Positions 1 to 64,000 of a stretch of DNA of 64,000 bases are shown piece by piece. Source of the stretch: Nitrospinota bacterium (lineage in GTDB: Bacteria; 2-12-FULL-45-22; JACOWJ01); NCBI GenBank assembly GCA_016176845.1, contig JACOWJ010000029.1, positions 19,335 through 83,334 of the forward strand. Reading direction: 5' to 3'. How positions within the stretch are numbered: the stretch's first letter is position 1; the number at the start of each line of letters is the position of its first letter. The position numbers and the translations under genes are program-made. The notes beneath the pieces were generated by a model that was given only the letters and a program-made list of their open reading frames with translations, had not been told where the DNA came from and did not search any database.

Positions 1-291
1 CAAGCGGAACAAATGCCGTAACCGTCCAGGAATCTCGGATGCCCGGCAGTCAGGCAACGGAAAACAAAGAACACAATACCGTTCATCGGCTCGAATCCGC
101 TCCCAAAAATCTGTCACATTGATGGTGATAAAAGTCGATTGGCGTGCTCGGCACAAGAGATCAGGGATTGCATCGTCTTTAATGACTGTCCCAGGCCGAA
201 GTTCCGTGATATCTAAGACTCGCCCTCGATACCAGTGATCAATTCCTTCGATTACCCCGGTTCCTAGCAACTGCTCATCGACCACAATCAT
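1..291 (-). CDS. DUF5615-like PIN-fold toxin, partial (runs off window edge)
   Basis: Reverse-strand frame from ATG at 291: MIVVDEQLLGTGVIEGIDHWYRGRVLDITELRPGTVIKDDAIPDLL..., open to base 1; ATGA overlap with the upstream DUF433 ORF stop. Confidence 0.6.
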   Translation of the reverse strand, partial: MIVVDEQLLGTGVIEGIDHWYRGRVLDITELRPGTVIKDDAIPDLLCRARQSTFITINVTDFWERIRADERYCVLCFPLPDCRASEIPGRLRHLFRL

Positions 292-572
292 GTGGTCGGC
301 TCGGGAGTAAGTGCCTCACGCACCAAAGCATCAGCGGCTAAGCGCAATGCTTCTTCAAGGGCTTCTCTGGGGACACGCCCACGATATCCGGTCACAATCT
401 CTTCTATTGTCTCCCCCGCGCCCAAACGTTCCAGCACTCCTGCTACCTCAATACGGGTATACTTAAAGGTGGGGCGACCACCACACACACCAGGTGCGGA
501 GACAATATATTCTCCAAGGGGATAATAGCTGTAAGGTTCATTCCCAACGATTTCTTTTTTGAGTCCTCTCAT
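288..572 (-). CDS. DUF433 domain protein (VapB-like antitoxin)
   Basis: YIVSAPGVCGGRPTFKYTRIEVAGVLERLGAGETIEEIV matches the DUF433 pattern; coupled to a DUF5615-like ORF. Confidence 0.75.
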   Translation of the reverse strand: MRGLKKEIVGNEPYSYYPLGEYIVSAPGVCGGRPTFKYTRIEVAGVLERLGAGETIEEIVTGYRGRVPREALEEALRLAADALVREALTPEPTT

Positions 573-960
573 AAGATGGTCTCCTTGTTACCATTATGGA
601 TCTCTTGCGGATACGCTTAAAAACCAGGCGTGCCAGAATAAGTCTACCACAAGATCAACGGGCCCTCCATCGGCAATTTGGGCTCCAAGGAAAGGTGAGG
701 CCTGAAGGGAACCAGGTCCATTCCCGAAAGGGAGAGGTGAGACCGGGGCAGGTTTTGGGGCCCGGTCTCATACGCATAATTGCCTGGTGGGACGTAAGCG
801 CCCGGTCCCTCAAGCTCTTGGTCATATTTGCATTCGCATAGGCCTCACCTCCTCGGGTGCCCGTGGCTCTCGGTACAACCTTTGACTGTCTATTTGGCCC
901 CCTTCTCCCTTGCCTTTTCGGTCAAGAGGAGCCTGTCGGCAGCTTTGAGGGCCCAGGCTC

Positions 961-2010
961 TTACGGTCCGATCTCCAGGGCAAACGGCAGCTCCAGGCCT
1001 GGGGGTGGGCCTTCTGCGGGTGCGGAGCCTGGAGGGGAGAGCCGGAAGGACTTGGAGTCGAAGTCAAAGTTGAAGAAGTAGCCGATCGAGCTGTAGTGGG
1101 TACCTTCGATAAAATAGGACCCCAGGGGCTCGCTGCCGGTGAAGGTGTAGCGGAGGATCTCCCCCGAGAAGGATGTCCCTGGAGAGACGTGTACATTGGC
1201 CATATTGAGGATGTTCAGATAGGAGTCTTTCACTCCCGGCCCTGGCGGCGGGACGCGAACGTAAGCCTTGGCGTCGAAGTCTAGCGATAGCGGGCCATCG
1301 TGGTTGACGGTGGCCGAGAGCACCAGCGTCTCCCCAGGCCGGAAGCTGGTCTGGTTCAGGCTGAGCTGGATGGTGGGCATCTTAACCACCTCAAGGATTT
1401 GCACCTGAGCACTGGAACTGGAGAACCCCTGGTCTTTCATCAGGAGTGTGAGGGGGATGTCCTGGTGGCACTGCCAACCCATCTCGTAGAGCCAGCCGGA
1501 GTCCGGAGGGGCTTCCTTGAAGGAAGCAAATTTGAAGGCGCCCCACCGCAAAAGACGAGCGTTTGCGCCGAATAGAGCGAACTGATCGAATGCCGGATGC
1601 AGTCGGTCGTTCTCGTTGGTGAGGAAATTGAAGCAGAGACTCACCGCTACCTCATCGCCAGGGTTAATGGAGAAGGGCTGGCGCAGAAGGCTGATGTCGA
1701 AGACATAAAGGGATGACCCAGGAATTGCCCCCACGCCAGTAGTCAGCAGGGCAAAGTGGGCACTGCCGTCGGGCGAGCCGATGGAGCCCACATTGTTCAC
1801 CACCCGGACATCTCCTCCAGGGGTAAACCCGTCCAGGGTGCCCGTCTCGAAGTCGAAGTTGGGGTTGATGGGCGTGCCGTTGACCTTCAGCGCGAAGTTG
1901 TCGATCAGGACGGCCGAATCGGTCTCGTCCGCCCGGGCTGAGGGTTGAAGAAGAAAAAAGAGGATGGCCACTAATGTGACCGCCATCTTCCACCACTGCT
2001 TTGTCTTCAT
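961..2010 (-). CDS. Secreted protein of unknown function with C-terminal Ig-like LNQ-x-FRPG domain
   Basis: ORF 961..2058; MKTKQWWKMAVTLVAILFFLLQPSARA signal peptide; the first 10 aa of the longer ORF are encoded by a dispersed repeat, so the Met at 2010 is preferred. Confidence 0.6.
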   Translation of the reverse strand: MKTKQWWKMAVTLVAILFFLLQPSARADETDSAVLIDNFALKVNGTPINPNFDFETGTLDGFTPGGDVRVVNNVGSIGSPDGSAHFALLTTGVGAIPGSSLYVFDISLLRQPFSINPGDEVAVSLCFNFLTNENDRLHPAFDQFALFGANARLLRWGAFKFASFKEAPPDSGWLYEMGWQCHQDIPLTLLMKDQGFSSSSAQVQILEVVKMPTIQLSLNQTSFRPGETLVLSATVNHDGPLSLDFDAKAYVRVPPPGPGVKDSYLNILNMANVHVSPGTSFSGEILRYTFTGSEPLGSYFIEGTHYSSIGYFFNFDFDSKSFRLSPPGSAPAEGPPPGLELPFALEIGP

Positions 2011-2442
2011 TGCCTTTTCCTCCATAACCTTGATCGTGGATCGTGTAGGAATTTCCATTTTTTTCAGATTCCTCGGTCGCTATCGCTCCCTCGGAATGAC
2101 AGCCGTACAACCTGTCATTCCGGGCGAAGCGAGGAATCTAAGTCCCAGAAACTGCCCAGGGGGAGGGTTCGCTTTCGGCAATGATCGTCGTTTCGGCCAA
2201 CATTGTCATTTCGAGCGTAGCGAGAAATCTAAGATTTCTCCCTTCGGTCGAAATGACAATCCAGGACTCAAGGGTAAACACAACGTAGGTGGCCGAAACG
2301 AAAATCATAGCCTCGCTTTCCCCATGGGTGCGAGACCAGAAACCGGTTTCCCGGCTCCGGTCTCGCGCGCATCGGGGCCCGACGGGGAGTAAACGCCGGG
2401 CTTCTCAGCCCCTAAAATGCCCGTGGGCGACCAGGGGCGTGG

Positions 2443-4008
2443 TCAGGGAAGCACGTTGAAAGGCTTGCTGCCCATGCACAGCTCCTCCCGGGTGATAATA
2501 TTATTGATCCGGAGGCCGAACTCGTAAGAGCCAGTGGGCATAGGTGGAAGCGACAGGTTCAGGAAGTTGAAGGTCTGGTCGAGGCTGGCCGGGAGGCCGA
2601 CGCTATTGGAACCCGCCATATCCAGCAGTGAGGTCAGGTTCCCGGGAGGGACCGCGGGGGTCTTGAGCCAGATGGCCGCCTCGAACTTCCAGTTGCCTCC
2701 TCCCGGAGGCGTCTGGGGAGGGGTGAGGACGCGCACGTCCAGCTTCAAGGGATCGCCGATCCGGAAGTTGTCCTGGTTGAGCAAGAGGGCGGCGCATGGC
2801 TTGACCGGCAGGCCCGTCAGGATGATCCCGTAGACATCGGGGTTGCCGTTGCGATGGTCGCCCCAGGCCACCAGGAAGCGCTTGTTGGCCGAATCGTAGG
2901 CAGTGGAAGGGACGTCCTGGGTGTCGGGGGCGGTGGAGAGAGGGGCGTTAATGCCGGCCAGGCTCCCATTGGTGTTGACCAACTGCCCGTAAAGGTTGTT
3001 GCTGAAAGTGTTCCACCAGGCTACCAGGAAGCGTTGCCCGGTGGGGTCGAAGGCCAGGCGGGGACCACGGTCATCGCTCTGCTTGCCAGGGACGGAAGAG
3101 AGGGAAAAGGCCGGGCCGAAGGGGCTTCCATCGGCATTGGCCAATTGGCCCTTGATGATGGTGCGGCCAGCGTTGTCGCCCCACCCAGTGGACCAGGCCA
3201 CCAGGAACCGCCGGTTGACCGAATCGTATGCCAGACCAGGCCCCTCGCCCCTCCAACCGCAACAGTCTGGGGAGATCGTGAGGCTGGTGCCAAAGAGCGT
3301 CCCGTTGTTGTTCACCAGCTGTCCTCGGACACCAGGCTGGTCGCAGCATCCTTGGTAAACCGCCAGGAACCGCCCGTTGGAGGGGTCGGCGGCCACGGAA
3401 GGACTCCACTGGCTATCCGGCCCGGTGGCGATGGAGAAGTTGGCGCCCATCAGGCTCCCGTCGGCATTGACCATCTGGCCCCAGATGTCCGCATCGTTGC
3501 CCGCCCCTGAATTATCGTACTGCCAGGCCACCAGGAAGCGCTGGCTGGTCGAGTCGAAGGCTACTGAAGGTCGCTGCTTCTCCCCGGGCGCAGCCCCGCT
3601 GGCGATGAGGATCTCTCCCCCCGAGAGCGTCCCGTCGGGGTTGACCAACTGGCCTTTGATGAAATCGTTGCCCCACCAGTGCCAGACCACCAGGAAGCGG
3701 CGATTGACCGAGTCGTAGGCCACCGCTGGCCAGCCGCCGCCGCAGCAGGTGCCGATCTGAAAGCTGGGGCCGATGGGGGTCCCGTTGGCGTTCAGCAGGA
3801 GGCCCCAAGGGCCCTCATAGACCACCAGGTAGCGCTGGCTGGCCGGGTCAAAGGCCACAGCGGGGCTCCACGTATGCTCGGGTCCGGTGAGGATGGGAAA
3901 CTCCTCCCCCACCGCCCCAAACCCCAGGTCTGGCCCAAGCCACTGGGCCAGGAGCAGCGTCATTCCCAGGATGATTGCCCACGTTCCTTTCCGCTCTCTC
4001 CGTTCCAT
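2443..4008 (-). CDS. Secreted repeat protein, probable beta-propeller, with C-terminal LNQ-x-FRIGD domain
   Basis: Signal peptide; repeated (V/L)AYDSVNRRFLV(V/A)W ... GQLVN.DG units; C-terminal domain resembles that of the 961-2010 protein. Confidence 0.65.
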   Translation of the reverse strand: MERRERKGTWAIILGMTLLLAQWLGPDLGFGAVGEEFPILTGPEHTWSPAVAFDPASQRYLVVYEGPWGLLLNANGTPIGPSFQIGTCCGGGWPAVAYDSVNRRFLVVWHWWGNDFIKGQLVNPDGTLSGGEILIASGAAPGEKQRPSVAFDSTSQRFLVAWQYDNSGAGNDADIWGQMVNADGSLMGANFSIATGPDSQWSPSVAADPSNGRFLAVYQGCCDQPGVRGQLVNNNGTLFGTSLTISPDCCGWRGEGPGLAYDSVNRRFLVAWSTGWGDNAGRTIIKGQLANADGSPFGPAFSLSSVPGKQSDDRGPRLAFDPTGQRFLVAWWNTFSNNLYGQLVNTNGSLAGINAPLSTAPDTQDVPSTAYDSANKRFLVAWGDHRNGNPDVYGIILTGLPVKPCAALLLNQDNFRIGDPLKLDVRVLTPPQTPPGGGNWKFEAAIWLKTPAVPPGNLTSLLDMAGSNSVGLPASLDQTFNFLNLSLPPMPTGSYEFGLRINNIITREELCMGSKPFNVLP

Positions 4009-4527
4009 GATCCTGTGCTCCTCTGCGTACTCGCATGCTGGTTGCTGTCAGATCTTTTCCCACCCGCCCCTTGCCGGCCTGAAGCTCATTTCCCCATAGG
4101 CCTCACCTCCTTTACAGCCACAATCCACCCCCGCAACTTCCCACGCTCTCTCATGGTGATCTCCTTGTCCCTTGTCTCCTGGCTGCTTTTGCTCAAGGGC
4201 GCTGAATGAGTGAAGAGACTTTTGTAGGCTCCCTCTGCATCTTCGCCATCGCCTATCGCTACTACTCGGCCTTTTTGGCCAGCAAGGTGGCCGTGCTGGA
4301 TGATTCCCGGCCGACGCCGGCCCATACCCGGTACGATGGGCACAATTACGTCCCCACGAGCAAATGGGTGCTCTTCGGCCACCACTTTGCGGCCATTACC
4401 GGAGCCGGTCCCCTCATCGATCCCGTAAGGAAGAAGAGACCGAGGAGAGGTCTTCCTGCCCCGGTCTCGTGGGGAGAAGGAGGGCCGATGGGAGGTAAGC
4501 GTCTGGGGACCCAGGACGCCAGGGGAC

Positions 4528-4989
4528 TCATTGGGACAGTTCACCAAACTGTTGCCGATAGCGGGCCAACAGGGCCTCCAGCTCCTTCTCCCGTCGCTGT
4601 GCTTCCTATACCTGCTGCTGTGCTTCATTTTATCGCTGCTGTGCTCTCCGAGATCAGCTCGATCACCACATCGGGCCCTTTGCCCTCCTGCCAGACCACC
4701 CAGCTCTTGTGCTCACGCCTGGGAACGCCCGGCACCACAAAGAAATCGGGCCCCCGGAAGTCCCGGTTGCGCACCTGCTCCAGGCTGAAGTAGACGAACA
4801 TGTTGCCGCCGACGAAAACGTCTTGTCGGTCGGTCCACAAAAGGAGCACGGGATACATCAGCAGGTCGAGCTGAAGGACATGTCGCTGGGTTTCCATGGG
4901 AGCTCCATCATCGTAGGAAGTTCGTCCTCCGTGGGGGGCCATTCCACATCGACCATGACGGGTTCAACCAGAGTCAGCTCTTTTTCCAT
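4528..4989 (-). pseudogene. Uma2/DUF820 family endonuclease relic
   Basis: N-terminus PPTEDELP in one frame, YDDGAPMETQRHVLQLDLL...[10 protein letters not shown]...[15 protein letters not shown] in the next, then [30 protein letters not shown] with an in-frame stop. Confidence 0.75.
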
Positions 4990-5184
4990 GGCTCTCACCT
5001 CTCTGTCAGGGCTATCCGGCCACCCAAAACGCTTCTCGGATGGCTTGGCTCCATGCGGTATGAAGACCGCGCGCTCTTAAAAGTTAGGCCTACCGAGACA
5101 AGTCTACCACAAGATCGATAGGACCTCTTACCAGCGATCGTTGCCCTGGAGGCGAGATGAGGCCTGGAGGAAGTAAGGGCGGCC

Positions 5185-5660
5185 TCAGGCCGAAGGGCCG
5201 GTCTTCCCGAGATATCGCAGGCATTTCCAGCCCGTTTCGTAGAGCCATCCAGAGTCCGGCGGGGCGTTCTTGAAGAAGGCAGCGAGAGAGCTTTTCTGGT
5301 TAAAAAACACCCCGGTCTGCAAGACTTTGATGTTTCCAGGAGAATTGATGCTGATCATGAACCAATCATTTCCTGGATGTTGGAGGTCGGTCTCGTTGGT
5401 GAGAAAGTCGTAGCAGAAACTGAGCGTCACCTCGTCCCCGGGGTGGATGGAGAAGGGCTCAGCCAAAATGCTGAGGTCGAAGAGATAGGGATCCGCCAGG
5501 GGCAGCACCCCGACGCCGGTGGTCAGAAAGGCGAAGTGGGCGCTGCCATCGGGCGAGCCAATGGAGCCCACATTGTTTACCACCTGGACGTCTCCTCCAA
5601 CAGAGAACCCGTCCAGGGTGCCCGTTTCAAAGTCGAAATTCCCATATATTCCCGCTATGA
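5185..5660 (-). pseudogene. Truncated paralog of the 961-2010 secreted protein
   Basis: NFDFETGTLDGF.VGGDV.VVNNVGSIGSPDGSAHFA.LTTGVG...PPDSGWLYE.GW.C shared; no signal peptide and no Ig-like C-terminus. Confidence 0.7.
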
Positions 5661-7418
5661 GCCAGCCTTTATGCTCACCTCCGGCCGCACCAAGAGGCTC
5701 TTATAGGACGAGACCGTAACCTGCCCGGGCGGGGCCCCGGGGGGCTTGCGGACGTTTTTGGCGGGGGTGTAGAGGACCGGGACCTTGGTGGAACCTTTTC
5801 CCTTGCTGAAGTAAGCAGCCACCTGCGCCGCTTCCAGCAGGGTCCGTTCGGGAACCTCTCCGGCAGCCTTCCTCCGGATCAAGACGTGGGAGCCCGGGAG
5901 TCCCTGCGCGTGGAGCCAGAGGTCTTCCGGCCTGGCGACAGACCGCAGGAGCCAATCGTTTCCCCGGTTGCTCTTGCCGCAAAGGATCTCCCAGCCCTCC
6001 GAGGAAGTGAACCGGCGGCACCACTGGGCAAGCTGCGCCTGGCGGGCCGACGGAGCTCCCGGAGGGTGCGCCGGGGCGGGTCCCGAGCCGGAAGCAGGCG
6101 CGCGCTTTGCGATGCGCGAGGGGGGTTTCGCGTCAGAGAGGGGCTTCCACTTGAGGCTCTCCCGCACCTCCTCCTGGAGCAGGGAAAGGGCCTCCAAATC
6201 TTCGGCCTCCTCGACCTGGTAGAGGAGCCCCTCGACATACTCCAGCTCGGTCCGGGTCTGAGACTGGAGCTCGGCCACCCGGTCCAGGCCGTTCCTGGCC
6301 TTCCGGTACTTCTTGTAATAAGCCTCGGCGTTCTCCCGGGCCGAGAGCCGGACGTCCAGCGGCACTTCGATCTCCTCCATCTCGGGGGAGTAGTAGTTGA
6401 CCAGCCGGGCCGAGGGAGCGCCCTTGGTCACGGCGGCCTGTTGGGAGACGAGGAGGTCGGCGTGCTCCTTGAGCCTCAGGTAACCCTCGAGTTTGCGGTG
6501 GTCCCCCTCCAGGTTCTCCAGCTTGCGGTGACGGCGCTTCTTTTCCTTTTCCAGGAAGCGCTGCAGCTCCTTCAGGCCCTCCCGGAGGGCCTCCTCTTGC
6601 AGGCAGGGCCAGTAAAAGGCGTCGGCCGCCCGGTTCATCTCCTCGAAGAGCTGCCGGTCCACCCGGGGAAGGTGCAGGAGGTCAAAGGCACAGAGGGCCG
6701 CCTTTCCCTCGGGAAGCCGGATGATCTGGGGGACGAAGGGCCCTTGCAGGTAGCGGGCGCGCCACTGCTCAAGGGTTTCCCAGAGGAGCTCTAACCCCTC
6801 CGAGGCGTTCAGCTCCACCAACTCCCGTGTCAGGAGGGGGCCCATCCCCAGCAGGGAGAGAATGGACGCTTGGGGATGCTGCTGCAGGGATTCCCGCTCC
6901 AGTTGGGCCAGGCTCATCCGGGAGGGAGGGGGCGGCATCGGCCGGTACTTCTCCCCGGGCAAGATCGGCCGGATGGGGCTCTCCTGGGGGGAGAGATGCC
7001 TCAGGGCCTCCAGAATGGTCCGGTCCTCATCGGTAATCAGGATGTTGCTGTGGCGACCCACGATCTCCACGATCAGGTGAAACGTCTCCAACTTCCCATC
7101 GGCGTCTTTCCTCTGGTAGACTTGGGTGAGGACCCGGTCAAAAGGGGTGAGCTGGATGTCCACCAGCCGCGCCCCCGACAGGTGGCTGCGCAGGTAGGCG
7201 GCGAAGCGAAGGGGAGATGGCGGGTAGAGGGGCTTGTGCTCGGTGAGGTGAACGCGGCCCATCTCCGGGTCCACCGAGAGATAGAGCCGCTTCTCCCCGC
7301 GCCCCCAGAAATAGATCACCAGGTCGTTCTCGTTGACCTGGTAGACCTTGGAGACCAGGCTGTAGATCAGTCGTTCCTTAAGCTCCTCGACGATCGCTTT
7401 GAGGACGAAGATATCCAC
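5655..7418 (-). CDS. rqcH: NFACT family protein (RqcH/Rqc2 homolog)
   Basis: MDIFVLKAIVEELKERLIYSLVSKVYQVNENDLVIYFW and C-terminal NFACT-R region (GWEILCGKSNRGNDWLLRSVARPEDLWLHAQGLPGSHVLIR). Confidence 0.9.
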   Translation of the reverse strand: MDIFVLKAIVEELKERLIYSLVSKVYQVNENDLVIYFWGRGEKRLYLSVDPEMGRVHLTEHKPLYPPSPLRFAAYLRSHLSGARLVDIQLTPFDRVLTQVYQRKDADGKLETFHLIVEIVGRHSNILITDEDRTILEALRHLSPQESPIRPILPGEKYRPMPPPPSRMSLAQLERESLQQHPQASILSLLGMGPLLTRELVELNASEGLELLWETLEQWRARYLQGPFVPQIIRLPEGKAALCAFDLLHLPRVDRQLFEEMNRAADAFYWPCLQEEALREGLKELQRFLEKEKKRRHRKLENLEGDHRKLEGYLRLKEHADLLVSQQAAVTKGAPSARLVNYYSPEMEEIEVPLDVRLSARENAEAYYKKYRKARNGLDRVAELQSQTRTELEYVEGLLYQVEEAEDLEALSLLQEEVRESLKWKPLSDAKPPSRIAKRAPASGSGPAPAHPPGAPSARQAQLAQWCRRFTSSEGWEILCGKSNRGNDWLLRSVARPEDLWLHAQGLPGSHVLIRRKAAGEVPERTLLEAAQVAAYFSKGKGSTKVPVLYTPAKNVRKPPGAPPGQVTVSSYKSLLVRPEVSIKAGS

Positions 7419-7434
7419 CTTTCACCCTTTTTTT

Positions 7435-7504
7435 AAGTTTTAGGTGTTAAGTGTTAAGTGTTAAGTGTTAAGTCCTAACACCTAAAACTTAAAACCTAAA
7501 ACTT
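7435..7504. repeat. TTAAGTTTTAGGTGTTAAGTG imperfect inverted repeat (family F, copy 1)
   Basis: Self-complementary AAGTTTTAGGTGTTAAGTG(n)...CCTAACACCTAAAACTTAAAACC; related copy at 23397-23465. Confidence 0.7.
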
Positions 7505-7562
7505 ATTAATCTGCGTCTGAGATTATAGGACGGGATGGACCGGGGGGCAACGGGAGGAAAGG

Positions 7563-8711
7563 TTAAAGCTTCACCACCAGCTTCTTGATTGCCAGATCCA
7601 GCCCCTCGAGGGTCAGGGGGTACATGGGGAAGACCTGCCGGGCCATGCGGATGGTGGGATGGTTCCAGAGGCGGAGCGGTTCAGGGTTCAGCCAGACGCA
7701 GTGGGTGAAGTGGTCCGCTACCCGTCTCAGCCAGAGGATGCCCGGCGTCTCGTTCTTATCGATGTACCAGATCGCCCCATGGCGCTGGGTCAACTCCTCG
7801 GTGCCCATGGAGGCGTCTCCTACCAGGATCACCCGGTAGTCTGACTCCAGGGTCCGCAACATCTGGGAGGTATGGTAGGTGGACTTGCGCTCGACATCCA
7901 GATAGATTCTATCGTAAATACAGTTGTGGAAGTAATAATACTTAAAATCCTTAAAATGGGTGGCCGAATGGGCGGCGGAGAAGAGCTGGCTGCAGAGACG
8001 GGAGTATGGGGTCATCGAGCCCCCCACGTCCATCAGGAGCAGGAGCTTCACCGCGTTCTTGCGACTGCGCCGCCAGATGAGCTCCAGCTCCCCGGCGTTG
8101 CGGCTGGTGGCGTCGATCGTCTCCTCCAGAGCAAGCTCGTCCACCGGTCCCTGGCGGTTGAGCTGCCGCAGCCGCTTCAGGGCCAGCTGAAACTGGCGCA
8201 CGTCCAGCGTCACGTCATCCCGGTAGTTCTTAAAGTGGCGCTCTGCGGCCACCTTGACCGCCGAGCGGCGTCCCCCTTCGCCATCCGTCCGGGTCCCCTC
8301 CTCGCCCTGGCCATCATGGCCCCGGGAGGACCTCCCCCCCCGGCCGATCCAGCGATCTCCCCCATCGTGCTGGCCATCCTGCTCCTCAACTTCGAACGCC
8401 CGCTGCATCCGGCGCATCTGGGCCAGCTCTTCCGGGGTGAGGCGAAGGTTGGCGGGGTTGCGCATCCACTCCAACGCCTGCTGAATCAGATCCTCGGAGG
8501 CCTCCACCCCTTTAAAATACTCCTGGAAGGCCAGGTCGTACTGGTCGTAATGGACCTCGCTCTTGACCAGAATGGCGCGGGCCAGGTAGTAGAAGGCCTG
8601 CAGGCTGCTCTGGGCGTAACCGCGGGAAAGGGCCTCCATCAGCGTCATCCACTCGGTGATGGAGACCGGCACCTTCTTCTGGCGCAGCAGGTAAAAGAAA
8701 TCGATGAACAT
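7563..8711 (-). CDS. VWA domain-containing CoxE-like protein
   Basis: FIDFFYLLRQKKVPVSITEWMTLMEALSRGY N-terminus; LLLLMDVGGSMTPY MIDAS-like motif; adjacent MoxR ATPase. Confidence 0.85.
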   Translation of the reverse strand: MFIDFFYLLRQKKVPVSITEWMTLMEALSRGYAQSSLQAFYYLARAILVKSEVHYDQYDLAFQEYFKGVEASEDLIQQALEWMRNPANLRLTPEELAQMRRMQRAFEVEEQDGQHDGGDRWIGRGGRSSRGHDGQGEEGTRTDGEGGRRSAVKVAAERHFKNYRDDVTLDVRQFQLALKRLRQLNRQGPVDELALEETIDATSRNAGELELIWRRSRKNAVKLLLLMDVGGSMTPYSRLCSQLFSAAHSATHFKDFKYYYFHNCIYDRIYLDVERKSTYHTSQMLRTLESDYRVILVGDASMGTEELTQRHGAIWYIDKNETPGILWLRRVADHFTHCVWLNPEPLRLWNHPTIRMARQVFPMYPLTLEGLDLAIKKLVVKL

Positions 8712-8723
8712 TCGCCGTAAACC

Positions 8724-9587
8724 TTAAACGTACTTGCGCCGTTGGCCGAAGGTCCCGGTCAGCTTCCCCTCCAGGTAGTCCAAATCCTCCTCCTTTTTGA
8801 TCAGGGCGCCGAGGAAGGGCAGCTCCTTCTCCACCCTCTCCTGCGAAACGCCGCCGGCCATCAAGGCCTGGAGCCAATCAATCAGCTCGCTGGTGGAGGG
8901 CTTCTTGCGCAATTCTTCGAATTGCCTCAGCCAGTAAAAACGCTTCAAGCACTCCCGCAGCAGGCTCTCCTCGATGGTGGGGTGGTGGACCCGGACGATC
9001 CGCTCCATCATCTCCGGGTTGGGGAACTCGATGTAGTGGAAGACGCAGCGGCGCAGGAAGGCGTCCGGGAGCTCCTTCTCCGAGTTGCTGGTCACGACCA
9101 CGATGGGCCGGTGGTTGGCGCAGACCGTCTCCTCCAGCTCGGGAATGTAAAAGGACATCACGTCCAGCTCGTTGAGGAGGTCGTTGGGGAACTCCAGGTC
9201 GGCCTTGTCGATCTCGTCAATGAGCAAGACCCCATGCTCCTGCATGACGAAGGACTTTCCCAACTGCCCCAGCTTGATATATTGGCGGACGTCGGAGATA
9301 TCCTTGTCCCCAAAGCGGCTGTCGTTGAGCCGCTGCACGGTATCGTAGATGTAAAGCCCCTCCTGGGCCTTGGTGGTGGACTTGATGTTCCAGACGATCA
9401 GTGGCTTTCCCAGTCCCAGGGCAATATTATGGGCCAACAGGGTCTTCCCCGTTCCCGGTTCCCCTTTGACCAGCAGGGGGCGCTTCAGGGCGATGGCCAC
9501 GTTGACCGCGTTCCTCAAGTCTTCCGAGACGATGTATCGGTAAGTGCCCACGAACTGATCAAATGAACTATTTCCATCGACTCCCAT
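8724..9587 (-). CDS. MoxR/CoxD family AAA ATPase
   Basis: Walker A VKGEPGTGKTLLAHNI, Walker B GVLLIDEIDKAD, MoxR-type context with VWA partner. Confidence 0.88.
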   Translation of the reverse strand: MGVDGNSSFDQFVGTYRYIVSEDLRNAVNVAIALKRPLLVKGEPGTGKTLLAHNIALGLGKPLIVWNIKSTTKAQEGLYIYDTVQRLNDSRFGDKDISDVRQYIKLGQLGKSFVMQEHGVLLIDEIDKADLEFPNDLLNELDVMSFYIPELEETVCANHRPIVVVTSNSEKELPDAFLRRCVFHYIEFPNPEMMERIVRVHHPTIEESLLRECLKRFYWLRQFEELRKKPSTSELIDWLQALMAGGVSQERVEKELPFLGALIKKEEDLDYLEGKLTGTFGQRRKYV

Positions 9588-9670
9588 CGTTTTCCCTCCG
9601 CCGTCTGCCTTTTTCCTTTCTCCCGAAAGCCACCCGAGCTCGCCTTCGCTCGCACCCTAATTGGAGGTCC

Positions 9671-9808
9671 TTAGTACAACTCCACGCAATAAAGTACCCA
9701 TTTACCGCGGAGAACGCAGAGGCCGCAGAGAAGAGGGAAAGCGGGTTGTCTCTGCGCTCTCCACGCCCTCTGCGGTTTAATTGGATACCCTTTTGTTGGA
9801 GCGGTATT
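9671..9808. mobile_element. MITE-like palindromic element A, copy carrying an internal GCAGAG palindrome
   Basis: TIRs TTAGTACAACTCCACGCAATAAAGTACCC / GGATACCCTTTTGTTGGAGCGGTATTA match the ends of elements at 20231 and 23954. Confidence 0.65.
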
Positions 9809-9872
9809 AGCATAGAGGAAAAGGGCGGGGCCGTCAAGGGCAAAATCGAGAGGGGTGACGAGTTCCTTTTGA

Positions 9873-10126
9873 TCACCCCGACCTCATTTACCGCTTCAAG
9901 GTGCTCGACCCCCCCGAGGTCAACGCCTTCTTCCACCTCCTCACGCAGGAGGAGCAGTTGCGCACCCTGCGGAACCTTCGGGACCACTTGGCCCCCGGAG
10001 GAAGGGGGATCATCGACCTCTTCTCCTATGACCCCGCCAAGGGCGCCATCAACTACGCCTACGACCTCTCCGCCGAGAACCCCGCCACCAAGGAGACGAT
10101 CCACCGCTACTCCCTTCCGGATGGCC
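9873..10126 (+). pseudogene. Class I SAM-dependent methyltransferase fragment
   Basis: DHPDLIYRFKVLDPPEVNAFFHLLTQEEQLRTLRNLRDHLAPGGRGIIDLFSYDPAKGAI...; no SAM-binding N-terminus, abuts the secA relic. Confidence 0.6.
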
Positions 10127-11169
10127 TCGCTCCTCTGGAGCAGCTTCCGCCGGATCTTGCAAAAATACCGCTCCGCCGTGCGGGCCACCAGGAGGACCAG
10201 GGAGGCCCCGCCCGGCAGGCGGAGGACCCCGCGGAGCACGGCGCGCATCCAGCCGGGGAGGAAGAGGCGCATGATCTCATCCTCCAGGGAGAGATAAAAC
10301 TGGGACGAGCCCGGGTCCCCCTGGCGTCCTGCGCGCCCTCGGAGCTGATGATCGATGCGCCGGGACTCGTGCCGCACGCTGCCGATCACGTGCAGCCCGC
10401 CCAGGAGGATGTCGGTTCCTCGGCCGGCCATGTTGGTCGCGATGGTCACGGCCCCGAATCGACCCGCGTTGGCCACCACCTGGGCCTCCTCGGCATCCTG
10501 CTTGGCGTTCAGGATCCGGTGGGGGACATTGCGTCGGGCCAGCTGCTCGCTCAGGCGCTCCGAGTCGGCCACGGAGATCGTCCCCACCAGCACGGGTCGC
10601 CCCAGGGCATGCCAGTGGCTGATCTCGTCCACGATGGCGTAATGGAGCTCCCGCTGGATCCGCTCGGCTGGTGGGACTTCCGATCCGTGGAGGAGATAGT
10701 CGAAGAAATTGCCCCCGTTCAGGGTCTGCTGCAAGAGCTCTCCCCTGGAGCGGGGGAGGTGGTCGCGGAGATAGTCAAATCCGAATTCCTTGTTGCTGCC
10801 GTAGGAGACCTCATCCCGGTAGGCCTGCCGCCGTTCCAGGTGGGGTCTCCCGTGGAGGAGGACGCCGGTGCTGAGGCCCAGGAATTGATAAACGGGGCCC
10901 AGCAAGTCCCGGTCGCGTTGGGCCAGGTAATCGTTCGTCGTGACCACATGGACCCCCTTGCCGGCCAAGCCGTTCAGGTAGGCGGGGAGGGAGGCCACCA
11001 GGGTCTTCCCTTCGCCGGTGGCCATCTCGGCGATCTTGCCCTGATGGAGGGCGATCCCTCCGAGCAGTTGCACCGGGAAGAGGCGCATCCCCAGAATCCG
11101 GTGGATCGCTTCGCGAACCACGGCGAAGGCTTCGGGCAGGAGGGCTCGCCACGGTAAACATGGGCACAC
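10120..11169 (-). pseudogene. SecA preprotein translocase ATPase relic with large in-frame deletion
   Basis: EMATGEGKTLVASLPAYLNGL, VHVVTTNDYLAQRD, FGFDYLRDHL, then YAIVDE joined directly to HALGRPVLVGTISVADSE, NMAGRGTDI, DHQLRGRAGRQGDPGSSQFYLSLED. Confidence 0.85.
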
Positions 11170-11637
11170 ATAGCGTGATCGCAGCGAAGATCAAAATAAG
11201 CACAGCACGCCAGCGCATCAGCTGGGATCCTCTTTATATTTGCCATATTTTTTCTGTTCTGTTTCCATAATTGATGCTCACTCAATAAATGTGGGTGTGT
11301 TCTCGAGTATAAACCCGATGCCTTCGAAGATATTGGTATTTTGTAGAAGCAAAGAAAGTGCCAAGACTCCACAAAACTCAAATTGGTCCTCGTCGAAGCT
11401 GTCAAGGGCTTCCTTGTGGCTCACCCGGATCCAACATTGAGGCTTGTTATGGCCATTTTTTTCTTCGCTAAGAAAAAATTTCATGGAAAAAAATTCAATC
11501 GGTCAAATCACTTTGGGTAAGACCGAACAAAATGACAGAATTGTAATCTTCCTGTAAGCCTGCCGTTAGGGCGCGTATGGTATTTATATCTTCTCAAATC
11601 TGGCCCCCTCAAATGCTTCAAATTCCGGCGAGACATG

Positions 11638-11900
11638 AGAATGAGCAAGGCCTTCGTCACCATACCGACCTACAACGGGCATGAAGGAGTCGGCCCTCTT
11701 TTACACCGGACGGCAGGGCCAGGTCCTTCGGAGCCGCCAGGAGCTGGTGGGCTACCTCCAGGGGGGCAAGAGGGTTTACTGTTTGATGGAAAAGCGAAGA
11801 TACCGCAGGCTGGATGACGCGCTGAAGCGAAGGATGAGGGTCGTCGCCCGTGAGGGCGACATTTGCTGTTGGCCACGCCCAAGTAATGCGGTCTCGATAA
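11638..11900 (+). pseudogene. Glycosyltransferase remnants: GT2 N-terminus next to a GT39/ArnT-like C-terminal tail
   Basis: MSKAFVTIPTYN (GT2-like start) followed in another frame by GYLQGGKRVYCLMEKRRYRRLDDALKRRMRVVAREGD. Confidence 0.45.
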
Positions 11901-11904
11901 AGGG

Positions 11905-12888
11905 GTGCATCTCTTGTCCGATCTGGAACGATTTTCCCTCAAGCGGGAGCTGATCAGGAAAAGGACGTTGCTCTCCGCCCTGATTTGCGCCCTCTTGCTC
12001 TCCCTCTTTCTCTCCCGGGTGAGTTTCTCAGAAACCGGGCGGGCCCTCTGGCGGGCCAGGCTTGCCTTCCTCTTCCTGGCCTTCCTCTCCCACTACCTGG
12101 CCTATCTCTTCCGGGGACACCGCTGGAAACGAATCGTGTCACGCCTGGGCTTCCAGGGAAGAAGCCTGGACCTGGCCAGAATCATCCTGCTCTTCCAGTC
12201 CCTCGACTGTGTGATCCCGGCCCGGCTGGGGGACCTCTATGGGGCCCATCTGATGAAGCTCAACTTCTCGCTGAGCCGCTCCTCTTCGTTGGGCTCGATC
12301 TTCCTCTGGCGCATCCTGGATGCCCTGGTGATGTTCTCCCTGATCCTGCTCACGACCCTTCTGCTCTTCGGGCGGCGGGTGCCTGCAGAGCTGGCCTTCC
12401 TCTTGCACGCCGTCCAGGTGGGAGCCCTGCTGATCCCTGTTCTGGCCGTATCGCTCCTGGTCGGCCGGAAGACGATCCTGCCCCGCCTCCCCCTCGGAAA
12501 GCGGTTGAGGCGGGCCGTGGATTCCTTTGGAGGAGGGCTGAAGCCGGAGATGAGCGCCCTTCCCTTTCTCCTGCTCTCCACCGGCCTGGTCTGGCTGTTG
12601 GAGATGGGAAGGCTCTACTTTATCTGCTGTGCCTTCTCTTTGCGGCTCAGCCCGGTCGAGGTGGCCTTCGTCTCGCTGGCGGCGACCCTGTCTACCGCCA
12701 TTCCCTTGACCCCTGCGGGCCTGGGAGCCGTCGAGTTGATCATGGTGAAGCTGCTGACCCTGGTGCGCGTGGATGGGGCCCTGGTCTATCCGATCACGAT
12801 GCTGGATCGGGCCATTGCCCATTGGAGCCAGATCCTCCTGGGAGCCCTCTGCTTTGGCTTCTCGGGAGGATTGAAGGTCAGGGATTGA
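11905..12888 (+). CDS. Lysylphosphatidylglycerol synthase TM-region / UPF0104 (AglD-like) integral membrane protein
   Basis: Multiple TM segments; RGHRWKRIVSRLGF, GDLYGAHLMK, TAIPLTPAGLGAVELIMVKLL. Confidence 0.8.
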   Translation: MHLLSDLERFSLKRELIRKRTLLSALICALLLSLFLSRVSFSETGRALWRARLAFLFLAFLSHYLAYLFRGHRWKRIVSRLGFQGRSLDLARIILLFQSLDCVIPARLGDLYGAHLMKLNFSLSRSSSLGSIFLWRILDALVMFSLILLTTLLLFGRRVPAELAFLLHAVQVGALLIPVLAVSLLVGRKTILPRLPLGKRLRRAVDSFGGGLKPEMSALPFLLLSTGLVWLLEMGRLYFICCAFSLRLSPVEVAFVSLAATLSTAIPLTPAGLGAVELIMVKLLTLVRVDGALVYPITMLDRAIAHWSQILLGALCFGFSGGLKVRD

Positions 12889-13654
12889 TGAAAAACCTGG
12901 AAATACTGTGGTGGAATATGAAGATCTCAGAACAACTCAGTTGTACCGGCGCTTTCTTTTTTCGATGAAGAGGGCATCTCCCCCTGTTGCTCCTTCCGGT
13001 ATTCCTCTTGAGCTTTATCGGATACGAGTATCCCTTCGGCTCCCACAAGCTTGACTTGCTATGGGAGATCGGCTGCCTCCTGGTCTCGATGCTGGGGCTT
13101 TCCGTCCGGATCTTGACCAGTGGAACGGTCCCCGCCGGAACCTCCGGACGCAATACGAAGAGGCAAAAAGCGGATGCCTTAAATACCACGGGGGTCTATT
13201 CGATTGTTCGCCATCCCCTTTACCTGGGGAACTACCTGATCGCTTTGGGGGTCTCTCTCTTCCCCCGATCCTGGTTCTTGCCGATCATCGTATCGCTGGC
13301 GTTCATCCTTTATACGAGAGGATCATCTTTGCCGAGGAGGAGTATCTGGAAAGCAAATTTGGGGATCAATACCGGCAGTGGGCAGAGAGAGTCCCGACGA
13401 TCATTCCGCGATTTAAGTCTTATCAACCGGCGGAGTTGTCATTCAGCTGGAGGGCTGCTCTAAGACGGGAATTCTACGGAGCGGTTGTGATCATTACGAC
13501 GTTCTTTATCCTGGAAGTGATTGCGGACCTCATCGCATGTGGAGAGTTTCGATTGGATCCCTTTTGGACACCTTTATTTGTGATGGGTGTCGTTTTCTTT
13601 CTAATGATGAGAGTGCTTAAGAAGAAGATGCGTTGCGTGAGAGCTAAAGGGTGA
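12888..13654 (+). pseudogene. Isoprenylcysteine carboxyl methyltransferase (ICMT/PEMT)-like gene broken by frameshifts
   Basis: NTTGVYSIVRHPLYLGNYLIALGVSLF in frame of 12987..13463, continuing as YERIIFAEEEYLESKFGDQYRQWAERVPTIIPRF in frame of 13061..13654; also an in-frame stop near 12966. Confidence 0.75.
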
Positions 13655-13864
13655 GAGATATCCTGAGATTTTCGTAGAAGAAAGGAATCTCTTGTCACCC
13701 TCTCCCCCCTCCTGATCGGCTTGCGCCTTCCCGAGTTGGTTCTCCAGCTGAAACTAAAGCCCATCCTCGCAATTCCTCTTGATTTGGCGGGGGCGATTCC
13801 CTATACTTAGCGAACCAAGGGGGGGAAGGCCTCTCTGGAATGGGAGGTTATTCCCTTTCAACCT

Positions 13865-15289
13865 TTGCCACCTGGATCACCTTTTTCCCGAGGAGGGCAA
13901 ACGATCATGTTCGAGGATCTGAGAAGCTTCATCGAGGGGCTGGAGAAGGCCGGGGAGTTGATCCGCATCCAGGAGGAGCTCTCGCCGGTCTACGAGATCC
14001 CGGGGGCCATCCGTCAGGTGGACAAGAGGATGGGCAGCGCCGTCCTCTTCGAGAAAGTCCAGGGCTTCTCCGTTCCCGTCGTAGGAAACCTTCTGGGAAG
14101 GCGGCGGCGCCTGGCCCTGGCCCTGCGAGTCCCGGAGGAGGAGCTGGCCCAGACTTACTCCGCTCGCAGGCAGAGGCTCATCCCGCCTCAACGGGTCGAG
14201 CATGGCCCGGTCCAGGAGGTGGTGATCTCCCAGAATATCCAGATCTCCCGGGCGATCCCCGTCCTGACCCATCACCAGAAGGACGCGGGCCCTTATTTCA
14301 CCAGTGCCACCACCCTGGCCAAAGACCCCGTCACGGGGGTCCGGGGGATGGGGATCCATCGCATTCAGGTGAAGGGAGACGATACCCTGGGGATCTTCCT
14401 GGCTACCCCGCCGCTCTCCCATTTCCTGCGGAAGGCCGAGGAGCGGGATCAGCCCCTGGAGATTGCGCTGGCGGTGGGATTGGACCCCATCACCTTCTTC
14501 TCTTCGGTCGTTTGGGCCCCAGAAGGGGTGGACAAGTTTGAGATCGCGGGCGGCCTGGCCCAGCAGCCCATCGAGCTGGTCAAAGCCCGATCGGTCGATC
14601 TGGAGGTGCCCGCGCGGGCCGAGTTCGTCCTCGAGGGCTCCATCCTTCCTCACCGGCGGGAAAAAGAGGGTCCCTTTGGCGAATCCACCGGCTATTACTT
14701 CTCCTTCGACAACCCGGTGGCCCAGATCCGGACCATCACCCACCGGCGTAACCCCGTCTACCATGCCCTGATGCCCTTTGCCAGCGAGGAATCGGTGCTA
14801 ATCGACATCTCCTGGGAGATGGACCATCTCAAGATGGTCCAGGAAGCCCTGCCTAAGGTCCGGCGGATGCACTTGCGCAATCTGGGGGAGATCGCCCTCC
14901 TCCAGATCGCCAAAGACTCGGAGGGGGATGTTGCCGAGATCTTCCGCTATCTGTTGCCTTCCAACCCCTTCGTCAAGGTGGCCATCGTGGTGGATACCGA
15001 TGTGGACATCACCGATCCCCAGGAGGTGGAATGGGCGGTGGCCACCCGCGTCCGCCCTCAGCAGGACCTGACGGTGATGACGGACCTGCCTGGGGTGATG
15101 ATTGACCCTTCGACCACCGGAGGGGAGCGGACTGCCCGCGAATCCCTCCTGATCACCCGCACGTCCAAGCTGGGCATCGATGCCACGGTGCCCCTGAACG
15201 AGCGGGAACGGTACGAGAAGATCGATATCCCCGAAGCGGTCAAGGCCAGGGTGGCCCAGATCGTGTCGAAATACGAACGAAAGGGTTAG
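13865..15289 (+). CDS. ubiD: UbiD family decarboxylase
   Basis: FEDLRSFIEGLEKAGELIRI, GNLLGRRRRLALAL, GPFGESTGYYF, MTDLPGVMIDPST; UbiX homolog at 24029. Actual start about 13907. Confidence 0.9.
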   Translation: MPPGSPFSRGGQTIMFEDLRSFIEGLEKAGELIRIQEELSPVYEIPGAIRQVDKRMGSAVLFEKVQGFSVPVVGNLLGRRRRLALALRVPEEELAQTYSARRQRLIPPQRVEHGPVQEVVISQNIQISRAIPVLTHHQKDAGPYFTSATTLAKDPVTGVRGMGIHRIQVKGDDTLGIFLATPPLSHFLRKAEERDQPLEIALAVGLDPITFFSSVVWAPEGVDKFEIAGGLAQQPIELVKARSVDLEVPARAEFVLEGSILPHRREKEGPFGESTGYYFSFDNPVAQIRTITHRRNPVYHALMPFASEESVLIDISWEMDHLKMVQEALPKVRRMHLRNLGEIALLQIAKDSEGDVAEIFRYLLPSNPFVKVAIVVDTDVDITDPQEVEWAVATRVRPQQDLTVMTDLPGVMIDPSTTGGERTARESLLITRTSKLGIDATVPLNERERYEKIDIPEAVKARVAQIVSKYERKG

Positions 15290-15342
15290 GAATCTAAGTT
15301 CTTGCTGCTCACTTGCTATCGAGGAGGAACCTCATGCTGAAA

Positions 15343-15732
15343 CGCTTGATCCTGTTTGGGCTGGTGATCTGCTTGCTCGATTTTGCGGTGTCTTCCGGGG
15401 TGGGAGCGGAACAGCCTGCGCCGCCACCGGCGACGCCAGCGGAGCGGAGCACGGCCGCCGAGGTCGGCCTGGGAGCCGGCAGTGCCCTTCTTACCCTGGT
15501 CTATGGCCCGGTCAAGATCGGCTATTGCCTCTTGGGGACAATCACCGGGGGGATGGCCTATGTCGTGACGGCCGGCAACCGCGAGGTGGCCCTGAGGATC
15601 ATCGAGCCGGCCGTGCGGGGGACCTACGTAATCACCCCGGCCATCCTGACCGGGGAGGAGGATTGGCACTTCGTGGGTCCCTCCCGCGCCCAGGAGGAGA
15701 AGCGGAAGGAGGTGGCGCCCTCGAAGCCTTGA
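15343..15732 (+). CDS. Small secreted/membrane protein of unknown function
   Basis: MLKRLILFGLVICLLDFAVSSGVGA signal-like N-terminus and one hydrophobic segment. Confidence 0.5.
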   Translation, partial: RLILFGLVICLLDFAVSSGVGAEQPAPPPATPAERSTAAEVGLGAGSALLTLVYGPVKIGYCLLGTITGGMAYVVTAGNREVALRIIEPAVRGTYVITPAILTGEEDWHFVGPSRAQEEKRKEVAPSKP

Positions 15733-15868
15733 GGTGAGACAGCGGGGCAGCCATGGCGGGACGGGATATGGCCGCCCCTTGAAAAATTGCAAAATGCAAA
15801 ATGCAAAGTGCAAAATGAAGGAATTTTTCATTTTTCAATTTGCATTTTACATTGGAGCGAAGCGACTA

Positions 15869-16612
15869 ATGCGGGCCACACTGTTCATCACCTGTCTGGT
15901 GGACCAGTTCTTCCCCGAGGTGGGGGAGGCGATGGTCGGAGTCCTGAGCCGCTTGGGCGTAGAGCTGGAGTTCCCCGAAGAGCAGACTTGCTGCGGCCAG
16001 CCGGCCTTCAACGGGGGGTTCCGGCGTGAGGCCGCGCGGGTCGCTCGCCATTTCATCTCCGTCTTTGAGGGGAAGGAGTGCATCGTGGCCCCCTCCGGCT
16101 CCTGCACCAGCATGGTGAAGCACTTCTACCCGGAGTTGTTTCGGGATCAACCCCGCTGGCGGGAGCGGGCGGAGGCCCTCTCCTCCCGGATCCACGAGTT
16201 CTCGGAGTTCCTGGTGCGGGTCCTGGGGGTCGAGGACGTGGGAGCCCGCTACGCTCTCCCGGGTGGTGCGGCGGGGAGCACCCGGGTGGCCTACCACGAC
16301 TCCTGCCATCTCCTGCGAGAGCTGGGCATTTCAGAGGAACCCCGGCGCCTGATCCGGTCAGTCCAGGGAGTCGAGCTGGTAGATCTCAGCCGGTCTCCGG
16401 CCTGCTGCGGGTTCGGAGGCATTTTCTCCGTCAAGTACCCGCACATCTCCGGGGCGATCCTCCAGGAGAAGATCGAGGCCATCCGGGAGAGCGGGGCCGA
16501 GGTGGTGGTGGCCAACGACATGGGCTGTCTGATGCATATCGCGGGGGGCCTCAGCCGACAGGGGATTCCGTTAAAAGCAATGCATCTGGCCGAACTGTTG
16601 AACGGCGCTTGA
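15869..16612 (+). CDS. lutA: LutA-type (Fe-S)-binding protein (CCG domains)
   Basis: MRATLFITCLVDQFFPEVGEAMVGVL, TCCGQPAFNGG, YHDSCHLLREL, CCGFGGIFSVKYPHIS. Confidence 0.9.
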   Translation: MRATLFITCLVDQFFPEVGEAMVGVLSRLGVELEFPEEQTCCGQPAFNGGFRREAARVARHFISVFEGKECIVAPSGSCTSMVKHFYPELFRDQPRWRERAEALSSRIHEFSEFLVRVLGVEDVGARYALPGGAAGSTRVAYHDSCHLLRELGISEEPRRLIRSVQGVELVDLSRSPACCGFGGIFSVKYPHISGAILQEKIEAIRESGAEVVVANDMGCLMHIAGGLSRQGIPLKAMHLAELLNGA

Positions 16613-16633
16613 TCCAGATCGGGTAGGGAGATC

Positions 16634-18838
16634 ATGGAGGTTCGGACGGATCAGTTTTACCGGAGCGCGGGAAAGGCCCTGCAAGACCAGCGGCTGCAGC
16701 GGGCCCTACACAACGCCACCTCCCGTTTCCTGGGGCAGCGGGAGGCGGCCTTCGCTGAGCTCCCGAACGGGGAGCTCCTCCGGGTGAAGGCCCGGGAGAT
16801 CAAAGAGGAGACCTGCCGGAGGCTGGAGGAGCACCTGGACCGGCTGGAGAGGTCGGTCAGCCAGGCGGGAGGGGTGGTCTTCCGGGCCCGGGACGGGGAG
16901 GAGGCCTGCCGTTACATCCTGGAGCTGGCCCTGAGGCATGGGGTGAAGCGGGTCGTCAAGAGCAAGTCGATGACCTCGGAGGAGATCGGGCTCAACGAAG
17001 CCCTGGAGCGGGCCGGGATCGAACCGGTGGAGACGGACCTGGGGGAGTACATCGTCCAGTTGGCCGGCGAGAAACCCTCCCACATCATGGTCCCCGCCAT
17101 CCATAAGTCTAAGGAGGAGGTCGCGGAGCTGTTCGCGGAGCGGCTGGGAGCCGAACGGTCCACGGAGATCGCCAGGCTGACCCGCATCGCCCGGGCGACG
17201 CTGCGTGAGAAGTTCTTGACCGCCGGGATGGGGATCAGCGGGGCCAACTTTGCCGTAGCCGAGACGGGGACGGTCACCGTGTTGGAAAACGAGGGGAATG
17301 CCCGTCTCTGCACAACGCTTCCTCCCATCCATGTGGCCCTCGTGGGGATGGAGAAGGTCATCCCGACCCTGGAGGACCTCCCCGTTTTCCTGAAGCTGCT
17401 GCCCCGCAGCGCCACCGGCCAGAAGATCTCGAGCTACGTCTCCCTGATCACGGGCCCCCGGAGGGAGGCCGAAGCGGATGGGCCGGGGGAGTTTCATCTG
17501 GTCCTCCTGGACAATGGCCGCTCTCGCCTCCTGCAGGACCCATATCTCCGGGAAGCCCTCTATTGCCTGAAGTGTGGAGCATGCCTGAACGTCTGTCCAG
17601 TCTACCAAAAGGTGGGCGGGCATGCCTATGGGTGGGTCTACCCAGGCCCCATCGGGTCGGTCCTGACCCCTCATTTCGTCGGGCTTCGCCAGGCTCGGGA
17701 TCTGCCCTGTGCCTCCACCCTTTGCGGGGCCTGCCGGGAAGTCTGCCCGGTCCAGATCGACATCCCCGGGCTCCTGCTGCGATTACGGGGGGACCTGGCC
17801 GGAGGAAAGCGACAGCCCTCCCCTTCTCTGCCCCCTGGGCGAGGTTTTCGGACAACTTTTGGTTGGCCGGAGGCGACGGACCTTCTTGCGCCCTGGGGCG
17901 CGGCCCCCTGGGGGGAACGGGTGCTGATGGCCCTTTGGGCCGCCATCATGCGGAGCCCGAATCGTTACCGCCTGACCTCTCGCTGGGTTTCCTGGCTGCA
18001 GCGTCCCTGGGTCCGGGAAGGGAAGATCCGGCGGCTGCCCTCCCCGCTCTCCGGCTGGACTCAAAATCGCGACTTTCCTGCGGTGGCCCGCCGGCCTTTT
18101 CGGGAGAGATGGAAGGAGCTGTCGGCAGGGGAGCAGGGGGGGGGAAGGGCGAGGGAACAGAGGGGCGGAGGGGCGGAGGGGCGGAGGAGCAGAGGAGTCC
18201 CTCAATCCCCCAGCCCTCCGGCTTTCCAGCTCCCCGGATCAGAAAACAGGGCAGAGGAAGGCATGGGGGAGGGAAAGAGCTCCCTGATCCAGCAGTTGGA
18301 GCGGGAGCTCGGCCGGGTCGGAGGGAAGCTCCATCGGGTTAGATCCTCCGAGGAAGCGTGCCTCTGCCTGCGGGAACTGGCCCAAAGCTACCAGGTCAAG
18401 CGTGTGGTCCGCTGGAATGAGGCTCCTCCCCTGGAAGCGGTGGAGATCGACCGGGCCTTCGAGGGGCTGGAGATCGAGGTGATTCCTGGCAGCGGAGAGG
18501 CTCCCGAGAGGCTGGCCGGGGCCGAGATGGGCCTCACCGGCGCCGAGTACGCCCTGGCCGATACCGGCACGCTGGTCCTGGTGGCCCGAGAAGGGCAGGG
18601 GAGAGCGGTCTCCCTGCTGCCCTGGGTCCATGTAGCCTGGCTAGCTGCCGACCGCGTCCTGCCCGGGCTCGAGGATCTCTTCGCCCGGGTTGGGGACGCC
18701 CGGCTGGCCGCCGCCAGCAGTTGCCTCACCTTCATCACCGGCCCCAGCCGGACGGCGGACATCGAGCTCACCCTGACCATCGGGGTCCACGGGCCCGGGG
18801 AGCTGCACTTGATTCTGATCGAATTCGGCCGAACTTGA
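16634..18838 (+). CDS. LutB-LutC fusion: iron-sulfur LUD protein fused to a second LUD domain
   Basis: LutB features (CLKCGACLNVCPVYQKVGGHAYGWVYPGPIG, CGACREVCPVQI) then low-complexity linker then LutC-like LUD (GLTGAEYALADTGTLVL...FITGPSRTADIELTLTIGVHGPGELHLILIE). Confidence 0.88.
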   Translation: MEVRTDQFYRSAGKALQDQRLQRALHNATSRFLGQREAAFAELPNGELLRVKAREIKEETCRRLEEHLDRLERSVSQAGGVVFRARDGEEACRYILELALRHGVKRVVKSKSMTSEEIGLNEALERAGIEPVETDLGEYIVQLAGEKPSHIMVPAIHKSKEEVAELFAERLGAERSTEIARLTRIARATLREKFLTAGMGISGANFAVAETGTVTVLENEGNARLCTTLPPIHVALVGMEKVIPTLEDLPVFLKLLPRSATGQKISSYVSLITGPRREAEADGPGEFHLVLLDNGRSRLLQDPYLREALYCLKCGACLNVCPVYQKVGGHAYGWVYPGPIGSVLTPHFVGLRQARDLPCASTLCGACREVCPVQIDIPGLLLRLRGDLAGGKRQPSPSLPPGRGFRTTFGWPEATDLLAPWGAAPWGERVLMALWAAIMRSPNRYRLTSRWVSWLQRPWVREGKIRRLPSPLSGWTQNRDFPAVARRPFRERWKELSAGEQGGGRAREQRGGGAEGRRSRGVPQSPSPPAFQLPGSENRAEEGMGEGKSSLIQQLERELGRVGGKLHRVRSSEEACLCLRELAQSYQVKRVVRWNEAPPLEAVEIDRAFEGLEIEVIPGSGEAPERLAGAEMGLTGAEYALADTGTLVLVAREGQGRAVSLLPWVHVAWLAADRVLPGLEDLFARVGDARLAAASSCLTFITGPSRTADIELTLTIGVHGPGELHLILIEFGRT
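18130..18205. repeat. G-rich low-complexity tandem (GGGGCGGA)n in the lutB-lutC linker
   Basis: gaggggcggaggggcggaggggcggaggagcagagg. Confidence 0.8.
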
Positions 18839-18925
18839 TCGTATAGGAAAACCCGAGTTATCCTGATTTAGAGATTCCCGGATTCTGGACCTCTCCCTCT
18901 TCTCCCCGGTCCGCCATCGCCTGGG

Positions 18926-19894
18926 CTATGGCGATCGGGTGGCGATGATCTTGAGCGGCAGCTTCTTAATCCGGCATCTAAATTCGTCGCACTCCCCCTG
19001 GATGAGCGTCCACTGGAGGGTCAGTTTGCCGCTCTTCGGCTCGTACTTTCCTTTGATCTTCTCTGCAAATAAAAAAGTCTCTTCTTCATCGCTGGCCACG
19101 AACTCACCGTGGACCATCTGGTTCTTTGAGTTCAGCAAGAACTGGCCCGAGAGCGACAAGTCGCCCTCGGGGGCCGGCGGCAGCGTGCCGGAGATGGAAT
19201 AGAAGCCCGGTGTAGGGGGGATAGGCTCCTCAAATATTAAATCGGTGAGATCGTCCGTACCGACCGTAAAGTCCATCGTTCCCTTGATCTTGCCAAAGGA
19301 TACGGAACCGCTCCAGTCCCCGGACAGATCCACATCATTCGCAGTAGCAGACCAGCGCCTGGCAGTGAGGGAACCCTTCTCGATGATTTTCCCCTCGAAT
19401 TCGTCCTCTATTTCTCCTGACCAACGGATGCTCAGCGATGTACGGGCGCCGTTGGCTTTGGCCGTGAGGGAGTCGAGGATGGCAAAGAAATTCTCCTCAC
19501 CCCTTGTCAGAACGACCTCTTTGCCCTCCTTGCGGACTTCGTAGGTACCCGTGGCTGACGTGATTGAGAAGAGAGCAGAAGAGTAGTACCAGGCAGCTTT
19601 CCAGTTGCGGTCGTCGTCAAGCACCAGCGTGCCGAGCAATTTGCCCTTATCTGTCTCCCTGATTTTCCTCCCAGATTCATCCACAAATTCTTCTATCGTA
19701 GTAGCGCTTCCTGTAATATCCCAATTGCCGGCAAAAGAATCCCCCTGCGCAGACGCGGGGGAAGGCAGGCCGACCAGGCTGGTCAGCACCAACAGGGTCA
19801 CCGTCACCGCGCTCAGGAGCACGCAAAGCGTCCGAAATGTCCGATGAGCTCGATCGAGTCTTCTCTGGGGGAAATCTTCCGCTTTCTTCTTCAT
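18926..19894 (-). CDS. Secreted protein of unknown function
   Basis: Signal peptide (LLSAVTVTLLVLTSLVGLPSPASA); no recognised domain. Confidence 0.5.
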   Translation of the reverse strand: MKKKAEDFPQRRLDRAHRTFRTLCVLLSAVTVTLLVLTSLVGLPSPASAQGDSFAGNWDITGSATTIEEFVDESGRKIRETDKGKLLGTLVLDDDRNWKAAWYYSSALFSITSATGTYEVRKEGKEVVLTRGEENFFAILDSLTAKANGARTSLSIRWSGEIEDEFEGKIIEKGSLTARRWSATANDVDLSGDWSGSVSFGKIKGTMDFTVGTDDLTDLIFEEPIPPTPGFYSISGTLPPAPEGDLSLSGQFLLNSKNQMVHGEFVASDEEETFLFAEKIKGKYEPKSGKLTLQWTLIQGECDEFRCRIKKLPLKIIATRSP

Positions 19895-20230
19895 GGCTCC
19901 TTTCTCCTTTCTACAGCTCTACAGCCGCCAACCCTCACTTCAGCAATCTGCTCCAATCCCTTTGCCTGCGAGTCAGCCACACACGGTGGCCGTCCAGCAG
20001 GCCCTTTTGTATCACAGCCCGTCTGATCGGTCAACGGGTTATTTCGCGTATTTCCTCACCCCCAGTTTACCCGGGAGCTCCTGGCCGAGGGGGCGGTTTG
20101 GTCGTTGATAGTCGTTGATAAATGTGGGAAGGTTGTGTATAGTGGAAAAGGCGGGTTGCCAAGAAAGGCCAAAGCGGTCAAGGCGCTAGGGAGAGGGGGA
20201 CTTGGGGCGGACATCGAGCTCACCCTGACC

Positions 20231-20309
20231 TTAGTACAACTCCACGTAAATAAGTATCCAAAATAGCCTGAAGAATAAATGGATACTTTATTGTGTGGAG
20301 GTGTACTTA
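20231..20309. mobile_element. MITE-like palindromic element A, copy 2
   Basis: TTAGTACAACTCCACGTAAATAAGTATCC...GGATACTTTATTGTGTGGAGGTGTACTTA inverted ends. Confidence 0.75.
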
Positions 20310-20336
20310 GTACACCTTGGCGAAAGTTTCTCGCTG

Positions 20337-20409
20337 GTTTAGATTGCTTCGTCGCTTGCGCTCCTCGCAATGGCCTGTCCCTGTCATTGCGAGCGCAGCG
20401 AAGCAATCC
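20337..20409. repeat. GAAGCAATC palindromic repeat (family E)
   Basis: GATTGCTTCGTCGCTTGCGCTCCTCGCAATG...CATTGCGAGCGCAGCGAAGCAATC; similar at 50478-50549. Confidence 0.75.
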
Positions 20410-20506
20410 CAGGCAAGTAAGAACCAGAGAATCATTTCCGCCAATGTGTACTAGGGGTCCACGGACTCGGGGAGCTGCACCTGATTCTGATAGAATTCGA
20501 TGAGAG

Positions 20507-21202
20507 ATGTTAAAAACAGTAAAAGATGTCACGGAACGACTTATTGAATATTATAACCCTGACAGGATAATCCTATATGGTTCCCATGGAACGAAAAAGA
20601 GTAGGAGAGATAGTGATGTAGATTTATTCATCATAAAAGATACTGATAAACAGCCAATCGAAAGAAGGATAGAGGTTGAAAAGCTACTCTCTGATAGATC
20701 ATTACCTTTAGATATATTAGTTTATACTCCACAGGAGGTGAGGTTATTATTTTCCATGGGCTGCCCTCTTGTAGAAGAGGTTATGGAAAACGGAAGGTTG
20801 CTTTATATGAGGAAAGTAACGAATATTTGGATAAAAGATGCAGAAGATGAGCTTGATTCGGCCATAATTCTCTATGAGCATGGAAAATACCGTGGTTCGT
20901 GCTATCACAGTCAGCAATGCGTCGAAAAAGGACTTAAGGCATTAATTTTAGAGAAAGGTAAGAGGCCGGGAAAAATTCATGACCTTGTGGAGCTTCTTAA
21001 TAAGATAACAAAGATGGGGTGGGATACTGGGCTATCCGTGGATGATGCCGTGTTCTTAAATAGTATCTACAAAGGGAGGTATCCAACAGAGGAAGGGCTT
21101 CTTCCCCATGGGGAACCCTCTTATGAAGATGCCGGAAGGGCCGTCTCGGCAGCGAAGGCTGTGATTAGAGAGATTAAAAAAATCTTCTTTAGAGCTCAAT
21201 AG
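20507..21202 (+). CDS. Fused MNT nucleotidyltransferase-HEPN protein (type VII TA-like)
   Basis: RIILYGSHGTKKSRRDSDVDLFII (GS-x10-DxD) plus HEPN-like WIKDAEDELDSAIILYEHGKYRGSCYHSQQCVEKGLKALI. Confidence 0.85.
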   Translation: MLKTVKDVTERLIEYYNPDRIILYGSHGTKKSRRDSDVDLFIIKDTDKQPIERRIEVEKLLSDRSLPLDILVYTPQEVRLLFSMGCPLVEEVMENGRLLYMRKVTNIWIKDAEDELDSAIILYEHGKYRGSCYHSQQCVEKGLKALILEKGKRPGKIHDLVELLNKITKMGWDTGLSVDDAVFLNSIYKGRYPTEEGLLPHGEPSYEDAGRAVSAAKAVIREIKKIFFRAQ

Positions 21203-21214
21203 AAGGAGGCCTGG

Positions 21215-21880
21215 TTGAAGTTGAAAAGGAGACTAGCAGTGCTCTTCGACATGGATGGGGTGATCGTGGACAGCATGCCCTTTCATTTTCGGGCCTGGCA
21301 CCAGGCCTTTGCCTCGATCGGGGTGGAGGTGAGCCAGGAGGAGATCTACCTGCGGGAAGGGGAGAAGGGGGAAGTGACCGCCCGGGAGATCCTGGAGGAG
21401 AGGAAGATCCCCCCTCGTGAAGAAGAGCGGCAAGAATTGGTCCGGCGGAAGCGGGAGATCTTCCGGCAGATCGTAACCCACGAGCTCTTTCCCGGCGTGA
21501 GGGAGTTGCTGGAGGAGCTCCGCAGCCGAGGAGCCTCTTTGGGACTGGTGACCGGGACCTCCCGAAAGGAGGCGGAAAGGCTTTTGCCCGAAGGGTTCCT
21601 GGACCAATTCGACGTCGTGGTTACGGGGGATGACGTCCGCCAGGGAAAGCCTCACCCGGAGCCCTATCTCAAGGCCGTCCGGGAATTGGGGCTCGATCCG
21701 TCCCAATGCGTGGTGATCGAGAACTCCCCCAATGGGATCCGGTCAGCCAAAGGGGCCGGCTTGCGCTGCATCGCCCTCACCACCTCCCTGCCCCGAGAGC
21801 ACCTGGGGGAGGCCGATCGGGTGGTCGATTCGCTGACCGAGGTGCGGGAGGTGCTCAGCTTGGAGATCAGCCAGAGATAA
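21215..21880 (+). CDS. HAD superfamily hydrolase, beta-phosphoglucomutase-like
   Basis: LFDMDGVIVDSMPFH, GLVTGTSR, GKPHPEPYLKAVRELG, VIENSPNGIRSAKGAG. Confidence 0.9.
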   Translation: MKLKRRLAVLFDMDGVIVDSMPFHFRAWHQAFASIGVEVSQEEIYLREGEKGEVTAREILEERKIPPREEERQELVRRKREIFRQIVTHELFPGVRELLEELRSRGASLGLVTGTSRKEAERLLPEGFLDQFDVVVTGDDVRQGKPHPEPYLKAVRELGLDPSQCVVIENSPNGIRSAKGAGLRCIALTTSLPREHLGEADRVVDSLTEVREVLSLEISQR

Positions 21881-22024
21881 TCTCTACGAATGGCCAAAAA
21901 GTTTGTTAGCGCGAATAAGCGTTGGGATGACCAATAGCAGTGTAGGGGCAGGATTTATCCCGCCCGCCTCCATCCCAACGGTTTTTCGCGCCTATAAAAC
22001 TTCGCTTCTCAAGGAGGACAGAAA

Positions 22025-22777
22025 GTGGGCAGACTGGAAGGGAAGGTTGCCATCGTGACGGGCTCCAGCCGGGGGACGGGGGCCGCCATCGCCAAGGTGT
22101 TCGCCCGGGAAGGGGCCTGCGTGGTCATCAATCAGGTCAGGGACGAGGGGAATCCCCAGGCCGTCCTCCAGGAGATCGCCCAGGAAGGAGGCCAGGCCCT
22201 CTGGGTCAAAGCGGACATCACCCGACGCGAGGAGGTCGAACGGTTGGTGAAAGAAGTCGAAGGGCGCTGGGGCAAGGTGGATATCCTGATCAACAACTAC
22301 GTCCCCTCAGTTGCCAACAAGCCCTTTGCCCAGACCACCTGGGAAGACTGCCAGGAGCAGATCGATGGGACCATCCGTGCCGCCTTCTATACCTGCCAGG
22401 CGGTTCTGGAGGGGATGGTGCGGCGCCGGTGGGGGCGGATCGTCCTGATCGGCAGCATGGTGATCCATCAGCCCCGCGTGGGGACCCACGCTTACGCAGT
22501 GGCCAAATCGGCCCAGCTGGCCTTCGTCCGCAACCTGGCCATCGAGTACGGCCCTTATGGCATCACGGTTAACCTGCTCTCTCCCAGCATCATCCTGACG
22601 GAGGAGGTGGCGGCGATGCCCCAAGAGCTCAGGGACCGATTCGTGCAGCGCACTCCCCTGGGCCGCATCGCCCTGCCGGAAGAGGTGGCCCGAGCAGCTC
22701 TGTTCCTCTCGTCCGACGATTCTTCTTATGTGACCGGGGTCTACCTGCCCGTCAACGGGGGCAACCTCATGGTCTGA
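22025..22777 (+). CDS. SDR family oxidoreductase (FabG-like)
   Basis: GKVAIVTGSSRGTGAAIA, ILINNY, YAVAKSA, C-terminal VTGVYLPVNGGNLMV; GTG start. Confidence 0.9.
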   Translation: MGRLEGKVAIVTGSSRGTGAAIAKVFAREGACVVINQVRDEGNPQAVLQEIAQEGGQALWVKADITRREEVERLVKEVEGRWGKVDILINNYVPSVANKPFAQTTWEDCQEQIDGTIRAAFYTCQAVLEGMVRRRWGRIVLIGSMVIHQPRVGTHAYAVAKSAQLAFVRNLAIEYGPYGITVNLLSPSIILTEEVAAMPQELRDRFVQRTPLGRIALPEEVARAALFLSSDDSSYVTGVYLPVNGGNLMV

Positions 22778-22786
22778 ACCATTCCC

Positions 22787-22883
22787 TCCTGACGGAGGAG
22801 GTGGCGGCAATGCCTCAAGTGCTCAAGGTTTGGACCGCATCGCCCTGCCGGAGGGGAGATCCGCTGAAAGGGGGAATCTCATG
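22787..22883 (+). pseudogene. Internally deleted duplicate of the SDR 3' end
   Basis: 22787-22825 matches 22593-22631; 22832-22852 matches 22661-22681; ggggg(c)aayctcatg also duplicated. Confidence 0.8.
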
Positions 22884-23306
22884 CGCTTTCTGATGCTCCA
22901 CGTCGATTCCTTTTGCTGCCGGATCACCGAGAAGGGACGCTCCAAGGTCTACGAGGATTTCGATGACCCCGAGACCCGGGTGGCGGAAGCCCTCATTGTC
23001 CTTTCCAGCGTGGAGAAAGGGGACGAAAGGGCCCCGGAGGTAGTGGCGGAAAGGGCCGTGGCCGAGATCGAAAAGCTGGCCCGTCAGCTGAAGGTGTCGG
23101 TGATCGTCCTGCATCCCTTCGCCCACCTCTTCGGGGAGCTCAGCAGTCCGCAGGTGGCCATCGAGGTCCTCCAGGAGGCCGAAAGGCAGCTCGAAGAGCG
23201 GGGCTTCACGGTCAGGCGCACCCCCTTCGGATGGTTTAACGCCCTGGAGATCAAGGCCAAGGGCCATCCCATCTCGCGGGTGGCGCGGATCGTCACCCCG
23301 GATTGA
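22881..23306 (+). CDS. Free-standing archaeal-type threonyl-tRNA synthetase editing domain protein
   Basis: MRFLMLHVDSFCCRITEKGRSKVYED...ALIVLSSVEKGDE...VIVLHPFAHLFGELSSPQVAIEVL...GFTVRRTPFGWFNALEIKAKGHPISRVAR. Confidence 0.8.
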   Translation: MRFLMLHVDSFCCRITEKGRSKVYEDFDDPETRVAEALIVLSSVEKGDERAPEVVAERAVAEIEKLARQLKVSVIVLHPFAHLFGELSSPQVAIEVLQEAERQLEERGFTVRRTPFGWFNALEIKAKGHPISRVARIVTPD

Positions 23307-23396
23307 TGGAGGATGCCATTTGGCCCAAGTCAGCTCGTAGCTCGTAGCTCGTAGCGGGCTGAGTTCCGAGCTGAAAAAGGAAATTCCCTCAAGCTA

Positions 23397-23465
23397 AGTT
23401 TTAAGTTTTAGGTGTTAAGTTTTAGGTTTTTTGCTTAACACTTAAAACCTGAAACTTAAAACTTT
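23397..23465. repeat. TTAAGTTTTAGGTGTTAAG inverted repeat (family F, copy 2)
   Basis: aagttttaagttttaggtgttaagttttagg...gcttaacacttaaaacctgaaacttaaaac. Confidence 0.7.
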
Positions 23466-23479
23466 CCCGTAAATCCTGT

Positions 23480-23884
23480 CTAAAAAGGGGTAATCTCGTC
23501 GCCATCTTGGACTTCCAAGGCCTCCTTGAGGTTGTGGGGGGCAACGACCTCAAGCTTATCCACCGGGTAGCCCGCCACCTCCGGGAAGACGATCGCCCCC
23601 GAGAGCTTTCCCTGGATAAGGACCTTAAAGCACTTGCCGTTGCAAAAGCCCGTCTCCGGCGGGACGATAGTGATTCCCGGCTGGTTTCTCAGCTCCCTCC
23701 ACCGCTTCAAGACCTCTGCGCTATCCAGCCTCAGATTCAGCGTTCCGGGATAGGGATCGATGCCCACCTTGCCGATAAACTGTCCCTTAGCCCAAGGCAG
23801 CTCGGTGAAGAAACGCCCTTCTCCCAAGCCGGAGACGATGACCCCCTTCAGGCTGACTCCCCTCTGCGCTTTGTTCTCATCCAT
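23480..23884 (-). CDS. DUF120-family CTP-dependent riboflavin kinase-like protein
   Basis: GVIVSGLGEGRFFTELPWAKGQFIGKVGIDPYPGTLNLRL...EVVAPHNLKEALEVQDGDEI. Confidence 0.8.
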   Translation of the reverse strand: MDENKAQRGVSLKGVIVSGLGEGRFFTELPWAKGQFIGKVGIDPYPGTLNLRLDSAEVLKRWRELRNQPGITIVPPETGFCNGKCFKVLIQGKLSGAIVFPEVAGYPVDKLEVVAPHNLKEALEVQDGDEITPF

Positions 23885-23953
23885 CTCGCGGCTCCTCTCA
23901 CCTCCAGGCTCAGTCGCCGGAGGAGGACTTTCAACCGTCCGACCTCCCCACGC

Positions 23954-24031
23954 TTAGTACCGCTCCACGTAAATAAGTATCCAAAATGGCCTAGTGAATA
24001 ACGGATATTTTATTGTGTGGAGGTGTACTTA
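23954..24031. mobile_element. MITE-like palindromic element A, copy 3
   Basis: TTAGTACCGCTCCACGTAAATAAGTATCCAAAATGGCC...GGATATTTTATTGTGTGGAGGTGTACTTA. Confidence 0.75.
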
Positions 24032-24598
24032 GATATCGGAGGGGGCCCCCCAGCGCCGAAAAAGCTGATGGTTGATCCCGAAGAGGTCCAGGACCTTCCC
24101 CACCGTCTGATCCACCACATCGAGCAGCGTCTTGGGCTTATGGTAGAAGGCCGGGACCGGGGGAAGGACGATCCCCCCCATCTCGGCCACCCGCTCCAGG
24201 TTGCGGAGATGCCCCAGGTGAAGGGGGGTCTCCCGGAAGAGCAAAACCAGCCTCCTCCGTTCCTTCAAGGCCACATCACAGGCCCGGATCAGGAGGTTAT
24301 CCGTATACGAATGGGCGATGGCCGAGAGCGTCTTGACGCTGCAGGGGGCCACCACCATCCCATCGGTCTTGAAGGAGCCACTGGAGATCGAAGCGCCGAT
24401 ATCCCGGACGTCATAGCAATAGTCGGCCAGGGCCTCCACCTCCTCCACTTTGTACTCGGTCTCCATCAAGAGCGTCTTCTTCCCCGGATCGGTGATCACC
24501 AGGTGGGTCTCCACCTCTGGATATTCTTTGAGAACTTCCAACAGCCTCACCCCGTAAATGGCCCCGCTGGCCCCCGAGATCCCTACGATCAGTCGCAA
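24029..24598 (-). CDS. ubiX: UbiX family flavin prenyltransferase
   Basis: MRLIVGISGASGAIYGVRLLEVL, VVAPCSVKTLSAIAHSYTDNLLIRACDVALKERRRLVLLFRETPL. Confidence 0.93.
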   Translation of the reverse strand: MRLIVGISGASGAIYGVRLLEVLKEYPEVETHLVITDPGKKTLLMETEYKVEEVEALADYCYDVRDIGASISSGSFKTDGMVVAPCSVKTLSAIAHSYTDNLLIRACDVALKERRRLVLLFRETPLHLGHLRNLERVAEMGGIVLPPVPAFYHKPKTLLDVVDQTVGKVLDLFGINHQLFRRWGAPSDI

Positions 24599-24654
24599 GT
24601 CCCACGCTCCTTTAAGAATTTGCCCCCCTGAGGATTCTCCCTTGTGTAAGGTTA

Positions 24655-24768
24655 GTACGAAAATACCCCCTCACCCCAACCCTCTCCCCAAGGGGAGAGG
24701 GAGTGTCGTAAGCCATTTTCATGGGCTTGGGTGCCCAAAAGGCATGACCGATTGACAAGGAGCTGGCA
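24655..24768. repeat. Dispersed element G, copy 1
   Basis: CCCCTCACCCCAACCCTCTCCCC...GTGTCGTAAGCCATTTTCATGGGCTTGGGTGCCCAAAAGGCATGACCGATTGACAAGGA; related at 31915-32030 and 59130-59270. Confidence 0.7.
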
Positions 24769-24774
24769 TCCTGG

Positions 24775-25995
24775 CTACAACACGTTCTCCAGCTCCGCAC
24801 AGTCCAGGAGGTGGCCCAACTTCTCCCGCTTGGTCCGGAGATAGCGGATGTTTTCCGGGGTGGAAGCCACCACGATGGGAACCCGTTCGGTGACTTTGAG
24901 GCCGAACCCCTCGATCCCCACCACTTTTTTGGGGTTGTTGGTCAGCAACCGGATGGAAGAGAGGCCGAGGTCAGCCAGGATCTGCGCCCCAATCCCATAG
25001 TCCCGGAGGTCCGGGGGAAAGCCCAGCTCCAGATTGGCCTCCACCGTATCTTTTCCCTCTTCTTGCAACTTATAAGCCCGCAGCTTGTTCAGGAGGCCGA
25101 TGCCGCGTCCCTCTTCCGACATATAAACGAAGACCCCGATGCCCTCCTCCTCGATCTGCTTCAGGGCATCCTCGATCTGCTGTCCGCAGTCGCACCGCAG
25201 GGACTTAAAGACATCCCCCGTCAGGCACTGGGAGTGGACCCTCACCAGGACGTCGCTCTGGCCCCGAACGTCCCCCTTGACCAGAGCGACGTGGGCCTTC
25301 TGGTCCAAGGTGCAGAGGTAACCGACCGCCCGGAACTCCCCAAATCGGGTGGGCAGCGCCGCCTCGGCTACCCGTTCGATCAGGCGCTCCTTACGGCGGC
25401 GGTACTGAATGAGATCGGACACCGAGGCGATCTTCAGTCCGAACCGCTTGGCCACCTCCAACAACTGCGGCAGGCGAGCCATGGTCCCATCCTCGTTCAT
25501 GATCTCGCAGAGGACCCCCGCCGGGAACAGGCCAGCCAATCGGGCCAGGTCCACCGCAGCCTCCGTGTGACCAGCCCGCTGCAGCACCCCCCCCTTCCGG
25601 GCCACCAAAGGGAAAACGTGTCCAGGCCGGCTGATGTCCTGTGGCTTGGTTCGGGGGTCGACCACCGCCTGGATGGTCACGGCCCGATCGTAGGCAGAGA
25701 TGCCCGTGGTGATCTTAGCCTTCGCCCCGATGGAGACGGTAAAGGCCGTGCCGTGGGTGGAGGTGTTATTCTGCACCATGAGAGGGATCTCCAACTCCCT
25801 CAGACGCTCCTCACAACAGGGCATGCAGATCAGGCCCCGGCCATACCTGGCCATGAAATTGATCACCTCGGGCGTGACCTTCTCGGCCCCCATCAGGAAA
25901 TCGCCCTCGTTCTCCCGGTCCTCATCATCCACCATGATGATCATCTTCCCTGCCTGGATGTCCTCGACAACCTCTTCGATCGAATAGAAGCTCAA
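24775..25995 (-). CDS. ribBA: Bifunctional DHBP synthase / GTP cyclohydrolase II
   Basis: [58 protein letters not shown]. Confidence 0.95.
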
Positions 25996-26021
25996 ATTGA
26001 TTTACCTCCTTGCTTTATGCA

Positions 26022-26453
26022 TTAGACCTTTTCCAGCCACTCGTCCACTGCCGAGTGGGCGTTGCGCATGACCGCCTCCAGATCCTGGGGAGTGGCGTTG
26101 TCCACGTGAATGCCGGCGATCACCACGGCGATCTGGCCCAACCTCCGAACCACTTTATCGGCGATGGGACGGGCCAACTCGTCGTCTTTGTGTCCGAGGA
26201 TGCTGACGACCGACACGTTGGCCGTAACCCGCAAGGGGTCTCGACTGCTGGGGCGGGGAAGCCCTACGGCAACTCCCCCGATGTGGGGAAGGTCTCCTCC
26301 TTGGAGGTAAAGGATCACGCCATTGGTAGATTGGATGGCCTGCAGGGAGACCCGGCGGGAGCCTTCCCCTTTGGAGACCTCATGAAGCACTTTCCAAATT
26401 CCTCGGCGACATCGGGTTGATTCCATGAAAGCCCGCACGGGCTTTTGCCACAA
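26022..26453 (-). CDS. LpdD-like prenylated-flavin chaperone domain protein
   Basis: GGDLPHIGGVAVGLPRPSSRDP...SVVSILGHKDDELARPIADKVVRRL...VVIAGIHVDNATPQDLEAV. Confidence 0.6.
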   Translation of the reverse strand: MWQKPVRAFMESTRCRRGIWKVLHEVSKGEGSRRVSLQAIQSTNGVILYLQGGDLPHIGGVAVGLPRPSSRDPLRVTANVSVVSILGHKDDELARPIADKVVRRLGQIAVVIAGIHVDNATPQDLEAVMRNAHSAVDEWLEKV

Positions 26454-26520
26454 AACGGCCGATCCTTCCCCATTTCGGCCCTAGTGTACCTTTTCTGTCT
26501 CCGGGATTCAAGAGGGGAAT

Positions 26521-26601
26521 TTTCCCGTGAAAATGCCCAGGACTCTCTGAAGCCCATTCCCATTATCGGGGACGGCTAACTTCACCGGCCTATGACGGTT
26601 T
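26521..26601. repeat. Dispersed element D, copy 1
   Basis: CCGTGAAAATGCC...AGCCCATTCCCATTATCGGGGACGGC; better copies at 41110, 44396, 51427. Confidence 0.65.
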
Positions 26602-26779
26602 GTGAGATAAAGTGATATGATAGTAGACCTGATTCCTTGTTTGATCCAATTGGGGTTCTGGGGGGGGGGTGATCTTCTGCGAGGGCAAGTTAGGGGGGAC
26701 AGGGCACAGGCCACAGGGAACACAGGGAAGAAGAACCCCTGTAAGCTGAAAATGGAAATTCCTATACTTTCAAGATAGA

Positions 26780-27694
26780 ATGACATCTCAATGGTGGGAG
26801 CTTCTGGAGCAGATCGAAAGACATCCAGGGTTGACCTTCGTGCTTGGAGCCGCCCATAGCGGGAAGAGCACTTTGGCAAAATTCCTGGTAACCCGGATCA
26901 GTCAGCGCCGCCACGTGACGGCCTATCTGGATGGAGACATGGGCCAATCCACCTTGGGCCCTCCGGCCGCCCTCAATTTGGCCTTGCTGCAATACCCATT
27001 CGAGCCTACCCGAGAACCGCTTGAAAATAAGGATGCTCTCGTCGTTGCCCGCTATTTTATCGGCTCCAACGCCCCCGGGGGACACTTCTTGCCCTTGCTC
27101 GTGGGACTCCGGAAGCTGACCCAGCGGGCGCGGCAGCTGGGTGCGGAGATGGTGATACTGGACTCGACGGGCTTTGTCTCGGGGGGAGCGGCTCGGGAGC
27201 TTAAGTTCCAGAAGATCGACCTGCTCAGCCCTCAGCACCTGGTGGCCCTGCAGCATGCCGGGGAGCTGGAGCCCATCCTGCAGCCTTTAGAGGGCCGGCC
27301 GGGGATGCGGATCCACCGGCTGCCCGTTCACCCCCTGGCCCGACCCAAGACACTCGAAGAGCGACAGGCCAACCGTAGCCATAAGTACTCCGAATATTTC
27401 AGAGGGCGACGGCTCGCAGGTTTCAACCTGCAAAAGATCCGGGTCATCGGCAATGCCTCCCCCCTGGAGACCTATTCATCTTCGGCTTGCGCGGACCTGA
27501 AGGGGTTGCTCGTAGGCCTCAACGATGCTGAGAACTTCACGCTGGGCATGGGGATCCTCTCCCATCTCGACCCCCGAAAAGGGAAGATCACCCTATGGAC
27601 CCCCCTATCGCCCCTGTCGGGGGTCAGGATCCTGCGGCTGGGGGCCCTTAAGCTCGATTCCTCCTGGCGGGACCATAGCTGGCGCCCTTACTGA
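26780..27694 (+). CDS. Clp1/Grc3-like polynucleotide 5'-hydroxyl kinase
   Basis: P-loop VLGAAHSGKSTLAKFLV, AYLDGDMGQSTLGPPAALNLAL, VILDSTGFVSGGAARELKFQKIDLLSPQHLVALQ. Confidence 0.82.
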   Translation: MTSQWWELLEQIERHPGLTFVLGAAHSGKSTLAKFLVTRISQRRHVTAYLDGDMGQSTLGPPAALNLALLQYPFEPTREPLENKDALVVARYFIGSNAPGGHFLPLLVGLRKLTQRARQLGAEMVILDSTGFVSGGAARELKFQKIDLLSPQHLVALQHAGELEPILQPLEGRPGMRIHRLPVHPLARPKTLEERQANRSHKYSEYFRGRRLAGFNLQKIRVIGNASPLETYSSSACADLKGLLVGLNDAENFTLGMGILSHLDPRKGKITLWTPLSPLSGVRILRLGALKLDSSWRDHSWRPY

Positions 27695-27707
27695 GGGATG
27701 GGTGATC

Positions 27708-28214
27708 TCACCCCGCATCGGCGATCTCTTCCTCCTCCCAGAGGAGCCAGCGCTCTGGGTGTTCCAAATAGGCATGCGTGTTCCGAAGGGTTTGGAAGTG
27801 CTCGTTCTCCTGCTCGGCCAGGAAGTCGAAGAAGGCCTTCAACTGGAGATCAGAGGTCTCCCGAGCCATTTTCCGATAAAGGCGGAAGCCCTCCACCTCC
27901 ATTTCCATGGCAATCCTGAGGGCCTCCAACTCATCCGGATTGCCGGCGATCCGCTCTTGGAGCTTATGCCGGGCTAGATCGAAGATGGTCTGGCCCTTCC
28001 CTCGGCCGGTCCGTCCTCCCAACGCGGGGGTGGTTAACTCGCGGGTCATCTCCTGCAGTTCCTTCAGATGGACCTCCTCCTCCGCCACAATCGAGAGGAA
28101 CATCTGACGCCCTAAGGGATGGGCCGTCTCCTGGCTGGCCTTGCCGTAGAACTCTATGCCATCCTTCTCCAGTTTCATGGCATGTTCCAAGATTTGCGAA
28201 ATCGGCTTTTTCAT
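27708..28214 (-). CDS. Rubrerythrin/ferritin-like protein
   Basis: MKKPISQILEHAMKLEKDGIEFYGKASQ...EEEVHLKELQEMTREL...EMEVEGFRLYRKMA...FLAEQENEHFQTL. Confidence 0.85.
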   Translation of the reverse strand: MKKPISQILEHAMKLEKDGIEFYGKASQETAHPLGRQMFLSIVAEEEVHLKELQEMTRELTTPALGGRTGRGKGQTIFDLARHKLQERIAGNPDELEALRIAMEMEVEGFRLYRKMARETSDLQLKAFFDFLAEQENEHFQTLRNTHAYLEHPERWLLWEEEEIADAG

Positions 28215-28312
28215 GAGCGATCCCCTCAGTTTCTCCCTGGGCTGGTTTTCGCATTGACAATTCCGAACGAATTGTATAGAATAAAAACCGTTTTGCGTCA
28301 AAGTCCTTGGGT

Positions 28313-28400
28313 GCCGAAGTGGCGGAATTGGTAGACGCGCTAGATTCAGGGTCTAGTGGGCCCTGCGCCCGTAGGGGTTCGAGTCCCCTCTTCGGCACCA
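28313..28400 (+). tRNA. tRNA-Leu (anticodon CAG), CCA encoded
   Basis: GCCGAAG acceptor/CTTCGGC, CTAGA-TTCAGGG-TCTAG anticodon arm, long variable arm, GGTTCGAGTCC T arm, ACCA. Confidence 0.95.
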
Positions 28401-28422
28401 TCCTATCCATATTTTTATTCTT

Positions 28423-29490
28423 TTACCTTCCCAGCGCCTTCTGGATCCCCTCGGGGCTGGCCTCCACGATCCCCTGCTCGGTGATGATTCCCTGGATGTA
28501 GCGGGCAGGAGTCACGTCAAAAGCGGGGTTGCGGGCAGCGCCCCCTTCGGGAGAGGTCCGGACCCGCTCGAACTCCCCCCGCTGCGACCATCCCCAGGCG
28601 TAAAGGACTTCCTCCTGGCTGCGCTCTTCGATGGGGATCTGATCGCCCGAGGGACAGTTCGGGTCGATGGTCGTGGTGGGGGCCGCCACGTAAAAGGGGA
28701 TCCCATTTTCCCTGGCCAGCACCGCCTTGGTGTAAGTGCCAATCTTGTTGGCCACGTCCCCGTTGGCGGCGATCCGATCGGACCCCACAATGACCATCTC
28801 GATCTGGCCGGTTTTCATATAGTATCCCGTGGCGTTATCCGCGATGATGGCGTAGGGGATCCCTTCCTGCCCCAGCTCCCAGGCGGTCAACCGCGAGCCC
28901 TGACAGCGGGGGCGGGTCTCATCCACATAGACGAAGACCTTCTTTCCCTGGCGGGCGGCGGCGTACATGGGGGAAAGAGCGGTGCCCCAATCGACGAAAG
29001 CCAGCCAGCCAGCGTTGCAATGGGTGGAAAGGTGCATCCCGCTCCGGATGAGCTGTTCCCCGTACTCCCCGATCCGTTGGCAGGCCGAGGCGTCCTCGTC
29101 CGCGATCGTTTGGGCCATCGCCACGGCCGCCTCCCGGGCCAACCGCGGATCGTCCCGGTGTCGCTCGATCTCGGCCAGGACCCTGTCGATGGCGTAGAAG
29201 AGATTTTGAGCAGTCGGCCGGGTGCTCCTCAAGGTCTGCGCCCCCCGTTGGATATATTCCCAGAAGCCCTTCTCCGGAGCCTCCAGGGCCACCTGGGCCA
29301 TGCCGTATCCCCCCGTGGCCCCGATGGCCCCTGCCCCTCGCACCACCATGGTCTGAATGGCCTGGGCCGTCCTCTCGTGGTGCTCCATCTCCACGATCTC
29401 GAACCGGTGGGGAATGGGAGGTTGATTGATCATCTTGACCACCGGCCCCTCCATCCAAACGGTCCGGTAGTGCACCCCCTGAACCTTCAT
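28423..29490 (-). CDS. mtnA: S-methyl-5-thioribose-1-phosphate isomerase
   Basis: VVRGAGAIGATGGYGMAQ, STRPTAQNLFYAIDRV, THCNAGWLAFVDWGTAL, VGSDRIAANGDVANKIGTY. Confidence 0.93.
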   Translation of the reverse strand: MKVQGVHYRTVWMEGPVVKMINQPPIPHRFEIVEMEHHERTAQAIQTMVVRGAGAIGATGGYGMAQVALEAPEKGFWEYIQRGAQTLRSTRPTAQNLFYAIDRVLAEIERHRDDPRLAREAAVAMAQTIADEDASACQRIGEYGEQLIRSGMHLSTHCNAGWLAFVDWGTALSPMYAAARQGKKVFVYVDETRPRCQGSRLTAWELGQEGIPYAIIADNATGYYMKTGQIEMVIVGSDRIAANGDVANKIGTYTKAVLARENGIPFYVAAPTTTIDPNCPSGDQIPIEERSQEEVLYAWGWSQRGEFERVRTSPEGGAARNPAFDVTPARYIQGIITEQGIVEASPEGIQKALGR

Positions 29491-29563
29491 GGACTTCTTC
29501 CTTTCTATTCCTCATCCTTCAGCAAGGGGCCGGGGCTCCCTGCTCTTTAGCAGCGTTAGACAT

Positions 29564-31792
29564 TTAGCTCTTATTCTTCAAAGCCGCCAGGATCTTCTCC
29601 GGCGTGACCGGCAGGCTATTAACCCGGACCCCCGTGGCGTTGGCGATGGCGTTGGCGATGGCCGCCGCCGAAGGCACATGCGGGGGCTCTCCCACACCCC
29701 GGGCTCCGTAAGGATTGGTACCCGAAGGCTCTTCGATCAGGATCGGATCGATGTTGGGAAGATCCATGGCGGTGGGCATCTTGTAGTCGGTGAAATTGGG
29801 GTTGATCATCCGCCCATCGCTGAACTTCATCTGTTCCATCAGCCCGAAGCCGATCCCCTGGACGGCCCCACCCTGGATCTGGCCCTCGACCATCAGCGGG
29901 TTAAAGGCCAGGCCAACGTCCTGGGCGGCCACGAATTTGAGCAGCGTCACCTCCCCGGTCTCCGGGTCTACCTCCACCTCGGCCGCCTGGGCCACCAGGG
30001 TGATGGTATTCTTGATCATCAGATTCTCGGTCCTAGCCTGCAGGAGCTTACCCGTCTGCTGGCGGTACCGGGACGCCAGCTCCCTTAAGGCGATCCCTCT
30101 CTGGGGGTTGCCGGCGACCACCACTTGCCCCCCCTCCAACGAGAGTTCCTGCGGGGAGACGCCCAACTCGCCGGAGGCTAGCTCGAAGAGCGGTTTTTTG
30201 ATGGCGTCGCAGGACACCTTGATGGCATTGCTCATGTTATAGGCAATCATGCTGCCGCCGCTGGGCGGGACCATCGGGACTTTGTTGGGCACCTCGGTCC
30301 GGATGCTCACCCACTCGAAGGGGATCCCGAACTCCTCGGCCGCCACCTGGGCTAAGACGGTGGGAGCACCGGTCAGGTCCACCACGCCGCTGACCACGGA
30401 AAGGGTGCCGTCTTCATTGAGGGTCACCTCCGCACCGCTGGGCATAGCCATGGTGTTCCACTGGCCGCAGGCGATCCCCTTGCCCCGATTCTTCCCGCTG
30501 GGGGTGCCCCAGCCGATCCCCTCGGCCACCGCGTCCAGGAGCTTGGGGAGGCTGGATTTCTTCAGCTTCTCTCCGGCGAAGGTGGCATCCCCATCTCGGA
30601 GGGCATTCTTGCGGCGCAGATCCAGGGGATCGATCCCCAGCTTCTGGGCGATCTCGTCCATCTGGGACTCCACGGCGAAGGTCACCTGGGGAAAGCCCGG
30701 GGCCCGGTAGGAGCCACAGTTGGGTCCGTTGATGTAGACGGAGTAACCCTCCAGATGGGCGTTCTCGATATGGTAGGGACCACAAGCGCTGGAGGACGAA
30801 CCCTGGGCCGTCAGGGGGGTCATGCCGGCATAGCCGCCGGAATCGTAGATCACCTTGGCCTCGCGGGCCAGGATCGTCCCATCCTTCTTCACGCCGGTCT
30901 TAAGGTAGATCTTGGCCGAGGAGCGCGGGGTAGCGCTGGTGAACTCCTCTTCCCGGCTGATGGTGATCTTGACCGGTCGGCGGGTCTTGCGCGCCAGGAC
31001 TGTGGCCACGTGGGAGATCAAGGGGGGAAACTTCCCGCCGAAGCCGGCCCCGATGGTCGAGGGGACGATCTCGATCTTCTCCTCGGGCAACCCCAAGGCC
31101 TGGGAGAGGAGCATGCGCAGGATAAAGGTGGCCTGAGTGGTCGTCCAGATGGTGACCTGGCCATCCTCCTCCACCCTGGCGATGGCGGAATGGGGCTCGA
31201 GGTAGCCCTGGTGGGTGTTGGGGGTGGTGTAGACCCCCTCGACGACCAGGTCCGATTCCTGGAAGGCCTTATGCACGTCACCGCGGTCGAGCACAAAGGC
31301 CATGTTGGCGTTTCCTTTCCGTGTGACCGGGGGCAACATCCCCCCGTACTGGGAGAGCTTCTCATGCAGGATGGGAGCGTCAGGCCTGAGGGCCTCCTCG
31401 GGGTCGAGGAGGGCCGGAAGCACTTCGTACTCCACTTTGATCATTTCCAGGGCCTTCTCGGCGATCTCCTCCGTGTCTGCGGCAGCGGCAGCCACCCGGT
31501 CTCCCTTGAAGTAGACCTTGCCGGTGGCGAAGATCCGCTCATCGGCCACCAGCCAGCCGTAGGGCTCCCCGGGACAATCCTGGGCGGTAGCCACCGCTCT
31601 CACTCCCGGCAGGGCCTCGGCCGCCGAGGTATCGATCTTCAGGATCCGGGCATGGGCATGGGGGCTATAAAGAATCTTGCCGTAGAGCATCTCCTTCTCG
31701 CCCTTATCGTCCGCAAAGACCGCCTTGCCCGTGACCTTCTCAACAGCATCCAGCCGTTTGATGTTCTTTCCGATGACTGAATATTTGCCCAT
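29564..31792 (-). CDS. Xanthine dehydrogenase/CO dehydrogenase family molybdopterin-binding (large) subunit
   Basis: IGKNIKRLDAVEKVTGKAVFADD, GAGFGGKFPPLISHVAT, SYRAPGFPQVTFAVESQMDEIA, GEPPHVPSAAAIANAIANATGVRV. Confidence 0.93.
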   Translation of the reverse strand: MGKYSVIGKNIKRLDAVEKVTGKAVFADDKGEKEMLYGKILYSPHAHARILKIDTSAAEALPGVRAVATAQDCPGEPYGWLVADERIFATGKVYFKGDRVAAAAADTEEIAEKALEMIKVEYEVLPALLDPEEALRPDAPILHEKLSQYGGMLPPVTRKGNANMAFVLDRGDVHKAFQESDLVVEGVYTTPNTHQGYLEPHSAIARVEEDGQVTIWTTTQATFILRMLLSQALGLPEEKIEIVPSTIGAGFGGKFPPLISHVATVLARKTRRPVKITISREEEFTSATPRSSAKIYLKTGVKKDGTILAREAKVIYDSGGYAGMTPLTAQGSSSSACGPYHIENAHLEGYSVYINGPNCGSYRAPGFPQVTFAVESQMDEIAQKLGIDPLDLRRKNALRDGDATFAGEKLKKSSLPKLLDAVAEGIGWGTPSGKNRGKGIACGQWNTMAMPSGAEVTLNEDGTLSVVSGVVDLTGAPTVLAQVAAEEFGIPFEWVSIRTEVPNKVPMVPPSGGSMIAYNMSNAIKVSCDAIKKPLFELASGELGVSPQELSLEGGQVVVAGNPQRGIALRELASRYRQQTGKLLQARTENLMIKNTITLVAQAAEVEVDPETGEVTLLKFVAAQDVGLAFNPLMVEGQIQGGAVQGIGFGLMEQMKFSDGRMINPNFTDYKMPTAMDLPNIDPILIEEPSGTNPYGARGVGEPPHVPSAAAIANAIANATGVRVNSLPVTPEKILAALKNKS

Positions 31793-31914
31793 CGATCCTC
31801 CCTCGCTACGCGAGAATTGAAAATTTAAAATTGAAAATTGAAAATTGCAAATTAAGGAAGGCTTAAAATTCCCTGTTCGCTTTTACATTTCCCGATCTCC
31901 GAAAAGGCCTTCTT

Positions 31915-32030
31915 GCATGATACGAAAATGTCCCCTCACCCCAACCCTCTCCCCAAGAGGAGAGGGAGTGTCGTAAGCCATTTTCATGGGCTTTGGTGCT
32001 CCAGGGGCGCATGGCGCATTGACAAGAATT
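31915..32030. repeat. Dispersed element G, copy 2
   Basis: CCCCTCACCCCAACCCTCTCCCCAAGAGGAGAGGGAGTGTCGTAAGCCATTTTCATGGGCTTTGG. Confidence 0.7.
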
Positions 32031-32140
32031 GAATTGCCAAGTGGAAATTGGAAATTGTAAAACGCAAAACGGGAATTTTTAAATTTAAAATTTTCAATTT
32101 TCAATTTTCAATCCCCCGAAGGGGCAGTTCCCCGAAGGGG

Positions 32141-32599
32141 TTACGGGTTAACGGACATGATGGCCTTGACGATCTTATCGTAGCCCGTGCAGCGGCAGAG
32201 ATTGCCGGCAATCGCCGTCCGGACTTCGAGCTCGGTGGGGTGGGGATTGGACTCCAGCAGGGCCTTGGTCGAGAGGACCATACCCGGGGTGCAGAAGCCG
32301 CACTGGATGGCTCCATGATCGATGAAGGCCTGTTGGATGGGATGAAGCACGCCGTTTTGGGCGACGCCCTCGATGGTCTGGATGTGCTGGCCGTCGGCCT
32401 CTACCGCCAAGGTCAGGCAAGAATTGACGGGCCTTCCCTCTAGCAGGACGGTGCAGGTGCCACAATCGCCCATCCCGCAGCCCTCCTTGGTGCCGGTCAG
32501 GCTCAGGTCCCTGCGCAAGACGTCCAGCAGTGTCCTCTGGCTGTCCACTTCCAGGGTGTAACTCTTTTCGTTGACAATCAAAGTGATGTTGTGCTTCAA
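32141..32599 (-). CDS. (2Fe-2S)-binding small subunit of molybdenum hydroxylase
   Basis: GTKEGCGMGDCGTCTVLLEGRPVNSCL, CGFCTPGMVLSTKALL, AGNLCRCTGYDKIVKAI. Confidence 0.95.
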   Translation of the reverse strand: MKHNITLIVNEKSYTLEVDSQRTLLDVLRRDLSLTGTKEGCGMGDCGTCTVLLEGRPVNSCLTLAVEADGQHIQTIEGVAQNGVLHPIQQAFIDHGAIQCGFCTPGMVLSTKALLESNPHPTELEVRTAIAGNLCRCTGYDKIVKAIMSVNP

Positions 32600-32657
32600 G
32601 GTCTTAGCCTCCCTGCGAATTCCTCAAGTTAGGGGTTAGGGACTATGAGCTTTGAGC

Positions 32658-33521
32658 TTATCTTGCCAACGCGGCCGCCTGCATGAGGGTCCGGCTGGTC
32701 AGGGCCTGGACGATGGCCCGGCGATATTCGATCGAGCCCCGCATATCGGTGATGGGCCGGGCCTCTTGGGCAGCAGCCGTGCCGGCCTGGGCAGCCAGAT
32801 CCTGGGTCAGGGCCTTCCCCGACAAGAGGGACTCCGCCTGGCGGGCTCGGAGAGGTGTAGGGGCTACCGCCCCCAGCGTGATCCGGGCTCCAGCGCAAAC
32901 CCCATCTTGAAAGGAAACGCAGGAGGCTACGCAGACAATGGCGATCTCCATGGCTTTGCGCACTCCGTGCTTCAGGAAGATGGCTGCGCTCCGCTGTGCG
33001 GCGGGAGGAACCTTCAGGGCCACCAGGAGCTCATCATCTTTGAGGACCGTCTGGTTGGGACCGGTAAAAAAGTCCTCCAGCAGCAGCTCCCGTTGGCCTG
33101 CAGATCCCTGGATCACTGCCGTGGCCCCCAGAGCAATCAGGGGAGGGGCCATGTCGGCCGAGGGGACCGCGTGGCAGAGGTTGCCGCCGACGGTGCCCCT
33201 GTTGCGCACCTGAACGGAGCCAATCGTCCCGGCGGCCTGGGACAGGACAGGGTAATGGCCGGCGATGTCGCGGTTGGCCAAAATATCGGAATGGGTGGTC
33301 ATGGCCCCGATCCTCAGTCCCGAGCTCGCATCATAGCTGATCCCCCGCAGAGAGGAGAGCTTTTTCAAGTCGATCAGGGCCGCCGGCGTGGCCAACTTAT
33401 TCTTGAGCTGGGGCAGGAGATCGGTCCCTCCCGCCAGGGGAACTCCCCTGCCCTTGTGCTGGGCTAGCATGGCAATCGCCTGATCCACCGAAGTGGGGGC
33501 AAAATAATCGAAGGCTTGCAC
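32658..33521 (-). CDS. FAD-binding medium subunit of molybdenum hydroxylase
   Basis: FDYFAPTSVDQAIAMLAQHKGRGVPLAGGTDLLPQLKNKLATPAALIDLKKL...QVRNRGTVGGNLCHAVPSADMAPPLIAL; GTG start. Confidence 0.92.
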   Translation of the reverse strand: MQAFDYFAPTSVDQAIAMLAQHKGRGVPLAGGTDLLPQLKNKLATPAALIDLKKLSSLRGISYDASSGLRIGAMTTHSDILANRDIAGHYPVLSQAAGTIGSVQVRNRGTVGGNLCHAVPSADMAPPLIALGATAVIQGSAGQRELLLEDFFTGPNQTVLKDDELLVALKVPPAAQRSAAIFLKHGVRKAMEIAIVCVASCVSFQDGVCAGARITLGAVAPTPLRARQAESLLSGKALTQDLAAQAGTAAAQEARPITDMRGSIEYRRAIVQALTSRTLMQAAALAR

Positions 33522-33758
33522 GGTTGACCCCTCCCTTTCTAAATGCAGTGAAGGTGAAGAGAGGTCGCCCAAAACCAGGCAGTCCTGGCGACTCTCCCCT
33601 CGGTGAAGTTGACAAAGACAAAAGACAATGGTAACCCAAAGACCCACCCTCCTACGAGGTTGACCGGGAGGCGGTGTCTTCCGGGGGCTAACCTCCACAA
33701 AAAGCTAGGGTTACTCTATTACATCTGACATTCCGTCGTCAATATTTTTTTCACTGGA

Positions 33759-33780
33759 TCGTATAGGTATTTCCATTTTT
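33759..33780. repeat. Motif B (TCGTATAGGAATTTCCATTTTT) example
   Basis: Near-identical 20-23-mers in either orientation at 2041, 26749, 33759, 34109, 42926, 47009, 50547, 50576, 62853. Confidence 0.8.
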
Positions 33781-34252
33781 CGTCCCCCTCCCCCTGACCT
33801 CGCACCAGGGGAGGGTTGGGGTGGGGGTGAACCTAACTTGCGAATTCCTCTCTTGACTTTCTCCGTTCCCAGATGTACTTTTTCCACAGGGCAAATTCCT
33901 ATCCAAAAATCTCCCCAAGAGCAAATTCCTATCCAAGAAAGATAGGGTTAAGATTGTCCATGATTTGGACGATACAAAGGGTAATCAGCCGATCGAACCC
34001 TGCCCGGCCGGTGCGATCACCGGTACCTATAGCGGCCAAGGTTGCTCGCCGAACCATGGCAGCGCTATATTAAATTATCCCCCCTTGCGAAGGGGGGGGT
34101 TCTTCGCTAAAAATGGAAATTCCTATACGACCCAGGTACACTGCCAATGGCGAGATCGAGAGCAAGGCTTCGGGGACCGGACTACGACCTATGTGTACCG
34201 CATTTTAAGAAACCTTATGACTGCCGTCTCGCTGGAAGGACGCGCGTGTAGT

Positions 34253-36157
34253 ATGGGAATGAAACGTTACAACTTTTTAAAAATAATTTCGGCGATTTCG
34301 GGGTCGATGTGTCTGTTGGCATCCTCCTTACCTGTTGAAGCTGATGTCCTTGAAAAAATCCAAATTCCCCTTTCTTACCTACAAAAGAATGATATTTCCA
34401 CCCACTCTGAAGTGAAAAAAAGCCTTCTATCTTTGAATAAGTGGATTAGCAAAAGAGACAAAAAGGGGATAAAAAAAACAATAGATAATCTTAAAACGAT
34501 TCGTCTAAATTGGGGGAGCAGGAATCTTCCGTTTATCGCGGATTTCCTCCGAGGAAAAGGCCAATTCTTGTTTCAATTAGAGGAATATGATTTGGGGATT
34601 TTTCTGTTGGAACAGGCTAAAGATGCATTTCCTGAAGATTATAGAATTCGTTTTTCTCTCACTAAAATTTATTGCTCTAATCAGGGATTTGACCTTAGAA
34701 AGGGATATTTAAACCTGAAAGATGGACTTGGGCTTTATCTAAATTCAAAATTGAGGCAAGATCGGTTTGTTTATTCTTCCATTATTTTATTTTGTTTCGC
34801 TTTTGTAATTTCCATTTATCTCTATTTTATGCTTCTTCTATTGAAAAATTATAAAAAAGTAAGCTATGATCTCAAGAAAATACTAGGACTCAATGTTAAA
34901 TCGTTATTTTCATCTTTCTTTACAATTCTTCTTATCCTACTTCCAGGCATCGCAGGTAGTTTTTATGTTTTTATCCTGTCTATCCCTGCCTTTATCTGGC
35001 CTTATTTGAGAAATTTAAACAAAGCTATTTTGGCTGTGTTTACTGCATTTCTTTTATTTTGTCCGATTACATTGGGTTATGCTGTAGAAGGAATCATAAA
35101 ATACAACTCCTCTTATAACGGAAAACTTGATGATTTTTCCCATAATGTTTGGGACACCGAAACGTTAAATTATTTTAAAGACCGTCTTAATAAAGACATG
35201 CATGATCCTTTTATCAATACATCTGTAGGATTACTCTACAAATGGATGGGAGATCTAAATAAATATCATCGCATATTTAACAAACTTAATCAGGATAACC
35301 CAGATCATGTACCCACTTTGATCAATTTTGGAAATTCCATGCTTTTATCTGGAAAGCTTGATGAAGCGATGAAGCTCTACCAACAAGCCCTGAAGATTGC
35401 CCCTAATAGCGTAGAAGCCCATTATAATTTAAGTCTGGCTCTGGAGGAGAATATGAAATTTGTGGAGGCGAGAGGAGAGTATCAGAAAGCGCACGCCATA
35501 GATCCAATCAGGCTTCAGCGTCTTCTGTCTCAATTCTTGGCCCAAAAATCCAATAACGTGCAACCAATGGATAAAATCGCAGATATTCCCAAATTTGAAG
35601 CGACAGAAAATTCCCAGATCTTATCAAACCAAATGAAGGAAGAGGTGTTAAATTTTCTCTTAATTCCACTCTTACGAAAAGAATCGATCATTCCCTTCGC
35701 GACTTCGCTACTTTTTCTCATACTGCTTATGCTATGGCGTTACAAAATATTAACCAAAGCAAGCGAACAATGTGATACCTGCGGTACAGTCTTTGAGCGG
35801 GAAATGAAATGCCCGTTGTGCATTGCCATGAAGACATCCCACATGCGGCTAGATCCTGAAAAAAGGGAAATGGCGTCTGTGAAGATATGGAGATATTCCA
35901 TATTTAAAAAAACTGTTCCAACCCTATTTAATGCGATCTTACCCGGATCAGGTCTACTTTTTGACGATTCAGATCTAGCAGGGTTTGTTTTTATTTTTTT
36001 GACCCTATTTTTGGTTATTTGCGGAGCCCTCTTTTTAATTTGTCCTTCACAGCCTTTTCAGGTTGAAGTAATCATTACTTTTTTGGCTGGGTACTATATG
36101 ATCATTAACTTTCTTTTTATTTTTCAAACTAAAATATGGCACTTAAAGGAAATTTAA
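34253..36157 (+). CDS. Polytopic membrane protein with TPR region and zinc-ribbon
   Basis: ORF 33965..36157, in-frame ATGs at 34253/34259; signal-like N-terminus; TPR NFGNSMLLSGKLDEAMKLYQQALKIAPNSVEAHYNLSLAL; CDTCGTVFEREMKCPLC; several TM helices. Confidence 0.75.
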   Translation: MGMKRYNFLKIISAISGSMCLLASSLPVEADVLEKIQIPLSYLQKNDISTHSEVKKSLLSLNKWISKRDKKGIKKTIDNLKTIRLNWGSRNLPFIADFLRGKGQFLFQLEEYDLGIFLLEQAKDAFPEDYRIRFSLTKIYCSNQGFDLRKGYLNLKDGLGLYLNSKLRQDRFVYSSIILFCFAFVISIYLYFMLLLLKNYKKVSYDLKKILGLNVKSLFSSFFTILLILLPGIAGSFYVFILSIPAFIWPYLRNLNKAILAVFTAFLLFCPITLGYAVEGIIKYNSSYNGKLDDFSHNVWDTETLNYFKDRLNKDMHDPFINTSVGLLYKWMGDLNKYHRIFNKLNQDNPDHVPTLINFGNSMLLSGKLDEAMKLYQQALKIAPNSVEAHYNLSLALEENMKFVEARGEYQKAHAIDPIRLQRLLSQFLAQKSNNVQPMDKIADIPKFEATENSQILSNQMKEEVLNFLLIPLLRKESIIPFATSLLFLILLMLWRYKILTKASEQCDTCGTVFEREMKCPLCIAMKTSHMRLDPEKREMASVKIWRYSIFKKTVPTLFNAILPGSGLLFDDSDLAGFVFIFLTLFLVICGALFLICPSQPFQVEVIITFLAGYYMIINFLFIFQTKIWHLKEI

Positions 36158-37278
36158 AAGATTTTTCGATTAATAATATTCTCCAGATGATTTTTCTGGA
36201 GAAAAAGGGTGGGAGGCTTCTTGTAACCTCCGGAAAAGAATCGATTTCCGTTTTTTTTGATGAAGGGAAAATACTTCATGCGGAGCAAGGGGGGATAATT
36301 GATAAAAGAAGAATGAAACGAGTATTGCTTAAAAATCAATATTTAACTAAAGAACAGTGGGATTTGATGGTGGAAGAAAGTGAACGCACCTTTCAACCCC
36401 TATGGATACTTTTATCTCGCATTTTAGAAAAAAATACCCATGCATTCCTTTTTCTTCACCAACGTCATATTGAACATGTCCTTTTTAGCCTCCTTCGATG
36501 GGAGAGGGGTGAGTATGAATATAACCCAGAAGACGTCCCCCACCTGGATAAAAAGGTATTCAGGCCGGTTGAAGGGGAATTCCTTCTGATGGAAGGATAT
36601 CGAGTTATCGATGAGTTGAAAAAACTGGAATCCAAGCTTCCACCGATGGAAACCAAGATCTTTACTTCAACAGAGTATAACAAAATAGTGACTGAAAATG
36701 ATATTCGAGTCGATGATAACGAAAGATACATTCTGTCGATTTTAGAGCAACCCATATCCCTGAATGACCTTTTCGATTCAAGTCAGATTAATATTTGTGA
36801 AACAGGGAAAGGCGTTGAAAAGTTACTATCTTCAGGCATTTTAACGGTCTTATCAAAAGGAGAAGTACCTAAACTATCGGACAAATCAACGCATAACTGG
36901 AGGAAGCACGCTGTTGTCGGGTCGATATTTTTTTCCGTATTCCTCGGAATTTTGGTTCGAACAAAATATTTGGATACAGAATTCGCATCAAATCAATTAG
37001 TTAACAGGTATAAAATAATTCAGGTAACAGATACAATGAACAATATTGTAAAATCATTGAAGTTTTACATTTCACTAACAGGAACATTTCCATATAATCT
37101 TGAATCATTGGTGAAAGAGGGCTACATCTCAAGGAAAGAAACCTTGGATCCATGGGGAAGACAATTTATCCTTGAAAAAAATAGCCAATTTTTTGCAATC
37201 TTTAGTCAAGGTCCCTCCCCGGATGATCCTGGAGATGATATATATTTTCATTTGGATAACCAATTTTATCACGAATGA
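36136..37278 (+). CDS. DUF4388 (PatA N-terminal-like) protein with TM helix and GspG/pseudopilin-like C-terminal domain
   Basis: MALKGNLKDFSINNILQMIFLEKKGGRLLVTSGKESISVFFDEGKILHAEQGG; C-terminus GTFPYNLESLVKEGYISRKETLDPWGRQFIL...SQGPSPDDPGDDIYF; 22-nt overlap with upstream gene. Confidence 0.75.
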   Translation: MALKGNLKDFSINNILQMIFLEKKGGRLLVTSGKESISVFFDEGKILHAEQGGIIDKRRMKRVLLKNQYLTKEQWDLMVEESERTFQPLWILLSRILEKNTHAFLFLHQRHIEHVLFSLLRWERGEYEYNPEDVPHLDKKVFRPVEGEFLLMEGYRVIDELKKLESKLPPMETKIFTSTEYNKIVTENDIRVDDNERYILSILEQPISLNDLFDSSQINICETGKGVEKLLSSGILTVLSKGEVPKLSDKSTHNWRKHAVVGSIFFSVFLGILVRTKYLDTEFASNQLVNRYKIIQVTDTMNNIVKSLKFYISLTGTFPYNLESLVKEGYISRKETLDPWGRQFILEKNSQFFAIFSQGPSPDDPGDDIYFHLDNQFYHE

Positions 37279-37284
37279 CTTGTA

Positions 37285-38142
37285 ATGGATAAAACAGAAG
37301 AGAGACAGAACCCCTCGACATACTTAAAATTGGCCCAGACCTTCTTAAGTCTGGGCGATGACGATCTTGCAAGACTGACCTGCGAGAGAGGGCTAAAACA
37401 CTTTCCAACAGATGCGAGCCTGCATACTCAGAGGGGAAGTACATTAATCAGCTCGTACAACAAATCGAAGAAAACGGAAGATCTTATTCAGGCAATTAAG
37501 TCTTTCGAGAAGTCTATAGCCATCAATCCCGACAATTATCTCGCATTGATGTTGTCTGCCAAGATTTATATTAAGGTAAAAGCCTACTTTAAGGCCAGAC
37601 AAAAACTTACGATGATTCTTTCATCTTTTCCCGGAGATCCTAAGGCGACTGAATTGCTAAAGTTAATTTCAGCTAAGGAACAGCATTTGAAGCTAGTAGA
37701 CGAAGAAAAACTGCAAGTAGAGCTAGAAGGCGATGATGATGATATTGATAGTCAGGAAGATCAGATTTCAGCTAATTACGATTTACTAGCCTCCTATCTA
37801 AACCTATTTAAGGAGGAATATGGAATTGAGATGGTATTGTTGGTAGATAAATATGGAATGGTTATTAAAAGTATTAATATGTCAAAACGAGATTCCAACC
37901 GATACGGGATCGCTGTTTCAAATATATTCAGGTCGTCTCAAAACGCCGTGCGGAAAACGAGTCTTAGCACCTTTTCGAAAGGATTTTTAATCACTCCTGA
38001 ATACAACATCTACATTGTGGATGTAAAAGGTACCATCTTAGTCATTGTAACACTCCCTAAGGCCGAAAATGAAGGGATTGAAAAGAGAATCGAACATTAT
38101 GTCAGAGAAATAGACTCAAAATGGACATCGAAGAAATCCTGA
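37285..38142 (+). CDS. TPR-roadblock/LC7 fusion protein
   Basis: N-terminal TPR helices; C-terminal roadblock-like YGIEMVLLVDKYGMVIKSIN...ISNIFRSSQ...IYIVDVKGTILVIVTLP. Confidence 0.7.
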   Translation: MDKTEERQNPSTYLKLAQTFLSLGDDDLARLTCERGLKHFPTDASLHTQRGSTLISSYNKSKKTEDLIQAIKSFEKSIAINPDNYLALMLSAKIYIKVKAYFKARQKLTMILSSFPGDPKATELLKLISAKEQHLKLVDEEKLQVELEGDDDDIDSQEDQISANYDLLASYLNLFKEEYGIEMVLLVDKYGMVIKSINMSKRDSNRYGIAVSNIFRSSQNAVRKTSLSTFSKGFLITPEYNIYIVDVKGTILVIVTLPKAENEGIEKRIEHYVREIDSKWTSKKS

Positions 38143-38477
38143 AAAAGCTGAACAGGAACAAACATATCAAAGGAAGTCTGGTGATTACCCAAGAAGGTAT
38201 GGTGGTAATGTCGGCATTGGGGGCCGGGCAAAACGCTGACATTTTTGCTGCTTTCTATTCCTCCGTGGGCTTAACCATTTTGAAATCATTAAAGAACTTA
38301 GACATTGAAACCTTTTATCGGTATATCTTATCGTCCGAGGATTCCAACCTTTTTTTTGTTAACATTGGAAAACTGTACCTTGTGGTCATAACCGATATCG
38401 ATGTGAAACTGTCGGAAATGAATGTGGAACTTTATCAGATCGAGAGCCTAATTCGAAAAACGGGGCGCCTTGAATAA
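38121..38477 (+). CDS. Roadblock/LC7 domain protein
   Basis: IKGSLVITQEGMVVMSALGAGQNADIFAAFYSSVGLTILKSL...LFFVNIGKLYLVVITD; 22-nt overlap with upstream gene. Confidence 0.78.
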   Translation: MDIEEILKKLNRNKHIKGSLVITQEGMVVMSALGAGQNADIFAAFYSSVGLTILKSLKNLDIETFYRYILSSEDSNLFFVNIGKLYLVVITDIDVKLSEMNVELYQIESLIRKTGRLE

Positions 38478-38503
38478 CCATAAAAATAGCTCACGGTAAA
38501 ACA

Positions 38504-39853
38504 ATGCAGATCAATTTTTTTAAACGAGAAGTCATTTGTAAAATTGTATATTATGGTCCGGGGATGAGTGGAAAGACCACGAACCTACAGCAAATTAATG
38601 AAAAAACCCCGGTGGACCTCAGGAGCAATCTAACCTCGATTGCAACGGAAGGCGAAAGAACCCTTTTTTTTGATTATATGCCCCTAAACCTGGGAACCGT
38701 TGGTGATATGAACACAAAATTTCAATTGTACACTGTGCCAGGTCAAGTCTATTATAATGCAACGAGGAAGCTTGTACTTCAGGGAACGGATGGGGTTGTT
38801 TTTGTAGCAGACTCTCAAAATGATAAATTGAATGAAAACATTGAATCTCTACAAAACCTGGTTGATAATCTTAAAGAATATGGGATCTCGATAAAAGATA
38901 TTCCTCTGGTTATCCAGTGGAATAAAAGAGACCTACCGAATGCTTTGGATATTGAATATTTGGAAAAAAACATTAATAAATACAACGTTCCTAGTACAGA
39001 AGCAGTTGCTGCAATAGGTGAAGGTGTTGTAGAAACTTTAAAACTCATTTCATCTTTGGTCCTTGCAAATTTAACCCAAAAACAAAGTACAACGATCTCT
39101 GTGACCCAAAAACAAAGCACCACCACTTCTATAACCCAACAACAAAGTAGAGCCGCCTATCCGACCCTAAAACAAAGAACAACCGCTTCTCCTTCTCCCC
39201 AACCCTCAAAAACCACCCTTTTGCATAGGGTCCGGCAAGTTGGACAGAGGTATCTCGGCTGGATGCGGCGGAAAGAAAAAATATTAGCGACGATTGATGA
39301 TGTGAATATTAACAAATCCTATATGATAAATTTTTACAACTTGCAGGTAAGAATGAATGCAAAATCACCCGTAGAGGATAACTATGATAATTTATCCCAA
39401 TCGGAGAAGAAAGACTATCTTGATCAACTGATCAACCATTATCTGCTTCTTGGGGAATCTAAAAAGATAGGGATAACAATATCAAATCAAGAAGTAGATA
39501 AATACCTGAATCTTTACGTTAATAAATATGGATCAGAAGAGAAATACAAAACCTACCTCACCCAAAGGAAGCTAAAACTGGAAGACATAAAGAATGAAAT
39601 CATCAAACAAATTATTATTAACAAAATTATTAAAATAAAAATCCCTAATTTTCAAGAAAAACTCAAAGTAGATGAAAATGAACTTTTAGATTACTACAAA
39701 ACCAATCTGAAAAAAGTAAATGTTCCTTTTGAAAGCCAAAAAAAAGAAATTGAACAGGCCTTAACTAAACACAAAAAATCAAAATTGAACCAGGAGCTCT
39801 TTCAGATTTTGCGCAGCAAAAATACAATAAAGACCTATCCGGAGAATTTATGA
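38504..39853 (+). CDS. MglA-like small GTPase fused via repeat linker to a SurA-type chaperone domain lacking PPIase
   Basis: G1 YYGPGMSGKTTNLQ, YTVPGQVYYNATRKLVLQGTDGVVFVADSQ, NKRDLP; C-terminal YLDQLINHYLLLGESKKIGITISNQEVDKYLNLYVNKYGSEEKYKTYLTQRKLKLEDIKNEIIKQIIINKII. Confidence 0.85.
   Translation: MQINFFKREVICKIVYYGPGMSGKTTNLQQINEKTPVDLRSNLTSIATEGERTLFFDYMPLNLGTVGDMNTKFQLYTVPGQVYYNATRKLVLQGTDGVVFVADSQNDKLNENIESLQNLVDNLKEYGISIKDIPLVIQWNKRDLPNALDIEYLEKNINKYNVPSTEAVAAIGEGVVETLKLISSLVLANLTQKQSTTISVTQKQSTTTSITQQQSRAAYPTLKQRTTASPSPQPSKTTLLHRVRQVGQRYLGWMRRKEKILATIDDVNINKSYMINFYNLQVRMNAKSPVEDNYDNLSQSEKKDYLDQLINHYLLLGESKKIGITISNQEVDKYLNLYVNKYGSEEKYKTYLTQRKLKLEDIKNEIIKQIIINKIIKIKIPNFQEKLKVDENELLDYYKTNLKKVNVPFESQKKEIEQALTKHKKSKLNQELFQILRSKNTIKTYPENL
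39074..39193 (+). repeat. Four tandem 30-bp units encoding the TQKQSTT linker
   Basis: acccaaaaacaaagyac... at 39074, 39104, 39134, 39164. Confidence 0.85.
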
Positions 39854-39889
39854 TCGGGTATCGGATGAATCCGATTAGGAGGAATCTTT

Positions 39890-40408
39890 ATGAACGCCGA
39901 CGATCAAAAACTTCGCGATGAAAATCTGAGTTTTTACTTTGAAGATATCGAAAAAATTGATAAAGTGCTTAGTAATTTTCTCACTTTATCGAAGGCCAAG
40001 TCTGTTTTTCTGATCGATAAAAGTGGCAGCATGATAACCTATAAAGGGGAGAATCAATCTATCAATGTTGATGAATTGTCCGCTCTTGTGGCCGCAAGTT
40101 TTGCCGCCACCAAAGAAATAGCCCGTCTCTTAGGTGAGGCTGAATTTACGGTCATGTTCCATCAGGGGAAAAAAGATAATATCCATATCAGCCTGATCGG
40201 AAACAAAGCCATATCCGTAACCCTATTCGGTGATGATACCACTGTTGGAATGATCGGCCATTACTCAAAAGAACTTTCACACAAACTTGCGTCCATATTC
40301 GAAATCATATCCAAAAGGATTGTCCGACATCAGGAGCAGATTGCCGGGGATTTAGGCGCATTCGTCGAAAATAAACTGAATGAACTTTTTAAGGTCTATC
40401 CCTCGTAG
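39890..40408 (+). CDS. Roadblock/LC7 domain protein (MglB-like)
   Basis: [50 protein letters not shown]...[23 protein letters not shown]. Confidence 0.82.
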
Positions 40409-41079
40409 AGGATGGGGTCCGGCAGGCCGGCCCGGGCAAACCCTCGCAGGCGCAACGCGCAGCTATCGCATCGGCCACAGGCCCGCTCGTTGCCCTGGTA
40501 GCACGACCAGGTCAGTCCCAGGGGGGCCTGGAGCTCTGCCCCTTTCCTCACAATCTCCGCTTTGGTCATCCGGATGAGGGGGGTCAAGATTTCGATCCGG
40601 GTCTCGGGCCGGGTCCCCAGAGCGATCACCCGATTGAAGGCCCGGTAGAACTCCTCTCGGCAGTCAGGGTAGCCGGAGCTGTCCTCTTCGACGACCCCGA
40701 TGAAAATCTTGCAGGCCCCCAGGACCTCACCCCAGGAGACTGCGACGGAGAGCAGATGTGCGTTGCGGAAGGGGATGTAGGAGGTTGGGATGTTGGGGTT
40801 GTCAAGGTCAGCCAGGGAAACGGGGATCGCCTCATCAGTTAGGCTGGAGCCCCCGATCTCCTTGAGGTAGGCCACCGAGGCGACCAACCGCTTCTCCACA
40901 CGGTAGTAATCAGCGATCTCATGAAAGGCCCGCAGCTCCCGCTCCTCAGTCCTTTGGCCGTAGTTGAGGTGCAGGAAGGCCAGCCGGTAATCCAGGTCGG
41001 CAATGGCCGCCGTCACACAGCTGTCCAGCCCGCCGCTGACCAGCACCACTGCCCACTCGTTCTTTCCTTTTTGGCTCAT
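40396..41079 (-). CDS. queC: 7-cyano-7-deazaguanine synthase
   Basis: [77 protein letters not shown]. Confidence 0.95.
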
Positions 41080-41109
41080 CGTTTTAAATCCTTCCTGTTG
41101 ATGTGGGAG

Positions 41110-41195
41110 ATTTTACCGTGAAAATGCCGGGATCGGTCTGAGATCCATTTTCATTTTCGGGGGCGGCCAACTTCGTTTGGCCATGTCGGTTTCAA
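41110..41195. repeat. Dispersed element D, copy 2
   Basis: TTTTACCGTGAAAATGCC...GATCCATTTTCATTTTCGGGGGCGGCCAACTTCGTTTGGCCATGTCGGTTTCAA. Confidence 0.8.
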
Positions 41196-41398
41196 GGAAA
41201 CTTTATCTCCCGGGTTCATTCAATTCTCGTTGGAGCCGGACAATGCTCTCTATCCTATTCCCTATTCTCACGCCAAACGGTTAAGTAAGGATAGTCGGTG
41301 GATAACAACCTGGTCAAGTCTTTATATCAACAACCTGCTCAAGCGCGACCGCCGGCCCGTCTTTGATTTTTTCCCCAGGGGGTCTTATATGACCGATA

Positions 41399-41799
41399 GA
41401 GCTGCTTCCCTTGGGGGACTTGGGGGAAGCAGCTCCTTAAGAGCGTCGAGGTAGACCCTTTGCCTGTCTTCACTCGGGGAGTCCGTAGGGAGGTCTCAGG
41501 CGGTGGGGTGTGATCTGGGCGCAACGGTAAGCGGGAGACCTGCGGAAGGGGTTTTTGACGTCCGAGCTGCGGCAGGCTTAGAGCTTTAAGCTTTTGTGGC
41601 ACCGAAGGTCAGATCCCTTCCTGAGCTCTATAGAACCCCAAAAACAGGGAACATTCTGAGCCCAGTCCCTGCGGAAAAAAGTGGGCTCCGGTTTTGGGGT
41701 CGGCCATCTTTGAGAGATCCTGCATGGGAGTCCAGAGAGCGGAACTGGCTTTTCTCCCAAGAGGTAGCTGCGGAAGTTCCCTGTAGAAGAGGTGTTAGG
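41399..41799 (+). promoter_or_regulatory. Candidate structured 5'-UTR RNA (hairpins, nested pseudoknot, alternative pairing near SD)
   Basis: Stems read by eye: 41399-41410/41424-41435; 41492-41497/41535-41540; 41635-41643/41692-41700 enclosing a pseudoknot; 41725-41730/41754-41759. Confidence 0.35.
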
Positions 41800-42360
41800 A
41801 TGAAACTTTCAAAGCTTATCCCGTTAGGAACCGCGAGCATCTTCGCGTTGACCCTGCTGGTTGGGCTCAGTGCTGCCACAGCTCAGGCCGGTAGCACTGT
41901 GGAATGGAAGCAGATCATTGGGATTATCATGCCAGGCAACGTCGTAGGCAGCGGCGCTGGAGAAGTGACCGGCGCCGGCCAGCCCTGGTCTGCGACAAGG
42001 GGCGAGGCTGGGGTCGATTTGCTAACTGGAGCCATAAACTTCAAGGTCGAAGGGCTGGTGCTCGCCGGCGGCAACAACATCGGAACCCCGGGCAACGTCA
42101 CCGAGGTGAAGGGGACCCTGGTCTGCGATACCGATGGCAGTGCCGGTATGGGTCATTCGACCCTCGTGGACACGGACCTGGTTCCTCTCAGTGCTGAGGG
42201 AGATGCCGAGTTCGATGGCGAAGTCGGCCCTCTGCCCGATGCCTGCATCAACGAGCCTGATATCGCCTTCTTGATTCGGATCCCCGCTGGCCGCTGGATC
42301 GCCAATGGGGCTGTGCGCGTGGTGGAAATGGCAGAAGTTGAAGAAATGGAAATGGAGTAG
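41800..42360 (+). CDS. Secreted protein of unknown function
   Basis: MKLSKLIPLGTASIFALTLLVGLSAATAQA signal peptide; SD-like agaggtg upstream. Confidence 0.6.
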   Translation: MKLSKLIPLGTASIFALTLLVGLSAATAQAGSTVEWKQIIGIIMPGNVVGSGAGEVTGAGQPWSATRGEAGVDLLTGAINFKVEGLVLAGGNNIGTPGNVTEVKGTLVCDTDGSAGMGHSTLVDTDLVPLSAEGDAEFDGEVGPLPDACINEPDIAFLIRIPAGRWIANGAVRVVEMAEVEEMEME

Positions 42361-42455
42361 CGAGCGATCTTTTCCGCTGACCCCCCGGACTGCGAACGGA
42401 TCTGCGCATTTACCGTTTTTTTCGGAGGGAGCCTGAGGGATCGAAGCGGGTTCTC

Positions 42456-42794
42456 CTACTTCCGTTGGGCTCCTTCCAGCAGCCTGTGAAGGACGTCCTC
42501 GATGAAGCCGGCGACCTCCACGGGCCTGATCCTCCGGGCCGCTAGCTCCCGCTGCATCCCGTAGCCGATGCGGGCGCAGAGCACGGCCCCGCAGTCCCCG
42601 ATCAGCCTCATCCTCTCCTCCATGACTTCGTCCGAGTGCCCCGGCTGATCGGAGGCTCCGCAAAGCGGGGGACACCTTCGGATCTCGACAAACTGGACGG
42701 CAGACCCGGATAGCTCGAAGATCATGAACCGGTCGGCGTGTCCGAAGTGCTGGTTGATCATCTTGCCGTCGGTGGAGGCGACCGCAATCTTCAT
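42456..42794 (-). CDS. NifX/NifB-type dinitrogenase iron-molybdenum cofactor biosynthesis domain protein
   Basis: MKIAVASTDGKMINQHFGHADRFMIFEL...EERMRLIGDCGAVLCARIGYGMQREL. Confidence 0.88.
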   Translation of the reverse strand: MKIAVASTDGKMINQHFGHADRFMIFELSGSAVQFVEIRRCPPLCGASDQPGHSDEVMEERMRLIGDCGAVLCARIGYGMQRELAARRIRPVEVAGFIEDVLHRLLEGAQRK

Positions 42795-43035
42795 CTCCGA
42801 TTCTCCTCAAACTTCCATGTCCCTGCGAGCAAAGCCAAGAGTCTAACTTGAAGGAATTTCCTTATCTAAATCTAAGCTCAGGACTCAGCCCTCTATGAGC
42901 TATGAGCTACGAGCTTTAAGCTAACTCGATTGTATAGGAATTTCCTTTTCCGATGAATGGGGGACCATGAGCAAGGGATAGGGGGAGGGAGTGACTAGCC
43001 CCTGTCCCCTGTCCCCTGTCCCCTAACTTGTCCAG

Positions 43036-43728
43036 TCACTGAATTCCCAGGTACTTGTGCAGCTGCAGTTGGAGGCGGACCGGGAGGCGATCCTCCAGGA
43101 TCCAGCGCGCCACCTGGCTTGGATCAAGCTGGGGGAGGGCCGCCGAGAGCAGGACAGTGAATCGCTGGGCCAAGGAACCGTCCCGAATCACCTGCCGGGC
43201 CCATTCGTAGTCCTGGCGGCTGCTGAGGACGAACTTGATCTCGTCCCTGGAGGTCAGTCGCTCCAGGTTGTCCCAGCAGATCTGGCTCGACATCCCGCTG
43301 TCGGGGCATTTCAGATCCAGGATCTTGATGGCCCGGGGATCGAGCCGGCCCACGTTCAGGCTCCCGTTGGTCTCCACCAGGACCTGGCAACCCTTCTCCA
43401 ACAGCTGCTCCACCAGGGGGTAGACCCCTTCTTGCAAGAGGGGCTCGCCCCCCGTGACCTCCACCAGCCCCCCCTCCGGATGGGCCACCTCCGCCAAGAT
43501 CTCCTCGATACTCCTCTCGCGGCCCTGGTCGAAGGCGTAAGCGGTGTCGCAGTAAGTGCAGCGCAGGTTGCACCCGGCCAGCCGGACGAAGATGCAGGGC
43601 CAGCCCGCATAAGTGGACTCTCCTTGTATGCTGTAGAAGATCTCGTTCACTCTCAGTGGGGTCAGTTCAAGCCCACCCCTTTTTCCCGCTTTGGAGTTTT
43701 GAGTTTGGGCTGTCAAAGGTTGTCCCAT
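43036..43728 (-). CDS. queE: 7-carboxy-7-deazaguanine synthase (radical SAM)
   Basis: NEIFYSIQGESTYAGWPCIFVRLAGCNLRCTYCDTAYAFDQG, VTGGEPLLQ. Confidence 0.95.
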   Translation of the reverse strand: MGQPLTAQTQNSKAGKRGGLELTPLRVNEIFYSIQGESTYAGWPCIFVRLAGCNLRCTYCDTAYAFDQGRERSIEEILAEVAHPEGGLVEVTGGEPLLQEGVYPLVEQLLEKGCQVLVETNGSLNVGRLDPRAIKILDLKCPDSGMSSQICWDNLERLTSRDEIKFVLSSRQDYEWARQVIRDGSLAQRFTVLLSAALPQLDPSQVARWILEDRLPVRLQLQLHKYLGIQ

Positions 43729-43943
43729 TCCTCGGGAGTGATTGCTCGCCCAATGATTCCCTCAACCTCGTGGACCATCATACGAAGCTGTGAGAGAGAG
43801 TACTCGCGGTTCGAGGGAATCGCAAGCCGATGACTTTGATAGGTCATAAAGCGATGGCGGGTTCCGGCAAAAGGGCCATCGAAGCCAAGCACCCGTAGCT
43901 TCCGGATAAAGTCTTGACGCTTACAAGGTCTCCACTCGCTCAC
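43713..43943 (-). CDS. HicA/YcfA-like toxin
   Basis: CKRQDFIRKLRVLGFDGPFAGTRHRFMTYQSHRLAIPSNREYS. Confidence 0.75.
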   Translation of the reverse strand: MSEWRPCKRQDFIRKLRVLGFDGPFAGTRHRFMTYQSHRLAIPSNREYSLSQLRMMVHEVEGIIGRAITPEEWDNL

Positions 43944-44187
43944 GGTGTGGCTTTCGGTTTAAGTCGATGCCCTTAATAATGGGGAGGTGATGACCCATTT
44001 TTAATCCTAAAATGATCCAATCCTCCAGAACGGAACGTAATGCGGTTTCACACTCACGTAGCCTCCCTGCAAAGGCTATCACGCCTTTACAGGGAGGGAT
44101 ACGACCCGCATAGGACCCATCCCCTAATTTATCGTAGACAGCCTCAGCCAAGGCTCCTTCAATGTACTCCGTCAATACAAGTTTCAT
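43921..44187 (-). CDS. HicB-like antitoxin
   Basis: EYIEGALAEAVYDKLGDGSYAGRIPPCKGVIAFAGRLRECETALRSVLEDWIILGL; overlaps the HicA start. Confidence 0.75.
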   Translation of the reverse strand: MKLVLTEYIEGALAEAVYDKLGDGSYAGRIPPCKGVIAFAGRLRECETALRSVLEDWIILGLKMGHHLPIIKGIDLNRKPHRERVETL

Positions 44188-44395
44188 CCAGGAGGCCTTC
44201 CAATCCATGACGCCTGATGACTCCCCGGTTCCCGCAGCCTCCCGCAAAGACACCCCACATTGCCAACATACAGGTTTCCACGTGGCTGAGGAATGGGTCT
44301 ATCGAGGGGATATAGCCCTGCCGATGAGAAATTTAAGTTGAACAGGACTTTTCCTTAAAACCAGATTACCTCCGAGGCCAGCGAAAGTCAAAGGA

Positions 44396-44484
44396 TTTTT
44401 ACCGTAAAAATGCCCGAGTCTCTCTGGAGCCCATTTTCATTTTCGGGGGCGGCCAACTCTGCTTGGTTGGCCATGTCGATTTCC
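44396..44484. repeat. Dispersed element D, copy 3
   Basis: TTTTTACCGTAAAAATGCCCGAGTCTCTCTGGAGCCCATTTTCATTTTCGGGGGCGGCCAACT...TTGGCCATGTCGATTTC. Confidence 0.8.
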
Positions 44485-44664
44485 AGAGGTCAAAGATCGC
44501 GGTCGATTTTCCCTTGCATTCGCGCGGCCGAGCGTGTAAGCTTCAAAAAAAGCTCCGCGGTACCCTTATCTCCCTCGCAATCCTTGAGAAGTGCGGCGTG
44601 CGCATCCAGCCTGAGAATCCATCGTGAGAACAAAGAGGAAAGCGGGGAGAGGGTTTCCCCATGA

Positions 44665-46035
<1,371 letters not shown>

Positions 46036-46037
46036 TA

Positions 46038-46540
46038 CCTGGTACAACTCCACCGTTCCGGTGGAGATGCCGGAGCACAAGGGGCTCTTCGGAGACTTCT
46101 CCCATCGCCATGCCGCTGCTGCGGCCGGACTGGGGCAATTTGGCCGCAACACCCTGCTGATCACGCCCCAGTTCGGGCCCCGCGTGTGGCTCGGCAGCGT
46201 GATCACCACGGCGCCGCTGGAGGCAACCCCCGTGGCGGCAGGGCTCTCCCCTTGCTGCAACGGCTGCCATCGCTGCGTCGAGGTCTGTCCGGTTCAGGCC
46301 CTTACCGGGGACAGGATCGACGCAGCGCAGTGCGCGCGGGGAGGCGTGCACGCCCAGAACCTCAGCGGCCTCGTCCGCCAGATCAAGACGGTGCTGAATG
46401 AGACCGACCCGAAAAAAAGGTTGAGGATCGCGACAGGCCCCGAGACATGGGAAATTTACCAGTCGATGGTCTGTGGCATGATGCCCAGCTGCAATAAATG
46501 CGTGCTGATTTGCCCGGCAGGGATAACCATTGGAGCTTAA
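46038..46540 (+). pseudogene. N-terminally truncated epoxyqueuosine reductase-like 4Fe-4S protein
   Basis: HKGLFGDFSHRHAAAAAGLGQFGRNTLLITPQFGPRVWLGSVITTAPLEA...CNGCHRCVEVCPVQAL; homologous part begins at the eno stop. Confidence 0.75.
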
Positions 46541-46605
46541 CTCCTTCCCCCTCCCAGGCTTTTGCTTGGGAGGGGTCTCCTTGCTTCAACGAGGAGCTCC
46601 AGCCG

Positions 46606-46695
46606 TTATTTCTTCTTGTGGCGCATCCGATCCCGGAGCTTCTTGTGCTTGTGCTTGCGCATTTTTTTGCGCCGCTTTTTGATTACACTTCCCAT
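46606..46695 (-). CDS. 29-aa COX24/AURKAIP1-like (bS22-type) basic protein
   Basis: Manual translation: MGSVIKKRRKKMRKHKHKKLRDRMRHKKK*; absent from the supplied ORF track because of its size. Confidence 0.8.
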   Translation of the reverse strand: MGSVIKKRRKKMRKHKHKKLRDRMRHKKK

Positions 46696-46934
46696 AGCCC
46701 CTCTCTTTCTACTCCTTCAATATTCTTCTCAACCTGGATGATGCTTTCAACCACCGATGAGGAGGCTTTCCGGTCAGGAGAAACCCGATCCCCTTCATGC
46801 CCGGCGGCCCTTCGTTCCTCTCCTGAAGACGCGAAATTATAGGCCAAAAATGGGCCCATGTCAATAGAAATACCCTAAAAACCCCCTTGACGTCCGGGGC
46901 TATCCATGCTACGCTCTGCAGAAATCCGTTCAAG

Positions 46935-47009
46935 TTAGGGATTAGGGATTAGGGGCTAGTAAGAAAGAAGAGCTTTTGCTAATCCCTAGCCCCTAGTCCC
47001 TAGCCCCTA
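46935..47009. repeat. Dispersed element C, copy 1 (TTAGGG/CCCTAA hairpin)
   Basis: ttagggattagggattaggggctagtaagaaagaagagcttttgctaatccctagcccctagtccctagcccctaa. Confidence 0.85.
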
Positions 47010-47095
47010 AAAATGGAAATTCCTATGCGATAAATTTAGACAGTCTGAACAGGATTTAAAAGAAATCCTGTTCAGACCATTTTAAGGAGGAAGAG

Positions 47096-48439
47096 ATGAC
47101 ACAAAAGCTCTTGCAGATGGAGCCTCAAGTCCTGGAGGCGGTCAAGAAGGCCTTGGAACATCCCTTCTTTAAGGCGATCGAGAATCGCAAGTCCCTCCGG
47201 TTCCCCGTGGGGGGCAACCTCGAGGCGACCTATTTCAATTTTCAATCCCCACGCGAACCGGTGCCCCTCTCAGAGATCGAAGAGGCCTTGCTCGTCTGGG
47301 CCGCCACCGGGATCGTCGGGCAGATCTTCTCGGACATCGATCCCGACAAGTTTGGTCCCCTGGGGACCCTGATGCACTGGCAGCGGCGGACCTGGCCCAG
47401 CCCTTGTGCCTCCCACGGCACCCAGCTCTTCTTCTCGAACGACGAGGGGATCTGGGCCATGAAGGTCTGGGACATCGACCCGGAGGATCTCACCGTAGGG
47501 TTCGCAGCAGCCCAGACGGTGGAGGAAAAGGCCGAGGCCGCCCTGGAGTTCTACCACAAGTACCGGGTGAAGATCTCTGACAACCGCGACGACCTGCCCA
47601 CGGGCGAAGTGACCGGCTTCTGGACCTTTAACGCCTGGAACGCCAACCGGCCTGGCACCACCCTCTTCATCCCGGTCTCCGACTTCACCATCGAATATCT
47701 CAACATTCTGTTCCTCTTCACTTCCCCTCAATACCGATGGAATATTATCGATGAGCTCCACGGCGGCAGGAACTGCGGCACCGACCGGTGGCTGAAGTCC
47801 GGCCTGATCAAGGATGATGTCCCCTTGCCGCTGGCGGCAACCGAGCGGCTGGTCGCCACGCTGATCGCCGCCGAGCAAGCCTTCGCCATGCAGAACGTCT
47901 CCCTGGCTGCCGTGGGGATGGGGTTGGGAGGCTGGCTCTTCGGAGGCCATATCCCCATGGCTGTCATGGGGGGGACCCCGCAGTGGAAGGGGCTGGGCTT
48001 CAAGTTCGTGACCGCCGAAAAGGGCGATTTTCCCCTTCCGTACCCGATCGGACGGGAGGACGTACTGAAGACCCTCCATCCCTATTGGTACAACGGGGAC
48101 ATCGAGCAGATCGTGGACGCCTTCAACGAGATGAAGTGGAAGAAGTACGACCCCTCGGTTCCCAAGCCCTTCAAGGCCCCCGATCAGGTGATGTGCCATG
48201 TGCCCCCGCCCACCAAGGACGAGGTTCGCTGCGTTAAAGACATCTTGCGCTACATCTGGGATACCTACGGCCGTTTTCCTGCCACAGTGGACCCTTGCAG
48301 CACGGCCATCTTCTACCAGGCCCAGCACCTGGAGTTGGAGTTCTACGACAAGTTCTACCCGGCCGGAACCTACTCTCCCCTCCACGAGAAGCACTTCGAG
48401 CTATGGCACCCGGAGATGAAGGACCCTTTTAGAAAGTAG
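47096..48439 (+). CDS. Conserved hypothetical protein, possibly nitroreductase-like
   Basis: ENRKSLRFPVGGNLEATYFNF...SEIEEALLVWAATGIVGQ; no confident domain. Confidence 0.5.
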   Translation: MTQKLLQMEPQVLEAVKKALEHPFFKAIENRKSLRFPVGGNLEATYFNFQSPREPVPLSEIEEALLVWAATGIVGQIFSDIDPDKFGPLGTLMHWQRRTWPSPCASHGTQLFFSNDEGIWAMKVWDIDPEDLTVGFAAAQTVEEKAEAALEFYHKYRVKISDNRDDLPTGEVTGFWTFNAWNANRPGTTLFIPVSDFTIEYLNILFLFTSPQYRWNIIDELHGGRNCGTDRWLKSGLIKDDVPLPLAATERLVATLIAAEQAFAMQNVSLAAVGMGLGGWLFGGHIPMAVMGGTPQWKGLGFKFVTAEKGDFPLPYPIGREDVLKTLHPYWYNGDIEQIVDAFNEMKWKKYDPSVPKPFKAPDQVMCHVPPPTKDEVRCVKDILRYIWDTYGRFPATVDPCSTAIFYQAQHLELEFYDKFYPAGTYSPLHEKHFELWHPEMKDPFRK

Positions 48440-48457
48440 GAGGAGAAGCCGATCTAA

Positions 48458-48703
48458 ATGCGCATCGTATCCGCCCTGGGCACGTTCGAACTGAATTTTA
48501 CCGGAGTCAAGATCGAGGGAAGGAACCTGGTCCTGGTGGGGAGGATGGGGGTTTGGGAAGGGGCCCAGATGGTGGTGACCCCTCAGGAGATGGCCTTTCT
48601 GGCCCGCAAGAGCCTGAGGCCCTCTTTGTTCCTCTACCTGCTCAAGCTGCCCTTCATCCTCCTCAGGAAGAGCCGGCTGAAACGGAAGGAAGCCAAAGCT
48701 TAA
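48458..48703 (+). CDS. Small protein of unknown function, paralog of next ORF
   Basis: GTFELNFTGVKIEGRNLVLVGRMG...RPSLFLYLLKLPFILLRKSR. Confidence 0.55.
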   Translation: MRIVSALGTFELNFTGVKIEGRNLVLVGRMGVWEGAQMVVTPQEMAFLARKSLRPSLFLYLLKLPFILLRKSRLKRKEAKA

Positions 48704-48715
48704 CGAAGGAATCCC

Positions 48716-48940
48716 ATGCGACTATACTCTCAGGCGGGCGAGTTCGAGATCAAGGTCAACGATCTGGTCATCGAGGGAGAAGAGCTCATTATCAAGGGGA
48801 AGCTGGGCGGCCTTTACCCGGCCCGGGTCTGTCACACCCCGGCGGACCTGATGAGGGTCCTGGGCTACCTGCTTCGGCCTCGGGTGATCCTCTACCTGCT
48901 CAAGTTGCCCTTCTACCTGCTGTCGAAGAGGAAGGGCTAG
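48716..48940 (+). CDS. Small protein of unknown function, paralog of previous ORF
   Basis: GEFEIKVNDLVIEGEELIIKGKLG...RPRVILYLLKLPFYLLSKRK. Confidence 0.55.
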   Translation: MRLYSQAGEFEIKVNDLVIEGEELIIKGKLGGLYPARVCHTPADLMRVLGYLLRPRVILYLLKLPFYLLSKRKG

Positions 48941-49049
48941 CGACTTTGTCGCATTGCAAATTGTAAAGTGAAGATTGGAAATCTACCATTTGCACTTTAC
49001 CATTTGCCTTTTGCAATTCGAGCGAAGCCATGGGTAGAGGAATCCGACC

Positions 49050-50429
49050 ATGAGACGAGCCATGGTTATCTGGTTGGCAATAGCCGCCAGTATTTGGGGG
49101 GGATATCGCCAGGTGTGGGCCAGCGGCTACGAGTTCTTCGGGACCGGGCTGCGGGCACTGTCGATGGGAGGAGCCTTCATCGGGAAGGCCGATGACTCGA
49201 CGGCCACCTACTGGAACCCTGCGGGTCTGGCCCAACTGAAGGGCCGGGCGATCGAGTTTGACATGGAGAAGGACAGCGTCGATTACGCCGACCACAACTC
49301 TATCCGGAATATCGACCCGGACCTGGCCTCCGTCGAGCGCAACGACGTCTTTCTGCGCCAGATCCCCAGCGAGCCGGACCGCTTCAGCGAGACCCGGCCG
49401 AAGATCTTCTACGCAGCGGGGGATAGCTCGGGCTACTACCAGTGGGGGAAGTATACCTTCGGCGGCGCATTTTACGTCCCCAACGGTAACTACGCCGACT
49501 GGAAGGACACGGTCCGAGACCGGGAGACGAAGGCCTTCATCCGGGCCAAGTATTACAGCCGGTTCCTCCTCTCCCTGGCCAACTTGTCCATGGCCCGGGA
49601 GATCCTCCCCGGGGTGATGGTGGGAGCCGGGGCAAACTTCATCTACGGCTCCTTCCTGACCAACCTGGACAAGCATTATCTGGGGGGCAGCCGCCCAGAG
49701 CTCAACAACACGTACGGGATCGACTCTTGGGGATCGGGCTACGGGGTGGAGGGAATCTTCGGCATCCTGCTCAAGCCCGCCCCCTGGTTCAACGTGGGGG
49801 CCGTTTACCGGACGGGGTCTAAAATCAATGTGAAGGGACATTTCCATCTGCTCCAGACCCCCATCCGGGAGGCCGGACGGACGATCCATGCGGGATACGA
49901 TCGGGCCAGCGACTATAAACAGGACTTTCCTTTGCCCCGTACCTTCGGGGTCGGGATCGCCCTTACCCCCCTTCCTCCCCTGACGCTCACCTTTGACGTC
50001 CAGGGGACCGACTGGACGAACATGAAGACGGAGATCGACTTCGAAGAACAGCGGAAAGGCAGGGTGGAGGGGCGGGGGCCTTTCCCCCTGCCTAACCTGA
50101 ACCACAACCTGGACTGGAACCTCGCGTTGCGCTACCGGATGGGGGTTGAGTACCGGATCAACGAGAGGCTGGCGATCATGGGGGGCTACATGTTCGATGA
50201 GAACGCCGTCCCCGACACCCGGTCCGCCATCACCAGCATCATCGGATTCCGGATGCAAATGTTCGGCATTGGGATCTCCTATGCCCCACGCCGCTGGGGA
50301 ACCCATGAGCTGGACCACTGGAGGATCGACCTGCACTACAACCATCACCAGTATCATGAGCATGTCGAAGGCCGATCCATCAAAGGCCAAGATAACATGA
50401 TTGGGATGGGGGTAGGCTACCATTTTTAA
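49050..50429 (+). CDS. OmpP1/FadL/TodX family outer membrane porin
   Basis: SGYEFFGTGLRALSMGGAFIGKADDSTATYWNPAGLAQL; beta-rich; GVGYHF C-terminus. Confidence 0.9.
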   Translation: MRRAMVIWLAIAASIWGGYRQVWASGYEFFGTGLRALSMGGAFIGKADDSTATYWNPAGLAQLKGRAIEFDMEKDSVDYADHNSIRNIDPDLASVERNDVFLRQIPSEPDRFSETRPKIFYAAGDSSGYYQWGKYTFGGAFYVPNGNYADWKDTVRDRETKAFIRAKYYSRFLLSLANLSMAREILPGVMVGAGANFIYGSFLTNLDKHYLGGSRPELNNTYGIDSWGSGYGVEGIFGILLKPAPWFNVGAVYRTGSKINVKGHFHLLQTPIREAGRTIHAGYDRASDYKQDFPLPRTFGVGIALTPLPPLTLTFDVQGTDWTNMKTEIDFEEQRKGRVEGRGPFPLPNLNHNLDWNLALRYRMGVEYRINERLAIMGGYMFDENAVPDTRSAITSIIGFRMQMFGIGISYAPRRWGTHELDHWRIDLHYNHHQYHEHVEGRSIKGQDNMIGMGVGYHF

Positions 50430-50477
50430 TTCTGATTTAGTTCAGACAGGATGAACAGGTGAAGAACAGGGAACTTA

Positions 50478-50549
50478 GATTGCTTCGCTTCGCTCGCAAT
50501 GACAAAATCGGGTCATTGCGAGGAGCGCTAGCGACGAAGCAATCTCAAA
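50478..50549. repeat. GAAGCAATC palindrome (family E)
   Basis: GATTGCTTCGCTTCGCTCGCAATGACAAAATCGGGTCATTGCGAGGAGCGCTAGCGACGAAGCAATCTC. Confidence 0.85.
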
Positions 50550-50597
50550 ATGGAAATTCCTCTACGGTGAATTTTGCGTATAGGAATTTCCATTTTG

Positions 50598-50665
50598 AGG
50601 GGCTAGGGACTAGGGATTAGCAAAAGCTCTTCTTTCTTACTAGCCCCTAACCCCTAATCCCTAAT
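50598..50665. repeat. Dispersed element C, copy 2
   Basis: ggggctagggactagggattagcaaaagctcttctttcttactagcccctaacccctaatccctaa. Confidence 0.85.
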
Positions 50666-50696
50666 TTAATCCAGCCCGTTCATCCTGTCTAAATAG

Positions 50697-51416
50697 ATGT
50701 CGATGATCACGCTCATCGGGACTTGCCACGTGGTAAACCTGAAGGACAGGGTAAAAGGGCGGATCCTGGAGGCCAGGCCACAGGCGGTCTGCGTGGAACT
50801 GGACCTGAAAAGGTTCGAGCGGCTCACGGGGCGGCAGTCTTCACCAGGGGGTCTGCTCTCCATGATGGCCCTGATCCAGGAGCGCATCGCCGCCAGGTAT
50901 GGCGTGAAGGCAGGCAATGATATGATGGGAGGGATCGAGGCGGCCAAGGTGTTGGGAGTCCCCCTTTTCCTCATCGACCGGGATTCCGATGAGATCCTGT
51001 CCAGCTTCCTGGAGGCCCTCCTCCGAGAGCTCCTCGACCCGGTCCACATCCTGAGGAAGCTGCGGACCTTTCTCCATCTCACTCAAGAGAGCCTCTTCCC
51101 TCCGCCCCCTTCCCCCGACTGGATCGAGGGCTTACTCCAGGACTTCGAGCAGGACCCTCAGAAGTACGAGCGGGAGTTCGAAACGATCTTTCCCCTGTTG
51201 AAGCGGGTCATCTTCGACGAGAGGGAAAACCGCATGGCGGCCAACCTGAGGCGGCTATCCCGGGAACACCGGGAGATCGCCGCCGTGGTGGGCTACGGGC
51301 ACCTCATTGGGCTGCGAAGACGGCTGCCCGATTTGGACCTATGCGAGGTCCCTCTGAGGGAGCTATGGGGGAGCGCCCCCGCCCCCTTCGGGGGTGAATT
51401 GGAAATTGGAAATTGA
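50697..51416 (+). CDS. TraB family protein
   Basis: MSMITLIGTCHVVNLKDRVKGRILEARPQAVCVELDLKRFERL; C-terminal VVGYGHLIGLRRRL. Confidence 0.8.
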   Translation: MSMITLIGTCHVVNLKDRVKGRILEARPQAVCVELDLKRFERLTGRQSSPGGLLSMMALIQERIAARYGVKAGNDMMGGIEAAKVLGVPLFLIDRDSDEILSSFLEALLRELLDPVHILRKLRTFLHLTQESLFPPPPSPDWIEGLLQDFEQDPQKYEREFETIFPLLKRVIFDERENRMAANLRRLSREHREIAAVVGYGHLIGLRRRLPDLDLCEVPLRELWGSAPAPFGGELEIGN

Positions 51417-51426
51417 AGATTGGAAA

Positions 51427-51512
51427 TTTTTACCGTGAAAATGCCTGAGTCTTCGATGAGCCCATTTTCATGCTTGGGGGCGGCCAACTCAACTGGGCCA
51501 TGTCGGTTTCAA
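51427..51512. repeat. Dispersed element D, copy 4
   Basis: TTTTTACCGTGAAAATGCCTGAGTCTTCGATGAGCCCATTTTCATGCTTGGGGGCGGCCAACTCAACTGGGCCATGTCGGTTTCAA. Confidence 0.8.
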
Positions 51513-51578
51513 TGTGCATTTTCCAACGAGTTGGCTCTTTGCTGCTATGAGCCATGAGCTACTAAGGGGATCGCTCAG

Positions 51579-52082
51579 ATGACGGAATACCGGGAGAATG
51601 TGGTCAAGATTTTACCCCATCTGCATAGGAATCGGGGACTGGAGAACTTCCTAAGGAAGGTCGCCCCCGACTTCGACCTCCACGAGCTGGAGATCTCCCC
51701 CCAGGAGATCCCGCTCCTGGGGGCGGTGGCTGCCGGCAAGCCCATCGAGGCGATCGAGGAACGAGATAGCCTCGCCGTTCCGGCCGATATGGTTGTGGGC
51801 CGTTACAAGGCTTACGCCTTGCAGGTCAAAGGAGACTCCATGATGGATGAAGGGATCCGGGACGGCGATTATATCATCATCCAGGAGAGGAACGAGGCCA
51901 AAAATGGCGAAACGGTCGTAGCCCTGATCAACGATCATGAGGTCACCCTGAAAAAGCTTTACATCGAGCGGGACCAAATCCGTCTGCAGCCGGCCAATTC
52001 GCAGGTGGAGCCGATCATCATCCGCAACAGTGACGTGAAGATCTTAGGAGTGGTCTGCGGGCTGATCCGTAAGTTCCGGTGA
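51579..52082 (+). CDS. LexA-like S24 peptidase protein lacking a recognisable N-terminal HTH
   Basis: IPLLGAVAAGKPIEA cleavage region, VKGDSMMDEGIRDGDYIIIQ (Ser), AKNGETVVALINDHEVTLKKLY (Lys). Confidence 0.85.
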   Translation: MTEYRENVVKILPHLHRNRGLENFLRKVAPDFDLHELEISPQEIPLLGAVAAGKPIEAIEERDSLAVPADMVVGRYKAYALQVKGDSMMDEGIRDGDYIIIQERNEAKNGETVVALINDHEVTLKKLYIERDQIRLQPANSQVEPIIIRNSDVKILGVVCGLIRKFR

Positions 52083-52181
52083 CCACTTTCGAAGGCTCTC
52101 TATTGACATCGATCCGCGAATGGGGTATGTAGGAGAGGGCAGGTCAACGATCTACCAACCACTGAACGAAGGAGGAGCCAG

Positions 52182-53600
52182 ATGGTAGGAATAACTTCTT
52201 ACGGCGCTTACATCCCGTTGTATAGATTGCCACGAAGTGAGATCGCTAAGACATGGGGAGTGGCGGCCCAAGGGGCAGGGGAAAGGGCGGTGGCCAATTT
52301 CGATGAGGACAGCCTGACCATGGCAGTGGCGGCCTCGATGGACTGCCTGAAAGGGAGGGACCGGGGAAAAGTGGATGGGCTCTTCCTGGCCACCACCACC
52401 GCCCCATACGTGGAGAAGCAGGTCTCGACCATCGGGGCAACGGCCCTGGATTTGGGCCGGAGCATCCGAACGGCCGATTTCACCAACTCCCTGCGGGCGG
52501 CGACGGCTTCCCTCCTCTCGGCCATCGATGCCGTGAAGGCCGGCTCCCTGAAGAACGTCCTGGTGGCCGCCGCCGATTCCCGCCAGGCCCAGACCCAGGG
52601 TGGGATGGAGCAGACCTTCGGGGACGGCGCCGCGGCCCTGCTCATCGGGGACTCCGACGTGGCGGCCACCATCGAGGCCAGCTACTCGCTCTCGGACGAA
52701 TTTACCGATGTGTGGCGGGCCTATGGGGATAACTTCGTCCGTGCCTGGGAAGAGCGCTTCACCATCGACGAGGGGTACAACCGGGTCCTGCCGGAGGCGG
52801 TCTCGGGCCTCCTCAAGAAGTGCGGCCTCTCCCCCCAGGAGATCAACAAGGCGGTCTTCTATGGCTCCAACGAGAGACGGCACAAGGGAATGGGGAAGCT
52901 GCTGGGCTTCAAACCGGAGCAGATCCAGGACGGCCTCTTCGCGGGCGTGGGAGATACAGGCGCCGCGCTTCCCCTGATGATGCTGGTGGGGGCCCTGGAA
53001 ACCTCCAAGGCGGGGGATAAGATCCTGGTGGCCTCGTATGGCAACGGGTGCGATGTCCTGCTCCTGTCGGTGACCGATCGGATCAACCAGCTCCGGAACC
53101 GGCAAGGGATCAAGGGGCACCTGGCATCGAAGAAGCCGCTGGCCAGCTACCAGAAATACCTGACCTGGCGGGGGCTGGTCCCGGTCGCTCCAGCGTCCCG
53201 GCCGGATCGAGACGCCACCTCCATCACCGCCGTGTGGCGGGAGCGCGCCCAGAACATCGCCCTTTACAGCTCCAAGTGCAAGAGCTGCGGGGCCCAACAA
53301 TACCCGATCCAGCGAGTCTGCGTGAAGTGCCACGTCAAGGACAACTACGAATTGGTGCGGCTCGTCGATCAAAAGGTCAAAATCTTCACGTTCACCCAGG
53401 ATAACCTGGCGGCCTCGGTGGACCCGCCGGCGGTTGTCGCCGTGGTCGAGTTCGAGGGGGGTGGAAGAGGCTACTTCGACATGACGGACCGCGATCCCCA
53501 GGAGGTTAAGGTCGGGATGCCGGTCGAGTTTACCTTCAGGAAGCTCTATTTCGACCGGGGGGTCCATAATTATTACTGGAAGGTGATGCCCCCGAGATAA
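52182..53600 (+). CDS. HMG-CoA synthase-like protein with fused DUF35 (zinc ribbon + OB-fold) C-terminus
   Basis: GITSYGAYIPLYRLPRSEI...TFGDGAAALLIGD; C-terminal CKSCGAQQYPIQRVCVKC...VFTFTQDNLA-type OB region. Confidence 0.87.
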   Translation: MVGITSYGAYIPLYRLPRSEIAKTWGVAAQGAGERAVANFDEDSLTMAVAASMDCLKGRDRGKVDGLFLATTTAPYVEKQVSTIGATALDLGRSIRTADFTNSLRAATASLLSAIDAVKAGSLKNVLVAAADSRQAQTQGGMEQTFGDGAAALLIGDSDVAATIEASYSLSDEFTDVWRAYGDNFVRAWEERFTIDEGYNRVLPEAVSGLLKKCGLSPQEINKAVFYGSNERRHKGMGKLLGFKPEQIQDGLFAGVGDTGAALPLMMLVGALETSKAGDKILVASYGNGCDVLLLSVTDRINQLRNRQGIKGHLASKKPLASYQKYLTWRGLVPVAPASRPDRDATSITAVWRERAQNIALYSSKCKSCGAQQYPIQRVCVKCHVKDNYELVRLVDQKVKIFTFTQDNLAASVDPPAVVAVVEFEGGGRGYFDMTDRDPQEVKVGMPVEFTFRKLYFDRGVHNYYWKVMPPR

Positions 53601-53631
53601 CCCAAGAAGGACCCATGGAGGAGGAGAAGAG

Positions 53632-54822
53632 ATGGCCGGGAGTATCAAAGACAGGGTAGCGATCATCGGGATGGGGTGCACCAAATTCGGTGAACGCTGG
53701 GACGCCAGCTGCAACGACATGATCATCGAGGCGGCCTATGAGGCTTACGAGGACGCCGGGATCGATCCCAAAGACATCGAGGCCGGCTGGGTGGGCACGT
53801 TGGGGGGAACGACGGGGATGACGATCTCCAAGCCCCTGAAGCTGCAATATATCCCGATCACCCGGTGCGAGAACGGATGCGCCACGGGATCGGACGCCTT
53901 CCGGAACGCGGCCTATGCCGTGGCCGCAGGGATCTATGACATCGTTCTGGTGGTGGGCTATGAGAAGCTCAAGGACTCGGGCTTCAGCGGCCTGGCCATC
54001 CCAACCTCGGGCTCCGGGGGCGGGTTGAACGACTTTGCGGGCGGGGTGCAGGCCACGACCACGGCCCCGGGCATGTTCGCCACCATGGCCACCAAGTACT
54101 TCGAGCGGTACGGCCTGAGCCCGGAAGAGGGCAAGCGGATGATCGGGATGGTCTCCGTCAAGAGTCACGCCAATGGCGCCCTGAACCCCAAGTGCCATTT
54201 CCAGAACGAGGTGACGATCGAGCAGGTAATGAAGGCCCCCATCATTTCCTGGCCCCTGGGCCTGTTCGATTGTTGCGGGGTCAGCGATGGGGCGGCCGCG
54301 GCCATTCTGGTGCGGGCCGATCGGGCCAAGGAGTTCCGCAAGGATCCGATCTACGTCAAGGCCCTGCAGATCAGCACCGGCGGCGAGAACCGCTTCCGGG
54401 ACGATTACGATTACACCCACGTGGAGGAGATCTACCGCTCCGGGATCGCCGCCTACAAAGAGGCCGGCGTGACCAACCCCCGGGAGGAGATCGGCATGGC
54501 CGAGGTGCACGACTGCTTCTCGATCACCGAGGCGATCTTCATGGAAGACCTGCAGTTCAGCCCGCGGGGCCGGGTCCGGGAGGACATCGAGAACGGCTTC
54601 TTCACGTTGGAGGGAGGGCTCCCCGTCCAGCCCGACGGCGGCCTGAAGTGCTTTGGCCACCCCATCGGGGCCTCCGGGGTGAGGATGCTCTACGAGATGT
54701 ACAAACAGCTCCAGGGCAAGGCGGGCCAGCGGCAGATCAAGAACCCGAAGCTGGGCCTGACCAGCAACCTGGGCGGTGAGCCCCCGGGATGCTGCGTGAG
54801 TACCATCATCGTGGGACACTAA
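53632..54822 (+). CDS. Thiolase superfamily acyltransferase (archaeal/SCP-x type)
   Basis: IIGMGCTKFGERWD, EAYEDAGIDPKDIEAGWVGT, EVHDCFSITEAI, GGLKCFGHPIGASGVRMLYEMYKQLQG. Confidence 0.92.
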   Translation: MAGSIKDRVAIIGMGCTKFGERWDASCNDMIIEAAYEAYEDAGIDPKDIEAGWVGTLGGTTGMTISKPLKLQYIPITRCENGCATGSDAFRNAAYAVAAGIYDIVLVVGYEKLKDSGFSGLAIPTSGSGGGLNDFAGGVQATTTAPGMFATMATKYFERYGLSPEEGKRMIGMVSVKSHANGALNPKCHFQNEVTIEQVMKAPIISWPLGLFDCCGVSDGAAAAILVRADRAKEFRKDPIYVKALQISTGGENRFRDDYDYTHVEEIYRSGIAAYKEAGVTNPREEIGMAEVHDCFSITEAIFMEDLQFSPRGRVREDIENGFFTLEGGLPVQPDGGLKCFGHPIGASGVRMLYEMYKQLQGKAGQRQIKNPKLGLTSNLGGEPPGCCVSTIIVGH

Positions 54823-54825
54823 CCG

Positions 54826-54897
54826 ATTAGGGGTTAGGGATTAGGGGTTAGGGGCTAGTAAGAAGAACTTTCGCTAATCCCTAATCCCTAGCCCCTC
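54826..54897. repeat. Dispersed element C, copy 3
   Basis: ttaggggttagggattaggggttaggggctagtaagaagaactttcgctaatccctaatccctagcccct. Confidence 0.85.
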
Positions 54898-54921
54898 AAA
54901 AGAGGATAGAGAGAATCAACG

Positions 54922-55386
54922 ATGACCTGGAAGGGATACTTTCAGTCAGCGAGCTGGCTGGACGAAAATCAGGAGCCCACCGACAATATCACGGTCTGGT
55001 ATACCGAGGAGATCGAGCTTCCTAGAATCGCCGATGAGGCCGTCAAGTGCCAGGTGGCCACCATTGTCCGGTCTACGCAGATGGTGATCAAGGTCCGGGG
55101 AGAGATGGAGGTCATCTACCGGCTGGGCGATGTCTTCTTCGTGCTCCGTGATTATGTCCGAGATGACGACACCCCAGTGAGCCTGATCTACAAGCCCGAT
55201 GTTTATTTCTGTTACCGGGCAGAGGACGATAACCGTCTGAGCATGACCCGCAAAGAGATTGCTTTTCATCAATCGATGACTGGGGAAGCCCTTAAGCTGC
55301 ATCCTTTCGGGAATGTCCTTGCTGACATCTATTCCGGCAAAGAGAAATCGAACGTTTACTATCTCCATTTGCTTCATCGAAACTGA
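54922..55386 (+). CDS. Hypothetical protein
   Basis: 154-aa ORF, no recognised domain. Confidence 0.5.
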   Translation: MTWKGYFQSASWLDENQEPTDNITVWYTEEIELPRIADEAVKCQVATIVRSTQMVIKVRGEMEVIYRLGDVFFVLRDYVRDDDTPVSLIYKPDVYFCYRAEDDNRLSMTRKEIAFHQSMTGEALKLHPFGNVLADIYSGKEKSNVYYLHLLHRN

Positions 55387-55540
55387 CCAGACTGCTACCT
55401 TGCGTAAATCTTTTTGCCCTCATCCCTCCCCTGGTTACTAGCCAGGACCAGATCGACATCGTGCTGGCGGTTTTTCACCGCCCCTTCGCCCACACAAGAG
55501 GAAGTTTTACATCCGAGCTTAAAAAAGGGGGAAAGAGGCG

Positions 55541-55627
55541 ATGAGAAAAATTCTGCTTATCGACGAAGACCCTTCCTTTTGTGACAAGCAAAGTTTTGAG
55601 ATTCCTCAGTCGCTTCGAACGGCCTGA
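55541..55627 (+). pseudogene. Response-regulator receiver N-terminal stub
   Basis: MRKILLIDEDPSFCDKQSFEIPQSLRTA*; last codons derive from a dispersed GAGATTCCTCAGTCGCTTCG repeat. Confidence 0.6.
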
Positions 55628-55660
55628 AGGACGGACGGTATTTTCGAACCCGTTGGAGGA

Positions 55661-56785
55661 ATGATTTCCATGAAAAACACGCCGAGCATCCCGCCAAACC
55701 AGGGTCGTAATCGACGGTTACTCACGAAAGCCTTAGGGATTGTGATCGCCTGCGGCGCTGTTGCTGTCTACTATTGGGGGCCCTTCTCCGAAGGAGAATC
55801 ATCGGTCTCCGCTCGAAATCATAGAATCATCCGCTTGTCCCATGATCACCTCTACGACCTCAGTTTTCCTACGAAGGAGAAAGGGTGGGTGGTCGGGGAT
55901 TACGGGACCATTCTCGCCACTCAGGATGGGGGGAAATGGTGGTCCCGCCAGGAAACGGGCACCCACGCCCTTTTACGCGGGGTGGATTTTGTTGACGAGA
56001 AGCGGGGTTGGGCGGTCGGGGTTCGGGGAACGGTGCTCCACACGGAGGATGGGGGACAGAGCTGGGCGAAGCAGGAGATGGATGCCCGTCATCTCCTCTC
56101 CCTCGACCCAGACGTATACCTTCGAGATGTGCATTTTCTCGATCCGTCCAGGGGATTGATCATTGCCCGAACGGGCTCCATTTTCTTTACGGAGGATGGA
56201 GGCAGCCACTGGCAAGAGCAGGCCTTGGAAGGGAAAGATGCCCGCCTCAATCGAGTCCGTTTTTTCTCCCCTCAAGTGGGCTGGATGGTGGGAGAGTTTG
56301 GCTCGCTCTTCGTGACCCAGGATGGGGGGCGATCTTGGAAACCCAGAGAAAGTGGGACGAAAGTGACCCTCATGGATATCGTTTTTCTCAACCCCCAGTT
56401 GGGCTACGTGGTCGGTCTGAGCGGCACCCTCCTTCGGACCCAGGATGGGGGGGAGACCTGGGAGGCGATTTCCATCGGCAGGAAAGAGAATTTTTTTGGC
56501 CTCAGCGCCGGCGATGGATCGGGACGGGTATGGGTCCTGGGCAACCGCTTTTTTCAATGGTTTGACGGGCAAAACCAAGAAAAGCTGCGGTGGCACGAGG
56601 TAATGCTTCCCAAAGAGATTAACCTCTTGGAGGCCTGGTTCTATGCCGGTCAGGCGGATGCAAATGGGGGGGTGTGGGTCACCGGTCGGGAAGGGGTTCT
56701 CTTGCATGGGGCAAACGGCAAAGAAAGCTGGATGTCCGTGCTGAGCTGGGAAAGAAACGTGCGACCGGCAAAAGAGGGGAGTTAG
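55661..56785 (+). CDS. YCF48/Hcf136-like BNR-repeat protein
   Basis: Repeated (G)WVVG(D)YGTIL.TQDGG.W...; membrane anchor at N-terminus. Confidence 0.87.
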   Translation: MISMKNTPSIPPNQGRNRRLLTKALGIVIACGAVAVYYWGPFSEGESSVSARNHRIIRLSHDHLYDLSFPTKEKGWVVGDYGTILATQDGGKWWSRQETGTHALLRGVDFVDEKRGWAVGVRGTVLHTEDGGQSWAKQEMDARHLLSLDPDVYLRDVHFLDPSRGLIIARTGSIFFTEDGGSHWQEQALEGKDARLNRVRFFSPQVGWMVGEFGSLFVTQDGGRSWKPRESGTKVTLMDIVFLNPQLGYVVGLSGTLLRTQDGGETWEAISIGRKENFFGLSAGDGSGRVWVLGNRFFQWFDGQNQEKLRWHEVMLPKEINLLEAWFYAGQADANGGVWVTGREGVLLHGANGKESWMSVLSWERNVRPAKEGS

Positions 56786-56786
56786 C

Positions 56787-59219
56787 GTGAACGGAGCTGC
56801 CATGGACTGGAAAAGACGACTGGCCCGATTGCTGGTAGAGCACACCGGCGTTGTGCTTGTGGTCATGCTCCTCTTTACCGGCGTGTTCGCCTATTTTTTA
56901 GTGACAGGACTCAAACTCAAGATCATTTTAGAAGAGATGGTTCCGCAAGGGCACCCCTATGTCAAGATCTATAATACCTATGCCCCCATCTTTGGCGGTG
57001 CGAATACCACCTTAGTCGAGGTAAGAACGGCCAAGGGGAATATCTACCACCCCCAATTCCTCCAGCGTTTCCGCAAGATCACAGAGGACCTTTATTATTA
57101 TCCGGATACAAACCGTTTCTCGATGCAATCGATCGCCCTAAAGAAGACGAAGGCCATCACCGGGGAGGCCGGGACCATCCGCATCGAGGCCATCATGTGG
57201 CCGGATATCCCACAGGATGCCGAAGGGCTCAGGCAACTCAGGATCAACGCCAAGGATCTCTATGGGGGCCAGCTCGTTTCGGCCGATGATACGGCTGCCA
57301 TGATCATCCTGGACTTCAAGCCCGATATGGACTTTGAGAAGTTCCATCGCTTCTTCGAACAGCTTCGGGAGCGCGAGGAGGCCGGCGGGGCCATCACGGT
57401 CCATGGCGTGGGACGCCCCCTCCTCCTGGGGACCATATACGCTCATGTCCCCCAGATGATGGGCATCTTTGTTCTGACCTTTCTGCTCATTGTGGGTGTG
57501 GTCTATGTCTATTACGCCTCGTTCGTCGGGGTCATGATCCCGGTCATCAAGGCAGTGATGACCACCATTTGGGGGTTTGGCTTTGTCAGCATCACCGGCT
57601 ACAATGTCAATCCCCTTATGCTCCTCCTTCCCTTCTTTGTCTTTGCCACCATCCTGAGCCACTCCATCCAGATCACCAACCGTTTCTACGAAGAGTACGC
57701 ACGGCTCAAGGATTTCAAGCTGGCGTTGGAAGAGACCATTACGGCGCTGCTGAAGCCGAGCTTCTCCGCGATCTTCACCGACGCCATGGGCTTCACGGTG
57801 CTCTACCTGGCCGCAATCCCAACCATCCGGATCCTCTCTATTCTCTGCACCGCCTGGCTCTTGAGCATCACCCTGGCCGTGACCTTCAGCGCCGCCACCT
57901 TCTTTTACGTGCCGCTCCCCGAGACGCTGGAGGCGAGAGGAAAAAAGTGGCTCCATAAGTTTAGCCTGTTGGCAGACCTGGATTACCAGCGATGGGGCAA
58001 GACGGTCCTCGTGGTGGTAGCCGGGATCTTTGTCATAGGAGCCGTTCTCGTCCCCCGAGTCGTGATCGGCGATCCGCATCCGGGAAGCCCGATCCTCTGG
58101 CCTACGGCTCGTTATAATCGGGATAACGGGGAAATCAACCAACGATTTGGCCGTTTGGGAACCGATACCCTCCAGCTCTTTGTGGATGGCCCTGAAGGAA
58201 CCATGGCAGAGCCCCGGGTATACCAGACCATCGAGGACCTGTCGCGCGTTTTGCACCAGAGGCACGAGGAGGTGAGCGGGGTGCAGTCTCTGGTCCCGCT
58301 GGTGAAGAAGGTCCATGCGGTAGTTTTCGAGGGAGACCCCTCCTATGAGTTTATTCCCGCCTCCCGCGATACCATTGCGATGGACCTCTATTTCTTCCGC
58401 TCACGCTCCGATCCGGGCGATTTTGACGTATTTACCGACGGGAGCTGGCTGAAGGGAAATGTCGTCTATTTTCTCAGCGACCACAAGAACGCTACACTCC
58501 GAAAGATCGCTGCCGATATGGAGGAGTTCTTTGCCGGCGAACCGGGCGAGCCGAAAGAGACGGTTCGGCATCTTTTCCCAGGCGGGCTGGGGGGCCTCAC
58601 CCTGGCCACCGACCAGGTCATCGAAAGATCGGGATATTGGACCATTGCCGCTATCCTGGGGGTCATTGTCGTTACCGTTTATATCAGCTACCGTTCCATA
58701 GCGGCCTGCCTCCTCCTTGCCGTCGTCCTCTTGGGGGCCCAGCTGATTGCCCAGGCCTATATGTATTTCATGGGGATCGGGATGAACCTGAGCACCCTGC
58801 CGGTGGCTGCAGTCGGGATGGGCCGCGGGGTGGATTACGGGATCTACGTGATGGATCGGCTTCAGGAGGAGTACCGCCGTTTGGGAAATCTCCCCCTGGC
58901 AATCCGGAGGATGCTGGAATCTTCGGGGACCGCCATCGTCCTCACGGCCAGCACGATGATTGTCCCCCTGATCCCGTGGTATTTCCTGTCGGGGTTAAGG
59001 TTCCAGGCGGAGATGGGCTTTCTATTGGCGATCGTTCTCTTCTTTAACATGTTGGGAGCCATTGTCTTTATTCCGGCTGCGGTCACGGTCTTTAAGCCCA
59101 AATCCTTACTGGGAAAGAGGGCGGTTGACACGAAAATGCCAGATCACCCCCCCTCTCCCCCCCCTTACGAAGGGGGGGCTGGGGGGGGTATTCCTCTCAA
59201 GAGAAAGGGATTAACATAA
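56787..59219 (+). CDS. RND superfamily (MMPL-type) transporter
   Basis: Two-fold TM architecture; AVGMGRGVDYGIYVMDRLQEEYRR; GTG start. Confidence 0.9.
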   Translation: MNGAAMDWKRRLARLLVEHTGVVLVVMLLFTGVFAYFLVTGLKLKIILEEMVPQGHPYVKIYNTYAPIFGGANTTLVEVRTAKGNIYHPQFLQRFRKITEDLYYYPDTNRFSMQSIALKKTKAITGEAGTIRIEAIMWPDIPQDAEGLRQLRINAKDLYGGQLVSADDTAAMIILDFKPDMDFEKFHRFFEQLREREEAGGAITVHGVGRPLLLGTIYAHVPQMMGIFVLTFLLIVGVVYVYYASFVGVMIPVIKAVMTTIWGFGFVSITGYNVNPLMLLLPFFVFATILSHSIQITNRFYEEYARLKDFKLALEETITALLKPSFSAIFTDAMGFTVLYLAAIPTIRILSILCTAWLLSITLAVTFSAATFFYVPLPETLEARGKKWLHKFSLLADLDYQRWGKTVLVVVAGIFVIGAVLVPRVVIGDPHPGSPILWPTARYNRDNGEINQRFGRLGTDTLQLFVDGPEGTMAEPRVYQTIEDLSRVLHQRHEEVSGVQSLVPLVKKVHAVVFEGDPSYEFIPASRDTIAMDLYFFRSRSDPGDFDVFTDGSWLKGNVVYFLSDHKNATLRKIAADMEEFFAGEPGEPKETVRHLFPGGLGGLTLATDQVIERSGYWTIAAILGVIVVTVYISYRSIAACLLLAVVLLGAQLIAQAYMYFMGIGMNLSTLPVAAVGMGRGVDYGIYVMDRLQEEYRRLGNLPLAIRRMLESSGTAIVLTASTMIVPLIPWYFLSGLRFQAEMGFLLAIVLFFNMLGAIVFIPAAVTVFKPKSLLGKRAVDTKMPDHPPSPPPYEGGAGGGIPLKRKGLT

Positions 59220-59302
59220 CCCATTTCCATGGGCTTGGGTGCCCAAAAGGCATGACGGATTGATAAGGAATAGAGAGAAAACCAACAAAGAGAGGAGTTG
59301 GC

Positions 59303-61174
59303 ATGAAGCGATGGCAAAAGAAGATGCGCAGCGTGGGTTGGGGGGCTTTATGGGCGATTCTCGTGGGGTGTTGGGTTGCCGGACCGGCCCAGGCAACCCT
59401 TTATGAGACGGCTTCCGAGGACGGAAAACACGACCTCCGGTTGGACGCCAGGATCCGGCAGGGGTTTGCCTTCGCCTATCAGAACGTGGGGCGGGGCTCC
59501 ACCGGGTCGATCTTTCAGAATCAGAGCGACGAATACCTGGTCGATTTCATCTCCAATTACAGCTACCAGGAGTGGATGCGGGTCAAGTTGAACCTGAACC
59601 TCTGGGGGGACCTGATCCATGGGGTCTTTCGACACGACAAACGTAACTTCGGTTACAAATACCAGGGGAAGGTCCATTCCTATACCGGCGCCACGGGGGA
59701 TGGGGATGCCGAAGAGGCTCTGGGTGTCGCAGACACCTGTCGGAATGGCGACTGCAACAACTTTCTCCGGGATCACTTGATCCGCGAGCTCTCCCTAACC
59801 TTCACCAACCGAGAGAAAGGCTATACCCTGACGCTGGGAAAGTTCCAGCGGGGATGGGGGCAGGCGGACGGACTGCGCCTGATGGATGTGATCAACCCCC
59901 TGGATCATCGCAAGCGCTTTCTTTTCAGGGATTTCGAAGAACTGCGGATCGAACAATGGATGGCCGATCTCACGCTCTTCCTGGACGATTACCTTCCCCT
60001 GGACCGCCTTGGCATCAAGTCCCAAAATCTGGAGTTGATCTGGATCCCCAACGTGCGACACAACGAGTTCCACGTCAACAACTTTTTTGATCAGGAGTCG
60101 GGCGGGCGGTGGGGCTTCCACCTGCCGCGGTACGACTTCTCGCCCCGCGGCCCACTTCCCGATCGGGTCTTCGTCCACCTGAACAACAAACCGGCCCACT
60201 CGAACTGGTGGAGTTGGGATCAGCCGGCCTTTGCCGCCCGCTATGCCTGGCAGATGTGGGACACGGAGCTGACCCTGAACGGTTACTATGGCTGGCAGGA
60301 CATGTTCATCTCCCGGGTGAAGAACTCCACGCTGCATTTGGGACCCAACGGCCGGACACCCGTCGCGCTGAACCCGCCCCCCTTCAATCAGCCAGTTTCC
60401 CCGGCCCTGTCCGAGCTGGCCTTTCAATGGGTCAACGCCGGTCTGGTCGACTTGGCCACAGGGACGGCGGACTCCTCCCTGGGCTTGCCCCTTCCTCCCC
60501 TGGGCAGTCCGGGCATCCCGGGCGGCCTCTCGGTAAGGTCCAATATCGATCTGGACTTCAGAGAGCGCAAAAAGCTGATCGGCTTCACGGGGACCCGGGA
60601 GATGCACTTCCTCAAGTTCCCCCCCAAGGGGGTGAGTCCGGTTTTCCGCCTGGAGACCTCTTACGAGTTCCAGAAACCTTTTAACACCGTCCGTCTGGTG
60701 GCCGACGACCGGTTTGCGGTGGTGAGGCATGATTTCTGGTCCACCCTGTTCGGCGTGGACTACTTTCTCTGGCTGCCGGATTCCTTCTATGGTAACTGGC
60801 TCTTGACCAACCCCCGCTCGATCTTCACCAGCTTTCAGTTCTTCTTGTTTAAGGTGAAGAACAACGGGTCGGGCAACCATCGGGTCCTCTGGCAGGCCCC
60901 CTATCGAGATTGGAAGAGGCCGGATAATGAGCTCTGGTTTACCTTCACCTGGAACACCGAGGTCTATAAAGACTTGATCAACGTGGATGCCCTGTACATC
61001 TACGACCAGAACAACAGCGGGCTCGGCATGCGACATCGGGTGACCTTCAGGAACTTTGGGGATAAGTGGCGACCCCGGCTCGAGTGGATCCATATGGAAG
61101 GCAAGGGAGATAAGTCCTTTGGGGCCTTTGACCGAAATGATTCCATTGAATTCGAGTTTGTCTATCAATTCTAA
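59303..61174 (+). CDS. DUF1302 family outer-membrane protein
   Basis: Signal peptide, ELSLTFTNREKGYTLTLGKFQRGWGQADGLRLMDVINPLDHRKR; located between RND and DUF1329 genes. Confidence 0.82.
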   Translation: MKRWQKKMRSVGWGALWAILVGCWVAGPAQATLYETASEDGKHDLRLDARIRQGFAFAYQNVGRGSTGSIFQNQSDEYLVDFISNYSYQEWMRVKLNLNLWGDLIHGVFRHDKRNFGYKYQGKVHSYTGATGDGDAEEALGVADTCRNGDCNNFLRDHLIRELSLTFTNREKGYTLTLGKFQRGWGQADGLRLMDVINPLDHRKRFLFRDFEELRIEQWMADLTLFLDDYLPLDRLGIKSQNLELIWIPNVRHNEFHVNNFFDQESGGRWGFHLPRYDFSPRGPLPDRVFVHLNNKPAHSNWWSWDQPAFAARYAWQMWDTELTLNGYYGWQDMFISRVKNSTLHLGPNGRTPVALNPPPFNQPVSPALSELAFQWVNAGLVDLATGTADSSLGLPLPPLGSPGIPGGLSVRSNIDLDFRERKKLIGFTGTREMHFLKFPPKGVSPVFRLETSYEFQKPFNTVRLVADDRFAVVRHDFWSTLFGVDYFLWLPDSFYGNWLLTNPRSIFTSFQFFLFKVKNNGSGNHRVLWQAPYRDWKRPDNELWFTFTWNTEVYKDLINVDALYIYDQNNSGLGMRHRVTFRNFGDKWRPRLEWIHMEGKGDKSFGAFDRNDSIEFEFVYQF

Positions 61175-61289
61175 CGCGATACTGTCTTCATGTTCCAGCT
61201 TACAGCCGATGAGTGGCGAGCTTTAAGGTCACAAATTGTGATCTTAGAAAAAGTTCCATTTTGGCACCTGAGGTTTCCGAAATGAAATC

Positions 61290-62774
61290 GTGGTCTCTCA
61301 AAAAGGAGGAACGATGAACCCAAACAGGAGGATCGTCTTTCTATGTAAAGCAACGATGGGGATGTTAATCGCCCTGTTCTTGATTTCCAGCGTTGCCGTT
61401 GCGGAAGAGCCGCCCCCGTATGTCAAAGATTGGGTCGAGTTCGCCAAGGCTTCCGGCAATGCCGCGGATAAGAAATGGGCGGAACTGCTGAATCACCCGG
61501 ATACATGGAGCTTGCAGAAGGGATGGAAGGAATGGCGGGGGTACGATGTCTCCGATCTCCTCGAGGAGGCAAGAAAGAAAGGGGAGATCCCCAAGGAGCT
61601 CAAGCCGGGACTGGTGATCACCCAGGACAACTATAAGAACTTCCTCTGGCTTCCCAAGTTCCTGCCTCAAAGCGTCATCAACCGCCTGGCGGATAAGCAG
61701 TGGCTGCCGATCAAGCAGATCCGGGTGGTCCCCAATACCTCTTATTATCTCTCGAAAAAGAGGTTGGACGGGGCAAAGAAGGAGACCGGCCAATTTTACG
61801 TGAGCCAAACCGGGGGTGCCAGGGTGAAGAACTGCATCACCTGTGGGCCTGGGGGAGAGGATACCTGGGCCCTCAGAAGCCAGGGGCTGCCCTTTGCCCC
61901 TAAGCCCAAGGACGGGTGGGAGCTCGTCTGGCTCCATATGGCCCATGACGTGGCCACAGATGCCCTTTATTTTAAGCCGATCGATTTCGTAATGTGCAAC
62001 TCCAAGAACAAAGTGGAACGGATCCAAACGGGCCACCTGTGGTGGATGCGGTTCCATGGCCGGACCGATTACAGCCCGACCCCCGAGTTCCCCAAGCAGG
62101 AAGAGATCTTCCAAGGAGGGGCAGTTTTCTGGCTTCATCCCCTCGATGTGAAGGGCCTCTGTGGGGTCCGCCTCCGCTCTTTCGACCCCTTAAAGCAGGA
62201 TTCCTTTAAGGTCTACATTCCCACCTTACGGAGGACGCGGGTGCTGGCAGGAAGCGACACCCAGGACCCCCTGGCGGTGAACAGCGACCTCACCTGGGAC
62301 GAATGGCGGGCCTTCTGGCAGCATATCAGCCGGGCCGAGCAGGACTGGAAAATTGTGGGCGAGGGATGGATCCTGGCCCCCCCGGAGCGGGGGATGGTGG
62401 ACCGCGGGCTGGTGTTCACCGATTGTGAGTATAAGAGCGTGGACGTGGAGCTGCGGCCGGTTTGGATCTTGGAGATGAAGGACAAGACGGGGAAGTACCA
62501 GTACAGCAAGCGAATACTCTGGATCGATAAGGAGTGGTACTATATCCAGGACACAGAGATGTACGACAAGAAGGGCAACCTCTGGCGGACCTGGTGGGAT
62601 GACGTCCGTTTCTGGAATCCTCGGACTGGAATCTCGATGTGGCGAGGGGTTGGGGTTTGGGACTCCATCAACCATCACCACACCTATATCCAAATGAACG
62701 TCGATTTCGAGGAGGCCAGCAAAGGGACCAAGGCCCAGTATTTCGACATTGAGACATTGCGCACTTACAAGTAA
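61290..62774 (+). CDS. DUF1329 family protein
   Basis: Signal peptide; late part GISMWRGVGVWDSINHHHTYIQMNVDFEEASKGTKAQYFDIETLRTYK; context with DUF1302. Confidence 0.8.
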   Translation: MVSQKGGTMNPNRRIVFLCKATMGMLIALFLISSVAVAEEPPPYVKDWVEFAKASGNAADKKWAELLNHPDTWSLQKGWKEWRGYDVSDLLEEARKKGEIPKELKPGLVITQDNYKNFLWLPKFLPQSVINRLADKQWLPIKQIRVVPNTSYYLSKKRLDGAKKETGQFYVSQTGGARVKNCITCGPGGEDTWALRSQGLPFAPKPKDGWELVWLHMAHDVATDALYFKPIDFVMCNSKNKVERIQTGHLWWMRFHGRTDYSPTPEFPKQEEIFQGGAVFWLHPLDVKGLCGVRLRSFDPLKQDSFKVYIPTLRRTRVLAGSDTQDPLAVNSDLTWDEWRAFWQHISRAEQDWKIVGEGWILAPPERGMVDRGLVFTDCEYKSVDVELRPVWILEMKDKTGKYQYSKRILWIDKEWYYIQDTEMYDKKGNLWRTWWDDVRFWNPRTGISMWRGVGVWDSINHHHTYIQMNVDFEEASKGTKAQYFDIETLRTYK

Positions 62775-62778
62775 TAAA

Positions 62779-62853
62779 TTAGGGATTAGGGGCTAGGGGC
62801 TAGTAAGAAAGAAGAGCTTTTGCTAATCCCTAGTCCCTAGTCCCTAGCCCCTA
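62779..62853. repeat. Dispersed element C, copy 4
   Basis: ttagggattaggggctaggggctagtaagaaagaagagcttttgctaatccctagtccctagtccctagcccctaa. Confidence 0.85.
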
Positions 62854-62934
62854 AAAATGGAAATTCCTATACGATGAACTTACAAGTAACGAGCTATGAG
62901 ATACCCAACCTGGCTTCGCAAAACCAGAGGGCTT

Positions 62935-64000
62935 ATGATGCAGAAGATTTTCAAGAGATTGGGCAATCATCAAGGGGCCGGCCGGCTTGGCGGCCTCTTG
63001 ATTGTGGGAGGGATTTTTACCGTCGTTTTTGTTGGCTTGGTGATCACGGTCATCTATCTGAGCAAAAGGGAGAAGGAGAAGGTTCAGGGGGAAAAGAAGG
63101 AGACTAAAGCCACCATCCTCCTCACGGTTGCGGTGGACTCTCAGAAGGTGACCGATGTCCTTTTTGACACCGCCCTCAAGAAGGAATTTTTTTCCCAAGA
63201 ATCTCTCCAGGTCAAGGATGTGCGCAAAGCCTCCAGCCAAGAGGCCCTCGATTCCCTGGAAAAGGGAGAGGCCCAGGTCGCCTTGATCGATGTCGCTCCC
63301 CTATTGGATAAAGGGGGAGGATATCGTCTCGTTGCCCCGATCGGCCATCTGCTTTTGTGGGGAGTGACCAAGAATGAGCGGGTAGCCGAGGAGGCCAAGG
63401 ATCTGGCTTCTTTGAGTGCTTATCCCCTCCTGAGCGATGCCCGAGAAGGGGAGGAGAACCGAATCCTTCTGGATGGGCTTGCCCACCAGGCTCATGCAAC
63501 CATCCGATATGACCAGGTAGATCATCAAGAATTCTTCCGCCTCAAGCAGCCTCCGGAGATCCTGCTCACCGCTGAGCCGGGAATCAGCCAGGGGTTAAAA
63601 TATGGCGGCAAGGTCTGTTTCCGCATCACCCCGGCAGCCCTCGGCCTCCCTTCCTCCCCGCCGACACGTTGTCTGGCGGCCAAGTTGAGCTACCTTCAGG
63701 GCAAGGAGGGAGAGGAGGCAACGCTCCGCCTTCGCGCCGCCCTGAAAAAGGCGAGCGACCTCATCTACACCAACCCCATGGGCATCCTCAATGATGTCTT
63801 GTACAACGTCTATTTCGGCCAGTATGACCTGGAGGTATTGGCCGAGGTCATCCAGCGGCTGGTACAGGAAAAGGCCATCCCCCGGGAGATGGAGGTGAGC
63901 TCCCCGCTTTTCATGCAGCTGGCGCGCGCCCAGTTGAAGGCACAGGGCAAGGACGGTGCTCAGGCCGAGGGGCTGGCCAGCCAGATTCTGTGGAAAGGGC
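62935..64000 (+). CDS. Membrane-anchored substrate-binding (NMT1/TauA-like) protein, partial
   Basis: Open frame to window end: MMQKIFKRLGNHQGAGRLGGLLIVGGIFTVVFVGLVITVIYLSKREKEK...VKDVRKASSQEALDSLEKGEAQVALIDVAP; not in the supplied ORF list because it runs off the edge. Confidence 0.65.
   Translation, partial: MMQKIFKRLGNHQGAGRLGGLLIVGGIFTVVFVGLVITVIYLSKREKEKVQGEKKETKATILLTVAVDSQKVTDVLFDTALKKEFFSQESLQVKDVRKASSQEALDSLEKGEAQVALIDVAPLLDKGGGYRLVAPIGHLLLWGVTKNERVAEEAKDLASLSAYPLLSDAREGEENRILLDGLAHQAHATIRYDQVDHQEFFRLKQPPEILLTAEPGISQGLKYGGKVCFRITPAALGLPSSPPTRCLAAKLSYLQGKEGEEATLRLRAALKKASDLIYTNPMGILNDVLYNVYFGQYDLEVLAEVIQRLVQEKAIPREMEVSSPLFMQLARAQLKAQGKDGAQAEGLASQILWKG

Follow-up and report, generated by a model that had tools for sequence, protein, structure and literature searches.

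The conserved object described here is a two-gene unit, in which a partner gene is followed by a gene whose product joins a DUF4388 (PATAN) domain, a transmembrane (TM) helix and a GspG-like pseudopilin domain. It was identified in a stretch of 64,000 nucleotides from a Nitrospinota bacterium, referred to below as the window, where the fusion protein, P0001 (36136–37278, + strand), is a complete ORF of 380 aa with an ATG start and the order PATAN, predicted winged helix, TM helix and pseudopilin domain. A preliminary description of the window had suggested looking for this architecture elsewhere, and it was seen again in over 80 genomes from several phyla, with the fusion found in Myxococcota, Acidobacteriota, Nitrospirota, Nitrospinota and groups classified under Deltaproteobacteria or Thermodesulfobacteriota. 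The individual parts of the protein are all known already; no description of the fusion, of its partner or of its apparently exchangeable input was found in the papers searched, which covered few subscription journals. The fusion appears to connect cell-polarity signalling directly to a pilus or secretion machine.

The DUF4388 domain named at the N-terminus was matched at residues 4–161 (36145–36618, +; PF14332, E = 5.1e-22), with 78.6 bits in Pfam exceeding the cut-off of 25. It is followed by a predicted winged-helix region at residues 194–239 (36715–36852, +), which was assigned from the secondary structure of the model, and profile searches gave TrmB, MarR or wHTH matches in several relatives. 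The 1.53-Mb assembly of its own genome, which is 68% complete, contains the gene once, and the antisense strand of the gene carries nothing but short ORFs. Relatives were drawn from one-per-family genomes and from named genomes, and 44 were aligned. The search of genome contigs with the single P0001 sequence returned none, and the search with the alignment as the query succeeded. When the fusion was sought in the phylum of genome G058, no genome besides G058 was found to carry it.

The globular C-terminal part lies at residues 316–374 (37081–37257, +) and was assigned to GspG/T2SSG by profile and fold. The T2SSG match of P0001 itself (residues 326–366, E = 0.012, 16.1 bits) falls under the 21-bit cut-off, so the pilin claim is suggestive when based on this one sequence. 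At the family level, T2SSG was matched by 32 of the 44 relatives with the same architecture (best E = 1.5e-9) and DUF4388 by all 44, and none of seven control DUF4388 proteins lacking the fusion matched T2SSG. The closest relative found, L144, lies above the cut-off (32.8 bits, E = 7.7e-8). The pseudopilin signature GTFP..LDPWG..SQGP..GDDI is as originally described, and it aligns with a pattern conserved in the relatives, namely YP-x2-L-x2-LV, DPWG and SxGxD..DDI.

A PDB search with a profile of the C-domain only returned GspG first (2kep, E = 1.4e-7), and the top eight matches were all GspG or type II pseudopilins; the single P0001 sequence gave no match. The AlphaFold models, with a mean pLDDT of 87 for the C-terminal fragment and 87.5 for the whole protein, displayed a pilin-like fold with a long helix and three strands. 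In Foldseek, ranks 1 to 4 were type IV pilins, but with poor E-values of 0.36 and above, and weak matches over the cytosolic half dominated the search with the whole model. The structural comparison with GspG thus yielded a pseudopilin match, and the GspG-like C-domain that had been read from the signature is borne out by the family matches, the PDB profile search and the predicted fold. On sequence and modelling grounds, the assignment to the GspG/T2SSG family is firm at the family level. The segment SQGPSPDDPGDDI (residues 357–369; 37204–37242, +) occupies the position of the calcium-binding loop of GspG. It is partly preserved in P0001; the calcium-loop pattern was found in 9 of the 44 family members, and in many relatives the loop is lost and the protein ends at the last strand.

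The TM helix of the earlier account is present at residues 258–276. In the AlphaFold model it forms part of one continuous helix (residues 255–315; 36898–37080, +; also supported by hydropathy), which passes through the membrane into the pilin-like domain and is placed like the alpha-1 helix of a pilin. The pLDDT of this helix falls to 62–68 around residues 271–290. The TM centre and the conserved Pro are 52 apart in P0001 (family median 57) and, by our own count, about 47 apart in the true GspG-like protein L014. Since the helix is continuous, the protein is laid out like a pilin extended by 255 residues in the cytosol and not like a helix-less pilin domain, and the statement that the pilin part lacks its own N-terminal helix had to be abandoned.

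The reported lack of a prepilin cleavage site did hold. The N_methyl family was not among the best 25 of the 26 families matched by the 44 relatives, and the class III prepilin motif was detected in only one of the 44, where it lies in the segment upstream of the TM helix. The position of the TM segment is kept among the 44 members and its sequence is not; Glu5 and the other usual pilin residues were not found in the TM segments of the family. We uphold the conclusion that P0001 cannot serve as an ordinary pilin subunit, because a cytosolic head of about 250 residues is combined with the missing cleavage signal. The pilin-type layout, together with the cytosolic nature of the PATAN domain and of the MglA partners, would place the head inside and the pilin domain outside.

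The PATAN domain contains a helical insertion of the MshEN/PilB-N type at residues 59–111 (36310–36468, +), located by the family profile and motif scoring. Over this insertion, the fusion-family profile matched the N-domains in structures of PilF (E = 7.8e-22), MshE (1.3e-10) and PilB (7.6e-9), and by sequence comparison the insertion is homologous to the MshEN/PilB N-domain. MshEN is a c-di-GMP receptor made of two 24-residue motifs with a 5-residue spacer (PMC5013675). The insertion of P0001 keeps the 24+5+24 spacing with a degenerate c-di-GMP motif (2 of 12 key residues). The two RLGxx..Q motifs are intact in many relatives, and all 12 key residues were observed in L034, L053, L057 and L066.

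The motif was degenerate in all eight loci with a linked GTPase gene, which represent about five lineages (p = 2e-5 on the first six), and most loci lacking the GTPase had a motif that was not degenerate. The exceptions are L063, L145–L148 and L151, where the motif is degenerate or weak and a GTPase is not nearby. We treat a tie between degeneracy of the MshEN motif and the presence of a GTPase gene in the locus as suggestive only. A total loss of c-di-GMP signalling was considered as the background of the degenerate motifs and rejected: GGDEF genes occur in 14/14 fusion genomes, including that of the window, so c-di-GMP itself is retained.

In the window, the pair is closely followed by four genes on the + strand (37285–40408). 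These encode a TPR-roadblock fusion protein (37285–38142; Robl_LC7 E = 7.2e-7, with TPRs), a Roadblock/LC7 protein (38121–38477; Robl_LC7 E = 6.6e-8), an MglA-like small GTPase (38504–39853; Arf E = 1.9e-9) and an MglB-like roadblock protein (39890–40408; Robl_LC7 E = 1.4e-9). The last of these matched the NCBIfam MglB model at E = 1.4e-18, below the cut-off of the model, and the GTPase matched a Nitrospinota homologue at E = 9e-80. The TPR-roadblock gene, which has homologues in L027–L030 and L144, overlaps the second roadblock gene by 22 bp. The GTPase carries a SurA_N-like chaperone tail at its C-terminus (residues 259–375; SurA_N_3 E = 1.9e-8), and the same fusion was seen in L027–L030 and L144. 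A QueC-like gene, named by eye, adjoins the operon on the other strand (40396–41079, −).

All six genes of the window are also found in the Nitrospinota loci L027–L030 and in L144, with the pair at the other end. L150 follows the gene order of the window as far as its contig reaches, and in L073 the GTPase gene lies just upstream of the pair. An MglA-like GTPase was present in 14/14 genomes with the fusion versus 30/102 others (p = 3e-7). This co-occurrence was rejected as fusion-specific evidence, as it is about as strong in genomes with only unfused DUF4388 (16/18); the association with MglA therefore belongs to PATAN proteins generally. PATAN genes near mglA and mglB were reported earlier (PMC4316618), and SgmX, a pilus regulator that links MglA to the pilus machine, co-occurs with PATAN proteins (PMC11580455).

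The partner gene (34259–36157, +; alternative start at 34253, in an ORF open from 33965) is overlapped by the start of the fusion gene by 22 bp. Its product has an N-terminal signal or TM segment, TPRs, multiple TM helices and a CxxC..CxxC zinc ribbon, and it belongs to an unnamed membrane family of this composition that is conserved in different phyla. Judging by the charge pattern, the TPRs may lie in the periplasm and the zinc ribbon in the cytosol. A partner homologue lies directly upstream of the fusion gene in 80/80 loci from named genomes and in 11 of the 12 loci from one-per-family genomes. The four-cysteine zinc ribbon was identified in 79 of the 80 partners, the exception being cut off by a contig end.

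Several loci displayed further arrangements. Upstream of the gene for a DUF4388 and pilin-like protein in L145, the usual partner is replaced by a gene joining MshEN (E = 4.3e-13) to TonB_C (6097–7647), and the MshEN insertion of the adjoining PATAN protein is degenerate. In Myxococcus vastator (L099, 5742–12924), the pair lies upstream of phoH and of a gene for a 7TM-HD phosphohydrolase. In Acanthopleuribacter (L036, 4003–4902), the gene for a second, short DUF4388 protein is located upstream of the pair at a distance of about 1.2 kb, and in L026 (5013–6528) QueE- and QueC-like genes, named by eye, are directly downstream of the pair.

The genome of the window encodes a PilB/GspE-like ATPase, PilT-like ATPases and a prepilin cluster. 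Co-occurrence with PilT was dismissed as uninformative, since PilT-like ATPases are near-universal (107/116 genomes). None of the neighbourhoods inspected showed the fusion gene within a pil or gsp operon. PATAN domains bind the extension motor PilB (Han 2022, cited in PMC10519157).

We tentatively propose, with somewhat less than an even chance of being right, that P0001 mimics a pilin in the inner membrane without being cleaved and serves there as an adaptor for the machinery of a type IV pilus or of type II secretion. An uncleaved pilin-type helix would anchor the PATAN and winged-helix regions and bear the GspG-like domain on the periplasmic side. The helix and the periplasmic domain may dock at the pilin assembly site, on the TPR/zinc-ribbon partner, or on both, and the PATAN head would tie the assembly site to the extension ATPase and the polarity system. 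The inputs would be the MglA-like GTPase, MglB and roadblock proteins of the operon, and c-di-GMP in lineages whose MshEN motif is intact. Being neither cleaved nor polymerised, the protein would remain membrane-bound and act as a fixed priming or gating subunit that can be regulated. We regard the architecture as secure and infer the adaptor mechanism, as well as the topology, the docking on pilins or PilB and the direction of signalling.

The main rival of the adaptor reading, to which we give an appreciable chance of about one third, holds that the GspG-like domain was reused only to bind the TPR/zinc-ribbon partner, within a general signalling complex of the envelope that has nothing to do with pili or type II secretion. 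The near-invariance of the partner, the lack of adjacent pil or gsp genes in the loci inspected, and the many relatives in which the calcium loop is gone and the protein terminates at the last strand are all consistent with it; the resemblance of both the PATAN insertion (to PilB/MshE N-domains) and the C-domain (to GspG) to parts of pilus or secretion machines argues against it, as does the known action of PATAN proteins on PilB. An unlikely alternative is a sensor of the pilin pool, in which the helix would swap partners with free pilins and the winged helix and PATAN head would report their level, possibly to transcription. The intramembrane contact of PilA with PilS offers a precedent (Kilmury 2016, cited in PMC6058289), and the modelled winged-helix region would fit such a role, but the TM segment is not conserved in sequence and lacks Glu5 and the other residues usual in pilins.

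Very improbable is a true pseudopilin that loses its cytosolic head to proteolysis and then polymerises: the pilin-like fold and helix agree with it, but the class III signal is missing from the family, and we know of no precedent for a pseudopilin leader of about 255 residues. That the fusion is an artefact of assembly, a frameshift or a chance similarity would accord with the E-value of 0.012 obtained for P0001 alone; the probability is negligible, and the idea is refuted by more than 80 genomes with the same architecture, the conserved partner and the family-level T2SSG matches.

A broader form of the adaptor reading, which we regard as rather doubtful, is a distinct class of pilus or secretion regulators, in which an uncleaved pilin mimic in the assembly site would be switched by PATAN from the cytosol with an exchangeable input. 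This input would be c-di-GMP through the MshEN insertion in many lineages, and a dedicated MglA/MglB GTPase module where the c-di-GMP site has decayed (the window, Nitrospinota, L144, L150 and L073). The two-gene unit is a concrete and testable candidate link from MglA and c-di-GMP signals to the pilus machine, as its fusion product resembles an ATPase N-domain inside and a pseudopilin outside, and it occurs in the cultivable Myxococcus and Corallococcus. If true, a pilin fold would serve as a fixed regulatory part rather than as a filament subunit.

Comparison with known systems places each part of P0001 in a different context. The PATAN domain is shared with the PATAN-CheY regulators PixG, PixE, LsiR and PatA, and in Synechocystis this domain targets PilB, the motor of type IV pili; these regulators are soluble and end in the receiver domain, whereas P0001 is membrane-anchored and ends in the pseudopilin domain. 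The MshEN or GSPII N-domains of PilB, MshE and PilF have the same 24+5+24 motif spacing but are fused to an ATPase, whereas the P0001 version is inserted in PATAN and has a degenerate c-di-GMP motif. With the GspG/T2SSG major pseudopilins, P0001 shares the C-domain fold, the signature and the helix-domain layout; unlike them, it has a large cytosolic head and no prepilin signal, lies outside gsp operons in the loci inspected, and has relatives most of which have lost the calcium loop. The CpaL-type minor pilins of Caulobacter Tad pili likewise combine a pilin-like domain with an extra domain, but CpaL carries this vWA domain on the outer side and is predicted to sit at the pilus tip. The MglA-like GTPase, MglB and roadblock proteins of the operon recall the MglA/MglB/RomR and SgmX systems of Myxococcus, to which the operon adds a membrane protein that mimics a pilin and, on its GTPase, a SurA-like tail.

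Follow-up and report, generated by a model that had tools for sequence, protein, structure and literature searches.

Operon and genomic setting

Within the window, that is, the whole stretch of 64,000 nucleotides of DNA analysed here, six genes on the forward strand form an operon whose fifth member encodes a predicted MglA-type GTPase joined to a SurA-like core. The genes, and the three parts of the fusion protein, are given below with the basis of each assignment.

33965-36157, forward strand: operon gene 1, TPR protein with several predicted transmembrane (TM) segments (homologue in the fusion operons of genomes G459, G600 and G731)
36136-37278, forward strand: operon gene 2, protein with a DUF4388 (PATAN-type) domain, one TM segment and a T2SSG/pseudopilin-like C-terminal domain (Pfam, homologues)
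37285-38142, forward strand: operon gene 3, TPR repeats with a Roadblock/LC7 domain (Pfam, homologous loci)
38121-38477, forward strand: operon gene 4, Roadblock/LC7 protein, MglB-like (Pfam, homologous loci)
38504-39853, forward strand: operon gene 5, MglA-SurA fusion (open reading frame)
38504-39073, forward strand: predicted MglA-type GTPase domain of the fusion, residues 1-190 (motifs, Pfam, identity to relatives)
39074-39274, forward strand: low-complexity linker of the fusion, residues 191-257 (alignment, AlphaFold2, repeat)
39275-39850, forward strand: predicted SurA core domain of the fusion without PPIase, residues 258-449 (Pfam SurA_N_3, AlphaFold2, Foldseek, 18-member alignment)
39890-40408, forward strand: operon gene 6, Roadblock/LC7 protein, MglB-like (Pfam, homologous loci)

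The listed start of operon gene 1 is probably too early. The DUF4388 match of gene 2 has an E-value of 5e-22, and the T2SSG match, sub-threshold in the window, lies above the cut-off (7.7e-8) in the G459 homologue. A DUF4388 protein with one TM segment and a T2SSG-like C-terminal domain, conserved beside the fusion and comparable to the window gene at 36136-37278, is also encoded at positions 10864-12096 of locus L175. Operon gene 6 is 53-54% identical to its counterparts in G600 and G731. The conservation of the operon rests on three fully read loci from three other families (G459, G600 and G731), each with six genes encoding TPR-Roadblock, Roadblock, MglA-SurA, Roadblock, TPR-TM and DUF4388-TM-T2SSG-like proteins; the window carries the identical set, but with the TPR-TM and DUF4388-TM genes upstream. 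Homologues of the TPR-TM protein were not found in the sampled planctomycete operons, which indicates that partners differ between lineages, and weak ones occur near Fibrobacterota MglAs.

The operon, at approximately 33.9-40.4 kb (33965-40408), constitutes a 37% GC island within surroundings of about 60% GC, with a GC3 of 0.35 in the fusion gene against 0.82 in a nearby enolase gene, and the island stops at the start of queC on the opposite strand. These data are compatible with vertical descent as well as with transfer from an unsampled low-GC relative, the base composition favouring transfer; acquisition of the operon from a low-GC relative is considered likely.

Domain architecture of the fusion protein

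The fusion gene is a single open frame of 449 codons with an ATG start and no internal stops. Its N-terminal part matches Arf/Ras-type GTPase families in Pfam, the Arf family covering residues 12-180 (E 2e-9), and the G1 (GPGMSGKTT), R52-T53, G3 (T77VPGQ81) and G4 (N140KRD143) elements are intact in the window protein and invariant across an alignment of 18 fusions, as is the adjacency of the arginine finger R52 to the G2 threonine T53. The GTPase domain is 75% identical over 142 residues to its nearest MglA (L109), which is cut by a contig end and whose remainder was sought and not found, and 68% identical to the MglA of L043. Group 1 MglAs are marked by a TVPGQ motif and an arginine finger beside the G2 threonine (PMC4316618). 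The fusion has both, its catalytic Arg and Gln being retained, together with the G1-G4 motifs of Ras-like GTPases and the linkage to MglB/Roadblock genes, which lie directly on either side in the window, G459, G600 and G731. By definition MglA proteins were small GTPases of a single domain, and sequences above 240 aa were left out of the 2014 survey (PMC4316618); the fusion, with 449 aa and a second folded domain, falls outside the family range of 150-240 aa. As judged from its motifs and matches, the N-terminal half is a Group-1-type MglA GTPase, without biochemical data on GTP hydrolysis or its stimulation by Roadblock proteins. The protein thus resembles the Group 1 MglA/MglB module of Myxococcus xanthus, Thermus and Bdellovibrio in its G-domain motifs, including TVPGQ, its intrinsic arginine finger and its linked Roadblock genes, and differs in the fused SurA core and in having three Roadblock proteins.

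The linker of the window protein, longer than that of the other 17 fusions, opens with 3.8 in-frame copies of a 30-bp tandem repeat (39072-39184), which lengthens it in this protein only. AlphaFold2 models residues 236-254 as a basic helix at low confidence.

The C-terminal part matches Pfam SurA_N_3 (PF13624) over residues 259-375 with 34.7 bits (cut-off 27.2, E 2e-8), while SurA_N_2 (22.2 bits, cut-off 28.5) and SurA_N (PF09312; 14.9 bits, cut-off 30.8) remain sub-threshold, and no Pfam match to a PPIase or rotamase domain was found in the window protein. All 18 aligned fusions have a SurA_N_3 match, 14 of them also one to SurA_N at E 0.1; weak matches to Trigger_C occur in seven and to Rotamase_2 in four (best E 0.011). 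AlphaFold2, run on the C-terminal part with an 18-row alignment, gives a SurA fold with a pLDDT of 90.2 and a pTM of 0.81, in which an N-terminal beta-hairpin, a helical N-domain, a long C-terminal helix and a C-terminal strand follow one another with nothing between. The top PDB matches of this model in Foldseek are SurA in BAM complexes (E 6e-5, TM 0.58/0.64), followed by LIC12922, SurA 1m5y and Cj1289; when structurally aligned, the domain is 14-18% identical to SurA. In a profile alignment, PEB4 (3rfw) is matched in pieces that flank its rotamase on either side. The full-length AlphaFold2 model says nothing about contacts between the two halves, since its G domain is poor (pLDDT below 50 for much of residues 1-95).

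By Pfam, AlphaFold2 and Foldseek the core fold of SurA (N-terminal domain and C-terminal helix) is present and the parvulin PPIase domain or domains are lacking; the C-terminal half is, on the sequence matches and the model, a specific SurA core from which the PPIase is absent and which has closed up. A generic coiled coil as the C-terminus is ruled out by the same three analyses. The preliminary description had placed all MglA G-motifs in the first 190 or so residues, which agrees with the Arf match and the invariant motifs, and had read the C-terminus as a SurA N-domain followed directly by the post-rotamase segment, the PPIase having been removed; the Pfam, AlphaFold2 and Foldseek results and the PEB4 alignment uphold this reading. 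The C-terminal sequence that it quoted is correct except for an omitted N between '...NLKKV' and 'VPFES...'.

The predicted domain shares the beta-hairpin, helical N-domain, C-terminal helix and strand of the SurA core (E. coli SurA N-terminal domain and C-terminal region; 1m5y, 8pzv), whereas the fusion lacks the signal peptide and PPIase domains of E. coli SurA, is joined to a GTPase and is cytosolic by inference. On its own, the SurA core acts as a chaperone and has a groove for clients, and about 0.5% of SurA homologues are predicted to be core-only (PMC11401910). Stand-alone core-only SurA proteins of about 220 aa without PPIase, with signal-peptide-like or TM starts, were also observed (L265, L277). 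These share the PPIase-less core, which covers nearly the whole profile, but they start signal-peptide-like and are not fused to a GTPase. The C-terminal domain of trigger factor is a recognised cytosolic relative of the SurA-like fold, to which the weak Trigger_C matches point. Trigger factor, however, is a ribosome-bound chaperone without a GTPase, the similarity to it is weaker than to SurA, and the window protein has no Pfam match to its ribosome-binding domain or FKBP-type PPIase.

Distribution, conservation and origin

When the C-terminal part alone served as query against 386 broadly sampled genomes, three open frames of 406-425 codons matched end to end (E 4e-32 to 7e-26), at loci encoding MglA-SurA proteins with Roadblock genes on either side; all three genomes belong to one phylum. 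Among these 386 genomes, single-sequence and profile searches found the fusion only in the window and in three genomes of that one phylum. In that phylum, which is not the window's, 17 of 24 genomes, from six families, encode the fusion as end-to-end homologues of 402-413 aa; the remaining seven have SurA-type matches but none to an MglA G domain at E 1e-3. No fusion was found in 395 planctomycete genomes, no match among viral contigs searched with the SurA half, and none in a first scan of genome contigs with the single window protein.

The 18 fusions align from first to last residue, and the sole large difference in length is the longer linker of the window protein. In close pairs, dN/dS is 0.02-0.05 for the G domain and, where dS is unsaturated, 0.03-0.11 for the SurA half; for the latter, dS is saturated in two pairs, and a ratio there has no meaning. 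Both halves are thus under purifying selection in close pairs, for the SurA half in those pairs where dS can be calculated. The SurA half, with 11 of 201 columns invariant, is conserved far less well than the G domain. The fusion is real and conserved, not a one-off.

A tree built from G domains only (104 rows, no firm root) unites the 18 fusions in one clade (92/80), with a single origin in 94% of bootstrap trees, and the window MglA is sister to all others. This clade is nested in a 52-row clade (100/99) whose other members are planctomycete-type MglAs. Four of these 34 non-fused members are cut by contig ends before any tail is visible, and 28 of the 30 untruncated ones carry a C-terminal TM segment after a long linker. 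The Planctomycetota-type MglAs (e.g. L043-L052) have the nearest G domains, a long linker and, in most, Roadblock genes on either side, and differ in ending in the TM segment rather than a SurA core. Since fusions without a TM segment are nested among TM-tailed MglAs, the SurA core occupies the position of the relatives' membrane tail and most likely replaced it, although the direction from TM tail to SurA is inferred from tree placement without a firm root. In an rpoB tree of 22 genomes, the window's phylum lies beside the fusion phylum (100/98), and the two adjoin the sampled delta-proteobacterial and acidobacterial lineages.

Several other MglA architectures were observed. Planctomycete MglAs beside Roadblock genes (L043-L052 and others), in which a long low-complexity linker leads to a C-terminal TM segment, constitute a tail-anchored MglA class. 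Zixibacterial MglAs and one labelled Ignavibacterium (L057, L073, L075, L076, L081, L101, L112) share a conserved basic, amphipathic-looking end, e.g. KKKRGFFKRLFGIK, which may be membrane-binding. MglA-type G domains also lie within very long open frames (about 700-1300 codons) of planctomycete genomes (L130, L134-L137), and genome G790 (L249) has, besides its fusion, an unfused MglA whose C-terminal extension is of another kind and ends in helix-like sequence.

Topology, possible mechanism and significance

SurA is a textbook periplasmic chaperone, and the placement of its core behind a GTPase raises the question of topology. After residue 190 no TM segment was found in the window protein (top 19-residue Kyte-Doolittle mean 0.64), as the preliminary description had stated for the region between the halves, nor in any of the 18 fusions (top mean 1.21). 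A TM segment hidden between the halves is ruled out by this hydropathy scan. The N-terminus is the GTPase, without a signal peptide, so that by sequence the protein departs from SurA in its signal peptide and predicted periplasmic location. Because no fusion has a TM segment, the SurA half should be cytosolic, which is the most likely location in the absence of localisation data. That the SurA half is instead exported, with the protein spanning the inner membrane in a conventional topology, is very improbable: ordinary SurA is extracytoplasmic and the stand-alone core-only proteins start with a signal-peptide-like or TM segment, but the fusions lack any TM segment, their linker is hydrophilic and the GTPase occupies the N-terminus. 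The fusion had been called topologically surprising; the halves are as described, and a SurA-like fold in the cytosol loses some of its strangeness in view of trigger factor and the weak Trigger_C matches in seven of 18. An artefactual junction of separate mglA and surA genes, through a frameshift, misassembly or chimeric contig, might be suspected from a 37% GC island within about 60% GC in a 68%-complete metagenome-assembled genome, yet one contig carries both island flanks, the gene set matches at three fully read loci, and the identical joined protein in 17 other genomes excludes a frameshift, in the linker or elsewhere, and misassembly, leaving this explanation virtually no room. The proposed search for further MglA-SurA fusions thereby succeeded, in another phylum and with a conserved Roadblock operon.

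As a whole, the data are best explained by a cytosolic GTP switch that carries its own built-in SurA effector, to which we assign a probability of about 0.5, there being no partner, client or localisation data. MglB regulates MglA in Myxococcus, and the Roadblock proteins would by analogy act as GAP/GEF-type regulators of the G domain; that they regulate the fusion GTPase is probable, though inferred without hydrolysis data. The SurA core would serve as a peptide- or protein-binding clamp in place of the relatives' TM or amphipathic membrane tail, again by inference, and would attach the GTPase to a client or partner located at the inner membrane. It probably binds a protein there, and although binding data are lacking, the operon's two membrane proteins are the obvious candidates. 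The most likely partner would be either of these (TPR-TM, DUF4388-TM) or a pilin-like or secretion substrate. The GTP state would set the place and time at which the clamp holds its client, and the probable output would be control of a cell-pole or pilus/secretion machine. A TPR partner would have a precedent: MglA of Myxococcus activates pili by recruiting SgmX, itself a TPR protein (PMC11580455). PilT-type ATPases occur in every fusion-bearing genome but also, above cut-off, in six of the seven phylum genomes without the fusion, and their presence is therefore not a discriminating functional correlate; a role of the fusion in pili is possible, not shown.

Alternatively, the G domain might toggle the SurA core between holding and releasing many clients, such as pilins and membrane proteins before export, making the protein a GTP-regulated cytosolic chaperone. 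This idea is rather unlikely: the modelled core retains all elements of the fold, seven of 18 fusions show weak Trigger_C similarity and isolated SurA cores are chaperones (PMC11401910), but the company of Roadblock, DUF4388 and TPR genes suggests a dedicated signalling role, nothing shows client binding, and the gene is absent from seven of 24 phylum genomes, unlike a general chaperone. It is likewise unlikely, if conceivable, that the GTPase cycle, under three Roadblock regulators, opens and closes the attached cytoplasmic SurA clamp and loads pilin-like or membrane clients at a chosen site; were this true, the protein would be a GTP-driven version of the ATP-independent SurA-type chaperones. 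Doubtful, too, is a SurA-like domain that is a mere structural or dimerisation scaffold without client binding, for which its low conservation relative to the G domain could be cited, since strong purifying selection and a complete fold, including the C-terminal helix and strand, speak against it.

No description of an MglA-SurA fusion was found in the open-licence papers searched, which is no proof of absence, and the fusion is apparently undescribed so far. Most of what is known about effectors of MglA-type GTPases comes from Myxococcus. By tying one effector to the GTPase, the fusion directly shows a kind of partner protein for it, and it would place the SurA core, part of a periplasmic chaperone, in the cytoplasm beside a GTP switch. 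In addition, it brings to light MglAs with long C-terminal parts, comprising TM tails, amphipathic tails and SurA cores, a hidden class that the standard census omitted through its length limit.
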